Positions 1 to 64,000 of a stretch of 64,000 nucleotides of DNA are shown here, one piece after another. Under the pieces are notes generated by a model. It saw only the letters and a list, made by a program, of their open reading frames with translations. It made no database searches and was not told the DNA's origin. The position numbers and the translations under genes were made by a program. How positions within the stretch are numbered: position 1 is the first letter of the stretch; each line of letters opens with the position of its first letter. Source of the stretch: an uncultured Granulosicoccaceae bacterium (GTDB lineage: Bacteria > Pseudomonadota > Gammaproteobacteria > Granulosicoccales > Granulosicoccaceae); the NCBI GenBank assembly GCA_937957915.1, contig CALGNZ010000047.1:62001-126000 (forward strand). Direction: 5' to 3'.

Positions 1-351
1 GTTTACCTCTCCCCAGAATGCGCCAAATCCTGGCGTTGAGTCGAGATCCTGTATCACCACAATGGCAGGTCTCGTTCCATCGGCAACATATTCGTAGTAG
101 CCGATACGCAGGTCCTTATCATGCTCTGGCGATTTGACTGAGGGGCTGACGGCCCTGATTGTTGCAGTTTTTGCGTAGCCGATGACAGGCGTCAGTGACG
201 GGTTCAGGCAAACCAGCGGTTCAGTGGTAAAGCCTGTCGCTCGACGCTCGGGGCAAACTAATTCAAGTCCGTTGCAGATCGTGGGAGTGTCCCATTGTGT
301 CAGTTTTTGCAGATCATCTTCACTGACTGGCAGCTGCGACTTATCAACCAT
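1..351 (-). CDS. RraA-like family protein (partial, 3' end outside window)
   Basis: Only the first 117 residues lie in the window; the reading frame is open to base 1. The N-terminus (WDTPTICNGLELV, then a PLV..SPT-like stretch and PAIVVIQDLDS, ending GFGAFWGE) matches the start of the RraA/dimethylmenaquinone-methyltransferase-like fold. That fold includes 4-hydroxy-4-methyl-2-oxoglutarate aldolases and the RNase E inhibitor RraA. The catalytic Gly-x-x-Arg-Asp part of the family is beyond the edge, so aldolase activity cannot be judged. The ATG at 351 has a good AGGAG site a few bases upstream. The gene is divergent from a cluster with a second aldolase family and a 2-hydroxyacid dehydrogenase, so a catabolic role is more likely than RNA-decay control. 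This is inference from context. Confidence 0.75.
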   Translation of the reverse strand, partial: MVDKSQLPVSEDDLQKLTQWDTPTICNGLELVCPERRATGFTTEPLVCLNPSLTPVIGYAKTATIRAVSPSVKSPEHDKDLRIGYYEYVADGTRPAIVVIQDLDSTPGFGAFWGEVN

Positions 352-708
352 TTTTATTCTCCTGGATACAATTAGGTCAACTCGCTTAAGGGTTGACATC
401 AAAGGTGACATCTTGTCAGCTAGGAGTGCGCGGCGGAAGCTTATTTGGCGATTTCCTAATGTGCTGTTACGACATATCTGTGTTTAGTCGAGTTTGCCAT
501 TTGCTTTGCAACAAGGCAAAAGCTGACAGAAAATAACCATACCGCAGTGTAGGAGAATTCGCGCTGTTGATGGTTCAATCACAAGCTGAGTGCTGCCAGC
601 TCCTTAACGTTTAGTTGTGCCCCGGTACCATTGAGTATTTTGAGAAAAAAGAAGTATTTTGATAGATCAGCTGCGCTTATGTCTGTCATTATTTATGGCA
701 CTGGCTGT

Positions 709-729
709 ATACGGCCATTTTGACCGTAT
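709..729. promoter_or_regulatory. Inverted repeat in divergent promoter region, candidate operator
   Basis: ATACGG at 709-714 and CCGTAT at 724-729 form a perfect 6-bp inverted repeat around a 9-base spacer. It lies 80 bases before the dehydrogenase start, in the 458-base gap (352-809) between the RraA-like gene and the catabolic cluster. The gap is locally A+T-rich and holds no convincing gene. A dyad here could be the operator of a GntR- or LysR-type regulator, but no regulator gene is visible nearby, so this is only a candidate. Confidence 0.3.
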
Positions 730-809
730 TTGATTGTACCGAACCGTCCGTGGCTTTCTCCGTGAAAAATTATGGACATTCACTATAAAAGTAACAGGCT
801 AAATCTGTC

Positions 810-1775
810 ATGAAACGCGTAGTGGTTACCGAAAAAATTCATCCGGATGCAGTGGCAATGCTCCAGGCCCGTGACGACTTTGAGGTCGATTTGTTACATG
901 GCGATTCAGGGAAACTGGCAGAGGCATTGTCTTCAGCCAATGCCGTGCTGGTAAGGACAATGGAGCTGACTGAAAATCTACTGGCGGGCTCAGCAGAGCT
1001 GGAAATAGTCTCCAGACATGGCGTGGGCTGCGACAATATTGCCGTCGATGCCCTGTCTGCTCGTCGTATACCAATGGCAATAGCGGTTGATTCAAACACG
1101 ACATCGGTAGTGGAGCACGTATTAATGATGATGCTGGCTCTCAATAAAGAGGCAATACGCTATGACGCCCTGACGCGTCAGGGCGGGTTTGCTGAACGCG
1201 GCAAGTACAGAACCAGTGAGCTTTTTGGCAAACATGTACTTATTATCGGTTTTGGGCGTATCGGTAAACGTGTGGCACCTGTGTGCAAAGCGTTTGGTAT
1301 GAAGGTGACAGTCGCGGATATCGAGCTTGACCGTACCTTCGCTGACACGATTGGCTGCGACGCTGTTGAAGACTTCAGACCGATACTGCCCGGTGCTGAC
1401 TATGTCACGGTGCATGTTCCGCTTGATGACAGCACTCGAAATATCATTGGCAAACAAGAACTGGAATCCATGCCTGAACATAGTATTTTGATCAATTGTG
1501 CTAGAGGTGGCGTGGTTGACGAGCAGGCTGTGGCTAAAGCCATTGTTGCCGGTGGTATTGCTGGATTTGGCTGTGATGTGTTTTCTACTGAACCGCCGCC
1601 AACTGACCATCCTCTGATGGAATTACCGAATACCATTATCACTCCTCACAATGCCGCAGGCCCTGATGAAAGTATGCGGCGTATGGCAACGTATGCTGCG
1701 CAAAATATTATTAATCATTTTGACGGGGTATTGACACGTGAATTTGTTTTTAACGCTAAGGCACTCGGGCTATGA
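810..1775 (+). CDS. D-2-hydroxyacid dehydrogenase, NAD-dependent
   Basis: A 321-residue enzyme of the SerA/hydroxyacid dehydrogenase family, expected to interconvert a 2-hydroxy acid and a 2-oxo acid with NAD(H). The Rossmann motif GFGRIG is at about 147-152. The catalytic set is present: Arg232 in NCARGG, Glu261 in STEPPP and His280 in TPHNAAG. The length fits the short class without the C-terminal ACT domain of phosphoglycerate dehydrogenase, so a catabolic oxidoreductase is more likely than serine synthesis. It is the first gene of a packed run; its stop overlaps the next start (ATGA). The ATG at 810 has only a weak upstream AGG. Substrate unknown; glycerate, hydroxypyruvate or a branched hydroxy acid would all fit the fold. 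Confidence 0.85.
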   Translation: MKRVVVTEKIHPDAVAMLQARDDFEVDLLHGDSGKLAEALSSANAVLVRTMELTENLLAGSAELEIVSRHGVGCDNIAVDALSARRIPMAIAVDSNTTSVVEHVLMMMLALNKEAIRYDALTRQGGFAERGKYRTSELFGKHVLIIGFGRIGKRVAPVCKAFGMKVTVADIELDRTFADTIGCDAVEDFRPILPGADYVTVHVPLDDSTRNIIGKQELESMPEHSILINCARGGVVDEQAVAKAIVAGGIAGFGCDVFSTEPPPTDHPLMELPNTIITPHNAAGPDESMRRMATYAAQNIINHFDGVLTREFVFNAKALGL

Positions 1776-2569
1776 GTATAGAGACCAAGGAGAAAAATAC
1801 TTTGAGTCAACGTGCTGGCCTCCGGCAACGGATGATGGCGCAGGAATTATTGTGCGGTACTTTTATTAAAACTCCGGCACATGAAATTGTAGAAGTTTTA
1901 TCGATGGCTGGACTGGACTTTCTATGTCTTGATGCTGAGCATGCCCCGTTTGATCGGGCTCGCCTCGACGCCTGTCTTGCGGTAGCGCGAGCGCTGGATA
2001 TGCCGACACTGGTGAGAGTTGCTTCCGGCGCACGCGAAGAGTTACTAAAGGTACTGGATGCAGGTGCCACAGGAATTGTCGTGCCTCATGTAGACTCCGT
2101 TCAAAAAGCCAGAGAAATCGCACAATGGGCACGTTTTGGCCATGGCGGGCGCGGTTATGCGGGGTCAACTCGCTGGGCTGGCTTTACGTCGAGAAAAATG
2201 CCCGATTTATTGCAGCAAAGTCAATCTGAAACCATAGTGATTGCTCAAATAGAAGAGCCCGAAGGCGTCGAGGTATGTGAACAAATAGCTTCAGTGAATG
2301 GTATCGACGGTCTATTTGTAGGACCTGCGGATCTGGCGGTCTGCCTTGGTGTTACTGACCTTAATGATCCTAAAGTGCTTGATGCGATGGAGCGCGTGGG
2401 TAGGGCGGTACAGGGTAACGAATGTAGTTGCATGACGTTCACTCCGGATACCGGCAATGTCAATGCGCTGCGATCCATTGGCGTAAACATGTTCTTTATT
2501 TCTTCGGAGCACGGGTTTATGTTATCCGGCGCAAAGAACGCCATGGTACATATGCGAGAGCAAAAGTGA
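1772..2569 (+). CDS. HpcH/HpaI family aldolase/citrate lyase-like protein
   Basis: A 265-residue class II pyruvate-type aldolase of the HpcH/HpaI family, which cleaves 4-hydroxy-2-oxoacids to pyruvate and an aldehyde using a divalent metal. Visible family residues are His57 in DAEHAP, Arg82 in LVRVAS, metal ligands Glu161 (AQIEEPEG) and Asp187 (GPADLA), and the GATGIVVPHV strand. Length is normal. Its ATG overlaps the stop of the preceding dehydrogenase by four bases, so the two are probably translationally coupled. Placed beside a 2-hydroxyacid dehydrogenase it suggests that an oxo-acid made by one is used by the other. Which aldehyde is released cannot be read from the sequence. Confidence 0.88.
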   Translation: MSIETKEKNTLSQRAGLRQRMMAQELLCGTFIKTPAHEIVEVLSMAGLDFLCLDAEHAPFDRARLDACLAVARALDMPTLVRVASGAREELLKVLDAGATGIVVPHVDSVQKAREIAQWARFGHGGRGYAGSTRWAGFTSRKMPDLLQQSQSETIVIAQIEEPEGVEVCEQIASVNGIDGLFVGPADLAVCLGVTDLNDPKVLDAMERVGRAVQGNECSCMTFTPDTGNVNALRSIGVNMFFISSEHGFMLSGAKNAMVHMREQK

Positions 2570-2612
2570 TGCTGGTGTCCGTTTACAAGGATCGCACAGA
2601 GGTCGTTGTGCG

Positions 2613-4004
2613 ATGACGACAAGTATCACTATTGGCAGTGGCGCTGGTTTTGCCGGTGATCGATTTGACGCCGCGGTTCCAGTCGTTAACACGCTTGTTG
2701 GACTAACCGGGCCTCGTTATCTGATTTACGAAGTGATGGGCGAAAGAACACTTGCGATAGCGCAAAAACTAAAACGTGAGAACCCCCAGGCCGGTTATTC
2801 TCCCTGGCTTGAGAATTACCTGCCGGAAGTTTTGAAAACCTGCATGGATCATCAAATTCGAATTGTGGCGAATTTCGGTAATGCCAATCCGCAGGCAGCG
2901 GCGCAACGAACACTCGCAATCGCAGCAGAGTTGGGAATCAAAGGAATGCGGGTTGCCATCGTCCTTGGGGATGATCTGCTTGAGTATACAGACGCGTCCC
3001 TTCTGCTCAAGGCAGCGCCTATTGAAGGTACCGAACTTTTAGCTGATGCTCATGAAATCCACGCTGCCAACGCGTATCTTGGGGCGCAACCCGTCGCCGA
3101 TGCGCTTGCCCTGGGTGCTGATGTGGTACTGGTAGGCCGTACGACAGATGCGGCTCTGGTTCTTGGTCCGTTATTGCATGAGTTCCAGTGGGCCGCAGAT
3201 GATTACGACAAACTGGCTTGTGGCACTGTGGCTGGGCATCTGCTTGAGTGTGGTGGGCAGGTAACAGGTGGTTATTTTGCCGATCCTGGTTTTAAGGAAG
3301 TGCCTGACCTGCACCAGTTAGGCTTTCCTATTGTGGAAGTGGATCGGCACGGTGTCATTGTTGTTGGCAAGGCCGAAGGTACTGGCGGTATCGTGAGCAG
3401 GGCAACGGTTACTGAGCAACTGCTCTACGAGGTACATGATCCGGTTGCCTATCTAACGCCTGATGTGACTGTTGATATAACCCGGGTAGAGCTCGAAGAA
3501 GTCGAACCGAATCGAATCCGGGTAACCGGGCCGAAAGGCAGTCCTCCGCCTGCAACTTTAAAAGTAACGGTATCTGTAGATGGCGGGTGGCTAGCTGAGG
3601 CGGAAATAAGCTATGCGGGTATCAATGCACTACGACGGGCAGAACTTGCAGCGAGCACGGTGCAACAGCGGCTACAGCTGTTGTCGATTAATGAGCCATG
3701 CCGAATCGAATTACTCGGTACCGGGGCCGTACACGATAATGATCAGTCACAGCGATTTAAACAGTCGAATGCTGCTGCGAATTTTTCAATGAATGGAGAA
3801 TTTCGTGTGCGAGTGGCGATAAGAAGCCGCTCAAAAGTCACCGCTCAACGTGTAGCAGATGAAGTACTTGCACTGTATTGTTGCGGGCCGGCAGGTGGGG
3901 GCGGTGTCAGGCAATCTGTCACCGAGCAGGTATCCACGGCTTCCGTATTAATAGACAGACAATTAATCGAACAGCATGTTCGTGCACTGGAGGTGTTTGC
4001 ATGA
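2613..4004 (+). CDS. AtuA family protein (DUF1446, acyclic terpene utilization-like)
   Basis: A 463-residue protein with the typical opening ITIGSGAGFAGDR and the segments GRTTDAALVLGPL, CGGQVTGGYFADPG and GGIVSRATVTEQLLYEV seen in AtuA/DUF1446 proteins. AtuA is named from the citronellol/geraniol (acyclic terpene) utilization cluster of Pseudomonas, but its reaction is not firmly established. No signal peptide is seen, so it should be cytoplasmic. It starts 43 bases after the aldolase stop, and its own stop overlaps the next start (ATGA). The atuC/atuF-type carboxylase genes of the terpene pathway are absent from this window, so a terpene role should not be assumed; the aldolase and dehydrogenase partners point to a different acid substrate. 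Confidence 0.85.
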   Translation: MTTSITIGSGAGFAGDRFDAAVPVVNTLVGLTGPRYLIYEVMGERTLAIAQKLKRENPQAGYSPWLENYLPEVLKTCMDHQIRIVANFGNANPQAAAQRTLAIAAELGIKGMRVAIVLGDDLLEYTDASLLLKAAPIEGTELLADAHEIHAANAYLGAQPVADALALGADVVLVGRTTDAALVLGPLLHEFQWAADDYDKLACGTVAGHLLECGGQVTGGYFADPGFKEVPDLHQLGFPIVEVDRHGVIVVGKAEGTGGIVSRATVTEQLLYEVHDPVAYLTPDVTVDITRVELEEVEPNRIRVTGPKGSPPPATLKVTVSVDGGWLAEAEISYAGINALRRAELAASTVQQRLQLLSINEPCRIELLGTGAVHDNDQSQRFKQSNAAANFSMNGEFRVRVAIRSRSKVTAQRVADEVLALYCCGPAGGGGVRQSVTEQVSTASVLIDRQLIEQHVRALEVFA

Positions 4005-4357
4005 GTCGCCTCACACCCTTGCATGCTATCGCGCACAGCCGTTCGGGCGACAAAGGCAATCGTTCGAATATTTCTGTAATTGCTTATCGTCCGTCTGCCT
4101 ATCCGATCCTGCTTGATCAACTAACCTGTGAAAAGGTCTACTCTGTTTTTAAACACAAACACGTCACGGCTGTGGCGCGCTACGAGTTACCCAGGCTTAG
4201 CGCATTGAATTTTGTTCTGGATAACGCGCTTGAGGGTGGGGTAAATGATGGTTTGTGTGTAGATGGACATGGTAAAACATTGTCGTCTCTGCTTCTGGGT
4301 ATCGAGTTGCTGATACCAGAAGCAGAAATCGATGAAGACTATCCCTATTACCCGTAA
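4001..4357 (+). CDS. AtuA-associated small protein (ferredoxin-fold-like domain)
   Basis: A 118-residue protein carrying the signature AHSRSGDKGNRSNIS near residue 11 and the later segment ELPRLSALNFVLDNAL...DGHGKTLSS. These mark the small domain that follows AtuA-family proteins, either fused to them or, as here, as a separate gene. The start is ATG 4001, which overlaps the atuA-like stop by four bases; an upstream in-frame extension inside atuA is not needed. Tight coupling argues that the two products form one enzyme. It closes the catabolic run; a seven-base T tract lies just after it, before the convergent gene at 4384. The function of the domain is not known to me. Confidence 0.8.
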   Translation: MSRLTPLHAIAHSRSGDKGNRSNISVIAYRPSAYPILLDQLTCEKVYSVFKHKHVTAVARYELPRLSALNFVLDNALEGGVNDGLCVDGHGKTLSSLLLGIELLIPEAEIDEDYPYYP

Positions 4358-4383
4358 TACCGAGCCTGCAGCCAGCTTTTTTT

Positions 4384-5637
4384 CTATTTCTGCAATACAG
4401 ATTTCAGTACCGCAATTACGCGTTCGACATCGTCATTCGTATTGTAGTGTGCAAAACTGATTCGCAGTACGCCATCTTCAGGATCTTTAATGCCTACTTT
4501 TTGTAGCAGGCGAAGCGCATAGAAGTGCCCGTGGCCGGCAGCGATATCCTGCCTGGCCAGCGCCTTAGACATATCCTCGGAAGTACACCGGTCAGATGCT
4601 ATCGCGATATTTGCCTCGCGTCCGTGGTGGTTTGTGCGACCCACAATGCGGATTGGTAAATCTGCTATTTCAGTCAACAGCGTTTCACATAATTCACTCT
4701 CATGGGCGTGCATTAGTGAGGAAACAGCCTGTGTTTTCTCGTAGAGGGAAATTGCTGACTGGCCAAAATGATGGTTATAACTGTTGTCAAAGTAGTCACC
4801 GAGGCCATCAAGTGCTGCAATTGAAGCGTGATCAGGGCCTGCACCGTCCAGAGTTTTCTGCGGATAGGACTGATTGAAGAAATGACATTGTGGGTCTAGT
4901 TGCGAAGTGAAATCAGCTGAGGTAAACATCACGCCCAGATGTGTTGCGTAGGTTTTGTAAGTGCTAAAGCAGTATGCATCTGGTTGCAGTGTCGGAATAT
5001 CCGGCCATTGGTGTGGTGCGTAAGATACGCCATCAACCACCACTCTTGTGCCCTGAGGTCGGCAGTGGCTGATGACTGCCTCGACCGGATTGATCGTGCC
5101 GATAATATTTGAGCTGTGCGTCATACAAACCAGCGCGGTTGCCGGTGTTAGTAGTTGCATGAACTTATTGATATCCAACTCGCCATTGTCAGGATCAACT
5201 GGCCATATCTTGAGGGTGGCTCCTGTGCGCTCGCAGAGTCGCTGCCAGGCACCAATATTCGCTTCGTGGTCCTGATCTGTGACAATGACTTCAGAATCTT
5301 TGCAAACAAGACTCGCGCAGGCGAAAGCCAGCGTATTTATATTCTGTGTTGTCGACGGGCCAAGCGTGACAGTGGTGCTGTCTACGCCAAGCAAATCAGC
5401 CATAGTTTGTCTCCCCGCGTCCATTTGCTCACCCGCGGCGTTGAGGATGTCAGAGTAGCCATAGGGCTGTACTTTGTTGTGCTGATAGAAGGTCATCAGC
5501 TTGTCAAGTACTGGCGCTGCGACATAGCTGCCACCAGCGTTTTCAAAAAAAGCTGTCTTTGCAGCCAGCGGGGTGTCGAAAGTCGGAAAGCACTTGCGAA
5601 CGAAATCGACATCCAGTTGATTGTGTGTTTGGGACAT
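4384..5637 (-). CDS. Class V aminotransferase-fold PLP enzyme, cysteine desulfurase-like (VC1184-type)
   Basis: A 417-residue fold-type I PLP enzyme. The PLP lysine is Lys228 in FSTYKTYATHLG and the ring-nitrogen aspartate is Asp202 in VVVDGVSYAPH. The C-terminal part (GHGHFYA..LL then VLRISFAHYNT) matches the VC1184-like cysteine-desulfurase-like subfamily. In true SufS/CsdA enzymes the GHHCA loop holds the sulfur-accepting cysteine; the matching place here reads GHGHFYA with no Cys, so persulfide formation of the usual kind is unlikely. It may be a lyase or epimerase acting on an amino acid. It is convergent with the catabolic run and divergent from trhO. An AGAG lies close before the ATG at 5637. 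Confidence 0.82.
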   Translation of the reverse strand: MSQTHNQLDVDFVRKCFPTFDTPLAAKTAFFENAGGSYVAAPVLDKLMTFYQHNKVQPYGYSDILNAAGEQMDAGRQTMADLLGVDSTTVTLGPSTTQNINTLAFACASLVCKDSEVIVTDQDHEANIGAWQRLCERTGATLKIWPVDPDNGELDINKFMQLLTPATALVCMTHSSNIIGTINPVEAVISHCRPQGTRVVVDGVSYAPHQWPDIPTLQPDAYCFSTYKTYATHLGVMFTSADFTSQLDPQCHFFNQSYPQKTLDGAGPDHASIAALDGLGDYFDNSYNHHFGQSAISLYEKTQAVSSLMHAHESELCETLLTEIADLPIRIVGRTNHHGREANIAIASDRCTSEDMSKALARQDIAAGHGHFYALRLLQKVGIKDPEDGVLRISFAHYNTNDDVERVIAVLKSVLQK

Positions 5638-5874
5638 GTCTCTGGCCTGAAAATCTGTAAATATACAGTAAGTTTGCGCTTCTGCGGTGGTTGTATGGAC
5701 CGGTGTACCGATTCTATTGAACTCGCATGCGTAAATTGTGTATTGAGATAGTATCTCAGGGATTGTTAGTATGATCTTGAGTGTGTCCGCCGTGGAAAGC
5801 AGGGCGTGGCATCAATTGTTCAACCTCCAGACAATGGCGCCGAATTTACGATTCGGTGAGCCGGAGTATTCAAT

Positions 5875-6843
5875 GTGACCCAGATCGTCGTCTGTGCGCT
5901 TTACAAGTTTGTACGCCTTGAACAGCCGCAACAATTGCAACAACCGCTACTTGATCTAATGCTGGCGCGCCGCGTACGGGGTACCCTTTTGCTCGCTGCA
6001 GAGGGGATTAACGGCACAATAGCCGGCGCCCGATCAGATGTGGACACTGTGCTTGACTGGTTGCGCGGTCATACACAGTTTCGCGACCTTGATTGCAAGG
6101 AGTCAACGACAACTGTGGCGCCTTTCAAGCGCTCGCGAGTAAAGCTAAAGAAAGAAATTGTCACGATGGGAGTCGACTCGATTGACCCAAAGCAGTCAAC
6201 CGGCACCTATGTCGACCCGGCAGAATGGAATCAGCTGATCTCTGATCCAGAGGTGTTGTTAGTCGACACACGCAATGATTACGAGTGTGAAGTCGGTAGT
6301 TTTGAAGGTGCAATAAACCCGGGGACCGATAGCTTTCGTGATTTTCCCGAATATGCAAAAAATCAACTTGACCATCTGAAGCATCGGAAAATTGCGATGT
6401 TTTGTACAGGCGGAATACGCTGTGAAAAGTCTACGGCGTATTTAAAACAACAGGGGTTTGAAGAGGTCTACCATTTACGCGGCGGAATTCTTAAGTACCT
6501 TGAGTCGGTGCCTGAAGAGGACTCATTATGGCAGGGAGAATGTTTTGTTTTTGATGACCGGGTAACCGTTAACCACAAGCTGCAAAAAGGCAGTTACGAT
6601 CAGTGTCATGCTTGCAGAAGACCCATCACTGAGGCAGACAAGAAGAGCGAACATTTTGTTGCGGGTGCAAGTTGTCCACGCTGTTATCTTGACATTTCAG
6701 CAGAAAAAAAAGTGCGCTTGCTTGAGCGTGAGAAGCAAATGCGGCTGGCGGAAATGCGTGGTGAGGCGCATATGGGTGAAGATGCCCGAACTCAGTTGCA
6801 GACCAAACGCGAACGCAAGTATCAGAGTAAAAAAGAAGATTGA
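5875..6843 (+). CDS. trhO: tRNA uridine(34) hydroxylase TrhO (YceA-type rhodanese)
   Basis: A 322-residue protein of the TrhO/YceA family, which forms 5-hydroxyuridine at wobble position 34 of certain tRNAs. An N-terminal alpha/beta domain ([16 protein letters not shown] about 36-51) is followed by a rhodanese domain from about 120. The active-site loop [11 protein letters not shown] has Cys177, with Cys183 as the second conserved cysteine. The C-terminal part holds a four-cysteine cluster (CHAC and CPRC), probably a metal site, and ends in a charged helix. The start is GTG at 5875; the ATG two bases earlier is followed at once by a stop codon. It stands alone, divergent from the PLP-enzyme gene. 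Confidence 0.93.
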
Positions 6844-6947
6844 GCAACAGGCCTAAGGGCGAAATAGTTGCTGAGGGTAACCAATGCGAGGTTGCCGCCG
6901 ACAGGATGCCCCGGAGTAGAAGTATGGAACAGAAGTCTGGCGGCGCG

Positions 6948-6979
6948 TTCACCAGATCAATCTTTCACCAGATCAATCT
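6948..6979. repeat. Perfect 16-bp tandem duplication
   Basis: The unit TTCACCAGATCAATCT occurs twice without a gap or mismatch (6948-6963 and 6964-6979), in the 151-base space between trhO and the convergent DUF4159 gene. It lies just outside the 3' end of the latter. An exact head-to-tail copy suggests a recent slippage or duplication event rather than a selected site. Confidence 0.9.
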
Positions 6980-6994
6980 ACCCCGGTCGGACTC

Positions 6995-7852
6995 TTAGTG
7001 CGTCATACTGTAGATGACATAGTTAACACCAAGGCGATAGGCTGTTGACGTATATTCTGACGCGTACTCTTCCATATCGGCGTGTTCCCAGGCGTCGCCC
7101 AGATCAACATTCCAGTTAATCATTACCATCACCCGATCCTCATCGTCTAGAATGGCCCGCCACGCTGGCTGCTGCCGAGACGTATTGCTCTCAATAACGC
7201 TGGGTGCTTTGGTCATGGGGCGTTCCCAACTGGCGCCATTATTCAGACACAATGCGCGAAGGCCAGGTATCTGAACAAATTTGTCGATATCGAAATGCAC
7301 ATGAAACACTTCATGCTCTGGCGGTATATCGACTATTTCCCTATCGGGAAAGACCTTGCCCATCCACTCGGTAAATTTGCTCCATTGGTAGCCACCGTGA
7401 AAATCGTCGACTAGCAGAAAGCCGCCGCGCAATAGATATTCCCGCAGACGAATCGCTTCGAATTCGGTGAATGACGCAAAACCGGCCTCTACCATATACA
7501 GTGCCGGGTAGTCGTACAGGGCGGCATCCATAAGTGAAATGCTCTGTGATTGTTTGGCTAGTTCAATGCGCGTCATACGCTTAAGAGCGGAAATGAAATG
7601 TGGATCAGAATCAGAGCAGTCTGCTTGCCAGTGCGGGAACCCGACATAGTCCCCCAGCTCATGGACAGCCACCGGGTTATCTGCAAAGATCAGCCTGGAA
7701 AATGTAAATTCGTATTGTGGAACAGTCTGTACAACCAGCGGGCACACTGGCCTTTGAGGGGCTACGCATATCCCTTGCTGCGCCACGGCTGAAATAGGTG
7801 CTACCAGTGCTGACAGCAAAGTCGCCAGTAGTGCTGTGTGTTTGGGTTTCAT
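6995..7852 (-). CDS. Secreted DUF4159 domain protein
   Basis: A 285-residue protein with an N-terminal signal peptide (about 1-24, ending ISAVA) and a DUF4159 domain covering most of the rest. Recognised parts are FSRLIFADNP, the YPALYMVEAG strand, RLREYLLRGGFLLVDDFHG (a ThuA/glutamine-amidotransferase-like fold) and the closing YRLGVNYVIYSMTH. In other bacteria DUF4159 domains often sit in large membrane proteins next to MoxR/BatA-type genes. Here it is a small free-standing exported protein with no such neighbours. An AAAGGGCG site precedes the ATG at 7852. The function is unknown; ligand binding outside the cytoplasm is my inference. Confidence 0.82.
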   Translation of the reverse strand: MKPKHTALLATLLSALVAPISAVAQQGICVAPQRPVCPLVVQTVPQYEFTFSRLIFADNPVAVHELGDYVGFPHWQADCSDSDPHFISALKRMTRIELAKQSQSISLMDAALYDYPALYMVEAGFASFTEFEAIRLREYLLRGGFLLVDDFHGGYQWSKFTEWMGKVFPDREIVDIPPEHEVFHVHFDIDKFVQIPGLRALCLNNGASWERPMTKAPSVIESNTSRQQPAWRAILDDEDRVMVMINWNVDLGDAWEHADMEEYASEYTSTAYRLGVNYVIYSMTH

Positions 7853-7992
7853 TCGCGCCCTTTTAGGTGACCCTTATTACGGGGATTCGTATTTCCGCAT
7901 TGTGACAGATCGTAGCACCGAAAGTTTAGTGCCAATGCAGGGGTATGCAGTTTTGCTGCCGCCAACCCACTTGTTGATAAACTGAGCGCTGG

Positions 7993-8005
7993 ATCACACT
8001 GTGAT
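7993..8005. promoter_or_regulatory. 13-bp palindrome in intergenic region
   Basis: ATCACA-C-TGTGAT is a perfect 6-bp dyad around one base. It lies in the 418-base gap (7853-8270) between the divergent DUF4159 and TauE/SafE genes, which holds nothing else I can support. The half-sites are in the opposite order to a CRP/FNR-type box (TGTGA-N6-TCACA), so CRP binding is not implied. It could be an operator for one of the two genes. Confidence 0.25.
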
Positions 8006-8270
8006 GGTGAGTTTTCAGCAGTTATAAAAATATTGCAACCTTCATTCGCGTTACTGTACTGAGTGGTGTCTGTGATTTAATGGCTCATGCCCCGCCAAGT
8101 TTAACCGTTGTCTGATTTACCCTTGAAACTTAGTGGTCCTGCTAACTATCCATAGGTGGTTGTTAAAAATGACCAGACACCCACATTAGTTTGTTAGGCC
8201 TCGCGCGCAAAGTCGATTCTTGTGGCCATTTACTACGAAACGAGCGATGGCTAATGTGTAAGTCTGGTTT

Positions 8271-9038
8271 ATGACTGATTTCTCTTTCTATTTCCCCTCA
8301 ATACTCTCAATGTCCACGATGTGTGTGATCGTGTTTTGCGCTGCCATCGTGCAAGCGTGTCTGGGGATGGGTTATGGACTCACCGCTGCGCCGTTGCTGG
8401 CTTTAGTCGACCCTGTGTTCGTGCCAGTGGCGACAATAATAATTGGTATGATTTCAAGCTCTATTGGCGCTGTTGGCGAACGAAATCAGATATTGTGGAA
8501 AGATGTCTTTTACGCGGTTACCGGTCGTCTGGCGGGGGCGGCAATGGCTGTAATATTGATAGCACTCGTTATCGACAAAAACGGCTTTTTAATACTTTTT
8601 GGCAGTGCTGTCGGCATAGCGGTTTTGCTGTCTGCTTTTGGACATTCACTTCAGAAATCCGTGCACAGCCTGCTTGCCATGGGTTCGATCTCCGGACTGA
8701 TGGGTACTATAACCGGTGTTGGCGCGCCGCCGCTCGCTTTGGTATACCAAGGTAGCTATGCTGGTCACGCACGCCCCACACTGGCAGCGATTTTCGCAAT
8801 TGGCTGTGGGTTTTCACTACTTATGCTGATGGTTATTGGTTGGGTTGGCGTGCCGGAAATAGTTATTGCCGCTAGTATGCTTCCTCCTATGTTTGTGGGT
8901 ACAGCAGTTGGTCAAAAATTGCGTTCAAGATTTGAGCACCGGTATCGATTCGCGGTTCTCATATTGTCCGGTGCAGCCGCCGTTTTACTAATTATCAAGG
9001 GGTTGGGAGTGTATGCAGCCGATGCTCTGCCCATGTGA
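8271..9038 (+). CDS. TauE/SafE family sulfite/organosulfur exporter-like permease
   Basis: A 255-residue integral membrane protein with about eight hydrophobic segments and the family pattern of two related halves. The first half has VQACLGMGYGLTAAPLL (the usual Gly-x-Gly-Gly-Gly-type start). The second begins near MGSISGLMGTITGVGAPPLALVY, the matching repeat with the conserved Gly-x-Gly-x-Pro. TauE/SafE proteins move sulfite, sulfoacetate, sulfolactate or related anions across the inner membrane. No sulfur-metabolism operon surrounds it, so the substrate is open. The gene is single, with intergenic regions of over 400 bases on both sides. Confidence 0.88.
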   Translation: MTDFSFYFPSILSMSTMCVIVFCAAIVQACLGMGYGLTAAPLLALVDPVFVPVATIIIGMISSSIGAVGERNQILWKDVFYAVTGRLAGAAMAVILIALVIDKNGFLILFGSAVGIAVLLSAFGHSLQKSVHSLLAMGSISGLMGTITGVGAPPLALVYQGSYAGHARPTLAAIFAIGCGFSLLMLMVIGWVGVPEIVIAASMLPPMFVGTAVGQKLRSRFEHRYRFAVLILSGAAAVLLIIKGLGVYAADALPM

Positions 9039-9764
9039 ACATGCTATTTTATCTGGTTTTCATAGACGATTTTCATTAGCTATTTAGGGCACGTCTGTCA
9101 CGTCTTTGGTCGGTGTCGTCCGTGTTCAAAGGCCCCTGTAAGATCTGCACAACCCCCCGAAATTAAAAACGACCGACCTATGCTGCATAGTGGAAAAAGC
9201 GGTGATGAGGTCTGCAGAAATTGAATATTCGCTGTAGCTCAATTTCGTTTAAGAGGCAGCCGCTGATGAGCTCAAGGGCGGGTATAGAGGATCATCACAA
9301 CAGTGAAACACTTACGCCAGGTGATCCTATCAATATGTTTCTTTGTGTATGGCTAAAGCGGCGCAAAACAGTTGCCAAAACGTTGTCGCGTGGTTCGATT
9401 TTGTCGTACGTGTTTTCTCTATTTGCACTTCCAGGGGGCTTGACACTGCATCATACACAGAAAAAGTTTCTCCCGATCGATCCTTGATAATCACGTGCAC
9501 AGGTCGGCATTACGCAGTATATGTGTGTGCAAGCGCCACAACTTCAGTATTCCGTGCAACTGCCTTCTATGCAGTGTATTTCCAGTGTGGTAAATTTGCG
9601 GTGCAACGGAGTGTTGTGGCCTGACGCAATGAGTGGTACTGATTCGGGCAACTCTGATGATGGGCGTTGTCAGTTTCGTTGAGGCCAACTTGAATGAATT
9701 GAGCAGGTCAATCCAGGCAGACAAATCGCTAGTTCTAATTAAAAAGTAATTTGAAGGTGAACTC
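9039..9764. other. Long intergenic region upstream of cold-shock gene
   Basis: These 726 bases carry no convincing gene. Two short plus-strand frames around 9221-9624 lack ribosome-binding sites and protein-like composition. A TTGACA hexamer occurs near 9439 but has no matching -10 box at normal spacing. Part of the region is likely to be a long untranslated leader of the cold-shock gene, as is common for CspA-type mRNAs, but no defined structure could be shown by eye. Confidence 0.4.
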
Positions 9765-9989
9765 GTGTCAAAATCTATTGGAAAGGTCAAATGGTTCGAT
9801 AATGCCAAAGGATATGGCTTTATCCTGAATCAGGACGACGAAGATGTATTCGTACACTACCGGGCCATCATTGGAGATGGTTACAAATCCCTCAATGAAG
9901 GGGAAGATGTAGAATTTATTCAGACCAAGAGTGAAAAGGGGTGGCAGGCAGCCGAAGTAGAAAGAATGCTGATGGAGGAGCATCACTAG
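9765..9989 (+). CDS. Cold-shock domain protein (CspA family), copy 1
   Basis: A 74-residue single cold-shock domain protein that should bind single-stranded RNA/DNA and act as an RNA chaperone. RNP1 is KGYGFI (about 15-20) and RNP2 is VFVHY (about 28-32). The start is GTG at 9765 with a good GAAGGTG site 6-8 bases upstream; no ATG suits the domain. It is closely related to the product of the gene at 27165: both share [13 protein letters not shown] and KGWQAAEV. The C-terminus is extended by EEHH. The domain follows DED with VFVHYRAIIGDGYKSL, an unusual longer loop compared with E. coli CspA, shared by both copies. Confidence 0.93.
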   Translation: MSKSIGKVKWFDNAKGYGFILNQDDEDVFVHYRAIIGDGYKSLNEGEDVEFIQTKSEKGWQAAEVERMLMEEHH

Positions 9990-10089
9990 CCCGCACTATT
10001 TTTGAGGAGACGCGGTGCTCTGGAATTGGTCTTTGCCCGGAACCTTGAATCCTCACGAATAATGCGCGCTAGCGCCTGCACTAACGGAC

Positions 10090-10121
10090 AATTTCGGGGT
10101 ATCACAAATTACCCCGAAATT
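10090..10121. terminator. Perfect 12-bp inverted repeat (hairpin) after cold-shock gene
   Basis: AATTTCGGGGTA at 10090-10101 and its exact reverse complement at 10110-10121 flank an 8-base loop. It lies 100 bases past the cold-shock stop, in the 409-base gap before the YtkA-like gene. No T tract follows on either strand, so it is not a classical intrinsic terminator. It could still stop or protect the csp transcript 3' end, or be a protein-binding dyad. The rest of the gap shows nothing. Confidence 0.45.
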
Positions 10122-10398
10122 AAACCAACCCGATAAGAACCCCCCTTGTATGTAGCTTAATCCTGTCAGCCTCTCGGGCCAGACTGTCTGTTTAGACAGT
10201 AGCTTCTGGTTTTGTTGATTGCGATTATGGAAGCGCTTACATAATGGTGTCCATTGCACCGATAACCAGCTCCAATCACGTCGCCTGCGGTATTCCTCTG
10301 GCTTTATTTCCTTGTTACTCAGGATCCGAGAATAGTGTCAGATAACGGCCGGATTCTTGCTGTTTCCGACCGCCCACGTTTAGCTTTCCAAATTGTTT

Positions 10399-10833
10399 AT
10401 GCGTAAAAATTCCGGAAGAACTGCCTTCTTTGGCATTTGCCTGCTGTGCTGCCTTGCGATGGCTGGTAGATCGTCTGATTCGGCTGAAAATAAAATTTGG
10501 CAGAAAACTTCGGACCAGGGACAGTTTTTGGTAGATCTTATTGCGCCGGACTCACACATTGGACTAAGTGAGTTTCAAACCTGGCAATTGGTGATTCGTG
10601 ATACAGGCTCGAACCTGGGAGTCTCACCGGTGCGCGTTGTGGTTGCGGGTGGTATGCCTGCCCATGGGCACGGTTTGCCGACACAACCGCAGGTAACCGA
10701 CCATCTTGGTGATGGACGTTACCAACTGGAGGGATTGATGTTTAATATGGCAGGTTCGTGGCAACTAATATTTGAAATCACAACAAGTGAGCATTCTGAT
10801 CGGATCGTCTTTGACTTGATGATTGACCACTAA
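10399..10833 (+). CDS. Exported YtkA/FixH-like domain protein
   Basis: A 144-residue protein starting at ATG 10399. The signal peptide is about 1-24 (MRKNSGRTAFFGICLLCC, then LAMAG). The mature part has an immunoglobulin-like beta fold of the YtkA/FixH type: a FQTWQLVIRD strand, GGMPAHGHGLPTQPQV, DGRYQLEGLMFNMAGSWQL and a last strand IVFDLMID. The MPAHGHG segment with two His and one Met recalls copper- or heme-assembly accessory proteins, but no oxidase or copper genes are adjacent. The cysteines lie within the leader and do not form a lipobox. It should be periplasmic. Family placement is by motif and moderately sure; function is unknown. Confidence 0.72.
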   Translation: MRKNSGRTAFFGICLLCCLAMAGRSSDSAENKIWQKTSDQGQFLVDLIAPDSHIGLSEFQTWQLVIRDTGSNLGVSPVRVVVAGGMPAHGHGLPTQPQVTDHLGDGRYQLEGLMFNMAGSWQLIFEITTSEHSDRIVFDLMIDH

Positions 10834-11286
10834 CGGGTCTCTGAAATATCCAGCTAAAACATGTTGGTGTGAGAGGTAAGTGACTCGCACTGTCCCTGCG
10901 ATAACGGTTACCCAAACCGCGTCGTATCTCGCGCGATTTCACTCGGGCTAAACTGCACATTGGCAGACTACACGTTTCAGGTGATCCGTTTAGCGCAATC
11001 GCCTGGTATACCCGATGCTGCCAACACACAGGCTCATTAGCGATTTAGGTTAAACTGTCAGCTAACAGGGTATCGGAAATGTACGTTATCCAGCTGCAAA
11101 AGGCGTTGTTTGCCGCCCTGACTCAAAGCCTTCTATCCTCGTTCCACTGGCTCTGTTCAACTGGCCCGTTTGTACTAGCATAAGTGAGGCGCTGAAGTAA
11201 AACAGCTTCTGTGTCGTGTCAGTGGATGAAAAATTATCTTGCCAATGCCTGCTGGTTGGGTACAACACTTGTTTGAAAAATTTCTC
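10834..11286. other. Intergenic region, no recognised feature
   Basis: These 453 bases separate the YtkA-like gene from the amine-oxidase gene. Short frames on both strands have no ribosome-binding site and no family resemblance. I see no clear promoter, hairpin or repeat. Confidence 0.4.
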
Positions 11287-12594
11287 ATGCCTCGTAACCT
11301 GCTCTACAGCAATGACCCTGTCGCTCTATATCCTGACTCCTGGTATGCGTCCAGCGCAGACCTGCAACCGATCAGGCGTAGTTTGCAAGAGAATTTGCGT
11401 TGTGATGTGTGTGTTATTGGTGCTGGATTTACTGGCCTGTCGGCTGCTCTAAATCTGGCTGAGGCTGGTCTGAATGTCGTTGTGCTGGATGCACATCGTG
11501 CAGGTTGGGGCGCTTCGGGTCGTAACGGCGGGCAGTTGGGGTCTGGTCAACGGCAGGAACAAACTGATCTGGAGGAATCCTATGGTTACGATCAGGCACA
11601 TGCATTGTGGCAGCTCGCGCAACGTTCCAAGTCACTGGTAAAGGAGTTAATCGACCGCCACGATATCGCATGCGATTTCCAGCCGGGAATAATGTATACC
11701 GATCACAAGGACCGATACTCGGCGGCCACAGAACAGTATGTCGATAAGCTTCGACGTGACTACAAATATAATCAAATAGAGTTTCTCTCTCGACGTGAAA
11801 CAACTGATATCCTCGGAACGGATGCATATCACTCATCGTCCATTGATTCTGGAGCAGGACATCTGCATCCGCTTAAATATGCACTGGGTCTTGCAAGGGC
11901 AGCGGAAGCGGCTGGAGCAAGGATCTATGAAGGTACCGAAGTACAGCAGATAAAGAGTGGTGACCCGGTATCCGTAGGTACAAAAGAGGGTAGTGTAGCG
12001 GCGTCGTTTTTGGTGCTGGCGTGCAATGGCTACCTGGGAAATTTGCATTCCGAAGTTGCTACCCGAGTTATGCCAATCAATAACTTTATCATTGCAACAG
12101 AGCCTCTATCGACAAGTCTTTACAACGAAATAATTCGCAACAACATGGCCGTTGCGGATTCCAGATTCGTTGTCAATTACTATCGAAAATCTGCAGATAT
12201 GCGGCTTTTGTTCGGAGGTCGAGAAAGCTATGGGTACCAGTTTCCAAAAGATATAAAAAGTTTTGTTCGCAAAGCCATGGTTAATATCTATCCACAACTT
12301 ACCGATGCCAGAATTGACTATGGATGGGGTGGCACACTGGCAATTACGATGAACCGGTTGCCGCATGTGAAGTCGCTGGCTACCAATATATTCAGTGCGT
12401 CCGGGTATTCGGGACATGGGGTAGGGATGGCCACTTTATCTGGCAATCTAGTGGCTGGTGCTTTGCGCGGAGAGCATGACGGTTTTAGTGTTATGGATAG
12501 CATAAGCCACCGGCGATTTCCCGGTGGTATGAAGTTTCGCTCGCCATTGTTAAAGCTTGCGATGCTCTACTACTCATTACGTGACCGATTCTAA
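11287..12594 (+). CDS. FAD-dependent amine oxidoreductase (gamma-glutamylputrescine oxidase-like, DAO family)
   Basis: An FAD enzyme of about 435 residues, expected to oxidise an amine or amino acid. From ATG 11287, an N-terminal SWYASSA segment is followed by the dinucleotide-binding motif CVIGAGFTGLSAALNLAEAG, then AGWGASGRNGGQLGSGQRQE, the flavin-binding stretch typical of PuuB/ordL proteins. Near the C-terminus are YGWGGTLAITMNRLPHV and FSASGYSGHGVGMATLSG, also typical. An in-frame ATG at 11245 and a TTG at 11239 would add 14-16 residues; neither has a good ribosome-binding site, and family members begin close to the NxxxLYPxSWYA segment, so I prefer 11287. No other putrescine-pathway genes are near, so the substrate is uncertain. 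Confidence 0.85.
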   Translation: MPRNLLYSNDPVALYPDSWYASSADLQPIRRSLQENLRCDVCVIGAGFTGLSAALNLAEAGLNVVVLDAHRAGWGASGRNGGQLGSGQRQEQTDLEESYGYDQAHALWQLAQRSKSLVKELIDRHDIACDFQPGIMYTDHKDRYSAATEQYVDKLRRDYKYNQIEFLSRRETTDILGTDAYHSSSIDSGAGHLHPLKYALGLARAAEAAGARIYEGTEVQQIKSGDPVSVGTKEGSVAASFLVLACNGYLGNLHSEVATRVMPINNFIIATEPLSTSLYNEIIRNNMAVADSRFVVNYYRKSADMRLLFGGRESYGYQFPKDIKSFVRKAMVNIYPQLTDARIDYGWGGTLAITMNRLPHVKSLATNIFSASGYSGHGVGMATLSGNLVAGALRGEHDGFSVMDSISHRRFPGGMKFRSPLLKLAMLYYSLRDRF

Positions 12595-12610
12595 GACTGG
12601 GTGGTCATGA

Positions 12611-12627
12611 GCGACCGGACAGGTCGC
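12611..12627. terminator. Short hairpin between convergent genes
   Basis: GCGACC at 12611-12616 and GGTCGC at 12622-12627 form a 6-bp G+C-rich stem with a 5-base loop. It lies in the 81-base space between the amine oxidase and the convergent uvrD. No T run follows, so terminator function is only a possibility. Confidence 0.3.
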
Positions 12628-12675
12628 GTTACGGAGTTGTTGCAATTTTTCGGCTGAACTAACAGTGTCAACTGT

Positions 12676-14853
12676 TCAGGCCGTATTTAATGCTTCGAGT
12701 TTGGCGTAGGCCAACACCAGCCATTTGCTGCCTACGGTTTCAAAATTCACGTAGACACGGGCGTGTGCGCCCTGGCCTTCGTAGTCCGTGACAGTGCCTT
12801 CGCCGAATTTACCATGCATCACGCGCTGGCCAATACTCAATCCTGTTGTGTTGTCCTCGCGTATTGCTTTTCGTTGTGGAGTCTGCACCATTGGCCGGCT
12901 TACATTCAGCCTTGGTCGAATTTCCATAATAAAGTCTGAAGGTATCTCAGATATAAAGCGTGATGGCGTGCTGAAGTGATCGCGGCCGTATAACCGTCTG
13001 TGTTCTGCCATCGTCAAAAACAGGCGTTGTTCTGCACGTGTAATACCGACATAACAAAGACGTCGCTCCTCTTCGATTTTTCCACTCTCTTCCACCGAGC
13101 GCTTGCTTGGAAATAGCCCCTGCTCCATGCCAGTAATAAATACCAGTGGAAACTCGAGGCCTTTCGCAGAGTGCATTGTCATTAACTGCACACAATCTTC
13201 GCCTTCGTCTGCCTGGTTATCTCCGGCTTCAAGTGCGGCGTTTGACAGAAATGCATCGAGCTGCGACATTTCGGGCATGTCTTCCGGCACATCGATTGGT
13301 GCTCCTGCAGCACCCACTAATTCAAGCAGGTTCTCAACTCTGGCTTCGCCTTTTTCCGTGCGATCCTTCTTATAGTGGTCGAGCAAGCCACTGTGTTCAA
13401 TCACATATTCTACAGTCTTGTCCAGCGACAATTCACTGGTCTCTTTTCGCATATTCATGATCAATGTCATGAACCCGCTGACCGCCGTAGACGCTCTGCC
13501 TTTAAGCGCATTGGCTGTGAGGATTTCAGCGCATGCATGCCATAGCGATACGTTTGCTTCCCTGGCGGCGTTGCGGATAGAAGACAGTGTTTTATCGCCA
13601 ATTCCACGGGGGGGCTGGTTTATGGCGCGTTCGAATGAAACGTCGTCGTCGCTCAGGCTGATAAGCCGCAGGTAGGCAAGTGCATCTTTGATTTCCATGC
13701 GTTCGAAAAATCGCAAACCGCCGTAGACACGATAGCGAATCCCCGCTCTGAAAAATGCTTCTTCCAGCACACGCGATTGTGCGTTAGAGCGATACAATAT
13801 TGCGGCGTCAGACCGGCGCCCTCCGGTATTGATGTGCTCCATAATCCGCTCGACAACAAAGCGGGCCTCGTCACCTTCGTTGTAGGCGCTGTAGAAAGTG
13901 ATTGGGTCTCCTTCACCAATATCTGTCCACAGATTCTTGCCTAAACGGTCTGTGTTGTTTTCGATCAGAGCGTTTGCAGCATTAAGAATGTTGCCGGTCG
14001 AGCGGTAGTTGCGCTCCAGGCGAATCACTCTGGTACCTGGGAAATGCTGGTTGAAATTCAGGATATTTTCGACTTTGGCACCACGCCAGCCATAGATTGA
14101 TTGATCATCATCGCCAACTGCGAACAGGTTACCGGTATCCCCTGCGATCAACCGTAACCAGGCATACTGGATAGTGTTTGTGTCCTGGAATTCATCAACT
14201 AACAAGTGTCGAAACCGTTTCTGGTAGTGCTCGAGCAGTTCGTCGTTGTCGCGCAGGGTTTCCAGTGCGCGTAATAACAACTCTGCAAAATCTACCGCGC
14301 CGGCCAAATCGCAGGCAGTTTGGTAGGCCGTATAAATACGGATCATCTGCTGCTCTGTGGGATCGCCGTCGTCTCGAATGTGTTGAGGCCTGAGGCCCTC
14401 GTCCTTTTTCTCGTTGATGTACCACATTGCATTGCGCGGTGGCCATTTTTTCTCGTCCAGATCAAGGCCCCGTATTGCGCGTTGCACCATACGACGCTGG
14501 TCTTCTGAATCAAGGATCTGGAAAGTTTGTGGCAGTTTTGCCTCTTTCCAGTGAATGCGCAGAAATCGGTGGGACAGGCCATGAAAGGTGCCAATCCACA
14601 TCGGGCCGATGGCGGTGCCAAGCAACTCTTCGACGCGGGCCCGCATCTCGCCCGCAGCCTTGTTGGTGAAGGTAACGGCGAGAATGCCGAACGGCGAGAC
14701 ACCTTCAACCTGATTGAGCCATGCTATCCGGTGGGTAAGAACCCGGGTTTTACCGCTTCCCGCACCGGCCTGAATGAGGAGTGGACCGGGCTCAGCGGTA
14801 ACCGCATCGCGTTGTTCGGTATTAAGAGCATCGATTAAGTGGGAGACATCCAT
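12676..14853 (-). CDS. uvrD: DNA helicase II UvrD
   Basis: A 725-residue superfamily 1 helicase, the expected length for UvrD. It translocates 3'-5' and works in nucleotide excision and mismatch repair. Motif I (Walker A) is AGAGSGKT at about 29-36, motif II LLVDEFQDTNTIQY, motif III VGDDDQSIYGWRGA, motif IV RLERNYRS, motif V TMHSAKGLEFPLVFITG and motif VI YVGITRAEQRLFLT. The C-terminal Tudor-like tail (GQRVMHGKFGEGTVTDYEG) is the UvrD/PcrA element that contacts RNA polymerase. The start at 14853 gives the usual MDVSHLIDALNTEQRDAV opening; its ribosome-binding site is weak. Single gene; an SOS box was not recognised upstream. Confidence 0.96.
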   Translation of the reverse strand: MDVSHLIDALNTEQRDAVTAEPGPLLIQAGAGSGKTRVLTHRIAWLNQVEGVSPFGILAVTFTNKAAGEMRARVEELLGTAIGPMWIGTFHGLSHRFLRIHWKEAKLPQTFQILDSEDQRRMVQRAIRGLDLDEKKWPPRNAMWYINEKKDEGLRPQHIRDDGDPTEQQMIRIYTAYQTACDLAGAVDFAELLLRALETLRDNDELLEHYQKRFRHLLVDEFQDTNTIQYAWLRLIAGDTGNLFAVGDDDQSIYGWRGAKVENILNFNQHFPGTRVIRLERNYRSTGNILNAANALIENNTDRLGKNLWTDIGEGDPITFYSAYNEGDEARFVVERIMEHINTGGRRSDAAILYRSNAQSRVLEEAFFRAGIRYRVYGGLRFFERMEIKDALAYLRLISLSDDDVSFERAINQPPRGIGDKTLSSIRNAAREANVSLWHACAEILTANALKGRASTAVSGFMTLIMNMRKETSELSLDKTVEYVIEHSGLLDHYKKDRTEKGEARVENLLELVGAAGAPIDVPEDMPEMSQLDAFLSNAALEAGDNQADEGEDCVQLMTMHSAKGLEFPLVFITGMEQGLFPSKRSVEESGKIEEERRLCYVGITRAEQRLFLTMAEHRRLYGRDHFSTPSRFISEIPSDFIMEIRPRLNVSRPMVQTPQRKAIREDNTTGLSIGQRVMHGKFGEGTVTDYEGQGAHARVYVNFETVGSKWLVLAYAKLEALNTA

Positions 14854-15141
14854 GTGTGGATTTTATCAGATAACTTGCGGTGTCCGGGGGTAGTGAAGCA
14901 CGTGTATTTCTCAATGGTCGACATTTTCGGTATTACTTGACGATTCGTACTGCGTTGTATGCACAATCATCCGTTCCTATGGCCCTCGTCGCATACGGAT
15001 TGGCGGATTTCTTCGGTATCGACAGGGAGCGCAAGGTCCGTATGCTCAGGTCTTTGTGAGATCGGTTCTTACTGGCACATAGGCTGCTACTAGGGTGTGT
15101 TCGCGCCATTTTGGTTCGGCAGATACATTTCAGGGCAGAGT

Positions 15142-16260
15142 ATGTGCAATTTTAATTTGGTGAGTGATCGAATCCTCGGGACTCTGGTGAGTGTCATTTG
15201 TTCGCTGCTTACATTAATGGCATTTCCCACTGCAGCGGATCCGCTTCTGCAGCCGTTTGAATTACACGCACCAATTGAAACAGAGTCAAAATTACCATCT
15301 TCGGGCGCTGCGCTGGCAGGGCCTATGGAGCAGGTGATGCGATCTGTTGTGCGGGTTGATGCGCTGGTGCCGGAAACGGCTCGTACGGCATCAACGTATG
15401 GCCGAGAGCGTACCGGAACCGGGGTGGTGATCGATGCTAACGGGCTGATCTTAACCGTTGGTTATATAGTCGCTGAAGCAAGTTCTGTATTAGTAACGTT
15501 CTCCGATGGAGATAAAGTCCCGAGTGAAATTGTGGCCTATGATCACGCCAGTGGTGTGGCATTGCTACGCGCCAGTAAGCACATCGCAACTCGACCTATC
15601 AAGCTGGCCAAATCAGATACCACCACGAAAGGTGAACACGCATTGATAATTCCTTTCAATGGAGAGGATGCGGTGCGTGCTGTAAAAATTGGCAAAATTA
15701 AAGAGTTTATCGGTGGTTGGGAGTATGTGCTGGACGATGCCATACATACCTTTCCACCGAGCACCGATTTTGCGGGTTCGGCGCTACTGTCGCAAAAAGG
15801 AGAGTTGTTAGGTGTTGGTGCACTGGTGACTATCGACATCGATATTGATCCAAAAATTCGTGTGCCCGGCAACGTGTTTATCCCAATCTCGGCCGTCAAA
15901 GGTATATTGGGGGATTTGCTGACCAGCGGTCGCTCCAGCGAATCTCACAGGCCGTGGATCGGACTGCATCTGAAAGAAACAAAAGACGGGATTAAAGTAA
16001 GTGCGGTGGAAGATGAAAGTCCGGCTGCAGTGTCCGGGATACAGCCTGGCGATACAATAGTAGCGGTCGAACAACACAAGCTCAAAAGCCTGACTCACTT
16101 TTATCATAAGGTTTGGAGTGAGCATGAGCCCGGCGATAAAATTCACCTTTTAGTTGTACGCGACGAACAATATGCAAATGTGCCGGTAGAAACGGTCGAT
16201 TTGCATAAGTGGCTGAATTTTGAAAAAGCCACGCCGGCAATTACGGAGCTGGAAGATTAG
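15142..16260 (+). CDS. Exported HtrA-like trypsin-fold protein with PDZ domain and lost catalytic triad
   Basis: A 372-residue protein from ATG 15142, with a signal peptide (about 1-32), a trypsin-like domain (about 60-240) and one PDZ domain (about 265-355; GIQPGDTIVAVEQHKL). The fold follows HtrA/DegP closely, but all three catalytic positions are replaced. ILTNNHVV becomes ILTVGYIV (His to Tyr108), TDIALL becomes SGVALL (Asp to Gly138) and GNSGGPL becomes FAGSALL (Ser to Ala211). It is therefore a pseudo-protease, perhaps a peptide-binding chaperone or sensor in the periplasm. A GTG at 15097 would extend the N-terminus and blur the leader. The downstream neighbour, 65 bases on, is an equally degenerate GGDEF membrane protein. 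Confidence 0.82.
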   Translation: MCNFNLVSDRILGTLVSVICSLLTLMAFPTAADPLLQPFELHAPIETESKLPSSGAALAGPMEQVMRSVVRVDALVPETARTASTYGRERTGTGVVIDANGLILTVGYIVAEASSVLVTFSDGDKVPSEIVAYDHASGVALLRASKHIATRPIKLAKSDTTTKGEHALIIPFNGEDAVRAVKIGKIKEFIGGWEYVLDDAIHTFPPSTDFAGSALLSQKGELLGVGALVTIDIDIDPKIRVPGNVFIPISAVKGILGDLLTSGRSSESHRPWIGLHLKETKDGIKVSAVEDESPAAVSGIQPGDTIVAVEQHKLKSLTHFYHKVWSEHEPGDKIHLLVVRDEQYANVPVETVDLHKWLNFEKATPAITELED

Positions 16261-16325
16261 TGCTGGTGCAGGACGGGTTGTCAGTATGCGTTTGCTAGTC
16301 TGCAGTACTACACTGGAATATTGAA

Positions 16326-17159
16326 TTGTTATCGATTGCTCTTCTTACAACAGCTGGCCTGTTGGCGCTTGCATGTGTACTGGTTTATCGCACCCACAAA
16401 CTACTGTCCAACCACAAGCTGCGTCAGGCATGGTTGCGATTTACCTGTTTACTGGCGACCGTAACCACTTTTGTGCTGTTCTTCGGTATTTCGACTGTTG
16501 TTTTCACCGAAACTTCAGAACTGGGTATCTACTTACTCCCTCCGTGTTTTGCAGCGTTGTGCCTATCGCTCTCACTGTTAATTCGACAGACGCTCATACA
16601 CTTGCGGCATCTCTATCAGCGCGATGGTATTGGTATATTTGATAAAGTCACAAATGTTCACAATCGATACTATCTTGAGCAACGCCTGGAGGCGGAAATA
16701 GCACGAAGTAATCGATATAACACGCCATTAGCTCTGGTATCGGTTGAAGTAAATGGCTTTGAAAGCCTGAGTGATGAGTACGGTCATCAGGCAGGTGATA
16801 TGGCTGCGTCCGTGGTAGCTCAATCGCTAAAAAATACACTTCGAGAAACAGATGTTATTACGCGGTACCACCCTGGATGTTTTCTACTCATACTTCCCGA
16901 TACACCTGAGGGAAATGTATATTCGTTGATTGCCCGACTTGAAAATGCTTTGAACAACAGGGTAGTTATTAAAGGAAGTGAGAGCGAAAAATCACTTTGT
17001 ATTACTGTCAGGTTCGGTATCTCCACGTGCACTCTGGCAACCTGTAGCGCTCAGGAATTAATCACAAAAGCCCTGGAAATGCCTGGAACTGACAACAAGA
17101 AGATGTCAGTAGTTAAGCCTGCAGATTCGGTCGGTCAAGAGCGCTTCGAGTTAACCTGA
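16326..17159 (+). CDS. Membrane protein with degenerate GGDEF domain
   Basis: A 277-residue protein: three hydrophobic segments (about 1-21, 39-61, 67-90) and then a GGDEF-fold domain (about 103-265). The frame DKVTNVHNRYYLEQRL, YGHQAGD and RFGIST place it in the diguanylate cyclase family. However, the signature is HPGCF (182-186) in place of GGDEF, and the metal-binding stretch VDxDxFK reads VEVNGFE. It should not make c-di-GMP; it may bind a partner or nucleotide. The start is TTG 16326, since there is no ATG before the membrane segments and the TTG gives a complete first helix. It lies just downstream of the HtrA-like pseudo-enzyme, probably in one transcript. Confidence 0.8.
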   Translation: MLSIALLTTAGLLALACVLVYRTHKLLSNHKLRQAWLRFTCLLATVTTFVLFFGISTVVFTETSELGIYLLPPCFAALCLSLSLLIRQTLIHLRHLYQRDGIGIFDKVTNVHNRYYLEQRLEAEIARSNRYNTPLALVSVEVNGFESLSDEYGHQAGDMAASVVAQSLKNTLRETDVITRYHPGCFLLILPDTPEGNVYSLIARLENALNNRVVIKGSESEKSLCITVRFGISTCTLATCSAQELITKALEMPGTDNKKMSVVKPADSVGQERFELT

Positions 17160-17313
17160 ACCCGGGGTAAACTCTCTTTCCTGGCGAATCGATGTGCAGA
17201 TGTAACAATAGTTGTAGTTTTTCCGGTTTAAATTTCAGTCTCAAGACGTCAACATAGGATTCTTCCGGTGTTAAACTGGGAAAACGTTGTGCCGTATTTG
17301 ACAGGAGACAACC

Positions 17314-17649
17314 ATGAAAGCAATTTTGAAGAAAAGTTCCGCAGCTGAACCGTTCAGTTTTTCTTTCGTAAATAGCGATGGAAAGATGGTTTTGCGCAGT
17401 GAAAATTACAAAGCGAAAGATAGTGCAAATAAAGGAATCAACTCCGTTAAGAAAAACTGTACTGAGGATAAACGGTACATTTTGAAAGAATCTTCAAACG
17501 GTATGTATTTTTTTAATGTGAAATCAGCGAATGGGCAGGTTGTTGCAACCAGTGCCATGTATCCCACCGTTGACGATCGTGCACAGGCCATCAATCAGAT
17601 CAAAGCACTGATACCAGGTTGTGAAGTAGAAGAGCAATTGGGGGGATAG
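17314..17649 (+). CDS. YegP family (DUF1508) protein
   Basis: A 111-residue protein made of two tandem DUF1508 repeats. The first runs from about residue 11 (PFSFSFVNSDGKMVLRSENY) and the second from about 62 (GMYFFNVKSANGQVVATSAMY), each followed by a helix (SANKGINSVKKN; RAQAINQIKAL). The architecture and length are those of E. coli YegP (UPF0339). No signal peptide, so cytoplasmic. A strong AGGAGA site stands ahead of the ATG. The biochemical role of the family is not established. It is followed at once by a clear hairpin, so it is probably its own transcription unit. Confidence 0.9.
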   Translation: MKAILKKSSAAEPFSFSFVNSDGKMVLRSENYKAKDSANKGINSVKKNCTEDKRYILKESSNGMYFFNVKSANGQVVATSAMYPTVDDRAQAINQIKALIPGCEVEEQLGG

Positions 17650-17671
17650 GTGTAATAAAGATCATACAGGG

Positions 17672-17701
17672 CTAGTGATTGTCATATTGGGCAATCACTA
17701 G
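17672..17701. terminator. Hairpin after yegP-like gene
   Basis: CTAGTGATTG at 17672-17681 and CAATCACTAG at 17692-17701 form a perfect 10-bp stem with a 10-base loop, 22 bases after the YegP-type stop and before the convergent site-2 protease gene. There is no T tract, so it may be a weak or factor-assisted terminator serving either strand. Confidence 0.5.
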
Positions 17702-17788
17702 TGTGCGCCAAAGCGGCACCAATCCAGAGCCGCCATCTTGATTGACTTAACCGATAGTCTTTTTCCATACACACCTGTTTTTATAGAT

Positions 17789-18430
17789 CTAGCTGACAAT
17801 CAAATAGGGAAGAATTCTTCTGGAAGTTTCCATGAGCTTCTGGAATATAGGAATGCCCAGAATACTCAGCAGAATCAGCCCAAGAAATATAAAGTGTCCG
17901 TAGCGGGCATTAAAATCCAGATATTTACTGGATAAGGGTTGTGGGAGTATGTGGCCTAGTATGTAGTGACCGTCAAGCGGTCCAAGAGGCAACAAATTAA
18001 ATAACATCAGCAGAAGATTTACGCTTGCAAGCAGCAGAAAGAAGTACTCAGGACCGGCTTGGTGAAACCACGGATTTCCTGACTTTTGACCCCACACAAG
18101 AACATTGATGGTTATAAAAGCCAGTATCAAATTCATGAATGGTCCGGCCGCAGCAATGAGTGGTGTGGCGAGACTGTGATTGAAGTTTCGAGGATTAGTA
18201 GGGACCGGTTTTGCGTAGCCAAACCCTACAAGTATGACCATTAATAATCCGATCGGGTCTATATGCGCCAGAGGGTTAATGTTGAGTCTTCCCATTCTCT
18301 GCGCTGTGTCATCGCCAAAGAACTTTGCGGACGCGGCGTGCCCGAATTCATGAAAAGTCAACGATATTATTAGTGCTATAACTATTAGCGCAAATAACGC
18401 ATATTGTTGATTGTAGAGAAGTGCCAGCAT
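17789..18430 (-). CDS. Site-2 protease family (M50) membrane peptidase
   Basis: A 213-residue intramembrane zinc protease of the short M50 type, with four or five hydrophobic segments. The zinc motif is HEFGH (27-31) and the third ligand is Asp153 in LLPLGPLDGHYI, matching the NxxPxxxxDG pattern of the family. DTAQRMGRLNINPLAHIDPIG is also typical. It lacks PDZ or CBS domains. Proteases of this size cleave membrane-bound substrates, but natural substrates are mostly unknown. It has a weak ribosome-binding site at 18430 and lies 69 bases after the acyl-CoA ligase gene in the same direction, so it may share its transcript. Confidence 0.9.
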   Translation of the reverse strand: MLALLYNQQYALFALIVIALIISLTFHEFGHAASAKFFGDDTAQRMGRLNINPLAHIDPIGLLMVILVGFGYAKPVPTNPRNFNHSLATPLIAAAGPFMNLILAFITINVLVWGQKSGNPWFHQAGPEYFFLLLASVNLLLMLFNLLPLGPLDGHYILGHILPQPLSSKYLDFNARYGHFIFLGLILLSILGIPIFQKLMETSRRILPYLIVS

Positions 18431-18499
18431 AGGTTAGCTCGCCGGTTATGTATCGTGTGTGAGTGTTCTTTGTGTGAATGTGCTTTATGAAGTGTACTT

Positions 18500-20131
18500 T
18501 TATGCACCGGGCAGCTGATGATTGCCGTAGCGTTCTCTGAGCTTTAGTTTATTTAGTTTTCCAGTTGCACCATGCGGTAACTCATCGACAAAAATTACAT
18601 CATCTGGTAACTGCCATCGTGCCAGATTTGTAGCCAGAAATTCCAACAGGGTGGCTTTGTCTACCGCTGAGTGAGGTTCTTTAACTGCTATTACTAAAGG
18701 TCGTTCGTCCCACTTAGGATGTGGTACCGCGATTACTGCAGCTTCTATAATATCCGGGTGGCCAACCGCAAGGTTTTCTATTTCGATTGAACTGATCCAC
18801 TCTCCACCTGATTTAATAACGTCTTTTGTTCGGTCGGTTATCATCATATAGCCATCTTTATCAATGGTTGCGACATCACCAGTTTCGAACCATCCGTCTG
18901 CGTCTATTGAATCATCGCCTTCTGCCTTGTAATACCCTGAGGTTACCCAGTGTCCACGCGCTTGCAATCTGCCAAATGCGCTACCGTCATGTGGTAAGGA
19001 CCTGCCTTCGTCATCAACAATTCGAATATCAATCCCGAATATGGACTTGCCCTGTTTTAATTTGATTGGCATTTGTTCATCGTAGCTTAGGTTCTGCAAA
19101 TGCGGCATAAGGAAGTTGAGAGTTCCAAGTGGGCTTGTTTCGGTCATGCCCCACGCGTGCACTACCTGCACATCGTAGTCCGCTTCAAATGAACGAATCA
19201 TCGCTTCCGGAACTGCTGAACCACCGATGACAACCCGCTTCATATGCGGCAGAAAGGCTTTGCTTTCGCGCAAATAGCCAGTCAGCATCATCCAGACCGT
19301 AGGAACAGCCAGTGACAACGTGCACTTTTCCTGGTCGAGTAATTCGTAGATTGAAGCTCCATCCATTGCCGGGCCAGGTAATACTAGTTTGCAGCCATTC
19401 ATAGGGGCAGCGTAACTGACACCCCACGAATTCACATGAAATTGTGGCACTACCAGCAGGACGGTGTCAGTGGCAGAGAGTCCAAGTCCGTTGGGGATCG
19501 AGCTTCCCATTGCATGTATCAGGGTTGAGCGATGCGAATAGACAACGCCTTTGGGATTGCCTGTGGTACCTGAGGTGTAACACATACTGGATGCAGAATT
19601 TTCGTCAAACTCGGGCCATTGATAGCTACTGTCACCCTTGTCGATCAGGTCTTCGTAACACTGAACGTTTGACAGGCTGGTGGCAGGCATATGCTCTCGG
19701 TCTGTCATAACAACGATGTGTTCAATCTGCTCGAGTTGATCAGCAAGGCTTTCGAGCAGTGGCACAAATGTTAAATCAGTGAATAGAATATTGGCGCCAC
19801 CGTGATTAATAACATAGGCCATTTGTTCGGCAAACAGACGAGGGTTTATCGTGTGCAGAACAGCCTGGCTGCCAGAGACACCAAAATACAATTCCATGTG
19901 CCTGTAGCCATTCCAGGCCAGGGTACCCACACGATCACCAGGCTTTACGCCTAGACCCTGAAGGGCGTCGGCAATACTCCGGGCTCGAACACCCATTTCT
20001 TTATAGGTGTACCGGTGTATTGGTCCCTCGGTAGTGCGGGAAACGACTTCAACATTCGGATACCAGCGTTCAGCAAACTCGATGATGCTTGAGATCATCA
20101 GTGAATGTTGTTGCATCAGGCCCTGGAACAT
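18500..20131 (-). CDS. Fatty acid--CoA ligase (AlkK-like acyl-CoA synthetase)
   Basis: A 543-residue AMP-forming ligase, expected to activate a medium- or long-chain fatty acid to its CoA ester. The AMP/P-loop motif is [11 protein letters not shown] (185-195). Further motifs are [47 protein letters not shown] and the C-terminal catalytic-lysine region [11 protein letters not shown]. The [13 protein letters not shown] stretch and length resemble AlkK-type enzymes more than classical FadD. The start at 20131 has a textbook GGAGG site. A second ligase is encoded at 27525-29216. The neighbours (M50 protease, ctpA) give no pathway clue. Confidence 0.9.
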
Positions 20132-20187
20132 TTTTCCTCCGGTGTAATTGGGATTTGGAACCAGAAGATAGCAAAATCAGGGGGCAG

Positions 20188-20239
20188 AAACATCGATAGC
20201 GTCGCGCAGACTGCGATTGCGCGGGCTCTATCGATGTTT
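20188..20239. terminator. Long two-part hairpin between ctpA and acyl-CoA ligase
   Basis: AAACATCGATAG at 20188-20199 pairs exactly with 20228-20239, and an inner CGCGCA (20203-20208) pairs with TGCGCG (20218-20223). The result is one long stem with a small internal loop. It lies downstream of ctpA on the minus strand and upstream of the ligase start. T-rich bases follow the stem on both strands (TTTTG on plus, TTTCTG on minus), so it is a good candidate terminator for the envC-ctpA unit, possibly working in both directions. Confidence 0.65.
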
Positions 20240-20317
20240 TGCATTTGGAAAACGGGAGGGGCTACCGCATTGCAGCCCGCAAGAGGTTATAAAGCCCGTT
20301 ATTGGCCGATTCTGGAA

Positions 20318-21631
20318 TTAACCGCGGCGACTCAGGATAGTCAGCCCTTTAAGCAGGTTCAGTGCTTCATTGAGCTGGTAGTCGTCCTCAGCAAGGTTTG
20401 GTTTGTCGTCACTGTTGCTGGTCTCTTCCTTTTGCTCTTCTGCATCCGACTGGTTGCTGAGGTGCCCGGAGAGACTGGACTCTGTAATCGGCTCAATACC
20501 GGATTCTTCGCGCTTAGCCAGGCGAAGGTTATCGGTGACGATATCCGGATTAATACCTTCTGCCTGAATTGATCGTCCGGATGGTGTGTAGTACCTGGCT
20601 GTGGTCAGTTTGACCGCACCGCCATTTGCCAGATTCTGGATTGTTTGCACCGATCCTTTGCCGAAAGTTTTGTTGCCCATGACAACACCGCGGTTGTGAT
20701 CCTGCATTGCTCCGGCAACAATCTCGGAAGCAGATGCGGAACCACCGTTAACGAGTACCACCAGCGGGGCGCCATCCAGTACGTCACCCTGTGATGCCGA
20801 GTAGCGTAGTCTGGAGTCTTCTTCGCGACCATCGGTGTAGACAATCAACCCTTCATTTAAAAAGGCGTCAGAGATACCGACTGCTGCAGAAAGAACCCCA
20901 CCCGGGTTGTTGCGGAGATCGAGAACCAGGCCGTTCATTTCGCCATCAGTTTCCGACTTCATTTTCTCAATAGCTTTCAGCATGTCTGCTGTTGTTTTGG
21001 TTTGAAAGTGTGACACGCGCACGTAACCATAACCTTCTTCCAGTATGCGGTTTTTAACACTGGTTACCTGGATGACGGCGCGGGTAATAGTGACTTTCAG
21101 CGGTTTGTCTTCACCCTCACGAACAACTGTCAAATTTATGTCGCTACCTGGCTTTCCGCGCATCAGTTTGACTGCTTCGTTTAACGACAAGCCTTTGACC
21201 GGTTTGTCGTCAAGACGAATGATAAGGTCACCGGTTTGCATGCCGGCTCGTGCGGCGGGCGTATCGTCGATAGGTGAGACCACCTTGACGAAACCATCTT
21301 CCATTCCTACTTCTATACCCAGACCACCAAATTCGCCTGAGGTACCAATACGCAATTCATTGAATTGTTCTGTATTGAGATAGCTTGAATGCGGGTCAAG
21401 ACCGCTTAACATGCCGCGAATGGCGTGTTCCAGTAATTCTTCGTCCGATACATCCTCGACGTAGTTTCGTTTAATTCTTGCGAATACATCGGAAAAGGTT
21501 CGCAATTGGTCAAGAGGCAGTACATCACCCGAGTTGTCTCTTGCGCCAACGACACCCTGGCCCATAGTCAGGGTAACACCCAGTACTGCGCCGACGGCGA
21601 GAAACGTGAGAGGCTTAGACCGGATTGTCAT
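20318..21631 (-). CDS. ctpA: S41 family carboxy-terminal processing protease
   Basis: A 437-residue periplasmic serine protease that cleaves at the C-terminal side of envelope proteins; in Gram-negatives it controls peptidoglycan hydrolases. From ATG 21631: a signal/anchor helix (about 8-26), an N-terminal helical part with LSGLDPHSSYL, a PDZ domain (about 97-185; GGLGIEV), then the S41 core with LDLRNNPGGVLSAAV. The catalytic Ser300 lies in GGSASASE and Lys325 in TFGKGS, 25 residues apart as in Prc. An upstream ATG at 21679 is possible, but 21631 has a GGAG site at the right distance. It follows envC by 86 bases, a common gammaproteobacterial order. The tail after 390 is acidic and low-complexity. 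Confidence 0.93.
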   Translation of the reverse strand: MTIRSKPLTFLAVGAVLGVTLTMGQGVVGARDNSGDVLPLDQLRTFSDVFARIKRNYVEDVSDEELLEHAIRGMLSGLDPHSSYLNTEQFNELRIGTSGEFGGLGIEVGMEDGFVKVVSPIDDTPAARAGMQTGDLIIRLDDKPVKGLSLNEAVKLMRGKPGSDINLTVVREGEDKPLKVTITRAVIQVTSVKNRILEEGYGYVRVSHFQTKTTADMLKAIEKMKSETDGEMNGLVLDLRNNPGGVLSAAVGISDAFLNEGLIVYTDGREEDSRLRYSASQGDVLDGAPLVVLVNGGSASASEIVAGAMQDHNRGVVMGNKTFGKGSVQTIQNLANGGAVKLTTARYYTPSGRSIQAEGINPDIVTDNLRLAKREESGIEPITESSLSGHLSNQSDAEEQKEETSNSDDKPNLAEDDYQLNEALNLLKGLTILSRRG

Positions 21632-21717
21632 TTGTTGACTCCAAATACCCAAAGCGCGGGCTGAAATTTTAGTTTGCACGAACCGACGCAGATAATAGCA
21701 TCACTAATGGTCACCAA

Positions 21718-22956
21718 TCACTCGGTTAATTCAGAACTTATCAACTGCATAGATAGCCAGTCTTCCGGATTTACCGTTTCAGCATTGTGGCGGATCTCAA
21801 AGTATAGCGCTGATGCATCATTTCCGACAGACTCGCCGACAGTACCAATAACCTGCCCGGCGATCACAGTTTGCTTTTCCTCAATAACCAATAACTCTGC
21901 CATGCCGTACAGGCTCATAAAATCTTTGTCATGATCAATAATGGCCACATTGCCTAATCCCTGAATTTTTCCGGCGAAAACCACTTGCCCGTCAAAAATG
22001 GCCTCTATTTCCTGACCCAGGGGTGCCTTTACCAGAATACCTTCCCATTTGAGCAGGCCCTCCGCTTTTGGTTCAGCGTAGCGCCGGTACAAAGTACCCT
22101 CGGTGGGGTCAGGCAGAGACCCCTGATGTCTATCAAATTCCAACGAAGTGTCAGGTGTATCCTTCAAGAGTGTCAGGCGATTGCTCATTCGCTCGATGCG
22201 ATCCTGTTGTCTGACAATGTCCGCTGATAAAAACGTAAACTTTTCTTCCAGCTTTTGTCTGTCTTTGATGAGGGATTGCTGTTTGTCGGTCAGTTTTTGT
22301 ATTGAAGTCTGTATCGTATCATTGAGATCGCTGGTCGTATTTAGCGCGGTCAGCAATTCGCTTTTTTCACTGGTTATCGCTTCAATTTTTCTTTTTTTTA
22401 GATGAATTCTGTACTGCCACAGCGCAATTGCACGATGATGTTCCAGTGCTGTTGTGTCGGCCAGAGCGTCTGCGATAACGCCAGGGATCGGAAGTTCAGC
22501 GGCTTTTTCCTGGCTTTGAGTCAGTTCAGCTTTTTTGTTCTGCAGCAGTATTTCGATCTTTGCCAAATCCAGTTTCAGTTGCTCTAACTCGTTTTGAAGT
22601 GATGGATTTTTGACATTTGTTTTGTCCGAAGCGGTTTTGACGTTTTTCAGATCACTCCCAAGAGTCTCCATTCGTTCAATCAATGCCGTCCTGTGTGCTT
22701 TGGCTGTGCTTATCGACCGCTCGAGTTTGCTAATTGTTTCGTTGTAACGGTCAATGAGTTCTTTGTGCGTGATCGGGCTTGCGGCGGCGTGTTGGAGGCT
22801 GATTGCTGTCAGAAGCATGGCAATCAGACTGAGAGTTAATCCTCGATTGTATCTCTTTAGGCGTGGATAAACTGTCTGCAATGTGGCGGGCACGAACAGG
22901 TAAACACGTGAGCAGACGAAATAGGATGTCAGGGCGCTAGATTTGGTAAGTCGCAT
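21718..22956 (-). CDS. envC: Murein hydrolase activator EnvC (LytM/M23 domain)
   Basis: A 412-residue envelope protein with a hydrophobic leader (about 41-60), a long coiled coil (about 70-270) and a C-terminal LytM domain (about 305-405; ILVKAPLGQEIEAIFDGQVVF, NVAIIDHDKDFMSLYGM, YFEIRHNAETVNPEDWL). EnvC does not cut peptidoglycan itself; its LytM domain lacks catalytic zinc ligands and switches on amidases AmiA/AmiB at the septum under FtsEX control. Here SLYGM stands where active M23 enzymes have a ligand His, in line with that role. The N-terminus is about 40 residues longer than needed before the leader, so an internal start (for example the Met before LLTAISL) is possible. It is cotranscribed with ctpA. 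Confidence 0.9.
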   Translation of the reverse strand: MRLTKSSALTSYFVCSRVYLFVPATLQTVYPRLKRYNRGLTLSLIAMLLTAISLQHAAASPITHKELIDRYNETISKLERSISTAKAHRTALIERMETLGSDLKNVKTASDKTNVKNPSLQNELEQLKLDLAKIEILLQNKKAELTQSQEKAAELPIPGVIADALADTTALEHHRAIALWQYRIHLKKRKIEAITSEKSELLTALNTTSDLNDTIQTSIQKLTDKQQSLIKDRQKLEEKFTFLSADIVRQQDRIERMSNRLTLLKDTPDTSLEFDRHQGSLPDPTEGTLYRRYAEPKAEGLLKWEGILVKAPLGQEIEAIFDGQVVFAGKIQGLGNVAIIDHDKDFMSLYGMAELLVIEEKQTVIAGQVIGTVGESVGNDASALYFEIRHNAETVNPEDWLSMQLISSELTE

Positions 22957-23181
22957 TATTATTGTCTTTCAACGTCGATAGCACAAATGAAGGGTCAGTC
23001 GAAAATATTTGCTGACTATCTGATAACTGTTTGCTCGTGTTTCAGTGGAATATCCATTCGAAAATACTGATTCAGGCATCAAGTCACTGTTCTACAAACG
23101 AAGCTTAGTGGAATATCGAAAAAAGTTACCAATTTATCTATTGCCAGGTTGTTACCACACACGGTTACTCTTCCACCGAAG

Positions 23182-23961
23182 TCAATCGATCCAGGCTATT
23201 TCCTTTGCAGTTATGGGGTTGATTTGGGTGCTGCGAAGACTGGTCGCCATGTAGCTGGCGTAGCTTGAAGTCGGGATCTGGCCCGCCATGATTTCTGCAT
23301 ATCGTTGCGGGTACAGAGGAACTCTGTGAGCGTTAGCATAGCCTTCGGGGAATACTGGTGTACCTGCCCAGCTATATTTATCACTTGCTCCTACGGTGTG
23401 CAGGATTTCATGAGCAATTACGATGTTATTTTGTGAATTCTGATTTGGCAGTGCAAAGGCGTGAACCACGCCGATAAGACCTTTTTGCAAACCAACCGAG
23501 TGTTGCAAGGGTTTGTCCTCTTCACCTTCGTGGTAGGCAACGAAAACTCTAATTCTCCTGAGGTTGGACTGCTTGTCTGGCGTATTAAAGAAAACCCAAT
23601 GACGCAGTCGCAAGCCCCACCAAACAGTGGCCAAAATACTTTGTTTCTCAGGCAATGGAGGCGGTATTGAATCTACTCGATCACCGAGTGTCACATGAAA
23701 CGGCTTGTCTAGTGCCAGGTTGTAACGCTTGGCTTCCCGAGCGATCCAGGATTCGATATCAGCGTAGCTGTCGTCTGTGAGCGTGTTTATGTAATTATGA
23801 GTGGTAAGTGAATCGTCACCGTTGATTGGGTAGATTGTCACCTGGAGAGGTGCGTGCCAGCTTCTGGAATAGATTGTCTGATGGGTAGAAAACGCCAGCA
23901 CACCAATCATGCAACAAAAAAGTGCTGCGGGGCGTAGAAAGCTAAAACTTAAAACCTTCAT
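23182..23961 (-). CDS. Putative exported zinc metallopeptidase (HExxHxxGxxD), family not recognised
   Basis: A 259-residue protein with a hydrophobic N-terminal segment (about 8-25), likely a signal anchor, and a soluble region outside the membrane. Residues 184-194 read HEILHTVGASD, the zincin signature HExxHxxGxxD with Asp194 as the likely third ligand. A downstream EIMAG (about 223-227) could supply the Met turn. Before it are NNIVIAHE and a beta-rich part with RRIRVFVAYHEGEED. I do not recognise the family. The ATG at 23961 has an AGAGG site. It is a single gene between envC and the divergent pepN. Protease activity is predicted from the motif only. Confidence 0.7.
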   Translation of the reverse strand: MKVLSFSFLRPAALFCCMIGVLAFSTHQTIYSRSWHAPLQVTIYPINGDDSLTTHNYINTLTDDSYADIESWIAREAKRYNLALDKPFHVTLGDRVDSIPPPLPEKQSILATVWWGLRLRHWVFFNTPDKQSNLRRIRVFVAYHEGEEDKPLQHSVGLQKGLIGVVHAFALPNQNSQNNIVIAHEILHTVGASDKYSWAGTPVFPEGYANAHRVPLYPQRYAEIMAGQIPTSSYASYMATSLRSTQINPITAKEIAWID

Positions 23962-24166
23962 AACTACCTCTGCTGTTCGTCAACTGATCGAGTGGTCCAA
24001 AACCTTGTGGGTGTGCAACGATGAAAAATACGAAATACGCTATTGCATTTTCTACGTGGGCACTGTGGCGGCAGTACGCGCAGACTCTTGATAGCGCTCA
24101 GTTGAGCGCAGTTGCCAAATTGGCAGTAGTTCTCAAACCAAATACGGATTTCCAGGAAACCCTTCG

Positions 24167-26815
24167 ATGAACAATTCTACACCGCAGGTTATAGCGCGCA
24201 GCGATTACAAGCCTGCTGGCTATTCAGTTGAAACAGTGCACCTGCAGTTTGAACTAGACGCCACAGCCACGCTCGTCAAGTCGGTAATGACGGTCTGTCG
24301 AAATGAGGGTACCAACGAGTCCGACTTACCGTTAGACGGGATGGAGTTAGAGCTTGTTGAAATTAAAATGGACGGCGTTAATCTCAGCGGCAACGAATAC
24401 ACAGTAGAGCCGATCGTCAATCCGACTACCCTGACTATTCACAATGTTCCGGAGCGGTCAGTGGTGGAGATCATGACCCGAATCAATCCGCAGGCAAATA
24501 CAGTTCTTGAGGGGTTGTATTTGTCCTCTGGTAACTATTGTACTCAGTGTGAAGCAGAGGGCTTTCGACGTATTACCTGGTTTCCCGATCGACCGGATGT
24601 TATGTCGCGTTTCAGTGTAAAGATTATTGCTGACAAGTCCTCATGTCCGGTTTTGCTCTCTAATGGAAACGAAGTTTCCGGTGGAGACCTGGAAGATGGT
24701 CGTCACTGGCTATTATGGGAAGATCCATGGCCTAAGCCAAGTTACCTGTTTGCGTTGGTAGCGGGAGATTTGGCGGTAATCAAAAGTCGATTTGTAACCG
24801 CTTCGGATCGGGCGGTAGATCTGCATATTTACGTACAGCAACACAACGTCGACAAGTGCGATCACGCGATGGATTCTCTGCGTTTGGCGATGGAATGGGA
24901 TGAAAAGGTATATGGTCTCGAGTATGACCTCGATCGTTACATGATTGTTGCAGTCGATGATTTTAATATGGGAGCAATGGAGAACAAGGGGCTTAATGTA
25001 TTTAATTCTAAATACGTTCTGGCTGATCAGGCTACTGCAACTGATACGGATTTCCTGGGTATAGAGTCAGTTATTGCGCATGAGTACTTTCATAACTGGA
25101 CTGGAAATCGTGTTACTTGCAGAGACTGGTTCCAACTTAGTCTGAAAGAGGGTTTAACAGTCTTCAGGGATCAGGAATTCAGTGCTGATCAGCATTCACG
25201 TGCAGTTAAACGGATTGAAGATGTAAGGTTGTTACGAGCGCGACAATTTCCTGAGGATGCAGGCCCGATGGCTCATCCGGTGCGACCTGACTCGTACATA
25301 GAAATTAACAATTTTTACACGTTGACCATCTACGAAAAGGGTGCAGAAGTTATACGCATGATGCACACATTTCTTGGTGCAACAAACTTTCATGCGGGCA
25401 TGGATTTATATTTCAGTCGACATGATGGACAGGCGGTAACCTGTGAGGACTTCGTGCTGTGTATGGAAGCTGCCTCCAAAACAGATTTAAGTCAGTTTCG
25501 TCTATGGTACACACAATCAGGTACTCCCAGATTAAAGGTAACCGATCACTACGACGCTGAGCGTTGTATCTACACGATCAAAGTTATTCAGTCTTTGCCA
25601 CCTACGAGCGAACAACCCACTGCTGAACCAATGCACATTCCCTTTGTGGTTTCTCTTTACGATGACAATGGTCAGGCATTGCCCGTTACAGAGGGCAGCA
25701 CGAATAAAGATCAAACAGTAAGTATCCTGAGCATCACAGACCGCGTTCAGGAGTTTCAATTTGCGGAGGTCAGGAAAAAGCCCTTGCCGTCGCTGCTACG
25801 AGGATTTTCGGCACCGGTAATTCTTGACTTTGACTATAGCGATGATGATCTTGCATTTATGCTGACCCACGAATCAGATCCATTTAATAGATGGGAAGCA
25901 GGACAGCGGTTAGCAAAAAGGGTGATCGAAAGTTTCGATCAACAAACAACAGCACCCGCGGGTGTAAATCGAAACCAACTCCTTATTAATGCATTTGATA
26001 AGGTTCTGACCGATAGTGGAATGGACAGAGCATTCAAGGCCGAGGTTCTGACGTTACCCGAGATCGAGACAATTGCGGAGACGCATGAGATTTTTGAGGT
26101 AGATCGGCTGGCCGAGTGCAAAAGCGGTGTACAGCACATGCTAGCGGCTGCACTTGAAGAACAGCTAGACCATCTTCTATCCGACTCTGGTGATTCAGGA
26201 TATTCAATCGATACGTCGTCAATGGGTAAGCGGGCGTTGGCCAATATTTGTCTTGCGTACCTGGCCAGGCTGGATTGCGATGAGCGGATACAGTCGGTCC
26301 GCAGGCGTTTTACACAGTCTGACAATATGACCGATCAAATTGCGGCACTGAGAATTCTGGTTGAATTTGATCAAGACTCCAGTCAGGAGTACCTGAATGA
26401 TTTCTATCATCGCTGGAAGAATGAACGCCTCGTCATCGATAAGTGGTTTTCGGTTCAGGCGGCAGCAAACGTGGCAGATGCTGTTGATAGAGTCTCGTGT
26501 CTGCTCGAGCACAAGGATTTCGATTATCGCAACCCTAATCGAGTGAGATCATTACTTGGTGCTTTCAGTAATAATAATCCCGTTGCTTTCCATCAGCAAA
26601 ATGGTCTTGGCTATCAGCTACTTGCGGATCAGATTGTCGTGCTCGACGACATCAACCCGCAAGTTGCAGCCAGACTGGCTTTACCACTCACGCGGTGGAA
26701 GCGTATAGGGCCTGATCGAAAAACTGCGATGAAATCGTGCCTGCAGCTAATCGCTGATAAATCCAAATTATCCAGGGATGTTTTCGAGGTGGTAAACAGA
26801 GCGCTTGATCGGTAA
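24167..26815 (+). CDS. pepN: Aminopeptidase N (M1 family)
   Basis: An 882-residue zinc aminopeptidase of the E. coli PepN type, cytoplasmic, that trims N-terminal residues from peptides in protein turnover. The substrate-anchoring GAMEN motif is at 269-273, the zinc site HEYFH at 305-309 and the third ligand Glu328 in SLKEGLTVF. Domains follow the usual order: N-terminal beta domain, catalytic domain, small beta domain (about 440-550) and the C-terminal helical domain. Length equals the family norm. The start gives MNNSTPQVIARSDYKPAGY, the usual PepN opening. Monocistronic; divergent from the zincin gene. Confidence 0.96.
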   Translation: MNNSTPQVIARSDYKPAGYSVETVHLQFELDATATLVKSVMTVCRNEGTNESDLPLDGMELELVEIKMDGVNLSGNEYTVEPIVNPTTLTIHNVPERSVVEIMTRINPQANTVLEGLYLSSGNYCTQCEAEGFRRITWFPDRPDVMSRFSVKIIADKSSCPVLLSNGNEVSGGDLEDGRHWLLWEDPWPKPSYLFALVAGDLAVIKSRFVTASDRAVDLHIYVQQHNVDKCDHAMDSLRLAMEWDEKVYGLEYDLDRYMIVAVDDFNMGAMENKGLNVFNSKYVLADQATATDTDFLGIESVIAHEYFHNWTGNRVTCRDWFQLSLKEGLTVFRDQEFSADQHSRAVKRIEDVRLLRARQFPEDAGPMAHPVRPDSYIEINNFYTLTIYEKGAEVIRMMHTFLGATNFHAGMDLYFSRHDGQAVTCEDFVLCMEAASKTDLSQFRLWYTQSGTPRLKVTDHYDAERCIYTIKVIQSLPPTSEQPTAEPMHIPFVVSLYDDNGQALPVTEGSTNKDQTVSILSITDRVQEFQFAEVRKKPLPSLLRGFSAPVILDFDYSDDDLAFMLTHESDPFNRWEAGQRLAKRVIESFDQQTTAPAGVNRNQLLINAFDKVLTDSGMDRAFKAEVLTLPEIETIAETHEIFEVDRLAECKSGVQHMLAAALEEQLDHLLSDSGDSGYSIDTSSMGKRALANICLAYLARLDCDERIQSVRRRFTQSDNMTDQIAALRILVEFDQDSSQEYLNDFYHRWKNERLVIDKWFSVQAAANVADAVDRVSCLLEHKDFDYRNPNRVRSLLGAFSNNNPVAFHQQNGLGYQLLADQIVVLDDINPQVAARLALPLTRWKRIGPDRKTAMKSCLQLIADKSKLSRDVFEVVNRALDR

Positions 26816-26955
26816 AATCAATCCCGGAGGCTTGTAAATGATCTAAAAGGGTGATTGCATTTCGCGTGTATTTCTGATCGCCAGCTTTCTAAAAGCAGCG
26901 TGAGGGTCTGGCAACAGTTGACAAATTGACCTATCCAAGCGACATTTCGTCCACC

Positions 26956-26977
26956 TTTGTAGGAAAATTCCTACAAA
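26956..26977. promoter_or_regulatory. 22-base inverted repeat upstream of second cold-shock gene
   Basis: TTTGTAGGAA at 26956-26965 and TTCCTACAAA at 26968-26977 are perfect 10-bp half-sites separated by AA. A two-base spacer is too tight for an RNA hairpin with the full stem, so a protein-binding dyad is more likely. It lies in the 349-base gap after pepN, 33 bases after a TTGACA hexamer (26918-26923), and about 190 bases before the cold-shock start. No clear -10 box was found. The rest of the gap is a probable csp leader without a strong ribosome-binding site. Confidence 0.4.
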
Positions 26978-27164
26978 ACTTCCGGAGTTGGCAAGTTCTG
27001 CAGGCGCCTATTGGAACCCGGCGGACGCGCAGTCAGAAGTGATAAGGGTGTAGATAATTAGGTTACTTGGACGTGGCTGCACTGTGAAAAAGACAATCGC
27101 AAAACATAGCAAGACGAAACTATCTGCAATTAAATCAATAGTTTCTAAGAGATATTAGATAAAT

Positions 27165-27374
27165 ATGGATAAATCAATCGGCACGGTCAAATGGTTTGAC
27201 AATGCAAAAGGGTACGGTTTCATAGTTAACGACGCCGGCGAAGACGTGTTCGTGCATTATCGTTCTATTATCGGCGAGGGATATAAAACTCTTTCTGAAG
27301 GGCAACAAGTCGAATACATACAGACCAAGAGTGATAAAGGCTGGCAGGCGGCAGAGGTGTCTCGGATGGAATAG
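27165..27374 (+). CDS. Cold-shock domain protein (CspA family), copy 2
   Basis: A 69-residue single cold-shock domain protein starting at ATG 27165. RNP1 is KGYGFI and RNP2 VFVHY. It differs from the 9765 copy at a minority of positions (for example NDAGED for NQDDED) and lacks its EEHH tail, so the two are paralogues of one subtype. Upstream is an A+T-rich leader with only a poor ribosome-binding site, as in many cold-regulated csp mRNAs whose translation depends on leader folding. It ends just before a strong hairpin and is probably a monocistronic unit. Confidence 0.93.
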
Positions 27375-27394
27375 CGAGGACTTGACAACGCGCA

Positions 27395-27420
27395 CCCGGT
27401 ATTAGTTTTTGAATACCGGG
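27395..27420 (+). terminator. Hairpin terminator after cold-shock gene 2
   Basis: CCCGGTATT at 27395-27403 and AATACCGGG at 27412-27420 form a perfect 9-bp stem with an 8-base loop, 20 bases past the csp stop. A TTTTT run follows at a distance (near 27430). It separates csp from the convergent fadD. Confidence 0.6.
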
Positions 27421-27524
27421 CGGGTTCAGTTTTTACATGCAAGAACACAGTGGCCCGCAGGGACCGCTATGCTTATTTACGAGCCAAGGCTATCCCGGTA
27501 ATACCCTGAAAGAAATTGACTTCT

Positions 27525-29216
27525 TCAAGACCTGCTTTCCTTCGAATCCAGCTCCCTCAGTTCACGGCGCAATATTTTCCCAACGTTTGATTTTGGTAAC
27601 TCATCCACAAACGCATAGTGCTTGGGTCTCTTGTAGCCGGTGAGATTTTCCCGACAATGCTCTTTTAGTGATTCCTCAGTCAGGTTGTTATTCTTTGCCA
27701 CTACATAGACTTTAACCAGTTCTCCGGAGTGATCATCGGGGATACCAATAGCGCCTACTTCCAGAACATCCGGGTGTAGCATCACGACATCTTCAATCTC
27801 ATTTGGATAGACGTTGAAGCCAGACACGAGAATCATGTCTTTCAAGCGATCAACTATCGTGAAGTAGCCATCCTCATCCATAATTGCTACGTCGCCGGTG
27901 TGCAGCCACTGATCGGCGTCAATCACTTCGGCAGTTGCCTGTTCACGTTGCCAGTAACCCTTCATCACCTGCGGGCCTCTGATACACAACTCTCCTCTTT
28001 CACCAGTTGGCAGCATATTGCCTTCAGGGTCTTGAATGCAGGCTTCCGTTGATGAAATTGGTAAGCCAATCGCGCCATTATATTCAGTGGCCGTTAAAGG
28101 ATTAATACAGGCAGCAGGGCTGGTTTCTGTCAGTCCATACGCTTCAATCAAAGGGCAGTTGGTTGTTGATTTCCATTCTTCTGCAACATTTCTCTGTACA
28201 GCCATGCCGCCCCCCAGGGTGATGGAAAGAGCGGAGAAATCAAGATTGCCAAATCCTGGTGTATTAAGCAGTGCATTAAACAGAGTATTAACACCTGTGA
28301 ACGCGGTAAATTTATGTTTCGCGAGTTCCTTTACGAAGGCTGGCAAATCACGCGGATTTAGAATCAACACGTTTTTTGCGCCAATACTCGCATAAACAAG
28401 GCAGTTAGCTGTGAGAGCAAAGATATGATAGAGCGGTAAAGCGGTGATAATAATCTCCTTACCCTCCTGAATGTTTGCGGGTGCTAACCATGCTTTCGCC
28501 TGCAACATATTTGCAACCATATTGCCGTGGGTGAGCATCGCGCCTTTGGCAACGCCGGTTGTGCCACCGGTATACTGCAGAAAGGCAATGTCCTGATGCC
28601 CCAGTGAGACTGCTTCAAGGTTTTGCTGCTGGCGGCCTTTGCTGAGTGCATCGGAAAACTTAATACTGCCTGGCAGAGAGAAAGCTGGAACCATCTTTTT
28701 GACATACTTGACGACGGTATTGATGAGTAACGACTTTGGAAAGCCCAGCATGTCCCCGATTCGGGTGGTTATCACCGACTCGAGTGGTACCTCTGAGCGG
28801 ATGTCGGCCAGCGTGTGGGCAAAATTTTCTACAATCACAATGCCTTTGGCACCAGCATCCACGAGTTGATGTTTCAATTCTCTTTCGGTGTAGAGCGGGT
28901 TGGTATTAACCACAACAAGTCCCGCGCGAAGGATACCGAACACAGCGATGGGGTATTGCAGCAAATTCGGCATCATGATCGCAATTCGGTCGCCTTTTTG
29001 AAATTTGCCTGTCGATTGAATCCATTTGGCGAAAGCACTACTGAGATCGTCAAGTTCGCCGTAAGTTAATTCGGCGCCCATGCTGACGAATGCAACCTTG
29101 TCCCTGTATTTTTGCGCCGACTCCTCAAATAGTGCGACGATACTTGCGTACTCATCGAGGTTGATTTGTTCCGGAACGCCTTGCGGATAGCTTTTGAGCC
29201 ACGGTTTTTCTATCAT
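27525..29216 (-). CDS. fadD: Long-chain fatty acid--CoA ligase FadD
   Basis: A 563-residue acyl-CoA synthetase very like E. coli FadD (561 residues). It activates exogenous long-chain fatty acids at the inner membrane for beta-oxidation. It has the opening EKPWLKSYPQGVPEQI, the P-loop YTGGTTGVAKG (215-225), EAYGLTETSPAACINP, the FadD signature region QWLHTGDVAIMDEDGYFTIVD and DRLKDMILVSGFNVYPNEIE, and the C-terminal lysine in LPKSNVGKILRRELR. The ATG at 29216 has a GAGAG site. A 9-bp dyad lies about 50 bases upstream of the start (29268-29287). It is distinct from the AlkK-like ligase at 18500. Confidence 0.94.
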   Translation of the reverse strand: MIEKPWLKSYPQGVPEQINLDEYASIVALFEESAQKYRDKVAFVSMGAELTYGELDDLSSAFAKWIQSTGKFQKGDRIAIMMPNLLQYPIAVFGILRAGLVVVNTNPLYTERELKHQLVDAGAKGIVIVENFAHTLADIRSEVPLESVITTRIGDMLGFPKSLLINTVVKYVKKMVPAFSLPGSIKFSDALSKGRQQQNLEAVSLGHQDIAFLQYTGGTTGVAKGAMLTHGNMVANMLQAKAWLAPANIQEGKEIIITALPLYHIFALTANCLVYASIGAKNVLILNPRDLPAFVKELAKHKFTAFTGVNTLFNALLNTPGFGNLDFSALSITLGGGMAVQRNVAEEWKSTTNCPLIEAYGLTETSPAACINPLTATEYNGAIGLPISSTEACIQDPEGNMLPTGERGELCIRGPQVMKGYWQREQATAEVIDADQWLHTGDVAIMDEDGYFTIVDRLKDMILVSGFNVYPNEIEDVVMLHPDVLEVGAIGIPDDHSGELVKVYVVAKNNNLTEESLKEHCRENLTGYKRPKHYAFVDELPKSNVGKILRRELRELDSKESRS

Positions 29217-29267
29217 TTCACTCTCTCGGCTTATATTCTTCGACGATATAAATAAATATGCGGTTAA

Positions 29268-29287
29268 TGCAACGCCGTGGCGTTGCA
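29268..29287. promoter_or_regulatory. Palindrome between fadD and alpha/beta hydrolase, candidate operator
   Basis: TGCAACGCC at 29268-29276 and GGCGTTGCA at 29279-29287 are perfect 9-bp half-sites around GT. It sits 52-71 bases upstream of the fadD start and 218 bases before the divergent hydrolase. A fatty-acid-responsive repressor such as a PsrA/FadR-type protein would be the natural candidate to bind here, but the half-sites do not equal the consensus of either as I know it. Confidence 0.4.
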
Positions 29288-29504
29288 GACAATCCGTTGG
29301 TCGGGCTTACAGGACAGTCGAATTGATGACAGTTACTGGCTACGCCCACGTCCCCACAGATGTACTCAAAGAGATTTTCTCCTTTGCAAATATCAACAGG
29401 TATTCGACGCAGTCGAAAATACATCCTTGAAGACAATTTTCAGTGCAGTAGTGGGGATGCTATATGAATAACCCGCGTGAGGGTCGACTCGAAGATCCCC
29501 GATA

Positions 29505-30365
29505 ATGCCAAACACGTTAACCTACAATGCGACTGATCAAATTCAGATTACCGCTAGCTCATTTGGTTGCCCTGATGACAGACCAGTGTTGTTGCTGCAC
29601 GGCGCGGGCCAGACCAGACATGCGTGGAAGGGGGCTGCGACCGCGCTTGCCAGCGCAGGCTGGCACGCGATTTCCGTGGATGCCCGTGGTCACGGCGACA
29701 GCACCTGGTGCCCGAACGGTGATTACTCGATAGAACAGTTTGTCGGTGATTTGAAGGTTATCACTGCTGCGGTGAGTGATGAATACGGTCAGGCACCCGC
29801 CGTAGTCGGTGCATCACTCGGTGGCATTACCGCTCTGCTCGCACAGGGTGAGACAGATCGGGCCTTATTCAGCGCGTTGGTATTGGTTGATATTACGCCC
29901 AGAATCGACAGCGGCGGGGTGGCCAAAATCCTCAAATTCATGCGAGAACACCACGACGGGTTTGGGAGTTTGCAGGAGGCAGCCGAAGCGGTTGCCAGGT
30001 ATCAGTCACATCGTCCGAAACAAGAGAGATCTGCCGAGGGCTTGCGCAAAAACCTGAGATTGGTGGATGGCAGATACTACTGGCACTGGGATCCAAAGCT
30101 CCTCGATCATGTTGGCAAGCTCGATGTAGAAATTATGGATCGTCAGCGTCAGGCTGCAACAAACCTGGTTCTACCGGTGCAATTGGTGCACGGGCAAATG
30201 AGCGAAATCGTCAGTGACGACACAGCCAGGGAGTTTTTGCAGCTGGTGCCACATGCAAGCTATGTGAACGTGTCTAATGCCGCTCATATGGTTGCAGGAG
30301 ACAATAATGATGCATTTGCTACTGCAGTGAGTGACTTTTTAAAAAAGAACATGGCAAACAAATGA
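29505..30365 (+). CDS. Alpha/beta hydrolase
   Basis: A 286-residue hydrolase of the alpha/beta fold, cytoplasmic. The oxyanion-hole segment is LLLHGAGQTRHAW (30-42), the nucleophile Ser104 is in VVGASLGG, an acid residue is likely in the stretch after LVHGQMSEIVSDD (about 228-239), and the catalytic His261 is in NAAHMVAGD. VLVDITPRID and the cap region before WHWDPKLL are typical of peroxidase/epoxide hydrolase-like members. The substrate is unknown: an ester, lactone or thioester. It is divergent from fadD, and a link to lipid metabolism is possible but unproven. It ends 39 bases before the convergent ychJ-like gene. Confidence 0.88.
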   Translation: MPNTLTYNATDQIQITASSFGCPDDRPVLLLHGAGQTRHAWKGAATALASAGWHAISVDARGHGDSTWCPNGDYSIEQFVGDLKVITAAVSDEYGQAPAVVGASLGGITALLAQGETDRALFSALVLVDITPRIDSGGVAKILKFMREHHDGFGSLQEAAEAVARYQSHRPKQERSAEGLRKNLRLVDGRYYWHWDPKLLDHVGKLDVEIMDRQRQAATNLVLPVQLVHGQMSEIVSDDTAREFLQLVPHASYVNVSNAAHMVAGDNNDAFATAVSDFLKKNMANK

Positions 30366-30404
30366 CGCGGAGCCGTTGTTTTTGCCCCGCGAGAGGCTCT
30401 CGAG

Positions 30405-30902
30405 TCAGGCGGAACCGCCACAACACTTTTTAAACTTCTTACCGCTGCCACAGTGGCACGGATCGTTGCGGCCCACCTTCGGGGTTTCGCGTCTGATTTG
30501 CTGAACCTTTGGAGCTTCTGCATCGACGAAGTACCATTCTCCATCAAGTTTTTCGAACAAGCTCACTTCATGGTGGTTGAATAGCTTGCCTTTGGCATCG
30601 TTGTATCGTGCGATAAATTCGACGGTGCCCCGTTGATCCTCTTCACCACCTTGATCCGATGAAATGATCTCCAGCCCCAGCCAGTCAGAGCTCTCAGCCC
30701 ATTCCCTCGTGTTAGCCAGGTCAATTTCGTGCCGGTGTCTCGGATGATGGGTAGCCTGAATGTATTCGATGTTGGCGAATGTATGGGCCGTATACCTTGA
30801 GCGAATAAGTGCCAGCGCTGTGGGTGGCTTCTGTTTCCCTTTTAAATAGGGGGCGCAGCAAACTGAAAATTCAATGCCTGAATTGCAGGGGCATTGGCTC
30901 AT
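30405..30902 (-). CDS. YchJ family (UPF0225) protein with SEC-C motifs
   Basis: A 165-residue YchJ-type protein. It begins with a cysteine motif ([17 protein letters not shown], about 4-20), has a central NTF2-like domain ([18 protein letters not shown], then VEFIARYND and GEWYFVDAE), and ends in a canonical SEC-C zinc motif ([18 protein letters not shown]). The SEC-C motif binds zinc and in SecA contacts SecB and ribosomes; the role of YchJ is not known. The ATG at 30902 has a GGAGAG site. The DUF3301 gene lies 61 bases upstream in the same direction, so the two may be cotranscribed. Confidence 0.93.
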
Positions 30903-30963
30903 ACGTAACTCTCCGTCCGGACTTGTTGAATGTTGATGTGAAGTAACTTGCCCATAGTAACTG

Positions 30964-31281
30964 TTAGTCTGGTAGTTCTTCTACATCTACCTGCAAATGC
31001 ATTTGCAGCAGATCGTTTCCTAACAGACTAACCATGCCACTTTTTCTGTCGTTACCAGAGGTGCTGAATTCGAAGGAGTACCAGCGAGCAATACTCATAT
31101 GGCCCTTAGGGCTCCTCGATGGTCGCAACTTTTGCAGTGTAACTGTTTCGTCAAGTAGCTGAACGCGACAGCGCATGCACGCTGTGCGCGCCAGTTTGGT
31201 CGCTGTCTCCCGACTCTGCGTGTGTGACCACCAGAAATACAGAAGCGCCAGCAAACTTGCTAAAAATATCATTTCCGACAT
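30964..31281 (-). CDS. DUF3301 family protein
   Basis: A 105-residue protein with one N-terminal membrane helix (about 4-18, [14 protein letters not shown]) and a small domain in the DUF3301 pattern: the helix is followed by A...C...[13 protein letters not shown], then [23 protein letters not shown] and a last strand [15 protein letters not shown]3301 proteins are short, conserved in gammaproteobacteria and of unknown function. The two Cys residues near 35-38 (ACMRC) are usual. It is divergent from the DUF1244 gene and upstream of ychJ, a recurring neighbourhood as I remember it. Confidence 0.85.
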
Positions 31282-31587
31282 ATTAGTTAGCGAACAAAGT
31301 GAGGCTGGATATCATCGCACATCGGGCTCGAGTCGATAGAAAATTGGGCCAACTGGGCAGATTTGAATGTGGCAGCTGTCATTGCTCAAATTCAGTTATC
31401 GATGTCGGGTTGCCAAAAAACAGTAACAAGGGTTGTCTGAAAGCAGGCCCATGCGCTGACATGAGTCACGATAGACCTTCTGCTGATAGCAAGGGTTTTG
31501 CCGTGCGTGTGTCAGGCAACTTGTATAAGTTGCAGACGTGCATAGTTTCAAGCTTGCACCGAGTGATCCATGCGCATCAAATTATAA

Positions 31588-31612
31588 GCCCGGTATACTG
31601 ATATTACCGGGC
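31588..31612 (+). promoter_or_regulatory. Hairpin in leader of DUF1244 gene
   Basis: GCCCGGTA at 31588-31595 and TACCGGGC at 31605-31612 form a perfect 8-bp stem with a 9-base loop. It ends 10 bases before the GGAG ribosome-binding site of the DUF1244 start at 31633, so it would sit in the mRNA leader and could affect initiation. It could also be an operator. The rest of the 351-base gap (31282-31632) between the divergent DUF3301 and DUF1244 genes shows no gene. Confidence 0.4.
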
Positions 31613-31632
31613 AGAAACCTTTGGAGTTACCT

Positions 31633-31929
31633 ATGACCCAGGAATTGAAAACAGAACTCGAAGCGGCCGCTTTTCGTCGTCTGGTTGAGCACCTGCAACA
31701 GCGTAAAGATGTGCAGAACATTGATTTGATGAATCTTTCCGGCTTCTGCCGCAATTGCCTGTCGAAATGGTATAAAGCTGAAGCCGATCAGCGCGGCCAG
31801 GAAATGGACCTCGATACCGCTCGAGAGATTGTGTACGGCATGCCGTACTCTGAATGGAAACAGAAGTACCAGCAGGAATCAACGCCTGAGCAAAAACAGG
31901 AGTTCCAGCGGCAAAACCCGGATCATTAA
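31633..31929 (+). CDS. DUF1244 family protein
   Basis: A 98-residue protein of the DUF1244 family, small helical proteins widespread in Proteobacteria. The central motif is NLSGFCRNCLSKWYKAEADQ (about 34-53), whose CxxC pair is conserved, followed by ARE.VYGMPYSEWKQKYQ. No signal peptide. ATG 31633 is chosen because a GGAG site lies 6 bases upstream; a TTG at 31621 would swallow that site. The function is unknown. The conserved protein at 32020 follows in the same direction. Confidence 0.92.
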   Translation: MTQELKTELEAAAFRRLVEHLQQRKDVQNIDLMNLSGFCRNCLSKWYKAEADQRGQEMDLDTAREIVYGMPYSEWKQKYQQESTPEQKQEFQRQNPDH

Positions 31930-32019
31930 ACAGTGTTCCGGAGACGAGGTATCCTTCAGATCGTTGGCTAATGGTATGGCTCTAAAGGAGTGGCTCGTCG
32001 GTAATCACCAAAAAAATGA

Positions 32020-32583
32020 ATGCAAAATATTGTTACAGGCGAAAACCAGGGGCGGTTAGTGAGTTCTGAGCTAACACTCACATTGGTGGCCCTGCTTTCG
32101 CCACACTTACAGCCATCAGTTGGTGGCCGCAGCTTTTTGGCGGGTCCGAGCGCTCATTCCGTAGCCGAATGTCTGGCAGAGTACTTTTCTGATCACCGTT
32201 TCGATACCACTGTAGCGCCACACAGCGCGTTCGCGAGGTTTGCTGAAGGGAGTAAGAGTTCGAAACTCGAATCATATGAGCTGATCTGCTTTCTCGATGC
32301 CTTTACCGGGTATCGCAAATTGCAGCAGGAGCATCTGCTTTCGATGCTGCGGAATCTGTTGGCCAGTCGCATTTTGCATTTGGAATTGCAAACGGCAGAT
32401 AACAGTCACTGGCAACTGACAGATAGTCTGGCGCTTGGTTATCGGCGAATTGGCAGCGGGCAGACTGAACAATCTTCCTGGCAGCTGTATGAGTTCGACA
32501 TAGCCAGCTACAAAACGACCCCCGGATGGCTCAATGCCGACCAATGGTCAAATCCGCAAAATTGGGACCGTTTTCGTTGGTAG
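32020..32583 (+). CDS. Conserved hypothetical protein (possibly DUF6231)
   Basis: A 187-residue cytoplasmic protein without signal peptide or membrane segments. Readable parts are an N-terminal helix with LVALLSPHL, a GGRSFLAG turn, a helix-rich centre (ICFLDAFTGYRKLQQEHLLSMLRNLLASRILHLEL) and an ending DQWSNPQNWDRFRW. The FLDAF...HLLSMLRNLL...RILHLE pattern looks like a reduced Rossmann-type fold, and from its position beside DUF1244/YchJ/DUF3301 genes I associate it with DUF6231; this is unverified. A GTG at 32059 with a GGGGCGG site just upstream is an alternative start that gives 174 residues. Confidence 0.6.
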   Translation: MQNIVTGENQGRLVSSELTLTLVALLSPHLQPSVGGRSFLAGPSAHSVAECLAEYFSDHRFDTTVAPHSAFARFAEGSKSSKLESYELICFLDAFTGYRKLQQEHLLSMLRNLLASRILHLELQTADNSHWQLTDSLALGYRRIGSGQTEQSSWQLYEFDIASYKTTPGWLNADQWSNPQNWDRFRW

Positions 32584-32730
32584 ATTTGCAAGCGATAGCA
32601 CAGGTCGGTGACTAAATTGCACTTTGGTTGTAGAAGATGGAAAGGTGTTTGCATCGTGTATGAGGTGTGCGATAGTCATGGAAAGACAAGCGCGTATTTC
32701 TCCCCTGCACTACGCGTCAAATTCCTGTCC

Positions 32731-32736
32731 TATACT
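32731..32736 (+). promoter_or_regulatory. Possible -10 box of sucA promoter
   Basis: TATACT stands 29 bases before the sucA start in a C/T-rich stretch, a five-of-six match to the sigma-70 -10 consensus. No good -35 hexamer lies 16-18 bases upstream, so an activator-dependent promoter or chance match are both possible. Confidence 0.25.
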
Positions 32737-32765
32737 TCCCCCTGAGATAGACTCGGAAGACAACG

Positions 32766-35627
32766 ATGTCCACAATGAAAATGTTGCAAGACACCTCGAT
32801 GCTCGATGGTGGCAACATCATTTACCTAGAACAACAATACGAGAGTTACCTGCGAGATCCGAACTCGGTTTCCGAGACCTGGCGGCGGTACTTTGAGCAG
32901 TTGCCAATGGTGAACGGCCAGGCGCACGATATTCCTCACTCGGAGGTGCGGCAGCACTTCTATCAGTTGACGCGAAATTCATCTGCAAGGCGTCAACAGG
33001 GTCCGGTCGCGGGCAGTGGTGCGATACACGAGCGCAAGCAAATTCAGGTAGGTGCATTGATAGATGCCTACCGAACTCGTGGTCATCAGCTGGCTGACAT
33101 CGATCCCTTATCGCGGATGGAAAAAATTGATGTACGTGAAGTGCAATTGCACGAATGCGGCTTGTCAGGAGCAGATCTGCAAACTGAATTCCAGACGCCA
33201 ACCCTGCACGGAATTGATGCGGCGACTCTGGAAGAGATAGTTGACCACTTGCAGAAAATTTATTGCGGCACGATTGGTTACGAATATATGTACATCAATC
33301 ACACCACACAAAAGCAGTGGCTACAGCAGCGTATTGAGAGTTATTGGTCCAAGCCCGATCTCAGTCCGGAGTCTCGAAAGTGGATATTGGAGAGACTTAC
33401 AGCTGCCGAGGGTATGGAAAAATACCTTCATTCCAGATATGTCGGTCAGAAGCGTTTTTCGCTCGAAGGCGGAGAGAGTCTGATCGTAATCATGAGCACA
33501 CTGTTAAAGCGAGCCAGTGAGGCTGGTTGCAAGGAAATGATCGTTGGTATGGCGCATCGAGGCCGTCTCAATGTGCTGGTTAATATCCTTGGGAAAAATC
33601 CTGCTGAGCTGTTTGAAGAGTTCGAAGGAAAACACTCTCATGACAACACCCTCTCTTCCGGAGATGTGAAATACCATCAGGGTTTTTCGTCAGATGTACT
33701 GGGTGAAAGTGGTAAATATATGCACCTGGCACTGGCGTTTAATCCATCGCATCTTGAGATTGTGTCTCCCGTCGTAGAGGGGTCTGTGCGATCGAGACAG
33801 GATCGCTATGGAGACAGTGAAGGCCTGCATGTCATTCCGATCAGCATTCATGGTGATGCCGCATTTGCCGGCCAGGGTGTGGTCATGGAAACCTTTAACA
33901 TGGCTGAGTCCAGAGGGTTTTCGACCAAGGGTACGGTGCACATCATCGTAAACAACCAGATCGGATTTACCACCAGTAACGCCAATGATGTGCGCTCCAC
34001 GTTGTATGCGTCTGACGTGGCGAAAATGATCAACGCCCCCATTTTTCATGTTAACGGTGATGATCCTGAAGCAGTGATGTTCATCAGTCAGCTGGCATTG
34101 GACTTCAGAAATGAATTCCACAAGGATGTTGTGATCGACCTGGTTTGCTACCGGCGCCACGGGCACAACGAAGCGGACGAACCTTCTGCTACTCAGCCAA
34201 TGATGTACAAAACCATCAAGGCGTTGCCTACCACGCGAAAGCTATACGGTGACAGGCTAATCTCTGAATCAGTTGTCGACAGTGACTTTCCGCAGGGGCT
34301 GGTCGACGACTATCGCGACAAGCTCGATGACGGGGTGACCGTGGCACCTGATATTGGTGTGGACCCTGAGTATAACGCTACCCACGGTGTTGCCTGGGGC
34401 GACTATGAAAACAACGACTGGCGCGCACCGTACGAGAACAAACTGCCTCTTGAGACTATTCAAAAACTGGCAACAGCTTTAACCACATTGCCAGAGGGCT
34501 TGTCGCTGCACTCACGTGTACGCAAAATTGTCGAAGATCGACGCAAGATGACCGCTGGCGCGCAGCCAATCGACTGGGGCTACGCAGAAAATCTGGCCTA
34601 TGCCACGCTTTTGCATCATGGCCATCCGGTGCGACTGTCCGGACAGGACTGCGGTCGCGGAACCTTTTTTCATCGACATGCTGTTTTGCATAACCAAAAC
34701 GATGGGTCGAGCTTTGTGCCACTGCGTAATGTGTTCGAAGACCAACCCAACTTCCTGGTAATCGACTCGGTACTTTCTGAAGAGGCAGTTCTTGCCTTCG
34801 AATACGGATATGCAACCGCAGATCCATCGACTATGGTTATCTGGGAAGCCCAGTTCGGTGACTTTGCCAATGGTGCACAGGTAGTAATCGATCAGTTTAT
34901 CAGCTCGGGTGAAACCAAATGGGGTCGCCTTTGTGGCATGGCCATGTTTCTGCCGCATGGTTATGAAGGTCAGGGGCCAGAGCACTCGTCAGCCAGGCTT
35001 GAGCGCTTTTTGCAGTTGTGTGCAGAAGAAAACATGCAGGTTCTGGTGCCGAGTACCCCGGCACAGGCCTATCACATGATCAGACGGCAGATGCTCAGAC
35101 CGATGCGTCGACCACTGATCGTAATGACACCAAAGAGCCTGTTGCGACATCGACTGGCGGTATCCACTCTGGAAGATTTGGCTGACGGTAAATTCGAACC
35201 GGTTCTGGGAGAGCTGGACGATCACGATCCGGCTCAGATCGAACGGCTGGTGTTTTGTTCCGGAAAAGTCTACTACGATCTCCTGGAAAAACGCCGTGAA
35301 TCGGAGTTGGGTAAAAAAGTGGCCATCGTGCGAATAGAACAGCTGTATCCGTTTCCCTATGAGGAAATCCACGAAGTTGTAGCCAGGTATCCGGTGGCAC
35401 GGGAAGTTGTCTGGTGTCAGGAAGAGCCGCGCAATCAGGGAGCGTGGCGCAGCACGCGACATCGTATTGAACGAATATTGCGCGATGATCAGAAACTCGA
35501 GTTTGCTGGAAGACCACCATCAGCATCCCCTGCTGTCGGGTATGCCAATTTACATATTCAAGAACAGAACAAACTGGTCATGGAAGCGCTGGCCTTGCAG
35601 GAAAACAGCCAGCACCCAGTGGGCTAA
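32766..35627 (+). CDS. sucA: 2-oxoglutarate dehydrogenase E1 component
   Basis: A 953-residue thiamine-diphosphate enzyme, slightly longer than the E. coli protein, that decarboxylates 2-oxoglutarate and passes succinyl groups to the SucB lipoyl domain in the TCA cycle. Early residues [18 protein letters not shown] match the E2/E3-binding N-terminal segment of E1o. The ThDP/Mg motif begins at Gly363-Asp364 ([10 protein letters not shown]) and runs to [27 protein letters not shown] and [21 protein letters not shown] belong to the pyrimidine-binding half. Start ATG 32766. It heads the sucA-sucB-lpd run; sdh genes do not precede it and sucCD do not follow within the window. Confidence 0.97.
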
Positions 35628-35668
35628 CGTTCGCTATTAACCCCCAATCAAACGTTGTCGGAAATTCA

Positions 35669-36919
35669 ATGAGCACAGAAATAAAGGTACCTGTACTGCC
35701 AGAATCAGTTGCTGACGCCACCATACTGGCATGGCAAAAAAAGCCTGGCGAAGCGGTGAAGCGCGATGAAGTACTGGTCGAAGTCGAAACCGACAAGGTG
35801 GTACTCGAAGTGCCGGCACCGGTAGACGGGGTGCTTGCTTCAATCGTCGCTGACGAAGGCGCCGTAGTAACGGCAGATGAGTTACTCGGCACCGTTAACG
35901 AGGGAGCGGTGGCAGATGGCGCCGTTGCAGCGAATTCACCGTCCAGTGAACCCTCGGCATCTGATGTTGACACAGGTGGAGCCACCAGCCCCGCGGTGCG
36001 TCAGATGATGGCGGAAAATAATTTGCAGGCCTCGGATATTCAAGGGACCGGTAAAAGCGGGCGCATCAGTAAGTCTGATGTTCAGGCTGCACTGGATGCC
36101 AAAGGTGCTGGCAGCGCCAATCAGGCTGTAGCGCCGGCGCCAACCGCTGCCCCGGCAGCCGCCCCGGCGTCAGCTGCGACTGCAGTTGCTGCGTCGAAAC
36201 CCGCTGTAATGGAAGGTGATCGGCCAGAGCGTCGTGTGCCAATGACACGCTTGCGGGCTCGGATAGCCGAACGTCTGCTTGAGGCATCGCAATCGACAGC
36301 CATGCTAACTACTTTTAACGAAGTAGATATGTATCCGATTAAAACCCTGCGCAGCCAGTTTAAGGATCAGTTTGAGAAGACGCACAATGTTCGACTGGGC
36401 TTTATGTCGATCTTCGTCAAAGCGGCAACCGAGGCGCTAAAGCGCTTTCCGGATATCAACGCCTCGATCGACGGCAGCGATGTTGTCTACCATGGCTATT
36501 GCGATGTGGGCATTGCGGTATCGTCTGATCGTGGCCTGGTGGTGCCTGTAATCAGGGATGCAGAACATCTCTCGCTAGCCGGCATTGAAGGGCAGATTAA
36601 CGAATACGCCACTCGCGCAAAGGAAGGCAAGCTGGGTATTGATGATCTGACCGGCGGAACCTTCACCATTACAAATGGCGGCGTGTTTGGATCGTTAATG
36701 TCCACGCCAATTCTGAATCCGCCGCAGAGCGCCATACTGGGTATGCATGCGATTCAGGATCGACCAGTTGCAATAAATGGCGAGGTGGTTATTCGACCAA
36801 TGATGTATCTGGCCCTGTCATACGACCATCGCATTGTTGACGGTCAGGGGGCAGTGACTTTTCTGAAGACCATTAAAGAGCTTGTGGAAGAGCCCGCCAA
36901 GATCCTGCTCGACATATAA
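35669..36919 (+). CDS. sucB: Dihydrolipoyl succinyltransferase (2-oxoglutarate dehydrogenase E2)
   Basis: A 416-residue E2 core protein. The N-terminal lipoyl domain (about 1-76) has the lipoylated Lys43 in [11 protein letters not shown]. An acidic/Ala linker is followed by the E1/E3-binding domain ([20 protein letters not shown], about 111-145), an Ala-Pro linker (about 150-185) and the catalytic domain with [17 protein letters not shown] and the active-site [13 protein letters not shown] near the end. It transfers the succinyl group from lipoate to CoA. It starts 41 bases after sucA, so they are cotranscribed; an unusual 360-base gap separates it from lpdA. Confidence 0.97.
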
Positions 36920-37179
36920 ACCTGTAGTCAGCGACTCGAAGCTGGCTCTGCGTGTGATGAGTCAGCCTTCAATTCGCCACCATTGAGTGTATGTACAACA
37001 TTTTGAGGTCCTGGGTTTAATACCGGAGATTTCAAAGATGGTGCTGCTTGGAGGCCATCGACTATTTACATCGAAGATCGCTGCCCGTTCGTGGCTGCGC
37101 CGACGGTGCGCAATTCTGTTGATTCGATTACAACGGGGTCTGCAGCGAAGCTACTGGATTACCGAAGATACCGGGCAGA

Positions 37180-37209
37180 ATGTCGCGACCCTACTGGGTG
37201 GCGCGACAT
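37180..37209. promoter_or_regulatory. Hairpin in the long sucB-lpdA spacer
   Basis: ATGTCGCGACCC at 37180-37191 pairs with GGGT (37196-37199) and CGCGACAT (37202-37209), with a TACT loop and a GG bulge in the second arm. The stem lies 71 bases before the lpdA start, in a 360-base spacer (36920-37279) that carries no supportable gene. It could be an attenuator, an RNA-processing site setting the E3 level apart from E1/E2, or a terminator before a separate lpdA promoter. Confidence 0.45.
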
Positions 37210-37279
37210 CCAATTTAAACGCTTGTGTTTGCCTCAGGGTTGTACGCAAATGCAGGCCAGAAATTTTTCAGGAACATGA

Positions 37280-38710
37280 ATGTCTGAACAATATGACGTA
37301 ATAGTTGTTGGCGGTGGGCCAGCCGGTTATGTAGCAGCAATCAGGAGTGCGCAGCTCGGCTTAAAGACGGCCTGTGTTGAACAGTGGATTAACAAGCAGG
37401 GTAATCCAGCGCTGGGTGGCACTTGCCTGAATGTTGGATGCATTCCTTCAAAAGCGTTGCTCGAAAGCAGTCAGCTGTTCCTGAACGCAAGAGACCAGTT
37501 TTCGGATCATGGAATCGAGATCGATGGCGTGTCTGCCAACGTGCCAAAAATGATTGAGAGCAAAGATAAAATTGTGCAGGAGCTCACAGGTGGCATTGAA
37601 CATCTTTTTCGCGCCAATGGCATAGAGTGGATCAAGGGATCGGCCTCATTGTTACCCGAACGCGAAATCGAGGTGGCTGGCGACTCCGGGAAAACTGTCT
37701 ATCGGGCAGAGAATATTATTCTGGCGACCGGCTCCAACTCAATCGAAATACCGTCAGCCCCGTTGCAAGGCGACATCATTGTCGACTCATCGGGTGCGCT
37801 TGACTGGCAATCAGTGCCTGAGAAACTGTGTGTCATTGGTGCCGGCGTGATTGGACTGGAGCTTGGTAGCGTATGGCGCAGGCTTGGTTCAGAGGTTATC
37901 GTGCTGGAAGCTCAGGATGCATTTTTACCTGTAGCTGACCAACAGATTGCCAAGGATGCGCATCGTCAATTCAAACGCCAGGGGCTGGATATCAGGCTTG
38001 GTGCTCGAGTGATGTCGTCCGAGGTTACTGACGCTGGTGTCAAAATTCGCTACACCGATTCGTCTGGTGAACAGGAAATCAGTGTCGACCGGGTGATCGT
38101 TGCAGTAGGTCGCCGTCCGAACATAGACAAGCTAACACTGCCCGAAGCCGGGCTCCTGATTGATGAGCGTGGGCTTGTCCACGTTAACGATCAATGTGAA
38201 ACCAATCTGCCGGGTGTGTGGGCGATCGGCGATTTAGTACGCGGGCCTATGCTCGCACATAAAGGATCAGAAGAAGGTGTGGCGGTGGCCGAGAGAATTG
38301 CCGGCAAGCACTGTCACCTGAATTACGGTGCTATTCCATCTGTCATTTACACGCATCCGGAGATTTCATGGGTTGGTAAAACCGAGGAAGAGTTAAAGGA
38401 AGAAGGGCGCGAATATAAAAGCGGAGTGTTCCCGTTTGCAGCCAGTGGTCGAGCAAAGGCGATGCGTGATTCTGCTGGCATGGTAAAACTGTTGGCAGAC
38501 AAACAGACCGATGAGTTGCTTGGCATGCATATTATCGGCGCACACAGTTCCGAACTAATTGGACTGGCGGTTACCGTGATGGAATTCGAGGGAACCAGTG
38601 AAGATATAGCTCGAACTGTGTTTGCCCATCCCACTCTGTCTGAGGCGATTCATGAGTCGGCTCTTGCGGCTGACTTTCGCGCCTTGCACATACCTAACAA
38701 AAAACGCTAG
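37280..38710 (+). CDS. lpdA: Dihydrolipoyl dehydrogenase (E3)
   Basis: A 476-residue FAD/NAD enzyme that reoxidises dihydrolipoate for the 2-oxoglutarate (and probably pyruvate) dehydrogenase and glycine cleavage complexes. FAD motif VVGGGPAGYVAAIRSAQLG (10-28), redox disulfide Cys49/Cys54 in GGTCLNVGCIPSK, NAD motif IGAGVIGLELGSVWRRLG, second FAD motif NLPGVWAIGDL, and the C-terminal His-Glu pair in FAHPTLSEAIHE. The start at 37280 has an AGGAA site six bases upstream. It resembles the mitochondrial-type E3 more than the E. coli lpd. A strong hairpin follows the stop. Confidence 0.96.
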   Translation: MSEQYDVIVVGGGPAGYVAAIRSAQLGLKTACVEQWINKQGNPALGGTCLNVGCIPSKALLESSQLFLNARDQFSDHGIEIDGVSANVPKMIESKDKIVQELTGGIEHLFRANGIEWIKGSASLLPEREIEVAGDSGKTVYRAENIILATGSNSIEIPSAPLQGDIIVDSSGALDWQSVPEKLCVIGAGVIGLELGSVWRRLGSEVIVLEAQDAFLPVADQQIAKDAHRQFKRQGLDIRLGARVMSSEVTDAGVKIRYTDSSGEQEISVDRVIVAVGRRPNIDKLTLPEAGLLIDERGLVHVNDQCETNLPGVWAIGDLVRGPMLAHKGSEEGVAVAERIAGKHCHLNYGAIPSVIYTHPEISWVGKTEEELKEEGREYKSGVFPFAASGRAKAMRDSAGMVKLLADKQTDELLGMHIIGAHSSELIGLAVTVMEFEGTSEDIARTVFAHPTLSEAIHESALAADFRALHIPNKKR

Positions 38711-38730
38711 TAGCCATCTACCCCGTCCTG

Positions 38731-38763
38731 TGACTGAACCCATGGTTATTGTGGGTTCGGTCA
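38731..38763. terminator. Hairpin after lpdA
   Basis: TGACTGAACCCA at 38731-38742 pairs with TGGGTTCGGTCA at 38752-38763 through 12 positions, one of them a G-T wobble, with a 9-base loop. It lies 21 bases past the lpdA stop. AAAATATA follows rather than a T tract, so the hairpin may protect the mRNA end or stop transcription with help. Confidence 0.55.
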
Positions 38764-39175
38764 AAATATAGAGCGATGTAAATCTGGCATCCTGGTCAGT
38801 TATCCGCTCTTACTATATTCCCCCACCTTAGCTTTGCCAATTGCGGCCGTGTCAACCTCGGCTCAGTCTATCTTGCTTCGACGGATATTTGCCCTGTCTC
38901 GTACACACTGTGCACACTTTTACCAGTGTCATTGGCTTGTCTAAAGCTTCTGGCGGTGTCAACTTATCCTGCTCGCGAAACCGTACTGGCCATGGTGCGC
39001 GTCGCGGCGCCGTGTCGGGCTCTGTTAAATGCACTGTTAAATTTAGCTGTATTGGCAACAATTGTGACGTGATTAAATAAGTTCCGGACGACAAAAATCC
39101 AGATCGTCGATTCTCGCCTCTGTGGTATGGAATGTGATATCTGCTTAGTAGCCGCGCATTGATACTGGAGACAAC
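38764..39175. other. Intergenic region upstream of ATP-grasp gene
   Basis: About 410 bases between the lpdA hairpin and the ATP-grasp gene. A plus-strand frame at 38841-39080 begins at a non-ATG codon without ribosome-binding site; it is Cys- and Ser-rich but has no leader/core layout that I would defend as a precursor peptide. No promoter or repeat could be fixed. Confidence 0.35.
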
Positions 39176-40135
39176 ATGATACTGGTTTTGGGCACCGCTG
39201 AAGATCAGCATGCAGCCGCCATTTACAACAAGATCGTTGCGCGCGGCAATCGGGTTTCGTACTTTGACCCCCGACTTTACCCTCGCGAGATGACCGTCAC
39301 ATTTGACGGCGCTTTGCCGATGACTGGTACAGTCCGTTATCGCGACGGGCAGTCAGCAATCGATCTGTCGGCAATCAATTCGGTTTATTGTCGTCAGTGG
39401 GATGATTTGATTGCCGGCGCCGGTGCCATTGGCGCGGTTCCGGATGCTGTCGAACAAAGAGAAACTGAAGCGTCACTGGGCAGCCTTTTCAGAGGACTTG
39501 AGTGCTACTGGGTAAACCCGATCGACTCATTGATCAATTCTCGATATCGCATTCATCAATTGCAGATGATTCGCACACAGGGTATCCGTGTACCCGAAAT
39601 CATTGTCAGTAACGATTTTCGTCGCGTTCAGGCATTTTTCAGCCTGACCGATGAGAAGCTGTTGTATCGACCGTCCGGCTGGAACAGTGCAGCGTGGAAT
39701 GTCGGGCAGGTCGATGAAATTGCGCGTCACATTGCTGATCTGCCGGTAACACCGGTGGAGTATCAGGAAAATATCATTGGTGATGAGGTTCGCGCCTTTG
39801 TCATTGGAGATACCGTCTGTGCTGGCGTAGTCGAGTCTGCCGACAACGAATTCCCGGGTGGTTTACAAGGCAGCGATCACGTGCGACCGATTGAATTGCC
39901 GCAAGAGGCGAAGCGAATTTGTCGTCGCGCTGCAGCCACACTGGATCTGAGGTTTTGCTCCATTGAAATGCGAATTACACCAGAAGGAGAATATGCTGTG
40001 CTGGATGTAGATTCCAACCCGATGTTTTTACATTTTGAGCAGACAACCCGCCTGCCTATCAGTGATCGCCTGGTAGAGCTGCTAATTGCGGCGGATGTCG
40101 ATGCCTATGACTCTCGGCTTATCGTCAACGCCTGA
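39176..40135 (+). CDS. ATP-grasp domain protein (RimK-like)
   Basis: A 319-residue cytoplasmic protein. The N-terminal part (about 1-110) is a Rossmann-like pre-ATP-grasp domain with MILVLGTAEDQHA and SVYCRQWDD. The ATP-grasp part starts after WVNPIDSLINSRYRIHQLQM (a helix placing substrate) and RTQGIRVPE; YQENIIGDEVRAFVIGD fits the central ATP-binding strand, and VLDVDSNPMFLHFE near residue 280 carries the metal-binding Asp-x-Asn pair. Such proteins ligate a carboxylate to an amine, as in RimK, or modify peptides. Neither a substrate nor a partner gene is evident. The start ATG follows a GGAGACAAC site. The gene has over 400 bases of free DNA upstream and is followed by gmk in the same direction. 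Confidence 0.75.
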   Translation: MILVLGTAEDQHAAAIYNKIVARGNRVSYFDPRLYPREMTVTFDGALPMTGTVRYRDGQSAIDLSAINSVYCRQWDDLIAGAGAIGAVPDAVEQRETEASLGSLFRGLECYWVNPIDSLINSRYRIHQLQMIRTQGIRVPEIIVSNDFRRVQAFFSLTDEKLLYRPSGWNSAAWNVGQVDEIARHIADLPVTPVEYQENIIGDEVRAFVIGDTVCAGVVESADNEFPGGLQGSDHVRPIELPQEAKRICRRAAATLDLRFCSIEMRITPEGEYAVLDVDSNPMFLHFEQTTRLPISDRLVELLIAADVDAYDSRLIVNA

Positions 40136-40273
40136 TCTTTGGTTTAGAATATGTGCTGGACGCCGACGCTGGCACACAGTGTTGCGCCCTGCAGATTTAC
40201 TAACACAGATAAAAAACCAGTCTGCCCCGTGTTTTTCGCTAAGGCCAATCATGTATAACAAATTGCCCCGGTA

Positions 40274-40885
40274 ATGGCGGCCCAACTCTTTATTTTATCG
40301 GCTCCATCCGGGGCTGGGAAAACCAGCCTGGTGAAGCAGGCCTGTACTCGCATGAGCAACCTGGCTGTGTCGGTTTCTCATACCACCAGGCCAATGCGAC
40401 CAACAGATCGTGATGGTGTGGATTATCACTTTGTGGACGAGATTGCCTTTCAGGGCATGATTGAACACGGCGAGTTCCTTGAGCACGCACGTGTGTTTGA
40501 TAATCTGTATGGCACCTCGCAGTCCGAAGTCGAAAAAACACTGCTGGCCGGTACTGACGTGTTGCTCGAAATTGACTGGCAGGGAGCGGATCAGGTGAGG
40601 CGTCTGATGCCGCAGGCCTGCAGTATTTTCATCATGCCGCCGTCGCGTGAAATCCTTCAAAGCCGGTTGCGGGGCCGGGCCAGTGATGCAGAGGATGTCA
40701 TTGAGAGGCGATTACAAGAGGCCGTTGATGATATGAGACACTTTTCGAACTACGAATATCTCATCATCAACGATGACTTCGAGCTCGCGCTGGAGCAACT
40801 GTGCTCAGTAGTGATGGCGAAAAGGGTTGAAGTGTTGCGTCAATCTGATGAGAACGAAGCGATAATCTCTGCGCTGCTCGCCTAA
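40274..40885 (+). CDS. gmk: Guanylate kinase
   Basis: A 203-residue kinase that phosphorylates GMP to GDP. P-loop APSGAGKTS (10-18), the GMP-binding strand VSHTTRPMRPTDRDGVDYHFV, HGEFLEHARVFDNLYGTS, and the lid region LRGRASDAEDVIERRLQEA. Length and order are standard. It lies upstream of rpoZ-spoT-recG as in many gammaproteobacteria, but with a longer (365-base) spacer holding a small tandem repeat. Confidence 0.97.
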   Translation: MAAQLFILSAPSGAGKTSLVKQACTRMSNLAVSVSHTTRPMRPTDRDGVDYHFVDEIAFQGMIEHGEFLEHARVFDNLYGTSQSEVEKTLLAGTDVLLEIDWQGADQVRRLMPQACSIFIMPPSREILQSRLRGRASDAEDVIERRLQEAVDDMRHFSNYEYLIINDDFELALEQLCSVVMAKRVEVLRQSDENEAIISALLA

Positions 40886-41160
40886 CCGTTGCAACCGTCG
40901 TTCTGCCAGCTGGCCTGTAAGAGTCAAACAGCCTGAAGAACAATTCAGACCAGTTGACCAGCTTTTATACGCTCAAATCAGACTGTGGCGAAGACGGTTG
41001 TTTTCTTGCGGAATGTCACTAGAATACTAGGTCGCGCTGAAAAAGTGTCTGAACGGTTTTGTCACACGTCAGTTGAATGTCGATTGGCATTTCGGTGATA
41101 GCCAGAGCATCGACTTCTCTTCCGGCATAAGGCGTAAAATTCAGTTGTTGGCCGGTTGTT

Positions 41161-41199
41161 TCGAGAAGTAGTCTCGAGAAGTTGTATCGGGAAGTTGTA
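41161..41199. repeat. Three tandem 13-bp repeats upstream of rpoZ
   Basis: Units TCGAGAAGTAGTC (41161-41173), TCGAGAAGTTGTA (41174-41186) and TCGGGAAGTTGTA (41187-41199) follow each other directly, and a fourth TCGA start follows. They sit 52 bases before the rpoZ start, in the 365-base gmk-rpoZ spacer (40886-41250), where no gene is seen. A 13-bp period is not an exact helical turn; multiple binding sites or simple slippage are both possible. Confidence 0.8.
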
Positions 41200-41250
41200 T
41201 CGATAGACGGCTGATTAAAACTAAAATATTGTGCACAGGAGTATCTCCCC

Positions 41251-41517
41251 ATGGCTCGCGTTACCGTAGAAGACTGTCTGGAACACGTTGATAACCGTTT
41301 TGAGCTTGTCTTGGAAGCTTCCAAGCGAGCAAGGAAGATTTCCATTGGTGCGGAGCCGATGGTGCCAACAGAAAACGACAAACCCACCGTTATCGCATTA
41401 CGCGAAATCGCTCAGGGGCTGATCAAGAAAGAGGCACTTGAAGATCAGTCGCCCATGATGCCTATGGAGGATGCGGTTGGTGAAGAAACAACACCCGCTC
41501 CCACTACAGACATTTGA
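41251..41517 (+). CDS. rpoZ: DNA-directed RNA polymerase omega subunit
   Basis: An 88-residue omega subunit, which helps beta-prime fold and join the polymerase and, with it, forms a ppGpp site. The start [21 protein letters not shown] and ASKRARKI are the conserved core, followed by [17 protein letters not shown]. An AGGAG site precedes the ATG. Its 3' end overlaps the spoT start by 47 bases, a tighter coupling than usual, in accordance with the functional link between omega and ppGpp. Confidence 0.97.
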
Positions 41518-43699
41518 CACCCCGACACTAACCCTGTCTGTTCCTGCGCTGAAACGCAAGAGTCGACAATCGGAAATAGATGAACTCTGCAAATTGATGC
41601 AGAGGCGCTATGACGAAGAACAGATAAAAGAAGTTTACAGCGCCTACCTGCTGGCTGCCCAGGCCCATACCGGCCAGAGCCGAGTCTCTGGTGAACCCTA
41701 CATTTTTCATCCGATAGCTGTCGCCAGGATCGTATTCGAAATGAATATGGATCATCGCAGTGTGATGGCAGCGCTGCTGCACGATGTAGTCGAAGATACC
41801 TGTATTTCTGTAGCCGAGATCGCGACTTCCTTTGGCGACGACGTCGCCGCTATCGTCGACGGTCTCAGCAAGCTGACTCACCTGAAGTTCAAGTCGAGGG
41901 CAGAAGCACAGGCTGCCAATTTTCAGAAGATGTTGCTGGCGATGGTCGATGACATCAGGGTGATACTGATCAAGCTGGCTGATCGAATTCACAATATGCG
42001 CACACTGGGCGCTATGCCAGATCACAAACGCCGCCGTATTGCGCGTGAAACGCTTGAAGTGTATGCGCCAATAGCCAACAGGCTTGGCATCTACAAAATG
42101 AAAAATGAACTCGAAGACCTCGGGTTCAGTGCTCTGTATCCGGCACGACACCGGGTGTTGCGAGAGGCGGTTCGAAATCGTAATACGGACAGACACGAGT
42201 TGGTCCGTAGATTCGAAATAATGGCCATAGCCAAACTCGAAGACGCGGGTATCAATGCCACCGTTCACGGACGCGAAAAACACCTCTACAGCCTGTATCA
42301 AAAGATGCGCAATAAAAGCTCTGCGTTTGAGGATGTGTTCGATATGTTTGCGGTAAGAGTCATTGTCGCCAGCGTTGATGAGTGCTACCGGGCTTTGGGG
42401 ATCATGCATGGCCTGCACAATCCGCTGCCCAGGCAGTTTAAGGATTACATCGCAATTCCAAAGAGCAACGGCTATCAGTCTCTGCACACTGTACTTTTCA
42501 GCCCGGCTGCTATTCCCATCGAAGTTCAGATACGAACCGAAGAGATGGATACTTTTGCCGAGACCGGTGTCGCCGCACACTGGATGTACAAAGAAGGGCA
42601 AACCAACAGCGCCCAGCAACGCGCACATCAGTGGCTCGCCAATTTGGTCGATATGCGCCAGGCCAGTGACAACGATCTGGAGTTTTACGAAAACGTCAAG
42701 GTCGACCTCTTTCCTGACGAGATTTTTGTGTTTTCACCAAAGGGTGACATTTACCGGCTGCCAGTGGGGGCTACACCGGTAGATTTTGCGTATCTGGTTC
42801 ATTCTGACATTGGCAACCGCTGTCGAAATGCCAAAGTCGATCGCAAACTGGCAGCGCTCAGCATGCCACTGGAGTCGGGTCAGACGGTTGAAATCATCTG
42901 CTCCGATACTCAGGAACCCAACGCTTACTGGTTAAATTTTGTTGTTACACCCAAGGCCAGAAACGCGATCCGCAACTTTTTGAAAAATCAGAGCACAGAC
43001 AAGATCATCGGCTTTGGCAGACAGTTGCTGGGCCGGGGATTAAAACGCCACAACACCAGTATTGAAGAGGTCGATACCGCTCGAATCGACGCACTGCTTG
43101 GCGATCTGAAATTGACTGATCTGGATGCTGTGTATTATGAAATTGGCCTTGGCAATCACATACCCAGTGTCATCGCTGCGTGGCTGCTCAATGAAGGTGA
43201 CGAGCACGATGTAGAAGTTGATCAGCCGATGCAGTTGCCGAGTGAGTCTGATCCCGGTCCATTGATTGTCGCGGGCGGAGAAGATGCGATCATCTCCCTG
43301 GCACGTTGCTGTATGCCCATTCACGGAGATCATATACTGGGCATGATCACCGCCGGTAAAGGGGTGTTGGTGCATCGCGCCGATTGCCAGAATGTGTCGC
43401 GCCAGCGCCGGCGTTCCAGAGAGTGGGTATCGGTTGTCTGGGCGGCAGATACGCGCGGGTTGTTTCAAACCACAATGGTGGTTGAGATCGACAACGTACC
43501 CGGTGCGCTCGCCAGAGTTGCCAACGTAATGTCTGAAATGGATACCAATATTGAAGACATACGTTTTGAGCGCAGCACTGACAACATCACCACGATGACG
43601 TTTACTTTGTCGGTTGCCGGGCGCGTGCAACTTGGCCGATTGATAAAGCGTGTGCGCAGTTTGAAAGCCGTGTTGCGTGTGCGCAGAGCAACTGCCTGA
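41471..43699 (+). CDS. spoT: Bifunctional (p)ppGpp synthetase/hydrolase SpoT
   Basis: A 742-residue RelA/SpoT homologue. The HD hydrolase domain keeps its metal residues (His80 in YIFHPIAVA, His104-Asp105 in LLHDVVEDT), so it should degrade (p)ppGpp. The synthetase domain (about 250-370) has FAVRVIV and [21 protein letters not shown] ([22 protein letters not shown]), helical, and C-terminal ACT ([19 protein letters not shown]) domains follow. Both activities appear intact. ATG 41471 lies inside rpoZ, making the N-terminus about 35 residues longer than typical SpoT; a later in-frame start such as the Met in CKLMQRR is possible. recG follows with four bases between. Confidence 0.95.
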
Positions 43700-43703
43700 C
43701 GGT

Positions 43704-45776
43704 ATGCTGGATTTATCGGTCTTGCCGGTCACACGACTGTCAGGCGTCGGGCCAAAACTGGCAGAAAAATTTGCACGCTTACACATAAAAACTGTGCAGG
43801 ATGTGCTGTTTCATCTGCCGTTGCGTTATCAGGATCGCACCCGCGAATTCGCCATTGGTGATTTGGTTCCTGGTACCGAGGCGGTGTGTAGCGGTGTGGT
43901 GATGTCCAGTGAAGTTGCGTTTCGCAGACGGCGCTCATTAATTTGCAGAATATCGGATGGCAGCGGCACCTTGTGTCTGCGCTTTTTCCATTTCAACCAA
44001 CAGCAGCAGGCAGCACTTCGCGAAGGCGTCAGAATACGATGTTTTGGCGAGATCAGGCGAGGTCCGCAAAGCCTTGAAATCGTGCACCCGGAGTATCAGC
44101 AGGTAATAGACGGCGTCGCCGCACCTGTAGAGCAAACACTCACACCTATCTATCCGGTGACGGAAGGTTTGCACCAGTTGTCGATGCGCAAGGTAACGTC
44201 TGCCGCGCTTGAGTATTTGCAAAAAGCCGAGGTAACCGAGCTGTTACCAGCCTTACACGGTTACAAAATATCTCTCAAGCAGGCACTAAATACCGTGCAT
44301 CGACCACCGCCGGATATTCGGGTAGACGAATTGCTGCAAGGTATTCACCCGTGTGTGCAACGGCTCGCGCTCGAAGAGCTGGTCGCCCATAGACTCAGTG
44401 TGCAGCGGGCGCGCGATCATGCACGCCAGCAGAATGCGCCCGTTATGCGTGGTAATAATGAACTACGCGACAAGCTCGTAAAGTCACTTCCGTTTGAATT
44501 GACTGGTGCGCAGCTTCGGGTGATTGGTGAGATAGAAACCGACCTTGGCAAAGGCGAACCCATGTTGCGACTGGTTCAGGGGGATGTTGGATCGGGGAAA
44601 ACACTGGTTGCCGCAGCGGCTGCAGCGATGGCTGTCGATAGTGGTTATCAGGTTGCGGTAATGGCGCCGACAGAAATTCTGGCCGAGCAGCATCTGCTCG
44701 GCTTTGCAGAACTGTTCGAGCCACTGGGCTTAAAAATTGGCTGGTTGAAGGGCAAGCTCGGGGCCAGACAAAAACGTGATTCACTCGAGTCAATTGCCGT
44801 TGGCCATACACATATTGCGGTGGGCACCCACGCGCTGTTTCAGAAGGACGTGAGTTTTGCGCGGCTCGGCCTGACGATTGTCGATGAGCAGCATCGTTTC
44901 GGTGTGGATCAGCGTTTGTCGCTGCGTGAAAAAGGTCTGACCGAAGGGCTGGTTCCGCATCAGCTCACCATGACAGCCACACCTATCCCGCGCACGTTAG
45001 CGATGACCGCTTACGCCGATCTGGATTGCTCGGTGATTGATGAATTGCCTCCGGGCCGACAGGCAATCACCACCGTGGCCATTCCTGTGAGTCGACGCCT
45101 GGAGGTGATAGATCGGGTGGCGTCGGCTATTGCAGAGGGTCGCCAGGTGTACTGGGTCTGCACCTTGATTGAGGAGTCAGAGGTACTACAGGCGCGTGCT
45201 GCCGAAGATACCCTCAACGAGCTGACCGAATTGCTGACCGGCGTTAATATTTCGCTGGTCCACGGCCGTATGACCGGAGCGGAAAAAGAAGCAGCAATGA
45301 CTGCCTTCAAGAACAACGAGACTCAGTTGCTGGTTGCGACCACTGTGATCGAGGTCGGGGTAGATGTTCCCAACGCATCGCTGATCATTATCGAGAATGT
45401 CGAACGCCTGGGCTTGTCACAGTTGCATCAGTTGCGCGGCAGAGTGGGCAGAGGCAAATTACAGAGCAGTTGTGTATTAATGTTTGAGGCGGGGCTCAGT
45501 AACCGCGCGCGCGATCGCATAGCTATCATGCGAGAATCGACCGACGGATTTGTAATCGCCGAAAAAGATTTACAATTGAGGGGGGCAGGAGAGTTGCTTG
45601 GTACCCGGCAGACCGGCAGCATGCAGTTTCGCATAGCGGATATTATGCGCGACAAACATCTGCTCGAGCCTGCAAAAAAGTTAAGTGAGCATATTCAGCA
45701 AGTCGAGCCTGGCAACGTAGAATTGCTGGTTAGCCGCTGGATGGGTGATAACGCCCCGGACTACGGCAACGTCTGA
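43704..45776 (+). CDS. recG: ATP-dependent DNA helicase RecG
   Basis: A 690-residue superfamily 2 helicase that reverses stalled replication forks and branch-migrates Holliday junctions. The N-terminal wedge domain (LSGVGPKLAEKFARLHIKTVQDVLFHLPLRYQDRT and an OB fold) precedes Walker A GDVGSGKT (293-300), DEQH box VDEQHRFG (394-397), TATPIPRTLAMT and motif VI QLRGRVGRG. The C-terminal RecG-specific end includes LQLRGAGELLGTRQTG. I prefer the ATG at 43704, four bases after the spoT stop; a GTG at 43677 overlapping spoT is an alternative. Confidence 0.96.
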   Translation: MLDLSVLPVTRLSGVGPKLAEKFARLHIKTVQDVLFHLPLRYQDRTREFAIGDLVPGTEAVCSGVVMSSEVAFRRRRSLICRISDGSGTLCLRFFHFNQQQQAALREGVRIRCFGEIRRGPQSLEIVHPEYQQVIDGVAAPVEQTLTPIYPVTEGLHQLSMRKVTSAALEYLQKAEVTELLPALHGYKISLKQALNTVHRPPPDIRVDELLQGIHPCVQRLALEELVAHRLSVQRARDHARQQNAPVMRGNNELRDKLVKSLPFELTGAQLRVIGEIETDLGKGEPMLRLVQGDVGSGKTLVAAAAAAMAVDSGYQVAVMAPTEILAEQHLLGFAELFEPLGLKIGWLKGKLGARQKRDSLESIAVGHTHIAVGTHALFQKDVSFARLGLTIVDEQHRFGVDQRLSLREKGLTEGLVPHQLTMTATPIPRTLAMTAYADLDCSVIDELPPGRQAITTVAIPVSRRLEVIDRVASAIAEGRQVYWVCTLIEESEVLQARAAEDTLNELTELLTGVNISLVHGRMTGAEKEAAMTAFKNNETQLLVATTVIEVGVDVPNASLIIIENVERLGLSQLHQLRGRVGRGKLQSSCVLMFEAGLSNRARDRIAIMRESTDGFVIAEKDLQLRGAGELLGTRQTGSMQFRIADIMRDKHLLEPAKKLSEHIQQVEPGNVELLVSRWMGDNAPDYGNV

Positions 45777-45883
45777 CATCGTCTTAAACACTCGGCGCGC
45801 TGATCTGTCCAGATAATCACAGGCTAACAAGCCCCAATGTCATGATGTGTGGAAAGCTTAACGACACCTGAACCGTGGTCGGA

Positions 45884-46546
45884 TTACTCACCGGTAAAGC
45901 TATCATCGCTATCTTCCTGCGCAACCCCGGCCCGATGACTCAGGAACACTAGTATCGCAGCGGTAACACCACCGGCGACCATGCCGTACAAATGTGCATT
46001 TACGATGACATTGCCGCCGCTGAGCAATTCGCTGCTGCGTACCGGCCCGTTGATTTGCTCCCAGATAATTTTTCCGACAGTATAGGAACCGATTAACACT
46101 GCCATCAGTCGATCGTGGCGAAAAAGCGCTATGGCACCGCCAAGCAATAAGCCGTATAAGGCACCCGATAGCCCGACGTACCAGATCAGGTGTGGATCAA
46201 GCAGTAACAGGCCAACGCCGACACCGACCATGCTGACCAGGCCAGTAATCACCCATTGCCAAAGCGGCATTGCCGGTGCGAGCAGGAACGCGATTACAGC
46301 GAGGCCGGTCAGGTTGAGCAACAGGTGAGAGTACCCCAGATGCACCAGATTTCCTGTCACGATTCTCCACCATTGGCCGGTTATAATTTCGTGGCGGCTG
46401 TAGCGTAGCAGTTCCTGCATTTCGGCAGCTTGAAAAGCCAGGCTAGAGACACCAACACATAGGGCAAGCCAGTAAACAGATAGAAATTTATTACCTTTTT
46501 GCGATGGACCGTCAGGATGTTGAATAGACAATGGAACCTTTCTCAC
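45884..46546 (-). CDS. Rhombosortase (rhomboid-type intramembrane protease)
   Basis: A 220-residue rhomboid with about six membrane helices. The catalytic serine is Ser127 in YVGLSGALYG and the histidine His185 in VNAHLYGMVAGG. GQWWRIVTGNLVHLGYSHLLLN (57-78) is typical of the rhombosortase branch. Rhombosortases cut the C-terminal GlyGly-CTERM tail of proteins sent out by the type II secretion system, so that the product can be lipid-anchored at the surface. The context fits: the gene is divergent from gspG and its operon, and a protein with a Gly-rich/TM/Arg tail is encoded at 54879-56168. The C-terminus is acidic (EDSDDSFTGE). Confidence 0.88.
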   Translation of the reverse strand: MRKVPLSIQHPDGPSQKGNKFLSVYWLALCVGVSSLAFQAAEMQELLRYSRHEIITGQWWRIVTGNLVHLGYSHLLLNLTGLAVIAFLLAPAMPLWQWVITGLVSMVGVGVGLLLLDPHLIWYVGLSGALYGLLLGGAIALFRHDRLMAVLIGSYTVGKIIWEQINGPVRSSELLSGGNVIVNAHLYGMVAGGVTAAILVFLSHRAGVAQEDSDDSFTGE

Positions 46547-46712
46547 AGCGTGTTTATCAATACAGTAACAGGCACCGCATTTGCAGCGGCTATAATTCGC
46601 CCTCGAATTGTGCAGTATGGCTAATTTAGCACTGCTTCTGTCGGCTGCTAACCGTCAGCGACAGGCGGCAATTCGTGATTTGAACACCGATTTGTATACT
46701 ATGGAGCATCAG

Positions 46713-47189
46713 ATGATTCCGACTCTCGTTAAGCCAATTCGACCATCCACCGGCAGACAGGCAATACTCGCCAAACAGCGCGGTTTCAGTCTTATCGAGC
46801 TGATTGCTGTGGTTGCCATACTCGGTATTTTGGCAGCAGTAGTGGCACCCAAAATCTTCAACCAGCCTGGCAAGGCGCGGATGGCGAAGGCTAAAACTGA
46901 AATCAGCAATATACAGTCCGCACTGCAAATGTATAAGCTCGAGAATTTCAATTATCCGAGTACAGATCAAGGCCTGCAGGCATTGGTCGAGCAACCCACT
47001 GGTGATCCTGAGGCACCAAACTGGCAGGAAGGCGGCTATCTGGATCGACTGCCCAAGGATCCCTGGTCGCGTGACTACCTTTATGTCAGCCCGGGTGAAA
47101 ACGGTGATATAGACATCTACACGCTCGGCAGAGATGGGCAGACCGGTGGCGAAGGTGAGGATGCAGATATCGGTAACTGGCAGTCCTGA
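46713..47189 (+). CDS. gspG: Type II secretion major pseudopilin GspG
   Basis: A 158-residue pseudopilin. The prepilin peptidase site is in AKQRG|FSLIELIAVVAIL, giving an N-methylated helix that packs into the periplasmic pseudopilus. The globular part holds the GspG pattern AKAKTEISNIQSALQMYKLEN, TDQGLQALV and LPKDPWSRDYLYVSPGENGDIDIYTLGRDG with the calcium-loop acidic residues. ATG 46713 is chosen because a GGAG lies six bases before it; a longer frame from 46608 would add an unlikely 35-residue leader. First gene of gspGHIJKLMN. gspC, D, E, F and O are not in the window. Confidence 0.95.
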   Translation: MIPTLVKPIRPSTGRQAILAKQRGFSLIELIAVVAILGILAAVVAPKIFNQPGKARMAKAKTEISNIQSALQMYKLENFNYPSTDQGLQALVEQPTGDPEAPNWQEGGYLDRLPKDPWSRDYLYVSPGENGDIDIYTLGRDGQTGGEGEDADIGNWQS

Positions 47190-47202
47190 CCGGACACTGC
47201 CG

Positions 47203-47751
47203 ATGACTTCTGGCAGTTTTTTTCGCTGCAGTCGTGGGTTTTCGCTGCTGGAGCTTATTGTTGTAATTGCGATGATGGCCGTTTTGACATCGGTCATCGT
47301 GCCGCGGCTTAACATCGGGGGTGAAAAAGACCAAATCAAAACAGAGTCGCTCAGACTGGCTGAATTGATGCGCAGGGCGTCGGAAGAATCCATCTTCAAG
47401 ACCCGCGAACTTGGCATTCGATTCACCGATGGCGACTATCAGTTTCTGAAGCTCGATGGTGATGGGCGCAAGGGTAAGTGGGTCGCCTACGACGATAAAG
47501 TGTTTCGCAAGCGCGAATGGCCAGACAGCTTTGAAGTCGAAATCGAAGTGGATGGTGTCGCCATTGAACTGGAAGATGCGGCAGAGTTCGAGATCGATGA
47601 CAAGACTCGTCCGCATGTCATGTTTCTGTCAAACGGTGAGGTGATGCCGGACTTTCGGGTTTTGATTGATAAAGGCATACTTGACGACCGCTGGCAGGTA
47701 GCCAGCGGCGTTGAGCAACCAGTCACCGTAGGTATCGCTGAGACACTGTGA
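47203..47751 (+). CDS. gspH: Type II secretion minor pseudopilin GspH
   Basis: A 182-residue minor pseudopilin. The processing site is CSRG|FSLLELIVVIAMMAVL, with the hydrophobic helix ending at VIVPRL. LRLAELMRRASEESIFKTRELGIRFTDGDYQFLKL is the typical GspH segment. ATG 47203 lies 13 bases after gspG; earlier in-frame codons inside gspG are less likely. GspH belongs to the pseudopilus tip complex with I, J and K. Its stop overlaps the gspI start (GTGA). Confidence 0.92.
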   Translation: MTSGSFFRCSRGFSLLELIVVIAMMAVLTSVIVPRLNIGGEKDQIKTESLRLAELMRRASEESIFKTRELGIRFTDGDYQFLKLDGDGRKGKWVAYDDKVFRKREWPDSFEVEIEVDGVAIELEDAAEFEIDDKTRPHVMFLSNGEVMPDFRVLIDKGILDDRWQVASGVEQPVTVGIAETL

Positions 47752-48215
47752 AACATTTTTTTGCGAATTTCTGTCTAACAACCACATCGCGTTTGGGCCT
47801 GCAACGCAAACTACCAGCAACGCACAGCGGGTTCACCCTGGTCGAAGTTCTGGTGTCTCTGGCGATTCTGTCAATAGTGCTCGGTGCGTTGATTCAAACA
47901 GCGGGTGCCAATGCGTCAAATGCGGCCCGTTTGCGAGACCGGGCGGTGGCGGAGTGGGTGGCAAGCAACCGTCTGGCAGAGCTGCAACTGTCGCAGTCCT
48001 TTCCTGAAATCGGCAGCCGTACCGGGGACGAGGAGATGTTTGGCACCCGGTGGTTCTGGAAAACCATCGTCCAAAAGGTTGAAGACGATGATCTGCGGCG
48101 TGTGGATATTGAGGTTCGACGCATAGAAGATTCCAAAAACCCGATCATCACTATCGCCGGGTTTGTTAGCCATCCTCGCCTGACGGTTCGTAACACGTCG
48201 GACAATCAGCAGTGA
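47748..48215 (+). CDS. gspI: Type II secretion minor pseudopilin GspI
   Basis: A 155-residue minor pseudopilin. Cleavage is expected in THSG|FTLVEVLVSLAILSIVLGAL, after an unusually long leader of about 28 residues. The globular part NRLAELQLSQSFPEIGSRTGDEEMFGTRWFWK matches GspI. The start is GTG 47748, which overlaps the gspH stop. GspI nucleates the tip heterotrimer with GspJ and GspK. Confidence 0.92.
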   Translation: MKHFFANFCLTTTSRLGLQRKLPATHSGFTLVEVLVSLAILSIVLGALIQTAGANASNAARLRDRAVAEWVASNRLAELQLSQSFPEIGSRTGDEEMFGTRWFWKTIVQKVEDDDLRRVDIEVRRIEDSKNPIITIAGFVSHPRLTVRNTSDNQQ

Positions 48216-48853
48216 AAACTTACTGCAACCGGGTCAGCACGGCGCGGCAAACCGGTTTCACTCTGGTAGAATTTATTGTCGCAACTGCGGTGCTGGCAAT
48301 TATGAGTGGAGTGGCCTACGCGGGCTGGTTCAATGTCAATCGTATTGCCAATCTCAGTCAGCAAACCGTAGAGCGTTACGACAACCTTCAGCGCACCTTC
48401 TACTGGTTCAGCCAGGATTTCGAACAAATAGTGCAACGTGATTCTATTGATGAACTCGGTGGCAGGCGTAAAAGTCTTGAGGTCAGCGAAGCGGGTGAAT
48501 ATCTGATTGAGGTAACACGCGGCGGATGGGCAAATCCCGCACTCCTGCAAATGCCACCGCGCAGTGACTTACAGCGTGTCGCCTACTACATCGATTCGGA
48601 CAATCGCCTGTTGCGGCGCTACTGGTACCACGTTGATCATTTCGATGGTGCAACCTTCAAAGACCGGCTGTTGCTAACCGATATGGCGGCACTGACTTTT
48701 CGCTTTTACGATGCAAGCGGCGAATGGCAGAACCAATGGCCACCAGAGGACAATATCGATGAAGACTTTAATCTGATGCCGCTTGCTATTGAGGCGACGG
48801 TTGAATTGGAAGATATGGGGTCAGTGCGACGCCTTTTTGTACTGCCGAATTGA
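48212..48853 (+). CDS. gspJ: Type II secretion minor pseudopilin GspJ
   Basis: A 213-residue minor pseudopilin. Processing is expected in ARQTG|FTLVEFIVATAVLAIM. RYDNLQRTFYWFSQDFEQIVQRDSID, LLQMPPRSDLQRVAYYIDSDNRLLRRYW and LTFRFYDASGEWQNQWP are the GspJ pattern. The start is GTG 48212 overlapping the gspI stop. It is part of the tip complex and is followed immediately by gspK. Confidence 0.93.
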   Translation: MKTYCNRVSTARQTGFTLVEFIVATAVLAIMSGVAYAGWFNVNRIANLSQQTVERYDNLQRTFYWFSQDFEQIVQRDSIDELGGRRKSLEVSEAGEYLIEVTRGGWANPALLQMPPRSDLQRVAYYIDSDNRLLRRYWYHVDHFDGATFKDRLLLTDMAALTFRFYDASGEWQNQWPPEDNIDEDFNLMPLAIEATVELEDMGSVRRLFVLPN

Positions 48854-48854
48854 T

Positions 48855-50057
48855 ATGTTTGCACTCAGTTTCAGAGTAAGGGATACACGCGGATCGCATC
48901 TCAGCACGGCTGCTGATTTGTCCAGGGTTAACGATAACCACGCTGCGGGATTTCGGCATCGTTGTTTTGAATACTCGAGGCAACAGGGTGCCGCGCTAAT
49001 CACCACGTTGTTGATTGTTGCATTGATTACCATCACCGTAACCGCTATGACCACGCGACAGCAGTTGTCTATGCAGCGCGCCGGCAATCGTCAGGTACAA
49101 ACGCAAATGATTAATCTGGTCGGGGCCGGAGAAAAGTTTGCCATGGCAGTACTGCGGCGCGACCGAGTCGAAGGCGAGCGTAACAACTCTGACAGTACCG
49201 AAGATTTTTGGGCGCAGAGCCTGCCTCCCGTGCCTGTAGACGGAGCCACCGTGGAAGGGTGCGTAATAGATCTGCATGGCAAGTTTAATCTAAATAACCT
49301 GGTTGATATTGAGGGCAATACCAGCCCGGCCGAGTTTGAGCAGCTTAAACTACTGCTGGCAGCACTGGCGATAGACACACTAAAAGCAGAGCCGATACTC
49401 GACTGGATAGATCCTAATATCGATGCCACTGGCGCTGAAGGTGCCGAAGATGATTTTTATACCGGACAAACTCCGGCCTATCGGGCAGCGAACGGGCCGA
49501 TGGTCAGTCCAACCGAGTTACTTCTGGTCAAGGGTTTCCGGGTCATCGATGAAGGAGGTCTTGACGACTATGACACCTTGCTGCCGCACATTACTACATT
49601 ACCCACAGGCACCGCAGTCAATATTAATACTGCATCGAGTGCTGTCCTCGCGTCGCTGGCGGATTACATGAGTGAAGTATCAGATGACCTGAAGGTAGTA
49701 GATGATGGATACTGGCAAAACTTTCCAGATTGTCCTGAAGGCGGTGGGCTGCTTGACACACTGCTTAACAATGAAGGTGATGACACAGCTCCTGACGATG
49801 GGTCGGTAACTGATGAGGCGGGAGAAGATGAGCAAAATAGCTTCGTCTACGAGAATATTGAGCAGTTTAAGCAGGATGCCAAAGGTGACACTGAAGAGAA
49901 AACGATAGAAAATGCGAACATTGCGGTCACCAGTGAGCATTTTCTGTCTCGCGTGACGGTAACCAGAGATGAATCAAGCGTCACTCAGTATACGATCCTG
50001 TTTCGGGATAATACGGGTGCATTACAAACACTCAGGCGATCCCGAGGTGGATTGTAG
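48855..50057 (+). CDS. gspK: Type II secretion minor pseudopilin GspK
   Basis: A 400-residue tip pseudopilin from ATG 48855, one base after the gspJ stop. The hydrophobic helix AALITTLLIVALITITVTAM follows the site RQQG|AA, preceded by a very long leader of about 47 residues; a later start is possible but none has a better signal. The core has CVIDLHGKFNLNNLVD, LLLAALAIDTLKAEPILDWIDPN and TAVNINTASSAVLASLADY, the helix-hairpin-helix-like element. An acidic insertion (about 306-345, rich in Asp/Glu) follows GGGLLDTLLN and is not part of the GspK norm. GspK caps the pseudopilus. Confidence 0.92.
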   Translation: MFALSFRVRDTRGSHLSTAADLSRVNDNHAAGFRHRCFEYSRQQGAALITTLLIVALITITVTAMTTRQQLSMQRAGNRQVQTQMINLVGAGEKFAMAVLRRDRVEGERNNSDSTEDFWAQSLPPVPVDGATVEGCVIDLHGKFNLNNLVDIEGNTSPAEFEQLKLLLAALAIDTLKAEPILDWIDPNIDATGAEGAEDDFYTGQTPAYRAANGPMVSPTELLLVKGFRVIDEGGLDDYDTLLPHITTLPTGTAVNINTASSAVLASLADYMSEVSDDLKVVDDGYWQNFPDCPEGGGLLDTLLNNEGDDTAPDDGSVTDEAGEDEQNSFVYENIEQFKQDAKGDTEEKTIENANIAVTSEHFLSRVTVTRDESSVTQYTILFRDNTGALQTLRRSRGGL

Positions 50058-50141
50058 GGCTAACGGGTCAATCGATACTGTGTTAACGGCGAATCCGATC
50101 CCACTGAACGATCAAGCACACAACTACGGAAGTCGATAGCA

Positions 50142-51482
50142 TTGGCTCAGTATTTACTCACTTACCTGCAACGCATTGGCGACGACTATTTGCGCTGGGC
50201 GGTGTGTGACGATAAAAGCAAATCGGTAAAGGATCACGGCCACGGCGGGTTTGCGGATGCTGCCAAAGCGGCTGAACGCCGCAAAGTGGTAATGGTGATA
50301 GCTGGCACCGAAGTGCTGCTGGAAGAAGCAGCAGTGCCTACCACTAATCTTTCGAAGGCTTTGAAGGCAGTTCCCTACGCGCTTGAGGAGTTACTGGCGC
50401 AGGATATCGAAGCGTCCCACTTTGCCTTTGGCAACCGACTAAAAAATAACCACATACCGGTCGCTGTGATCGCACGCGACAGTATGGACTGGATTCTGGC
50501 GCAATGCCGACAGGCAAAACTCAATCCGCAGGAGATCATCCCCGAATCTTTGGCTCTGCCATTTCATGAAGGCCATTCCACCATCATGACCAACTCGGGA
50601 CATGCGGCTGTGCGGCTTTCGCAATCCAAAGGGTTTTCCTGCGATGTAGATATGCTGCCAATGCTGTTGGCTAATGTTGCTGAAGAGCCTGTCAACGCTG
50701 ACCTTGTTGGTGGCGATGCCAGTGCCAGCGACACGATTGTCAATGATTCATTGGCAGACACGAGCAATCAGGAAGCTCGAACGGTATCGGGTTCTAACGG
50801 CGGTAAAATCATTCATCACGCTCTGCACTTCGTTTGTGGTCGCGACGAGACTGTGCTCGATACTCTGGAGCCGGCGATTGAAATGCGCACTGAGGTTGAG
50901 TTATTCGCGCATGGACTGGCGCAATATCGATCGCGAAAGAACAGTGCAATAATCAATTTGCTGCAAAGTGGTTACGACAAAAAGGAAAGTGTTGGCAAGG
51001 CCTGGAAGCCCTGGCGAGTACCAGCGGCTATGGCCGCAACACTTTTGGCGCTTTGGGGCGGTTCAGCATATTTGCAGTACCACGAACTTGGTCTCGAAGA
51101 ACAGCGCCTGCGTGGTGAAATAGTCGGCACGTTAAAAAGCACGTTCCCGGAAATCAAGCGGCCGGAAAATGACCCTGTCAGACAAATGCGATCAAGAGTC
51201 AGGCAAGGTAAAGAAGGCGGTATCGATCATGGCAGCTTTGTGGCGATGATGTCCGCGATCGGTGCCGCGTTAACCGAGATAAAAGATCAGCCGCCCTCTG
51301 TTAAGAGTTTAAATTATCGCAGTGGCAAACTCGATATTGAGTTTGAGGCGTCGTCCAGACCAGATGTCGACAAGATTAAATCCCGGTTGGAGGTAGAGAA
51401 GAAATTGTCTGCCAATGTACTTTCGGCCAACAAGGAACGTGATCGGATCAAGGCCAGAATGCGAGTGGAGAGCAGTTCATGA
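50142..51482 (+). CDS. gspL: Type II secretion protein GspL
   Basis: A 446-residue assembly-platform protein: a cytoplasmic actin-like domain (about 1-285), one membrane helix (AAMAATLLALWGGSAYLQY, about 295-313) and a periplasmic ferredoxin-like domain. It holds the ATPase GspE at the inner membrane and pairs with GspM. VVMVIAGTEVLLEEAAVPT and KALKAVPYALEELLAQDIEASHFA are typical. A Ser/Asp-rich stretch (about 185-215) interrupts the cytoplasmic domain. The start is TTG 50142; no ATG is available in a sensible place. It overlaps gspM by four bases. Confidence 0.9.
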   Translation: MAQYLLTYLQRIGDDYLRWAVCDDKSKSVKDHGHGGFADAAKAAERRKVVMVIAGTEVLLEEAAVPTTNLSKALKAVPYALEELLAQDIEASHFAFGNRLKNNHIPVAVIARDSMDWILAQCRQAKLNPQEIIPESLALPFHEGHSTIMTNSGHAAVRLSQSKGFSCDVDMLPMLLANVAEEPVNADLVGGDASASDTIVNDSLADTSNQEARTVSGSNGGKIIHHALHFVCGRDETVLDTLEPAIEMRTEVELFAHGLAQYRSRKNSAIINLLQSGYDKKESVGKAWKPWRVPAAMAATLLALWGGSAYLQYHELGLEEQRLRGEIVGTLKSTFPEIKRPENDPVRQMRSRVRQGKEGGIDHGSFVAMMSAIGAALTEIKDQPPSVKSLNYRSGKLDIEFEASSRPDVDKIKSRLEVEKKLSANVLSANKERDRIKARMRVESSS

Positions 51483-51961
51483 GCGTTCAAAACTGGTATG
51501 CAAACCAGACGCCCCGCGAGCAGGTAATTGTGGCGCTGGTGGCGATAGTTGCGGTTGGTGCTCTATTATATTTACTGGTATTTGATCCACTGACCACCGG
51601 TATTGCAAAGCGCCAGTCGTCCATCGCAGCACAGCAGGAAGATCTGCAATGGATGAAACAGCAAGCTGCGTTACTAAAACGTCGAGGGCCGAATGGTACT
51701 ACCCGACAACCGCTGAACAAACCTCCCTATTTGTTGCTTGATGAAGCGATCTCGGTGGCGAAAATTAAACAGCCCGACCGGGTAACACCAGACGGTGGAC
51801 AGGGTGCCAAGGCACAGTTCTCCAGTGTCGAGTTTGATAAATTGCTACAGGTGCTCGGCGGACTGGAACAAACATACGGCTTGAGCGTCAAGACAATGAA
51901 TGTCAGCAAAAAGGATGAAGGGCTGGTCAGTGTACGTCTGAGTCTGGAGGTTGATCAGTGA
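51479..51961 (+). CDS. gspM: Type II secretion protein GspM
   Basis: A 160-residue inner-membrane protein: a short cytoplasmic N-terminus (NWYANQTPREQVIVAL), one membrane helix (about 16-37) and a periplasmic ferredoxin-like domain ending LVSVRLSLEVDQ. It is the partner of GspL. The stop overlaps gspN by four bases. Weak sequence conservation is normal for the family; position fixes the call. Confidence 0.88.
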   Translation: MSVQNWYANQTPREQVIVALVAIVAVGALLYLLVFDPLTTGIAKRQSSIAAQQEDLQWMKQQAALLKRRGPNGTTRQPLNKPPYLLLDEAISVAKIKQPDRVTPDGGQGAKAQFSSVEFDKLLQVLGGLEQTYGLSVKTMNVSKKDEGLVSVRLSLEVDQ

Positions 51962-52728
51962 AAGTCATTGGATATTTATTCTTATTCCTGATTGCCTTTG
52001 CTGTCACCATAATCTGGAAGTTTCCGGCTGCCGGCGTATTGCCTCACGTTAATACCCATCCGATAAAAATAGCCGGCGTGAATGGCACTGTGTGGAGTGG
52101 TACGGCCGCGGCAGTACAGGCGCCAGCACCCGCTGTACCGGTGAGCAATCTGCAGTGGCGGTTCAAACCCGAACGTCTATTGTCTGGCAACGCAGCTGCC
52201 AGACTCAACTTTGAAGTGTTGGGCGGTGAGGGTGCAGCCGATGTTTTCCGCAATCTGGCGGGCAATATGACAGTGCAGGACGGCAGCCTGAACGTGCCGG
52301 CAAAAAATCTCGAACAGTTTCTGCCTTTGCCTGTCGCAGAATTCGGAGGTAATGTGCTTGCCGATATCATTAAGCTCGAAATTGAAAATGATTTGTTAAA
52401 GAGCACACGCGGTTCGGTGGTCTGGCGCCAGGCTTCGGTGGCCGGTGCGGTGAATGCGCAACTTGGGCAGGTGGTGCTGGATGTGGTTCCGGAGGGTCAG
52501 GGTGACCAATTGCTGCACAAGGGCAAATTAACCAACAAGGATGGACAGCTTGATATCACTGGTGACTTTCAACTCGATCAGGTTGGTAACTATCGTGCCG
52601 ATGTGCGCCTCAAACCCAACAATACGACACCACCCGAGTTAAACGGCATGCTTGGAATGGTTGGCAAGCGTGCGAGTGACGGGAGCTATAGAATTCGCAA
52701 TAACGGAAACATTCGAGAGCTGATGTGA
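51958..52728 (+). CDS. gspN: Type II secretion protein GspN
   Basis: A 256-residue inner-membrane-anchored periplasmic protein with an N-terminal helix (about 5-22) and a beta-rich domain: IKIAGVNGTVWSGTAAAVQ, LQWRFKPERLLSGNAAARLNFEV and an ending that gives GNYRADVRLKP. GspN is an accessory T2SS protein, absent from some systems, of unclear role. The last gene of the run; a 7-bp dyad (52800-52820) downstream may mark the operon end. Confidence 0.88.
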   Translation: MKVIGYLFLFLIAFAVTIIWKFPAAGVLPHVNTHPIKIAGVNGTVWSGTAAAVQAPAPAVPVSNLQWRFKPERLLSGNAAARLNFEVLGGEGAADVFRNLAGNMTVQDGSLNVPAKNLEQFLPLPVAEFGGNVLADIIKLEIENDLLKSTRGSVVWRQASVAGAVNAQLGQVVLDVVPEGQGDQLLHKGKLTNKDGQLDITGDFQLDQVGNYRADVRLKPNNTTPPELNGMLGMVGKRASDGSYRIRNNGNIRELM

Positions 52729-52981
52729 CGCAGTTTGTCAGCAATGGTTTCGACTTTGCGTGTGCTCAGGGCAAATGACTTACTATAGCAACCAAACGAC
52801 AGCTCACACGCGCTGAGCTGAACAAGCATATAAAAAGTAAAAAAGCTATGTCAGATGTATTTCCTGCTTCGCCTTTAACGTGTATTCAGTTCCGTGCAGT
52901 AACAGCGATGGTGTTTTTGCCCTCAAGCGCTGACGTTAAACATGCCGATAGTTCACGCGTAAATACATGTGGTAGCTGGCA

Positions 52982-53830
52982 ATGAGTGTCCAGTCTGCTG
53001 TGGTTGAACAGGAAGACCTGAGCGCGCTGGTCGCCAGTATCGTAAGGATTGCAGGCGATGCGGGCCTTAAAATTCTTGAGTTGTATGATTCGGCAGATCT
53101 CGATGTGTCTTCCAAACACGACAACACCCCGTTAACGAAAGCGGATCTCGCCGCCAATCAGGTGATTATCGACAAGTTGAGAGAGATCGAGCCTTCGTTT
53201 CCGATCTTGACAGAAGAGTCGTGCAGTATCCCCTTCGATGAACGCCACGAGTGGAGTACCTACTGGCTGGTTGATCCCCTGGATGGTACTCGTGAGTTTA
53301 TAAAACATAGTGGTGAGTTCAGCGTTAATATAGCGCTGATCGACAAAGGCTCACCAATATTGGGCGTCGTACATGCGCCGGTGCTGGATGTCACTTACTG
53401 GGCCTGCCGTGGATATGGTGCGTGGAAGCAACATGCGGGCAAACCACCGGTCAGTATCAAGGTCAGAAAGGCGTCGGAGAGCTGCGTCACGGTCACCCGA
53501 AGCAGTGCACCGTTAACCGGCGGACCCTTACAGCGCTTTTTAAATAAACTTGGCCAATACAAAATTGTATCGATGGGCAGTGCTTTGAAGTCCTGTTTAG
53601 TGGCAGAAGGGTCGGCAGATCTGTATGCGAAACTGGGCCCAACCTGCGAATGGGACACCGGCGCCGCGCAGTGTATTGTTGAAGAAGCTGGCGGCCATGT
53701 GACCGATACGCAAATGAATGATTTACGCTACAACACCAAAGATTCCCTGCTCAATCCACATTTTTTCGTCTTCGGTGCCGGCGATCGTAACTGGTCTGAT
53801 TATCTCGAAAGCGACGCTCAGGATTCCTGA
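52982..53830 (+). CDS. cysQ: 3'(2'),5'-bisphosphate nucleotidase CysQ
   Basis: A 282-residue Mg-dependent phosphatase of the inositol-monophosphatase fold that removes PAP formed in sulfate assimilation. Metal-binding residues are in ILTEES (about 77-82), DPLDGT (98-103) and WDTGAAQCIVEEAGG (about 223-237), the standard set. Start ATG 52982. A single gene between the T2SS operon and a small SnoaL-like gene; no cys genes adjoin it. Confidence 0.95.
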   Translation: MSVQSAVVEQEDLSALVASIVRIAGDAGLKILELYDSADLDVSSKHDNTPLTKADLAANQVIIDKLREIEPSFPILTEESCSIPFDERHEWSTYWLVDPLDGTREFIKHSGEFSVNIALIDKGSPILGVVHAPVLDVTYWACRGYGAWKQHAGKPPVSIKVRKASESCVTVTRSSAPLTGGPLQRFLNKLGQYKIVSMGSALKSCLVAEGSADLYAKLGPTCEWDTGAAQCIVEEAGGHVTDTQMNDLRYNTKDSLLNPHFFVFGAGDRNWSDYLESDAQDS

Positions 53831-54104
53831 CTCAACATCTGGCGTTTGCAGCCTGGCGCGAAATGGGCCTGCTCACAGTAAACTGATGTAGTTTATTGGG
53901 CTTGTGCACTGGCCACAGCTTGCTCGCCGGGTTAGGGTAGCGGACTGTGGAATGCTGTCGCGCATTTGGTTTCGGCGTGATAGTCCCCTGAACAATTCTG
54001 ATCCTGCTTATTATCCGGCGATTTGTGTGGCGCTGAATCGCCTGGTCCGGGTGCAAAAGCTTTTCATCAGCCGCAAACTATCTGTTGGATCTTTGGGAGT
54101 ATTT

Positions 54105-54539
54105 ATGAGTTACGCCAAATACGGCACTGCCAGAGAGGCAGAAGAAGCCTTTTATCGTGCAATTGAGCAGGCGGACCTTGCCGCCATGATGTCTGTTTGG
54201 TCAGACGACGACGCAACCATTTGCATACACCCCGGTGCACCGCGACTCGAAGGCAGGGATCTCATCGAAGAGAGTTGGCAGGAGATATTTGAAACCGGTC
54301 CGAATATGGAATTTTCAGTCAGTGATGAGCGAATCACGCAGGATAGCCATCTGGCTATTCACCTGGTGCGGGAGGAGATTGCCATTGGTGGCGAGTTAGT
54401 CAGCGTAATGCTGTCGACCAACATCTACCACCTTAGTGCGGGCGGTTGGCGAATGATGCTGCACCACTCATCTCCGGAACCCGAACTGATGCTCGACGAG
54501 TTGGATATGCCGAGCGAAGAGCCGCTGGTATTACATTAA
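54105..54539 (+). CDS. SnoaL-like / nuclear transport factor 2-fold protein
   Basis: A 144-residue protein starting at ATG 54105, which has a GGGAG site; the long upstream extension of the frame lacks one. A helix (REAEEAFYRAIEQADLAAMMSVWSDD) followed by DATICIHPGAPRLEGRDLIEESWQEIF and beta strands ending GGWRMMLHHSSP is the DUF4440/SnoaL pattern, a small cone-shaped fold used as an enzyme or binding domain. The His in ICIHPG and in LHHSSP line the pocket. Function unknown. The 339 bases after it are A+T-rich and hold no gene. Confidence 0.85.
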   Translation: MSYAKYGTAREAEEAFYRAIEQADLAAMMSVWSDDDATICIHPGAPRLEGRDLIEESWQEIFETGPNMEFSVSDERITQDSHLAIHLVREEIAIGGELVSVMLSTNIYHLSAGGWRMMLHHSSPEPELMLDELDMPSEEPLVLH

Positions 54540-54878
54540 GCAGCTCACTGAACAGACCGTCAGATGTGGTCGATTAGCGCTTGCCAGCTTTTTTGATGAC
54601 CCACCGGGTTTAGCTAAAAACAACTGGCGTGACCTGCAATAGGTTTCACAAAATTTACAATTGCATTTATACCGCAGTTGGAAAAATCATGGTTTGAATT
54701 CACTAAACATTTGTATTTAAAAGATTTATTGGCAATAATCTGCTGCGTGGTTTCGTTTTTCCTAATTGGTAACATGTTGTAAAAATCCCGTCTGGTTCGA
54801 AGACTAACCGAACCCGAATAGCTTCTAATGCGAGCAATTACATTAGAGTCGCGACAAAGGTCGACGAGGATTCTGCCC
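54540..54878. other. A+T-rich intergenic region upstream of TSP3 protein
   Basis: This stretch of 339 bases separates the SnoaL-like gene from the TSP3 gene and is visibly richer in A and T than its surroundings, as expected for a regulated promoter region. GGTTCG and CGAACC near 54796-54817 form a 6-bp dyad with a 9-base spacer. No sigma-70 hexamer pair at good spacing was found. Confidence 0.3.
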
Positions 54879-56168
54879 GTGAAAAATTTTGCTCTCAATG
54901 CCACATCCATGGCGATTACAACCGCGCTGGTCAGCACGCTGGCCGCGCCGGTCTATGCCGCCCCAAACAATCCGCCATCCTTTGCGGCGGGCACTGTGCC
55001 TGCGGCTTCAGCGTGTGACGGTGAAATCAGACTGACCGGATGGGCAGTTGATGTTACTGATGGAGATGGCGAGACATCAGGTCTCAGCTTCCGTATGACC
55101 GGCGTTACCAATCCGGATATTTTTATTCAATACCCGTTTGTGAGCTGGCCTTCGCTGACTCTTAGCTACCGTCTTAAGCCGGGTACCCCGGCGGGTGTGA
55201 GCTCACATGTGACCGCAATTCTGCGTGACACTTCCGGCACCGGCCAGGGGGGATCAGATACCTCCGAACCGGTGACCTGGACCATCGTTACAGCCGGCTG
55301 TGTCGATGTGGATCTGGATGGAATTGACGACTCGATTGATCCTGAAATTCTGTTTATCGATACTGATGGTGACGGATTGCACGATAACGTCGATCCGGAT
55401 GATGATAACGATGGACTGTCCGATCGCGAAGAGGGCAACGGCCTTATCGATACTGACGGTGATGGCATTCCTGACTCAATCGATACCGATTCAGACAACG
55501 ACGGTATTGCTGACGCTGACGAGAATGGCGACTCGGACGGTGATGGTATTCCGGACTCGCAAGAGCCAAACGACTCTGACGTGACTACTGACACCGATGG
55601 CGACGGAATTACTGACGATGTGGATACTGACGACGATAACGATGGACTCAGTGACGAGCAGGAAGGCGATGGTCAAATCGATACCGACGGTGATGGTATA
55701 CCTGATTCGCGCGATCCGGATTCCGACAACGACGGAGTGCCGGATGCGCAGGAAAACGGTGACACCAACGGTGACGGGATCCTGGACTCTCAACAACCAG
55801 GTATTGATGGTAGTAACGGCAACGGCGTTGACACTGACGGCGACGGTATTCCGGATAACATAGACCCCGACGATGACAATGATGGCCTGACCGATGACCA
55901 GGAAGGTAACGGACTCGTTGATACCGATGGTGATGGTATCCCCGATTCACGGGATCCTGATTCCAACAATGACGGAATTGGTGACAACGAATCACCAGAG
56001 GTTGATCCTCAGTCGGGCATTTCAAATACGTTTGTGGAAACTGGTCTGAAAGGCGGTGGATGCAGTGTGTCCAATGGCAGTGCCTTTGACCCGATGCTGC
56101 TCTTTATGGCAATTTTCGCCGGGGTTGGGCTTTTTCGCCGAAAAAATCAACAAGTTCGCTCAAATTAG
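54879..56168 (+). CDS. Exported thrombospondin type 3 repeat protein with GGGC/TM/RRK sorting-type tail
   Basis: A 429-residue secreted protein from GTG 54879, which has a GAGGA site 8 bases upstream; an ATG at 54828 has none. Signal peptide about 1-27 (ending PVYA). A beta domain (about 28-140) with two Cys is followed by some 240 residues of calcium-binding TSP3 repeats ([19 protein letters not shown] units). The C-terminus has GGGC (392-395, Cys395), a hydrophobic segment (about [16 protein letters not shown]) and RRK. That layout matches GlyGly-CTERM and related Cys-containing sorting tails. The rhombosortase at 45884 and the T2SS genes are plausible processing and export partners. Its ligand is unknown. 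Confidence 0.85.
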
Positions 56169-56212
56169 CTATGGTTATAAGGATACTAATTTGAATCCTT
56201 CAGGTTACAAAC

Positions 56213-57370
56213 ATGCGTGCCTTGCGAACTTCCGCTTCAGCGCTGGCTTTACTGTCAGCGCTGATTACAACGATGCCTGTGTCGGCGCAACAATTTGACA
56301 AGACTTTCTATATTGGTGCCGGTGCTCTGGCCTCAGAACTGGAACCACGGGTCAATCAGTCAAACTTCCAGGTAACCGAGTCCCTGGGTGTGGGCGGTCA
56401 GCTGTTTGTTGGTGGTGATCTGGCAAAGTATTTAACAATTGAAGGGTACTACCGCTACCTGGGTGAATCTGAACTATCAAGGGATGCCGAGGTTGGCACA
56501 ATTCAGTATCAGACTGCCGGTGTAAGCGGTTTACTTTACTTAGCCAGTACTCGTGGCAATCGCGGTCTGAGAAATCGTACCGGCTTGATGCTATATGGCA
56601 GAGCAGGCATCGGTTATCTTGAAAATACCAGCGACGATATCGAGTTCATTCGCCTCCAGAGTACACATTTTGCGACGGGTATCGGGCTTGAATATGGTTT
56701 TAAGAATGGTTTTGCGCTGAGGGCAGAATTTGTCAATCATGATGTCGATGCGCGTGACCTTAGCTTTAATCTGGTGAAACGCTTTGGTCGTCGCGGTGAG
56801 CTGGATCTGACACCTGAAACCAGCGTGCCGGTAATGCCTGAACCACCTGCAGCTGTGGTTACCCCCGCTGTACCTGAGGAAGCTGTACCTGAGGAAACAG
56901 CAGTTGTAGCAGAGGTACCACCGCCGCCACCTTTGCCCGATTGGGACGAAGATGACGATGGAATTATCGACAAGTTTGATCAGTGTGAAAAGACAGCGCC
57001 CGGATCACTGGTTGACGCGAAAGGCTGCGCGTTTGCCGGCATTTTGAAAGGTCTGACGTTCGCGTCTGGTTCGGCAGAGCTGACAGACGAAGCTACCCGC
57101 ACACTCGACGAGGTTGCGCGTGCTCTGGCTGCCAACCCGGTGGTCGAGATCAGTGTGGAATCTCACACAGATAATCGAGGTCGCGCACAATCGAATATGG
57201 ACTTGTCCCGACGTCGGGCGTCGGCAGTCGTCACCTATCTTGCTGACGTCGGCGGAGTGGATCTGGCGAGAATGTCGGCGGTCGGGTATGGCGAAAGTCG
57301 CCCAGTGCAGAGTAATCGATCTGCTTCAGGCCGTCAGGCTAATCGCCGAGTTGAAATCTCCGTTAAATAG
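56213..57370 (+). CDS. OmpA family outer membrane protein
   Basis: A 385-residue protein. Signal peptide about 1-25 (MPVSA|QQ), an eight-strand barrel-type domain (about 28-195; FYIGAGAL, LTIEGYYRYLGES, GLMLYGRAGIGYLE, FALRAEFVNHD), a Pro/Glu/Val hinge (about 205-240), one TSP3-like Asp motif (DEDDDGIIDKFDQCEKT) and a C-terminal OmpA domain that binds peptidoglycan (SVESHTDNRGRAQSNMDLSRRRA, then GYGESRPV..N and NRRVEI). It tethers the outer membrane to the cell wall. It starts 44 bases after the TSP3 protein and probably shares its transcript. Confidence 0.93.
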   Translation: MRALRTSASALALLSALITTMPVSAQQFDKTFYIGAGALASELEPRVNQSNFQVTESLGVGGQLFVGGDLAKYLTIEGYYRYLGESELSRDAEVGTIQYQTAGVSGLLYLASTRGNRGLRNRTGLMLYGRAGIGYLENTSDDIEFIRLQSTHFATGIGLEYGFKNGFALRAEFVNHDVDARDLSFNLVKRFGRRGELDLTPETSVPVMPEPPAAVVTPAVPEEAVPEETAVVAEVPPPPPLPDWDEDDDGIIDKFDQCEKTAPGSLVDAKGCAFAGILKGLTFASGSAELTDEATRTLDEVARALAANPVVEISVESHTDNRGRAQSNMDLSRRRASAVVTYLADVGGVDLARMSAVGYGESRPVQSNRSASGRQANRRVEISVK

Positions 57371-57582
57371 TCGAACCTGCCAGTGCCTGGCGCCAGCCGG
57401 GCATTTGCGTGTTTTGTTGTCGTTCAGCTACCGGGCTCTGGATTGAGTCTGGTAATTATCCATTCATTGTGTCAATTTTGTAGTGTTCAGCTTTTGTCTA
57501 TCAACGGTCGGTAGTATTTGCCGATAACAGGCTAATTAGAGTTGGGTGGTTCCACCCATCCAGAACGATACGGAAAAGGCTG

Positions 57583-58308
57583 ATGAAACGACCATACGCT
57601 CAACAAAAAACTCACTCAAAAAAATCTTCAGGCAGCATCGTGCTTGCCAGTCTGGTGCTCTCCAGTGTGCTTGTGACGGGTTGTGCTAATGACGGTTCAT
57701 TGACGCGTGGACAGACCGGGGCCGCCATCGGTGCGGTAGCCGGCGCTGTACTTGGCCATCAGGTTGATGGTGACAAGGGGCGATTTCTAGGCGCAGCTGT
57801 CGGTGCTATTGCTGGTAATGCAGTTGGCAAATATATGGATGAGCAGCAACGCGAACTGGAACGCGAACTGAGTGAAGAACAGGCATCTAATGAAATCAGT
57901 ATCGCGCGTTTATCTGAAGATACATTGAAGCTTGATCTTGATAGCGAAGTGTCGTTCGCCTTTAACAGTTCATCACTTAACCCGGGGTTTCATGCAAGCT
58001 TAAACAAGCTGGCTGGTGTGCTTAGTGATTATCCGAATACTGCAGTACACATTATTGGACATACTGATAGCGTTGGCTCGGAACAATACAATCACAGTCT
58101 GTCCCTGCGCCGCGCATCCAGCGTAAGAACCTATCTGACTCGACAAGGGGTGGTTGAGCCGCGTACACGGACTGAAGGCCAGGGCGAAAACATGCCGGTA
58201 AGCGATAATTCAACCGAATCTGGCAGGCAGCGTAATCGACGGGTTGAAATTTACCTGAAAACGATTGTTGAAGGTCAGGAGCAGAATGCCTTCAGATCAC
58301 CAGTGTAA
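57583..58308 (+). CDS. OmpA-family lipoprotein with glycine zipper (YiaD-like)
   Basis: A 241-residue protein. The leader ends in the lipobox LVTGC (Cys at about 34), so it should be lipidated. The following GAAIGAVAGAVLGHQVDGDKG and FLGAAVGAIAGNAVGKYMD are glycine-zipper segments. A helix (EQQRELERELSEEQ) leads to the OmpA C-terminal domain (IIGHTDSVGSEQYNHSLSLRRA, then GQGENMPV..N and NRRVEIYL), which binds peptidoglycan. The order and length resemble YiaD. It follows the OmpA gene after 212 bases and ends before a clear hairpin. Confidence 0.93.
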   Translation: MKRPYAQQKTHSKKSSGSIVLASLVLSSVLVTGCANDGSLTRGQTGAAIGAVAGAVLGHQVDGDKGRFLGAAVGAIAGNAVGKYMDEQQRELERELSEEQASNEISIARLSEDTLKLDLDSEVSFAFNSSSLNPGFHASLNKLAGVLSDYPNTAVHIIGHTDSVGSEQYNHSLSLRRASSVRTYLTRQGVVEPRTRTEGQGENMPVSDNSTESGRQRNRRVEIYLKTIVEGQEQNAFRSPV

Positions 58309-58325
58309 AGCTGGCAGTTACAACC

Positions 58326-58350
58326 GGTGCAGCCACCTGTGGGCTGCACC
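58326..58350. terminator. Hairpin between convergent lipoprotein and transporter genes
   Basis: GGTGCAGCC at 58326-58334 and GGCTGCACC at 58342-58350 form a perfect 9-bp G+C-rich stem with a 7-base loop, 17 bases past the OmpA-lipoprotein stop. AATTCTATC follows on plus. A probable terminator, usable from either side. Confidence 0.6.
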
Positions 58351-58435
58351 AATTCTATCTTCGATAAAGGCTTGCTTGTAAAAACGCTCGTTTGTTACTA
58401 GTTCTATGTAGAGGTGACCCCGCTAAAATGCGGTG

Positions 58436-60214
58436 TTAAAGCGGCCACACGATCAACAACATCGGCACTGCAAGCGCCACTATAATAATTTCCAGCGGCA
58501 GCCCCATTCGCCAGTAGTCGCCAAACTGATAACCGCCCGGTCCCATGACCAGAGTGTTTGATTGATGACCGATAGGGGTCAGAAAAGCACATGACGCACC
58601 CACCGCAACTGCCATTAGAAAAGCATCGCTGCTTACTCCTAACGATGTGGCAATTGCGACGCTGATGGGAGCCATCACCAGCGCGGTTGCCGCATTGTTG
58701 ATAATGTCTGACAGAAACATAGTGACAACAAGTATCATTGTTAGCAGCACTACAGCTGGCATACCATCGGTTGCCAGAAGAATGGCATTGGCCATCCAAT
58801 CAGTTGTACCGGTACTTTCCAATGCCCGCCCTACCGGTATCATTGCACCCAGCAAAACAATAACCGGCCAGTCAATTTCATCGTAAAGTTCCCGTACCGA
58901 AATGATGTTCAGTACGATATAAAAACCGATCGCAATCAGAAATGCGATTGGCAGAGGTACGAAACCAATAACACCCAGTGCTATAGCTCCGGCAAAGATC
59001 AGCAGTGCGGGAATGATCTTGCGTTGTCGGTTTAGCGCCAGAGGCCTTTTGGCAAGAGGCCAGAGGCCCAAATCCTTAAACTGCTGATCTATAGCGTCAG
59101 CATCACCAAACATGAGCAGTACGTCACCGGCTTTAAAGCGCTGTCGCTTTAGTCGCGTGCTGGTGGTGTCACCATTGCGCGCAATGCCTGCGAGAGCCAG
59201 TGTTCTTTGCACTTTGGTACGCAAATAATCAACACTTCTGCCTACCAGCGCCGAATTTTGCCCAACAACGCCCTCGAGCATTATTTCCTTGTCTGACTGA
59301 GGCTGGACAAATGACTCCGACGCACTGGTCAGCAATTCGAGGCCATTTTCCTCAACCAGCGTTTGCAAATGCGCCGGGTCGCCCTGCACCAGTAAAATAT
59401 CGTTGGCGGTAAATACATATTTGCGTGGTAGTGGTCTGGCAAAGCCGTTTTTTTTGGCAACGCCAATGACATCAATCTGATCCGATGCAAATGCTTCATT
59501 GTCTCGAAACAACTGGTCAACCAACGGTGAGTCGGGCTTGATTTCAATTTCGGTTAAATAGTGGTTGATTTCGAAAAGAGACCTGGAACCGTCTGCACTG
59601 CTTCTGCCGGAAGGTATCAGACGCCAGCCAAACAACGTTATAAACGCCAGCCCTACTATCGCCACCACGACACCCACCGGGCTGAAATCAAACATCGAAA
59701 AAGGCGCATCTGCGATTTCAGCACGATAGCTTGCGATGATGATATTTGGCGGGGTACCGATCAGTGTCGTCATACCGCCTAAAATACTGCCAAACGCCAG
59801 TGGCATTAATACAAGCGCCGGAGAACGGTTGGCCTGATGCGCAGTGGCAATCGCTACCGGCAGCATGAGGGCCAGTGCACCGACGTTGTTCATAAAGGCT
59901 GACGCAACAGTTACCACAAGGGTTAGTGATGCAATGTGCAGATAAATATTGCCGGTATAGGGGGTCAGGTGAGAGGCAATCATGTCCACCACACCGGCAT
60001 TTTTAAGCGCGTGGCTGATGATTAAAACTGCGGCGACCGTTATAACTGCCGCATGACCGAAACCGCTAAATGCTGAATCTGAAGGGACAACGCCCGCGAC
60101 TACTCCGATCACGAGGCAGGAGATCGCCACAATATCGTGACGGTAACGCCCCCAGGCGAAGAAAAACAGTGTAACCAGCAAAATGCCGCTGATTGTGATT
60201 TGTTCCTGAGTCAT
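58436..60214 (-). CDS. SLC13 family permease with RCK_C (TrkA-C) domains
   Basis: A 592-residue transporter from ATG 60214 (an extra 17 residues from 60265 would precede the first helix and are doubtful). Two groups of membrane helices flank a soluble insert with two TrkA-C domains (about 190-370; FARPLPRKYVFTANDILLVQGDP and RQRFKAGDVLLMFGDADAI). GTPPNIIIASY and the C-terminal ITPIGHQSNTLV-like segment (about 555) carry the SNT motifs of the divalent-anion:Na+ family. It resembles the YfbS/SAC1-type sulfate or dicarboxylate carriers. Substrate unknown. Downstream hairpin at 58326. Confidence 0.9.
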   Translation of the reverse strand: MTQEQITISGILLVTLFFFAWGRYRHDIVAISCLVIGVVAGVVPSDSAFSGFGHAAVITVAAVLIISHALKNAGVVDMIASHLTPYTGNIYLHIASLTLVVTVASAFMNNVGALALMLPVAIATAHQANRSPALVLMPLAFGSILGGMTTLIGTPPNIIIASYRAEIADAPFSMFDFSPVGVVVAIVGLAFITLFGWRLIPSGRSSADGSRSLFEINHYLTEIEIKPDSPLVDQLFRDNEAFASDQIDVIGVAKKNGFARPLPRKYVFTANDILLVQGDPAHLQTLVEENGLELLTSASESFVQPQSDKEIMLEGVVGQNSALVGRSVDYLRTKVQRTLALAGIARNGDTTSTRLKRQRFKAGDVLLMFGDADAIDQQFKDLGLWPLAKRPLALNRQRKIIPALLIFAGAIALGVIGFVPLPIAFLIAIGFYIVLNIISVRELYDEIDWPVIVLLGAMIPVGRALESTGTTDWMANAILLATDGMPAVVLLTMILVVTMFLSDIINNAATALVMAPISVAIATSLGVSSDAFLMAVAVGASCAFLTPIGHQSNTLVMGPGGYQFGDYWRMGLPLEIIIVALAVPMLLIVWPL

Positions 60215-60296
60215 TCGAAATAACTGCCTGTACCGACGGGTACGATGAACGTTCGACCCGACCATAAGAATGGGTTGTTGGATGAGCAGTGATTAT

Positions 60297-60334
60297 AGCT
60301 CGGGTTGCAGTTATGGTTGTAGCACGGGTTGCAG
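60297..60334. repeat. 14-bp direct repeat upstream of SLC13 gene
   Basis: AGCTCGGGTTGCAG (60297-60310) recurs as AGCACGGGTTGCAG (60321-60334), one mismatch, centres 24 bases apart. It lies upstream of the transporter start (60214, minus) in the 269-base gap before the CBS gene, and could be a pair of binding sites. Confidence 0.6.
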
Positions 60335-60483
60335 CGTCCGCAAAAGCAAGTGGACAGGTGGCGCTCTGCTCGTGGAAACAACCAGCTAAACCAGAACACT
60401 GTAAACCACAACTACAACGCAATTGTGCACAGCTTAACTGCACCCGTATGCTGAGTTCCGGACCGCGCAGTTAACTGTGCTGG

Positions 60484-60912
60484 TTAACTGTGTATGTATT
60501 CTTCGAGGTGCTGAATAGTTTCTTTTTGCTCGGCAATAATGGCTTTTACCATATCCCCGATAGACAGAATACCGACTATACGATTACTGTCCAGAACCGG
60601 CAAATGTCTTATTTTGTGTTTGTTCATCAGGGCCATGCAGGTATCGACATCGGCGTCCGGGCCAACAGTGACCAGGTTACTGCTCATAATTTCACCCACC
60701 GTGGTGCTATGCGAATTTTTACCCTTCAGGATGACCTTTCTTGCATAGTCGCGCTCTGAAAGCAGGCCGGTGAGACGATTAGAGTCTGTTACCAGCAGCG
60801 CGCCGATATTCTTTTCGGCCATCAATGTAATGGCATCCAGTACTGACTGATCAGCCGTTACCGTCCATACAATGGGGTCCTTTTGCGCCAGCAATTGAGT
60901 TGCAGTTTTCAC
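60484..60912 (-). CDS. CBS domain pair protein
   Basis: A 142-residue protein made of two CBS domains (about 8-65 and 72-130): PIVWTVTADQSVLDAITLMAEKNIGALLV, LTGLLSERDYARKVIL, and the second with VGEIMSSNLVTVGPDADVDTCMALMNKHKIRHLPVLD and IVGILSIGDMVK. Such pairs bind adenine nucleotides or NAD and act as sensors. The start is GTG 60912, as a GGAGG site is four bases upstream; the longer frame to 61020 has no such site. Signal output and partner are unknown. Neighbours: metY upstream and the SLC13 gene downstream in the same direction. Confidence 0.9.
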   Translation of the reverse strand: MKTATQLLAQKDPIVWTVTADQSVLDAITLMAEKNIGALLVTDSNRLTGLLSERDYARKVILKGKNSHSTTVGEIMSSNLVTVGPDADVDTCMALMNKHKIRHLPVLDSNRIVGILSIGDMVKAIIAEQKETIQHLEEYIHS

Positions 60913-61043
60913 ATTGCCTCCGTTTTTCCGCTCTACAGGAAAATATACATCGAACCAACAAACTAACTGGATTTCAGGTGATCTGCAAACCCAAATTTGC
61001 CCGGAATGTCTGCGGTGCAATGTGTAGCTTCATTATTATCAGG

Positions 61044-62327
61044 TTAGTTAACCTGTGAAAGAGCCTGGTCGATATCCCAGATTATGTCGTCGATGTGTTC
61101 TATGCCGATAGACAATCTGATCATGTCAGCGGTAACGCCAGCTGCCAACTGCTCTTTTTCATTGAGTTGTCTGTGTGTCGTTGAGGCAGGGTGCACGACC
61201 AGTGTTTTTGCATCGCCAATGTTGGCCACATGGCTTAAGAACTGCAGCGCGTCCATAAACTTAACGCCTTCTTCGTGACCACCGTTCACACCAAATGACA
61301 GCAGTGCACTTGCACCCCTGGGAAGGTACTTGTTAACCAGCGTATGGTACTTGTTATCCTTTAGCCCCGGATAGTTTACCCAGTTTACTTTTTCGTGATC
61401 GCGGAGGAACTCTGCAACTGCCATGGCGTTACTGCAATGACGCTCCATGCGAACATGCAGTGTTTCCAGGCCCTGAAGAAAGGCAAATGCGTTAAACGGG
61501 CTCATGGCAGGACCGAGCGTTCGCAAGTATTCCATACGTGCCTTGGTAACAAAAGCGAAGTCGCCAAAGGTCTCAAAAAAGCGTACACCATGGTAGCCAT
61601 CTGAGGGTTCACACATTTCGGGAAACTTGCCGTTGTCCCATGGAAACTTGCCTGATTCGACTATGATTCCGCCCATGGATGTGCCGTGGCCGCCAATAAA
61701 CTTGGTTGCAGAGTGAATAACAATGTCTGCACCGTGCTCAAACGGTTTGCAAAGGAACGGGGATGGCACGGTGTTATCGACCACCAAGGGAATATCAGCC
61801 TCGTGAGCAATCGCTGCAACCGCTTCTATATCGAGTACATTCAGATTGGGGTTGCCAATGGTTTCAGCGTATAAAAGTCGTGTTTTAGGGGTTATGGCGT
61901 GGCGAAAATTCTCTGGGTCATCTGCATCGACAAACGTGGTTTTGATTCCCATTTTTTTGAAATTCACGTCGAGCTGGGAAAAACTACCGCCGTAGAGTGT
62001 CCGCGCTGCAACAATTTCGTCACCATGGTTGCACAGGGTTAGCAGCGCAACCATCTGTGCCGACATGCCACTGGCGACTGCCAATGCTGCTCGCCCCCCC
62101 TCGAGTGCGGCTACTCTTTCCTCGAGCACAGAGCAGGTTGGGTTGCTCAGTCGTGCGTAAACATTGCCAAAGGTTTGCAGGTTGAAAAGACTGGCTGCGT
62201 GCTCTGCATCGTCAAACACGTAAGAGGTTGTCTGATAGATGGGAACTGCTCGTGCACCGGTTGCCTTGTCTGGAATCTGCCCTGAGTGCAGGCACAGGGT
62301 TTCGTCAGCGAATATTCGGTCAGACAT
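61044..62327 (-). CDS. metY: O-acetylhomoserine aminocarboxypropyltransferase / sulfhydrylase
   Basis: A 427-residue Cys/Met-metabolism PLP enzyme, joining O-acetylhomoserine with sulfide (or methanethiol) to give homocysteine (or methionine). The opening ETLCLHSGQIPDKATGARAVPIYQTTSYVF and the PLP lysine Lys209 in IHSATKFIGGHG are characteristic; VVDNTVPSPFLCKP is the PLP-aspartate strand. Length (427) fits MetY rather than the shorter MetB/MetC. No SAM riboswitch could be recognised in the 90-base upstream spacer. Gene neighbours give no pathway. Confidence 0.93.
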   Translation of the reverse strand: MSDRIFADETLCLHSGQIPDKATGARAVPIYQTTSYVFDDAEHAASLFNLQTFGNVYARLSNPTCSVLEERVAALEGGRAALAVASGMSAQMVALLTLCNHGDEIVAARTLYGGSFSQLDVNFKKMGIKTTFVDADDPENFRHAITPKTRLLYAETIGNPNLNVLDIEAVAAIAHEADIPLVVDNTVPSPFLCKPFEHGADIVIHSATKFIGGHGTSMGGIIVESGKFPWDNGKFPEMCEPSDGYHGVRFFETFGDFAFVTKARMEYLRTLGPAMSPFNAFAFLQGLETLHVRMERHCSNAMAVAEFLRDHEKVNWVNYPGLKDNKYHTLVNKYLPRGASALLSFGVNGGHEEGVKFMDALQFLSHVANIGDAKTLVVHPASTTHRQLNEKEQLAAGVTADMIRLSIGIEHIDDIIWDIDQALSQVN

Positions 62328-62417
62328 TAGGAGTTCTTCTGCGTTGGTTAATGAACAAGGATTGTTGCGTTACGCGATCGATAAAAACTACTGGGTGCGC
62401 TGGCTGACAGCGTCAGA

Positions 62418-62909
62418 TCAGTAGGTCTGGCGTCTTGAAGATACGATGCCTGTGTTAACACCGGCGAACCCCAGGCCTCCGAACAGTCGGGCGTGTTCAA
62501 TTTTGACACAGCGATTGGCCACGAAGTCGAGCCCGGCGGCGGTTGCAATGCTTTCTGCCTCTTCGTTTTCGACCCCCAATTGCAACCACAGGCATTTGGC
62601 ACCTATAGCCACTGCCTGTCTTGCCAGCTCCGGTGTTTCCTCCGATTTGCGGAAGCAGTCGACAATGTCGATAGATTGCGGTATTGCATCCAGACTTGGA
62701 TAGCAGGTTTCACCCAATACCTCTTCATAGCGAGGGTTTACCGGTATGATATTGTATCCGTGGTGCTGCATGTATTTAGCTGCAAAATAGCTGGGTCGGT
62801 GGGTAGTATTGGAAACCCCAACGATAGCGATGGTTTTATAGTCGCCCAGTATTTTGCGTAGTGTTCTGATGTCATCCATTGTTTGAGCCGGTAGGGTAAT
62901 GGTGTGCAT
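62418..62909 (-). CDS. CoA-binding protein (YccU-like)
   Basis: A 163-residue Rossmann-fold protein of the CoA-binding domain family. IAIVGVSNTTHRPSYFAAKYM and GYNIIPVNPRY (about 27-60) form the nucleotide-binding motif; IDIVDCFRKSEETPELARQAVAIGAKCLWLQLGV and ATAAGLDFVANRCVKIEH are family segments. ATG 62909 is chosen because upstream codons would prefix a Cys-rich stretch with no family match. Function uncertain; E. coli YccU is a relative. It is divergent from the small gene at 62978. Confidence 0.88.
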   Translation of the reverse strand: MHTITLPAQTMDDIRTLRKILGDYKTIAIVGVSNTTHRPSYFAAKYMQHHGYNIIPVNPRYEEVLGETCYPSLDAIPQSIDIVDCFRKSEETPELARQAVAIGAKCLWLQLGVENEEAESIATAAGLDFVANRCVKIEHARLFGGLGFAGVNTGIVSSRRQTY

Positions 62910-62977
62910 TATCACTGAGTATTGATCGCAGTGGCAAACTGAACAGCGCAAAGAGCGCAAAAATGTGAATTCTGATC

Positions 62978-63163
62978 ATGAGTAACATTCTTCCCTTTCG
63001 CAAGAAATCAGCTGCTGAGAAATCGAAGGGCAAAACCTTGTGTGCCAATAACCATCACAAGTGGAAGGTGCAGACGATGCGAAAATTTGATGTGCGCGAG
63101 GGCAAACTTGTCACCGAGTATCGTTGTCAGCGCTGTGGCAAGCTGAAAACCAAATTGCTTTGA
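62978..63163 (+). CDS. Small zinc-ribbon-like protein, function unknown
   Basis: A 61-residue basic protein: MSNILPFRKKSAAEKSKG, then CANNHHKWKV (Cys22) and a C-terminal pair in YRCQRCGKLKTK (Cys53, Cys56). Three Cys plus the His-His pair suggest one zinc site, a short ribbon of the kind that binds RNA, DNA or a ribosome. The ATG at 62978 gives the full frame. Divergent from the CoA-binding gene and followed by 58 bases before a convergent deacetylase gene. I do not recognise the family, but codon use and the metal pattern argue that it is real. Confidence 0.65.
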   Translation: MSNILPFRKKSAAEKSKGKTLCANNHHKWKVQTMRKFDVREGKLVTEYRCQRCGKLKTKLL

Positions 63164-63221
63164 AATGTTGTGGGCGCTGCATCTGAGCGGGTCGATGCAC
63201 CGAAGCAATCGTTAGCGGTAA

Positions 63222-64000
63222 CTACGACTTCTGTGCTGAACGCAGTTTGCAAAAATGATTGGCAATATTCTCTCTTGTAGTAACCCATACATCGTCATGT
63301 GCATTTACGTATTTTAAAAAAGACTCCAGTGCCCAGATTCTACCCGGCCTGCCGATGATTCTCAGGTGCAGTCCCACCGACAGCATTTTTGGCGCCTTGC
63401 TACCCTCTCTGTATAAGGTATCGAAACTGTGTTTTGCATATTCAAGCCACATGTCCGGTGTATAGGCAGCATTGATCCACATCTTCATATCGTTGGTGTC
63501 AAGTTGATAGGGCACGATAACCATGTCTGGTTCATCGGTGGCAAAGTATGGCGTGTCGCCGGAGTAATCATCCATGTGATAGCTGTAGCCTTCCTCTGAT
63601 AATAGTCGCCGCGTCCGATCAGTATGAAAATATCTGGACAACCACCCTGCTGGTCGTCGGCCACAGGTAGCTTCAATACTATCGGCGGCACCTTTGATAA
63701 AAGCCCTTTCTTCTGCCTCATCCATTTTAAACTGGTGTACCCAGCGCAAGCCATGTGAGCATGGTTCGTGGCCTAGCTGTACAATTGCCTGTGCCAGCTC
63801 GGGTGCGGCTTCCAGTGATCGGGCGGCGACAGTCCATGTTGCATCGACCTCGTATTTGTCGAGTAACTCAATTACTCGTGGTGCGCCCGCCTTGATGCCA
63901 TACAGGTAGTTACTTTCATTACCGTGATTGCGAATCGCTGATTTGATGAACACACCGAGCTCATCGACAGGCTCCATGCCGCGGTCACCGCGTGCAATGC
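63222..64000 (-). CDS. Polysaccharide deacetylase-family protein (partial, 5' end outside window)
   Basis: 259 codons are visible and the frame is open to base 64000, so the start is outside. The last codons before the first internal Met read IARGDRG, which supports continued coding. The NodB-like fold is shown by VIELLDKYEVDATWTVAARS, LGHEPCSHGLRWV and RRPAGWLSRY. The SHGLRW histidine is the usual metal ligand; the later MLSVGLHLRIIGRPGR supplies the C-terminal active-site His. The arrangement resembles the PuuE allantoinase-type and related urate-pathway branch more than chitin deacetylases. Purine-pathway partners cannot be checked here. Confidence 0.8.
   Translation of the reverse strand, partial: IARGDRGMEPVDELGVFIKSAIRNHGNESNYLYGIKAGAPRVIELLDKYEVDATWTVAARSLEAAPELAQAIVQLGHEPCSHGLRWVHQFKMDEAEERAFIKGAADSIEATCGRRPAGWLSRYFHTDRTRRLLSEEGYSYHMDDYSGDTPYFATDEPDMVIVPYQLDTNDMKMWINAAYTPDMWLEYAKHSFDTLYREGSKAPKMLSVGLHLRIIGRPGRIWALESFLKYVNAHDDVWVTTRENIANHFCKLRSAQKS

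Follow-up and report, generated by a model that had tools for sequence, protein, structure and literature searches.

Why should two neighbouring genes encode an HtrA-like protein without a catalytic triad and a GGDEF protein without a GGDEF signature? Both lie in a stretch of 64,000 nucleotides, here called the window, from the 5.4 Mb draft genome of an uncultured Granulosicoccaceae bacterium. The first gene (15142..16260, with an alternative GTG start at 15097; all features given for the two genes are on the plus strand) encodes an exported protein of 372 amino acids, termed pseudo-HtrA here. It is followed after 65 bp by a gene with a TTG start (16326..17159) encoding an inner-membrane protein of 277 amino acids with a degenerate GGDEF domain. 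A preliminary description of this DNA, whose coordinates, gap length and named substitutions all proved correct on recheck, had proposed that both proteins lost catalysis and were kept for binding, the PDZ protein acting as a periplasmic sensor that talks to its membrane-bound neighbour. The explanation that we favour on balance is a periplasmic, non-proteolytic PDZ protein beside an inner-membrane c-di-GMP receptor, the two genes forming a locus that is conserved within a single clade of the Granulosicoccaceae.

The pseudo-HtrA protein and its wider family

The pseudo-HtrA gene was found at the identical locus in all 14 genomes of the genus that were examined and in one genome (G017) of a sister genus of the Granulosicoccaceae, the orthologues being 43–56% identical. 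Among named relatives, it is carried by MAGs of the Granulosicoccaceae and by ‘Chromatiales bacterium (ex Bugula neritina AB1)’. A signal peptide is predicted (15142..15237) with putative cleavage after Ala32 (TAA-DP), as suggested by a hydrophobic stretch followed by a near-invariant A-D-P in the orthologues. A Trypsin_2 pseudo-protease domain (residues 92–225; 15415..15816) and a PDZ domain (residues 272–350; 15955..16191) follow. That the folds are intact, as had been claimed for both gene products, is borne out by the Pfam matches (Trypsin_2, 7.7e-15; PDZ_2, 2.2e-14; GGDEF of the neighbouring protein, 1.5e-25), and the AlphaFold2 model of pseudo-HtrA, of moderate confidence (pLDDT 74), matched DegP, DegS and DegQ in Foldseek.

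The triad positions were set by alignment with 18 active HtrAs from the window genome and related genomes, all of which carry H/D/S. In the window protein, Tyr108 (15463..15465) stands in for the catalytic His, Gly138 (15553..15555) for the Asp and Ala211 for the Ser; Ala211 lies within Asp209-Phe210-Ala211 (15766..15774), which replaces Gly193-Asn-Ser195, so that the oxyanion-hole position 193 is occupied by Asp209 instead of Gly. The catalytic His is replaced in all 15 orthologues (Tyr in 14, Asp in G004), the catalytic Asp is Gly in 15/15, position 193 is never Gly, and Phe210 is invariant. The exchange of Ser for Ala, correctly described for the window copy, does not extend to the group: it is limited to this copy and G013, while nine orthologues carry Ser and four Thr. 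The common lesions are thus the losses of His, Asp and Gly193.

Two further stretches are conserved. The motif DIDIDPKxRxPGN (residues 232–244; 15835..15873) is specific to this clade, with D232, D234, D236, K238, R240 and P242–N244 invariant among the 15 orthologues and no counterpart in the wider family described below. The peptide-binding loop of the PDZ domain, W-[IL]-G, is kept, W272 and G274 being invariant. Most likely, pseudo-HtrA, whose PDZ domain looks functional, would reside in the periplasm and serve there as a scaffold or chaperone that binds the C-termini of proteins but does not cleave them.

With DegP, DegQ and DegS of the HtrA/Deg (S1C) family, its best sequence and fold matches, the protein shares export and a trypsin-like domain followed by PDZ. 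It differs in the replacement of all triad positions and of Gly193, in having one PDZ domain, and in belonging to a clade of its own with 100/100 support; it also missed the NCBIfam cut-offs for HtrA/Deg subfamilies (90.8 bits versus 416 for degP_htrA_DO). Another pseudo-protease with a degenerate triad and non-Gly193 is MamO, a Trypsin-2/Deg-derived protein of the magnetosome (PMC4794232). MamO, however, originated within the HtrA-type proteases found in magnetotactic bacteria, whereas pseudo-HtrA represents a separate family that is far wider, has PDZ and lacks a magnetosome context.

Scanning genome contigs with the single sequence gave no match; an alignment query did. Among the genomes sampled, profile searches (E <= 1e-28) detected the pseudo-HtrA type in 36 of 399 from the phylum Pseudomonadota, or about 9%, and in 6 of 369 from the class. 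All 48 aligned members of this wider family have Tyr and Gly at the His and Asp positions, and the Ser position is mostly Gly. A branch with 100/100 support separates the pseudo-HtrAs (the 15 orthologues plus the 48 wider members) from the 18 active HtrAs. By its Tyr, its Gly and common ancestry the window protein belongs here, and its position in a pseudo-HtrA clade spanning the Pseudomonadota is well supported. Two paralogue groups within the family likewise lack the triad. The loss of the triad is ancestral to a phylum-wide family and older than the gene pairing, which removes the idea of a paired event in which both neighbours lost catalysis.

A hydrophobic N-terminus was seen in about one quarter of the wider family and is absent from the remainder, so that a cytoplasmic location is probable for many of its members, unlike the exported clade of the window protein. 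Plasmid-borne members occur in Rhizobium, Neorhizobium and Azospirillum, several copies being annotated as ‘S1C family serine protease’; a cytoplasmic pseudo-HtrA family is probable in the rhizobia and Azospirillum. Examples combining pseudo-HtrA and PDZ are L207:2495-3397, L208:2501-3406 and loci L133-L158, most of them without a signal peptide. A second exported pseudo-HtrA paralogue (L176:3157-4269, L177:7620-8849, L178:3010-4191) adjoins a conserved exported protein of ~400 amino acids, the L177 copy of which had no Pfam match; this neighbour is possibly its partner.

The GGDEF protein: a lost active site and a retained inhibitory site

In the AlphaFold2 model of the second protein (pLDDT 79, moderate confidence), three hydrophobic helices (residues 2–26, 30–60 and 66–97; 16329..16616 for residues 2–97) precede a GGDEF-fold domain (residues 105–249; 16638..17072) that matches PleD and others in fold. 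The loop between helices 1 and 2 is basic; by the positive-inside rule, this would place the N-terminus outside and leave a periplasmic loop of only ~5 residues.

The signature GG(D/E)EF is replaced by HPGCF (H182–F186; 16869..16883) and is found in 0/12 paired orthologues. Residues in PleD numbering were mapped via aligned positions: D327, N335 and D344 presumably correspond to residues 141, 149 and 158 of the window protein, E370/E371 to 184/185, R313 to 127, R359/D362 to 173/176 and R390 to 204. Accordingly, Glu141 conservatively replaces the metal ligand D327, and Gly184/Cys185 occupy the positions of E370/E371. Few of the catalytic and GTP-binding positions are kept among the 12 paired orthologues (D327 in 1, N335 in 5, D344 in 4, E370 and E371 in none).

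The inhibitory site (I-site), overlooked in the preliminary description, is intact. Arg127 (16704..16706; equivalent to R313 of the secondary I-site), the Arg and Asp of the primary RxxD motif, here RETD (Arg173–Asp176; 16842..16853), and Arg204 (16935..16937; equivalent to R390) are invariant in 12/12. The protein thus lacks the signature and the two metal ligands of a diguanylate cyclase and possesses the residues of an I-site receptor. As 25 of ~150 columns of the domain are invariant, the chance that all four I-site columns would be so is ~6e-4 by our own calculation, which assumes invariance to be random across columns. Among 25 intact GGDEFs used for comparison, D327 was present in 24 and E371 in all, with the complete set of four I-site residues in only 11. 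Of the 13 intact GGDEFs retrieved as closest matches to the window protein, 11 have this set, as opposed to none of those from its own genome. Because most of these closest matches carry the same four residues, the I-site was probably inherited, and then retained after catalysis was lost. Another degenerate GGDEF of this genome (NAGT; G000:C47:143221-143679, L198) keeps RxxD and R390 and has Ser at R313.

The I-site of PleD comprises R359, D362, R390 and R313* (PMC7288161). The RxxD position agrees with that of DgcR, the wild-type and AxxA I-site mutant structures of which align there; since DgcR has a different second arginine (PMC8041772), cross-linking with PleD-like geometry is proposed by analogy. 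Both proteins resemble the window domain in fold, and with PleD it has the four I-site positions in common; it differs from both in the loss of catalytic and GTP-binding residues. The host genome encodes many intact GGDEFs, and c-di-GMP is therefore presumably made. From its residues, the GGDEF protein is well predicted to be a c-di-GMP receptor acting through the I-site. Having lost GTP binding and catalysis, it would most likely bind dimeric c-di-GMP at the complete inhibitory site; the ligand would bridge two cytoplasmic GGDEF domains and alter the packing of the three-helix membrane part. What the analysis establishes is anatomy, the loss of catalytic residues, conservation, synteny and selection; such binding and cross-linking, and a common envelope process served by both proteins, are what we infer.

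That this domain might bind a nucleotide had been suggested before, with c-di-GMP or GTP in mind; the prediction stands for c-di-GMP, given the I-site in 12/12, and is disfavoured for GTP, the base-binding residues being variable. Degenerate GGDEFs that sense GTP are known (PMC7288161), and the domain could do so like that of CC3396, or merely be a dimerisation fold for an active cyclase. This we consider quite improbable, as the guanine-binding positions N335 and D344 and the metal ligands are unconserved; GTP sensing is disfavoured by that variability among the 12 orthologues.

PelD provides the precedent for a catalytically dead GGDEF receptor (PMC7288161) and resembles the window protein in its membrane anchor and in the c-di-GMP binding expected via RxxD. 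In contrast to PelD, no PelD domain was matched in a Pfam scan (E<=1) and no pel operon or pel-like neighbour was present among the ORFs read around the pair. GGDEF was the sole Pfam match over the 277 amino acids, the periplasmic output domain, HAMP and degenerate EAL of LapD being absent, and NCBIfam scores fell below the cut-offs for LapD (26 bits versus 1020) and SiaD (93 bits versus 290).

Conservation of the locus and the question of partnership

The gene order, read where the contigs of relatives were long enough, is uvrD (divergent), pseudo-HtrA, GGDEF, DUF1508, M50 protease, acyl-CoA synthetase, ctpA and envC. Within the taxonomic order searched, the GGDEF orthologue occurs in 12 genomes and in 12/12 adjoins pseudo-HtrA, the score dropping from 323 to 122 bits at the next match. 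An overlap of 4 bp is seen in G012, and gaps of 6–68 bp separate the two genes in nine other genomes; the gaps are wider in G011 (229 bp) and G017 (346 bp). Scans for sigma-70 promoters and terminators gave matches at chance level only.

Three genomes (G003, G005 and G006) lack the GGDEF gene and retain pseudo-HtrA. A short stretch in G003 and G006 matches the NVKFG codons of the missing gene. The match in G006 covers 17/17 bases (31.9 bits versus 29.2 as the best of 200 shuffles), while those in G003 (28.3 bits) and G005 (31.0 bits) equal the shuffle maximum; near the chance limit as they are, the matches in G003 and G006 are suggestive of deletion remnants.

DUF1508 was considered as a third operon member and rejected, since it persists where GGDEF is lost and is directly preceded in these three genomes (L037, L039, L041) by a conserved non-coding stretch (CTACAAAATATCGTRAC ... 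CTATTTTTTCRRTGATATATT). This stretch is probably the promoter or a regulatory site of DUF1508 itself. The DUF1508 protein (17314-17649) is under very markedly different constraint, with 78–86% identity across the genus versus 24–56% for the two preceding genes. Further downstream, an envelope-protease cluster (17789-22956) comprising an M50 protease without PDZ, CtpA (S41 plus PDZ) and an EnvC-like M23 protein keeps its synteny across the genus.

Are these simply dead or dying enzymes? The loss of GGDEF in three genomes, two of them with the short gene match, and its faster evolution relative to pseudo-HtrA would fit decay. Reading frames, however, are intact in 15/15 pseudo-HtrA and 12/12 GGDEF genes, and dN/dS across the folded domains is 0.02–0.2. 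Since dS is saturated in most pairs, the values come chiefly from G007/G008 (pseudo-protease domain 0.03–0.05, PDZ 0.02–0.06, GGDEF ~0.16) and secondly from G009/G010 (GGDEF 0.06–0.08). Both proteins are maintained by purifying selection. The checks recommended earlier thus came out against decay: dN/dS is well below 1 for both genes, substitutions and pairing are conserved (15 and 12 genomes), and instead of orthologues with intact triads and signatures, His and Asp are lost in 15/15 and the signature is present in 0/12. Open frames, purifying selection and synteny conserved in 12–15 genomes argue against chance, and lesions shared by the orthologues and identical throughout the phylum-wide family against local loss of the triad. 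We therefore reject decay, already refuted for pseudo-HtrA, as extremely improbable.

Whether the two proteins work together is a separate matter. The suspicion that they might never be neighbours elsewhere is dispelled by the 12 genomes. Exclusive co-location and short gaps favour joint work, and we put participation in one common process at somewhat short of an even chance. They may instead be mere neighbours in stable synteny, pseudo-HtrA working alone and the GGDEF protein being an independent c-di-GMP receptor or serving another partner. This tentative but quite possible reading fits the lack of a GGDEF neighbour at any wider-family locus with readable neighbours, the loss of GGDEF only in three genomes, and an equally well conserved surrounding order of uvrD-DUF1508-ctpA. 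It also fits the absence of co-evolution beyond phylogeny, the mirror-tree partial correlation of pseudo-HtrA with GGDEF given UvrD being −0.12 (nine genomes). It is at odds with the overlap in G012, the otherwise short gaps, and the failure to find a GGDEF orthologue apart from pseudo-HtrA within the taxonomic order searched.

Direct contact between the two proteins seems unlikely. The same holds for a trans-envelope pair with the logic of LapD-LapG, in which c-di-GMP bound in the cytoplasm would shift the membrane helices, and these would in turn recruit the PDZ pseudo-protease of the periplasm or set it free. The co-restricted distribution and the conservation of I-site and PDZ binding loop speak for such a pair, as does a known case in which a c-di-GMP receptor goes together with a periplasmic protease (PMC5231407). 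LapD-LapG also combines an inner-membrane dead GGDEF protein with a periplasmic protease-type protein; the window pair, however, lacks EAL, HAMP and a periplasmic output domain, its fold is HtrA rather than LapG, and its protease-like partner is inactive. The sensor function formerly assigned to the PDZ protein sits poorly with pseudo-HtrA occurring alone in three genomes and in the wider family. Crosstalk is unproven, and is weakened by this persistence without GGDEF, by the ~5 periplasmic residues of the model and by the lack of additional co-evolution in the trees.

Relation to known systems and significance

By the features tested, the pair matches none of MamO, PelD and LapD-LapG, and a search of open-licence papers for a link of HtrA with a degenerate GGDEF yielded a single one, which by its title and abstract deals with other matters. 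It would be a novel trans-envelope signalling pair if an inner-membrane dead cyclase, switched by c-di-GMP at its former product-inhibition site, controlled a periplasmic PDZ pseudo-protease from an overlooked, phylum-wide and partly cytoplasmic family, which we regard as unlikely. The favoured explanation, a non-proteolytic PDZ protein beside a c-di-GMP receptor, predicts that pseudo-HtrA functions without proteolysis and that the GGDEF protein binds c-di-GMP by RETD. The locus offers a clean natural case of a diguanylate cyclase that has shed its active site and retained its product-inhibition site, and through it a large family of HtrA proteins comes to light that are inactive yet conserved, some of them misannotated as serine proteases.
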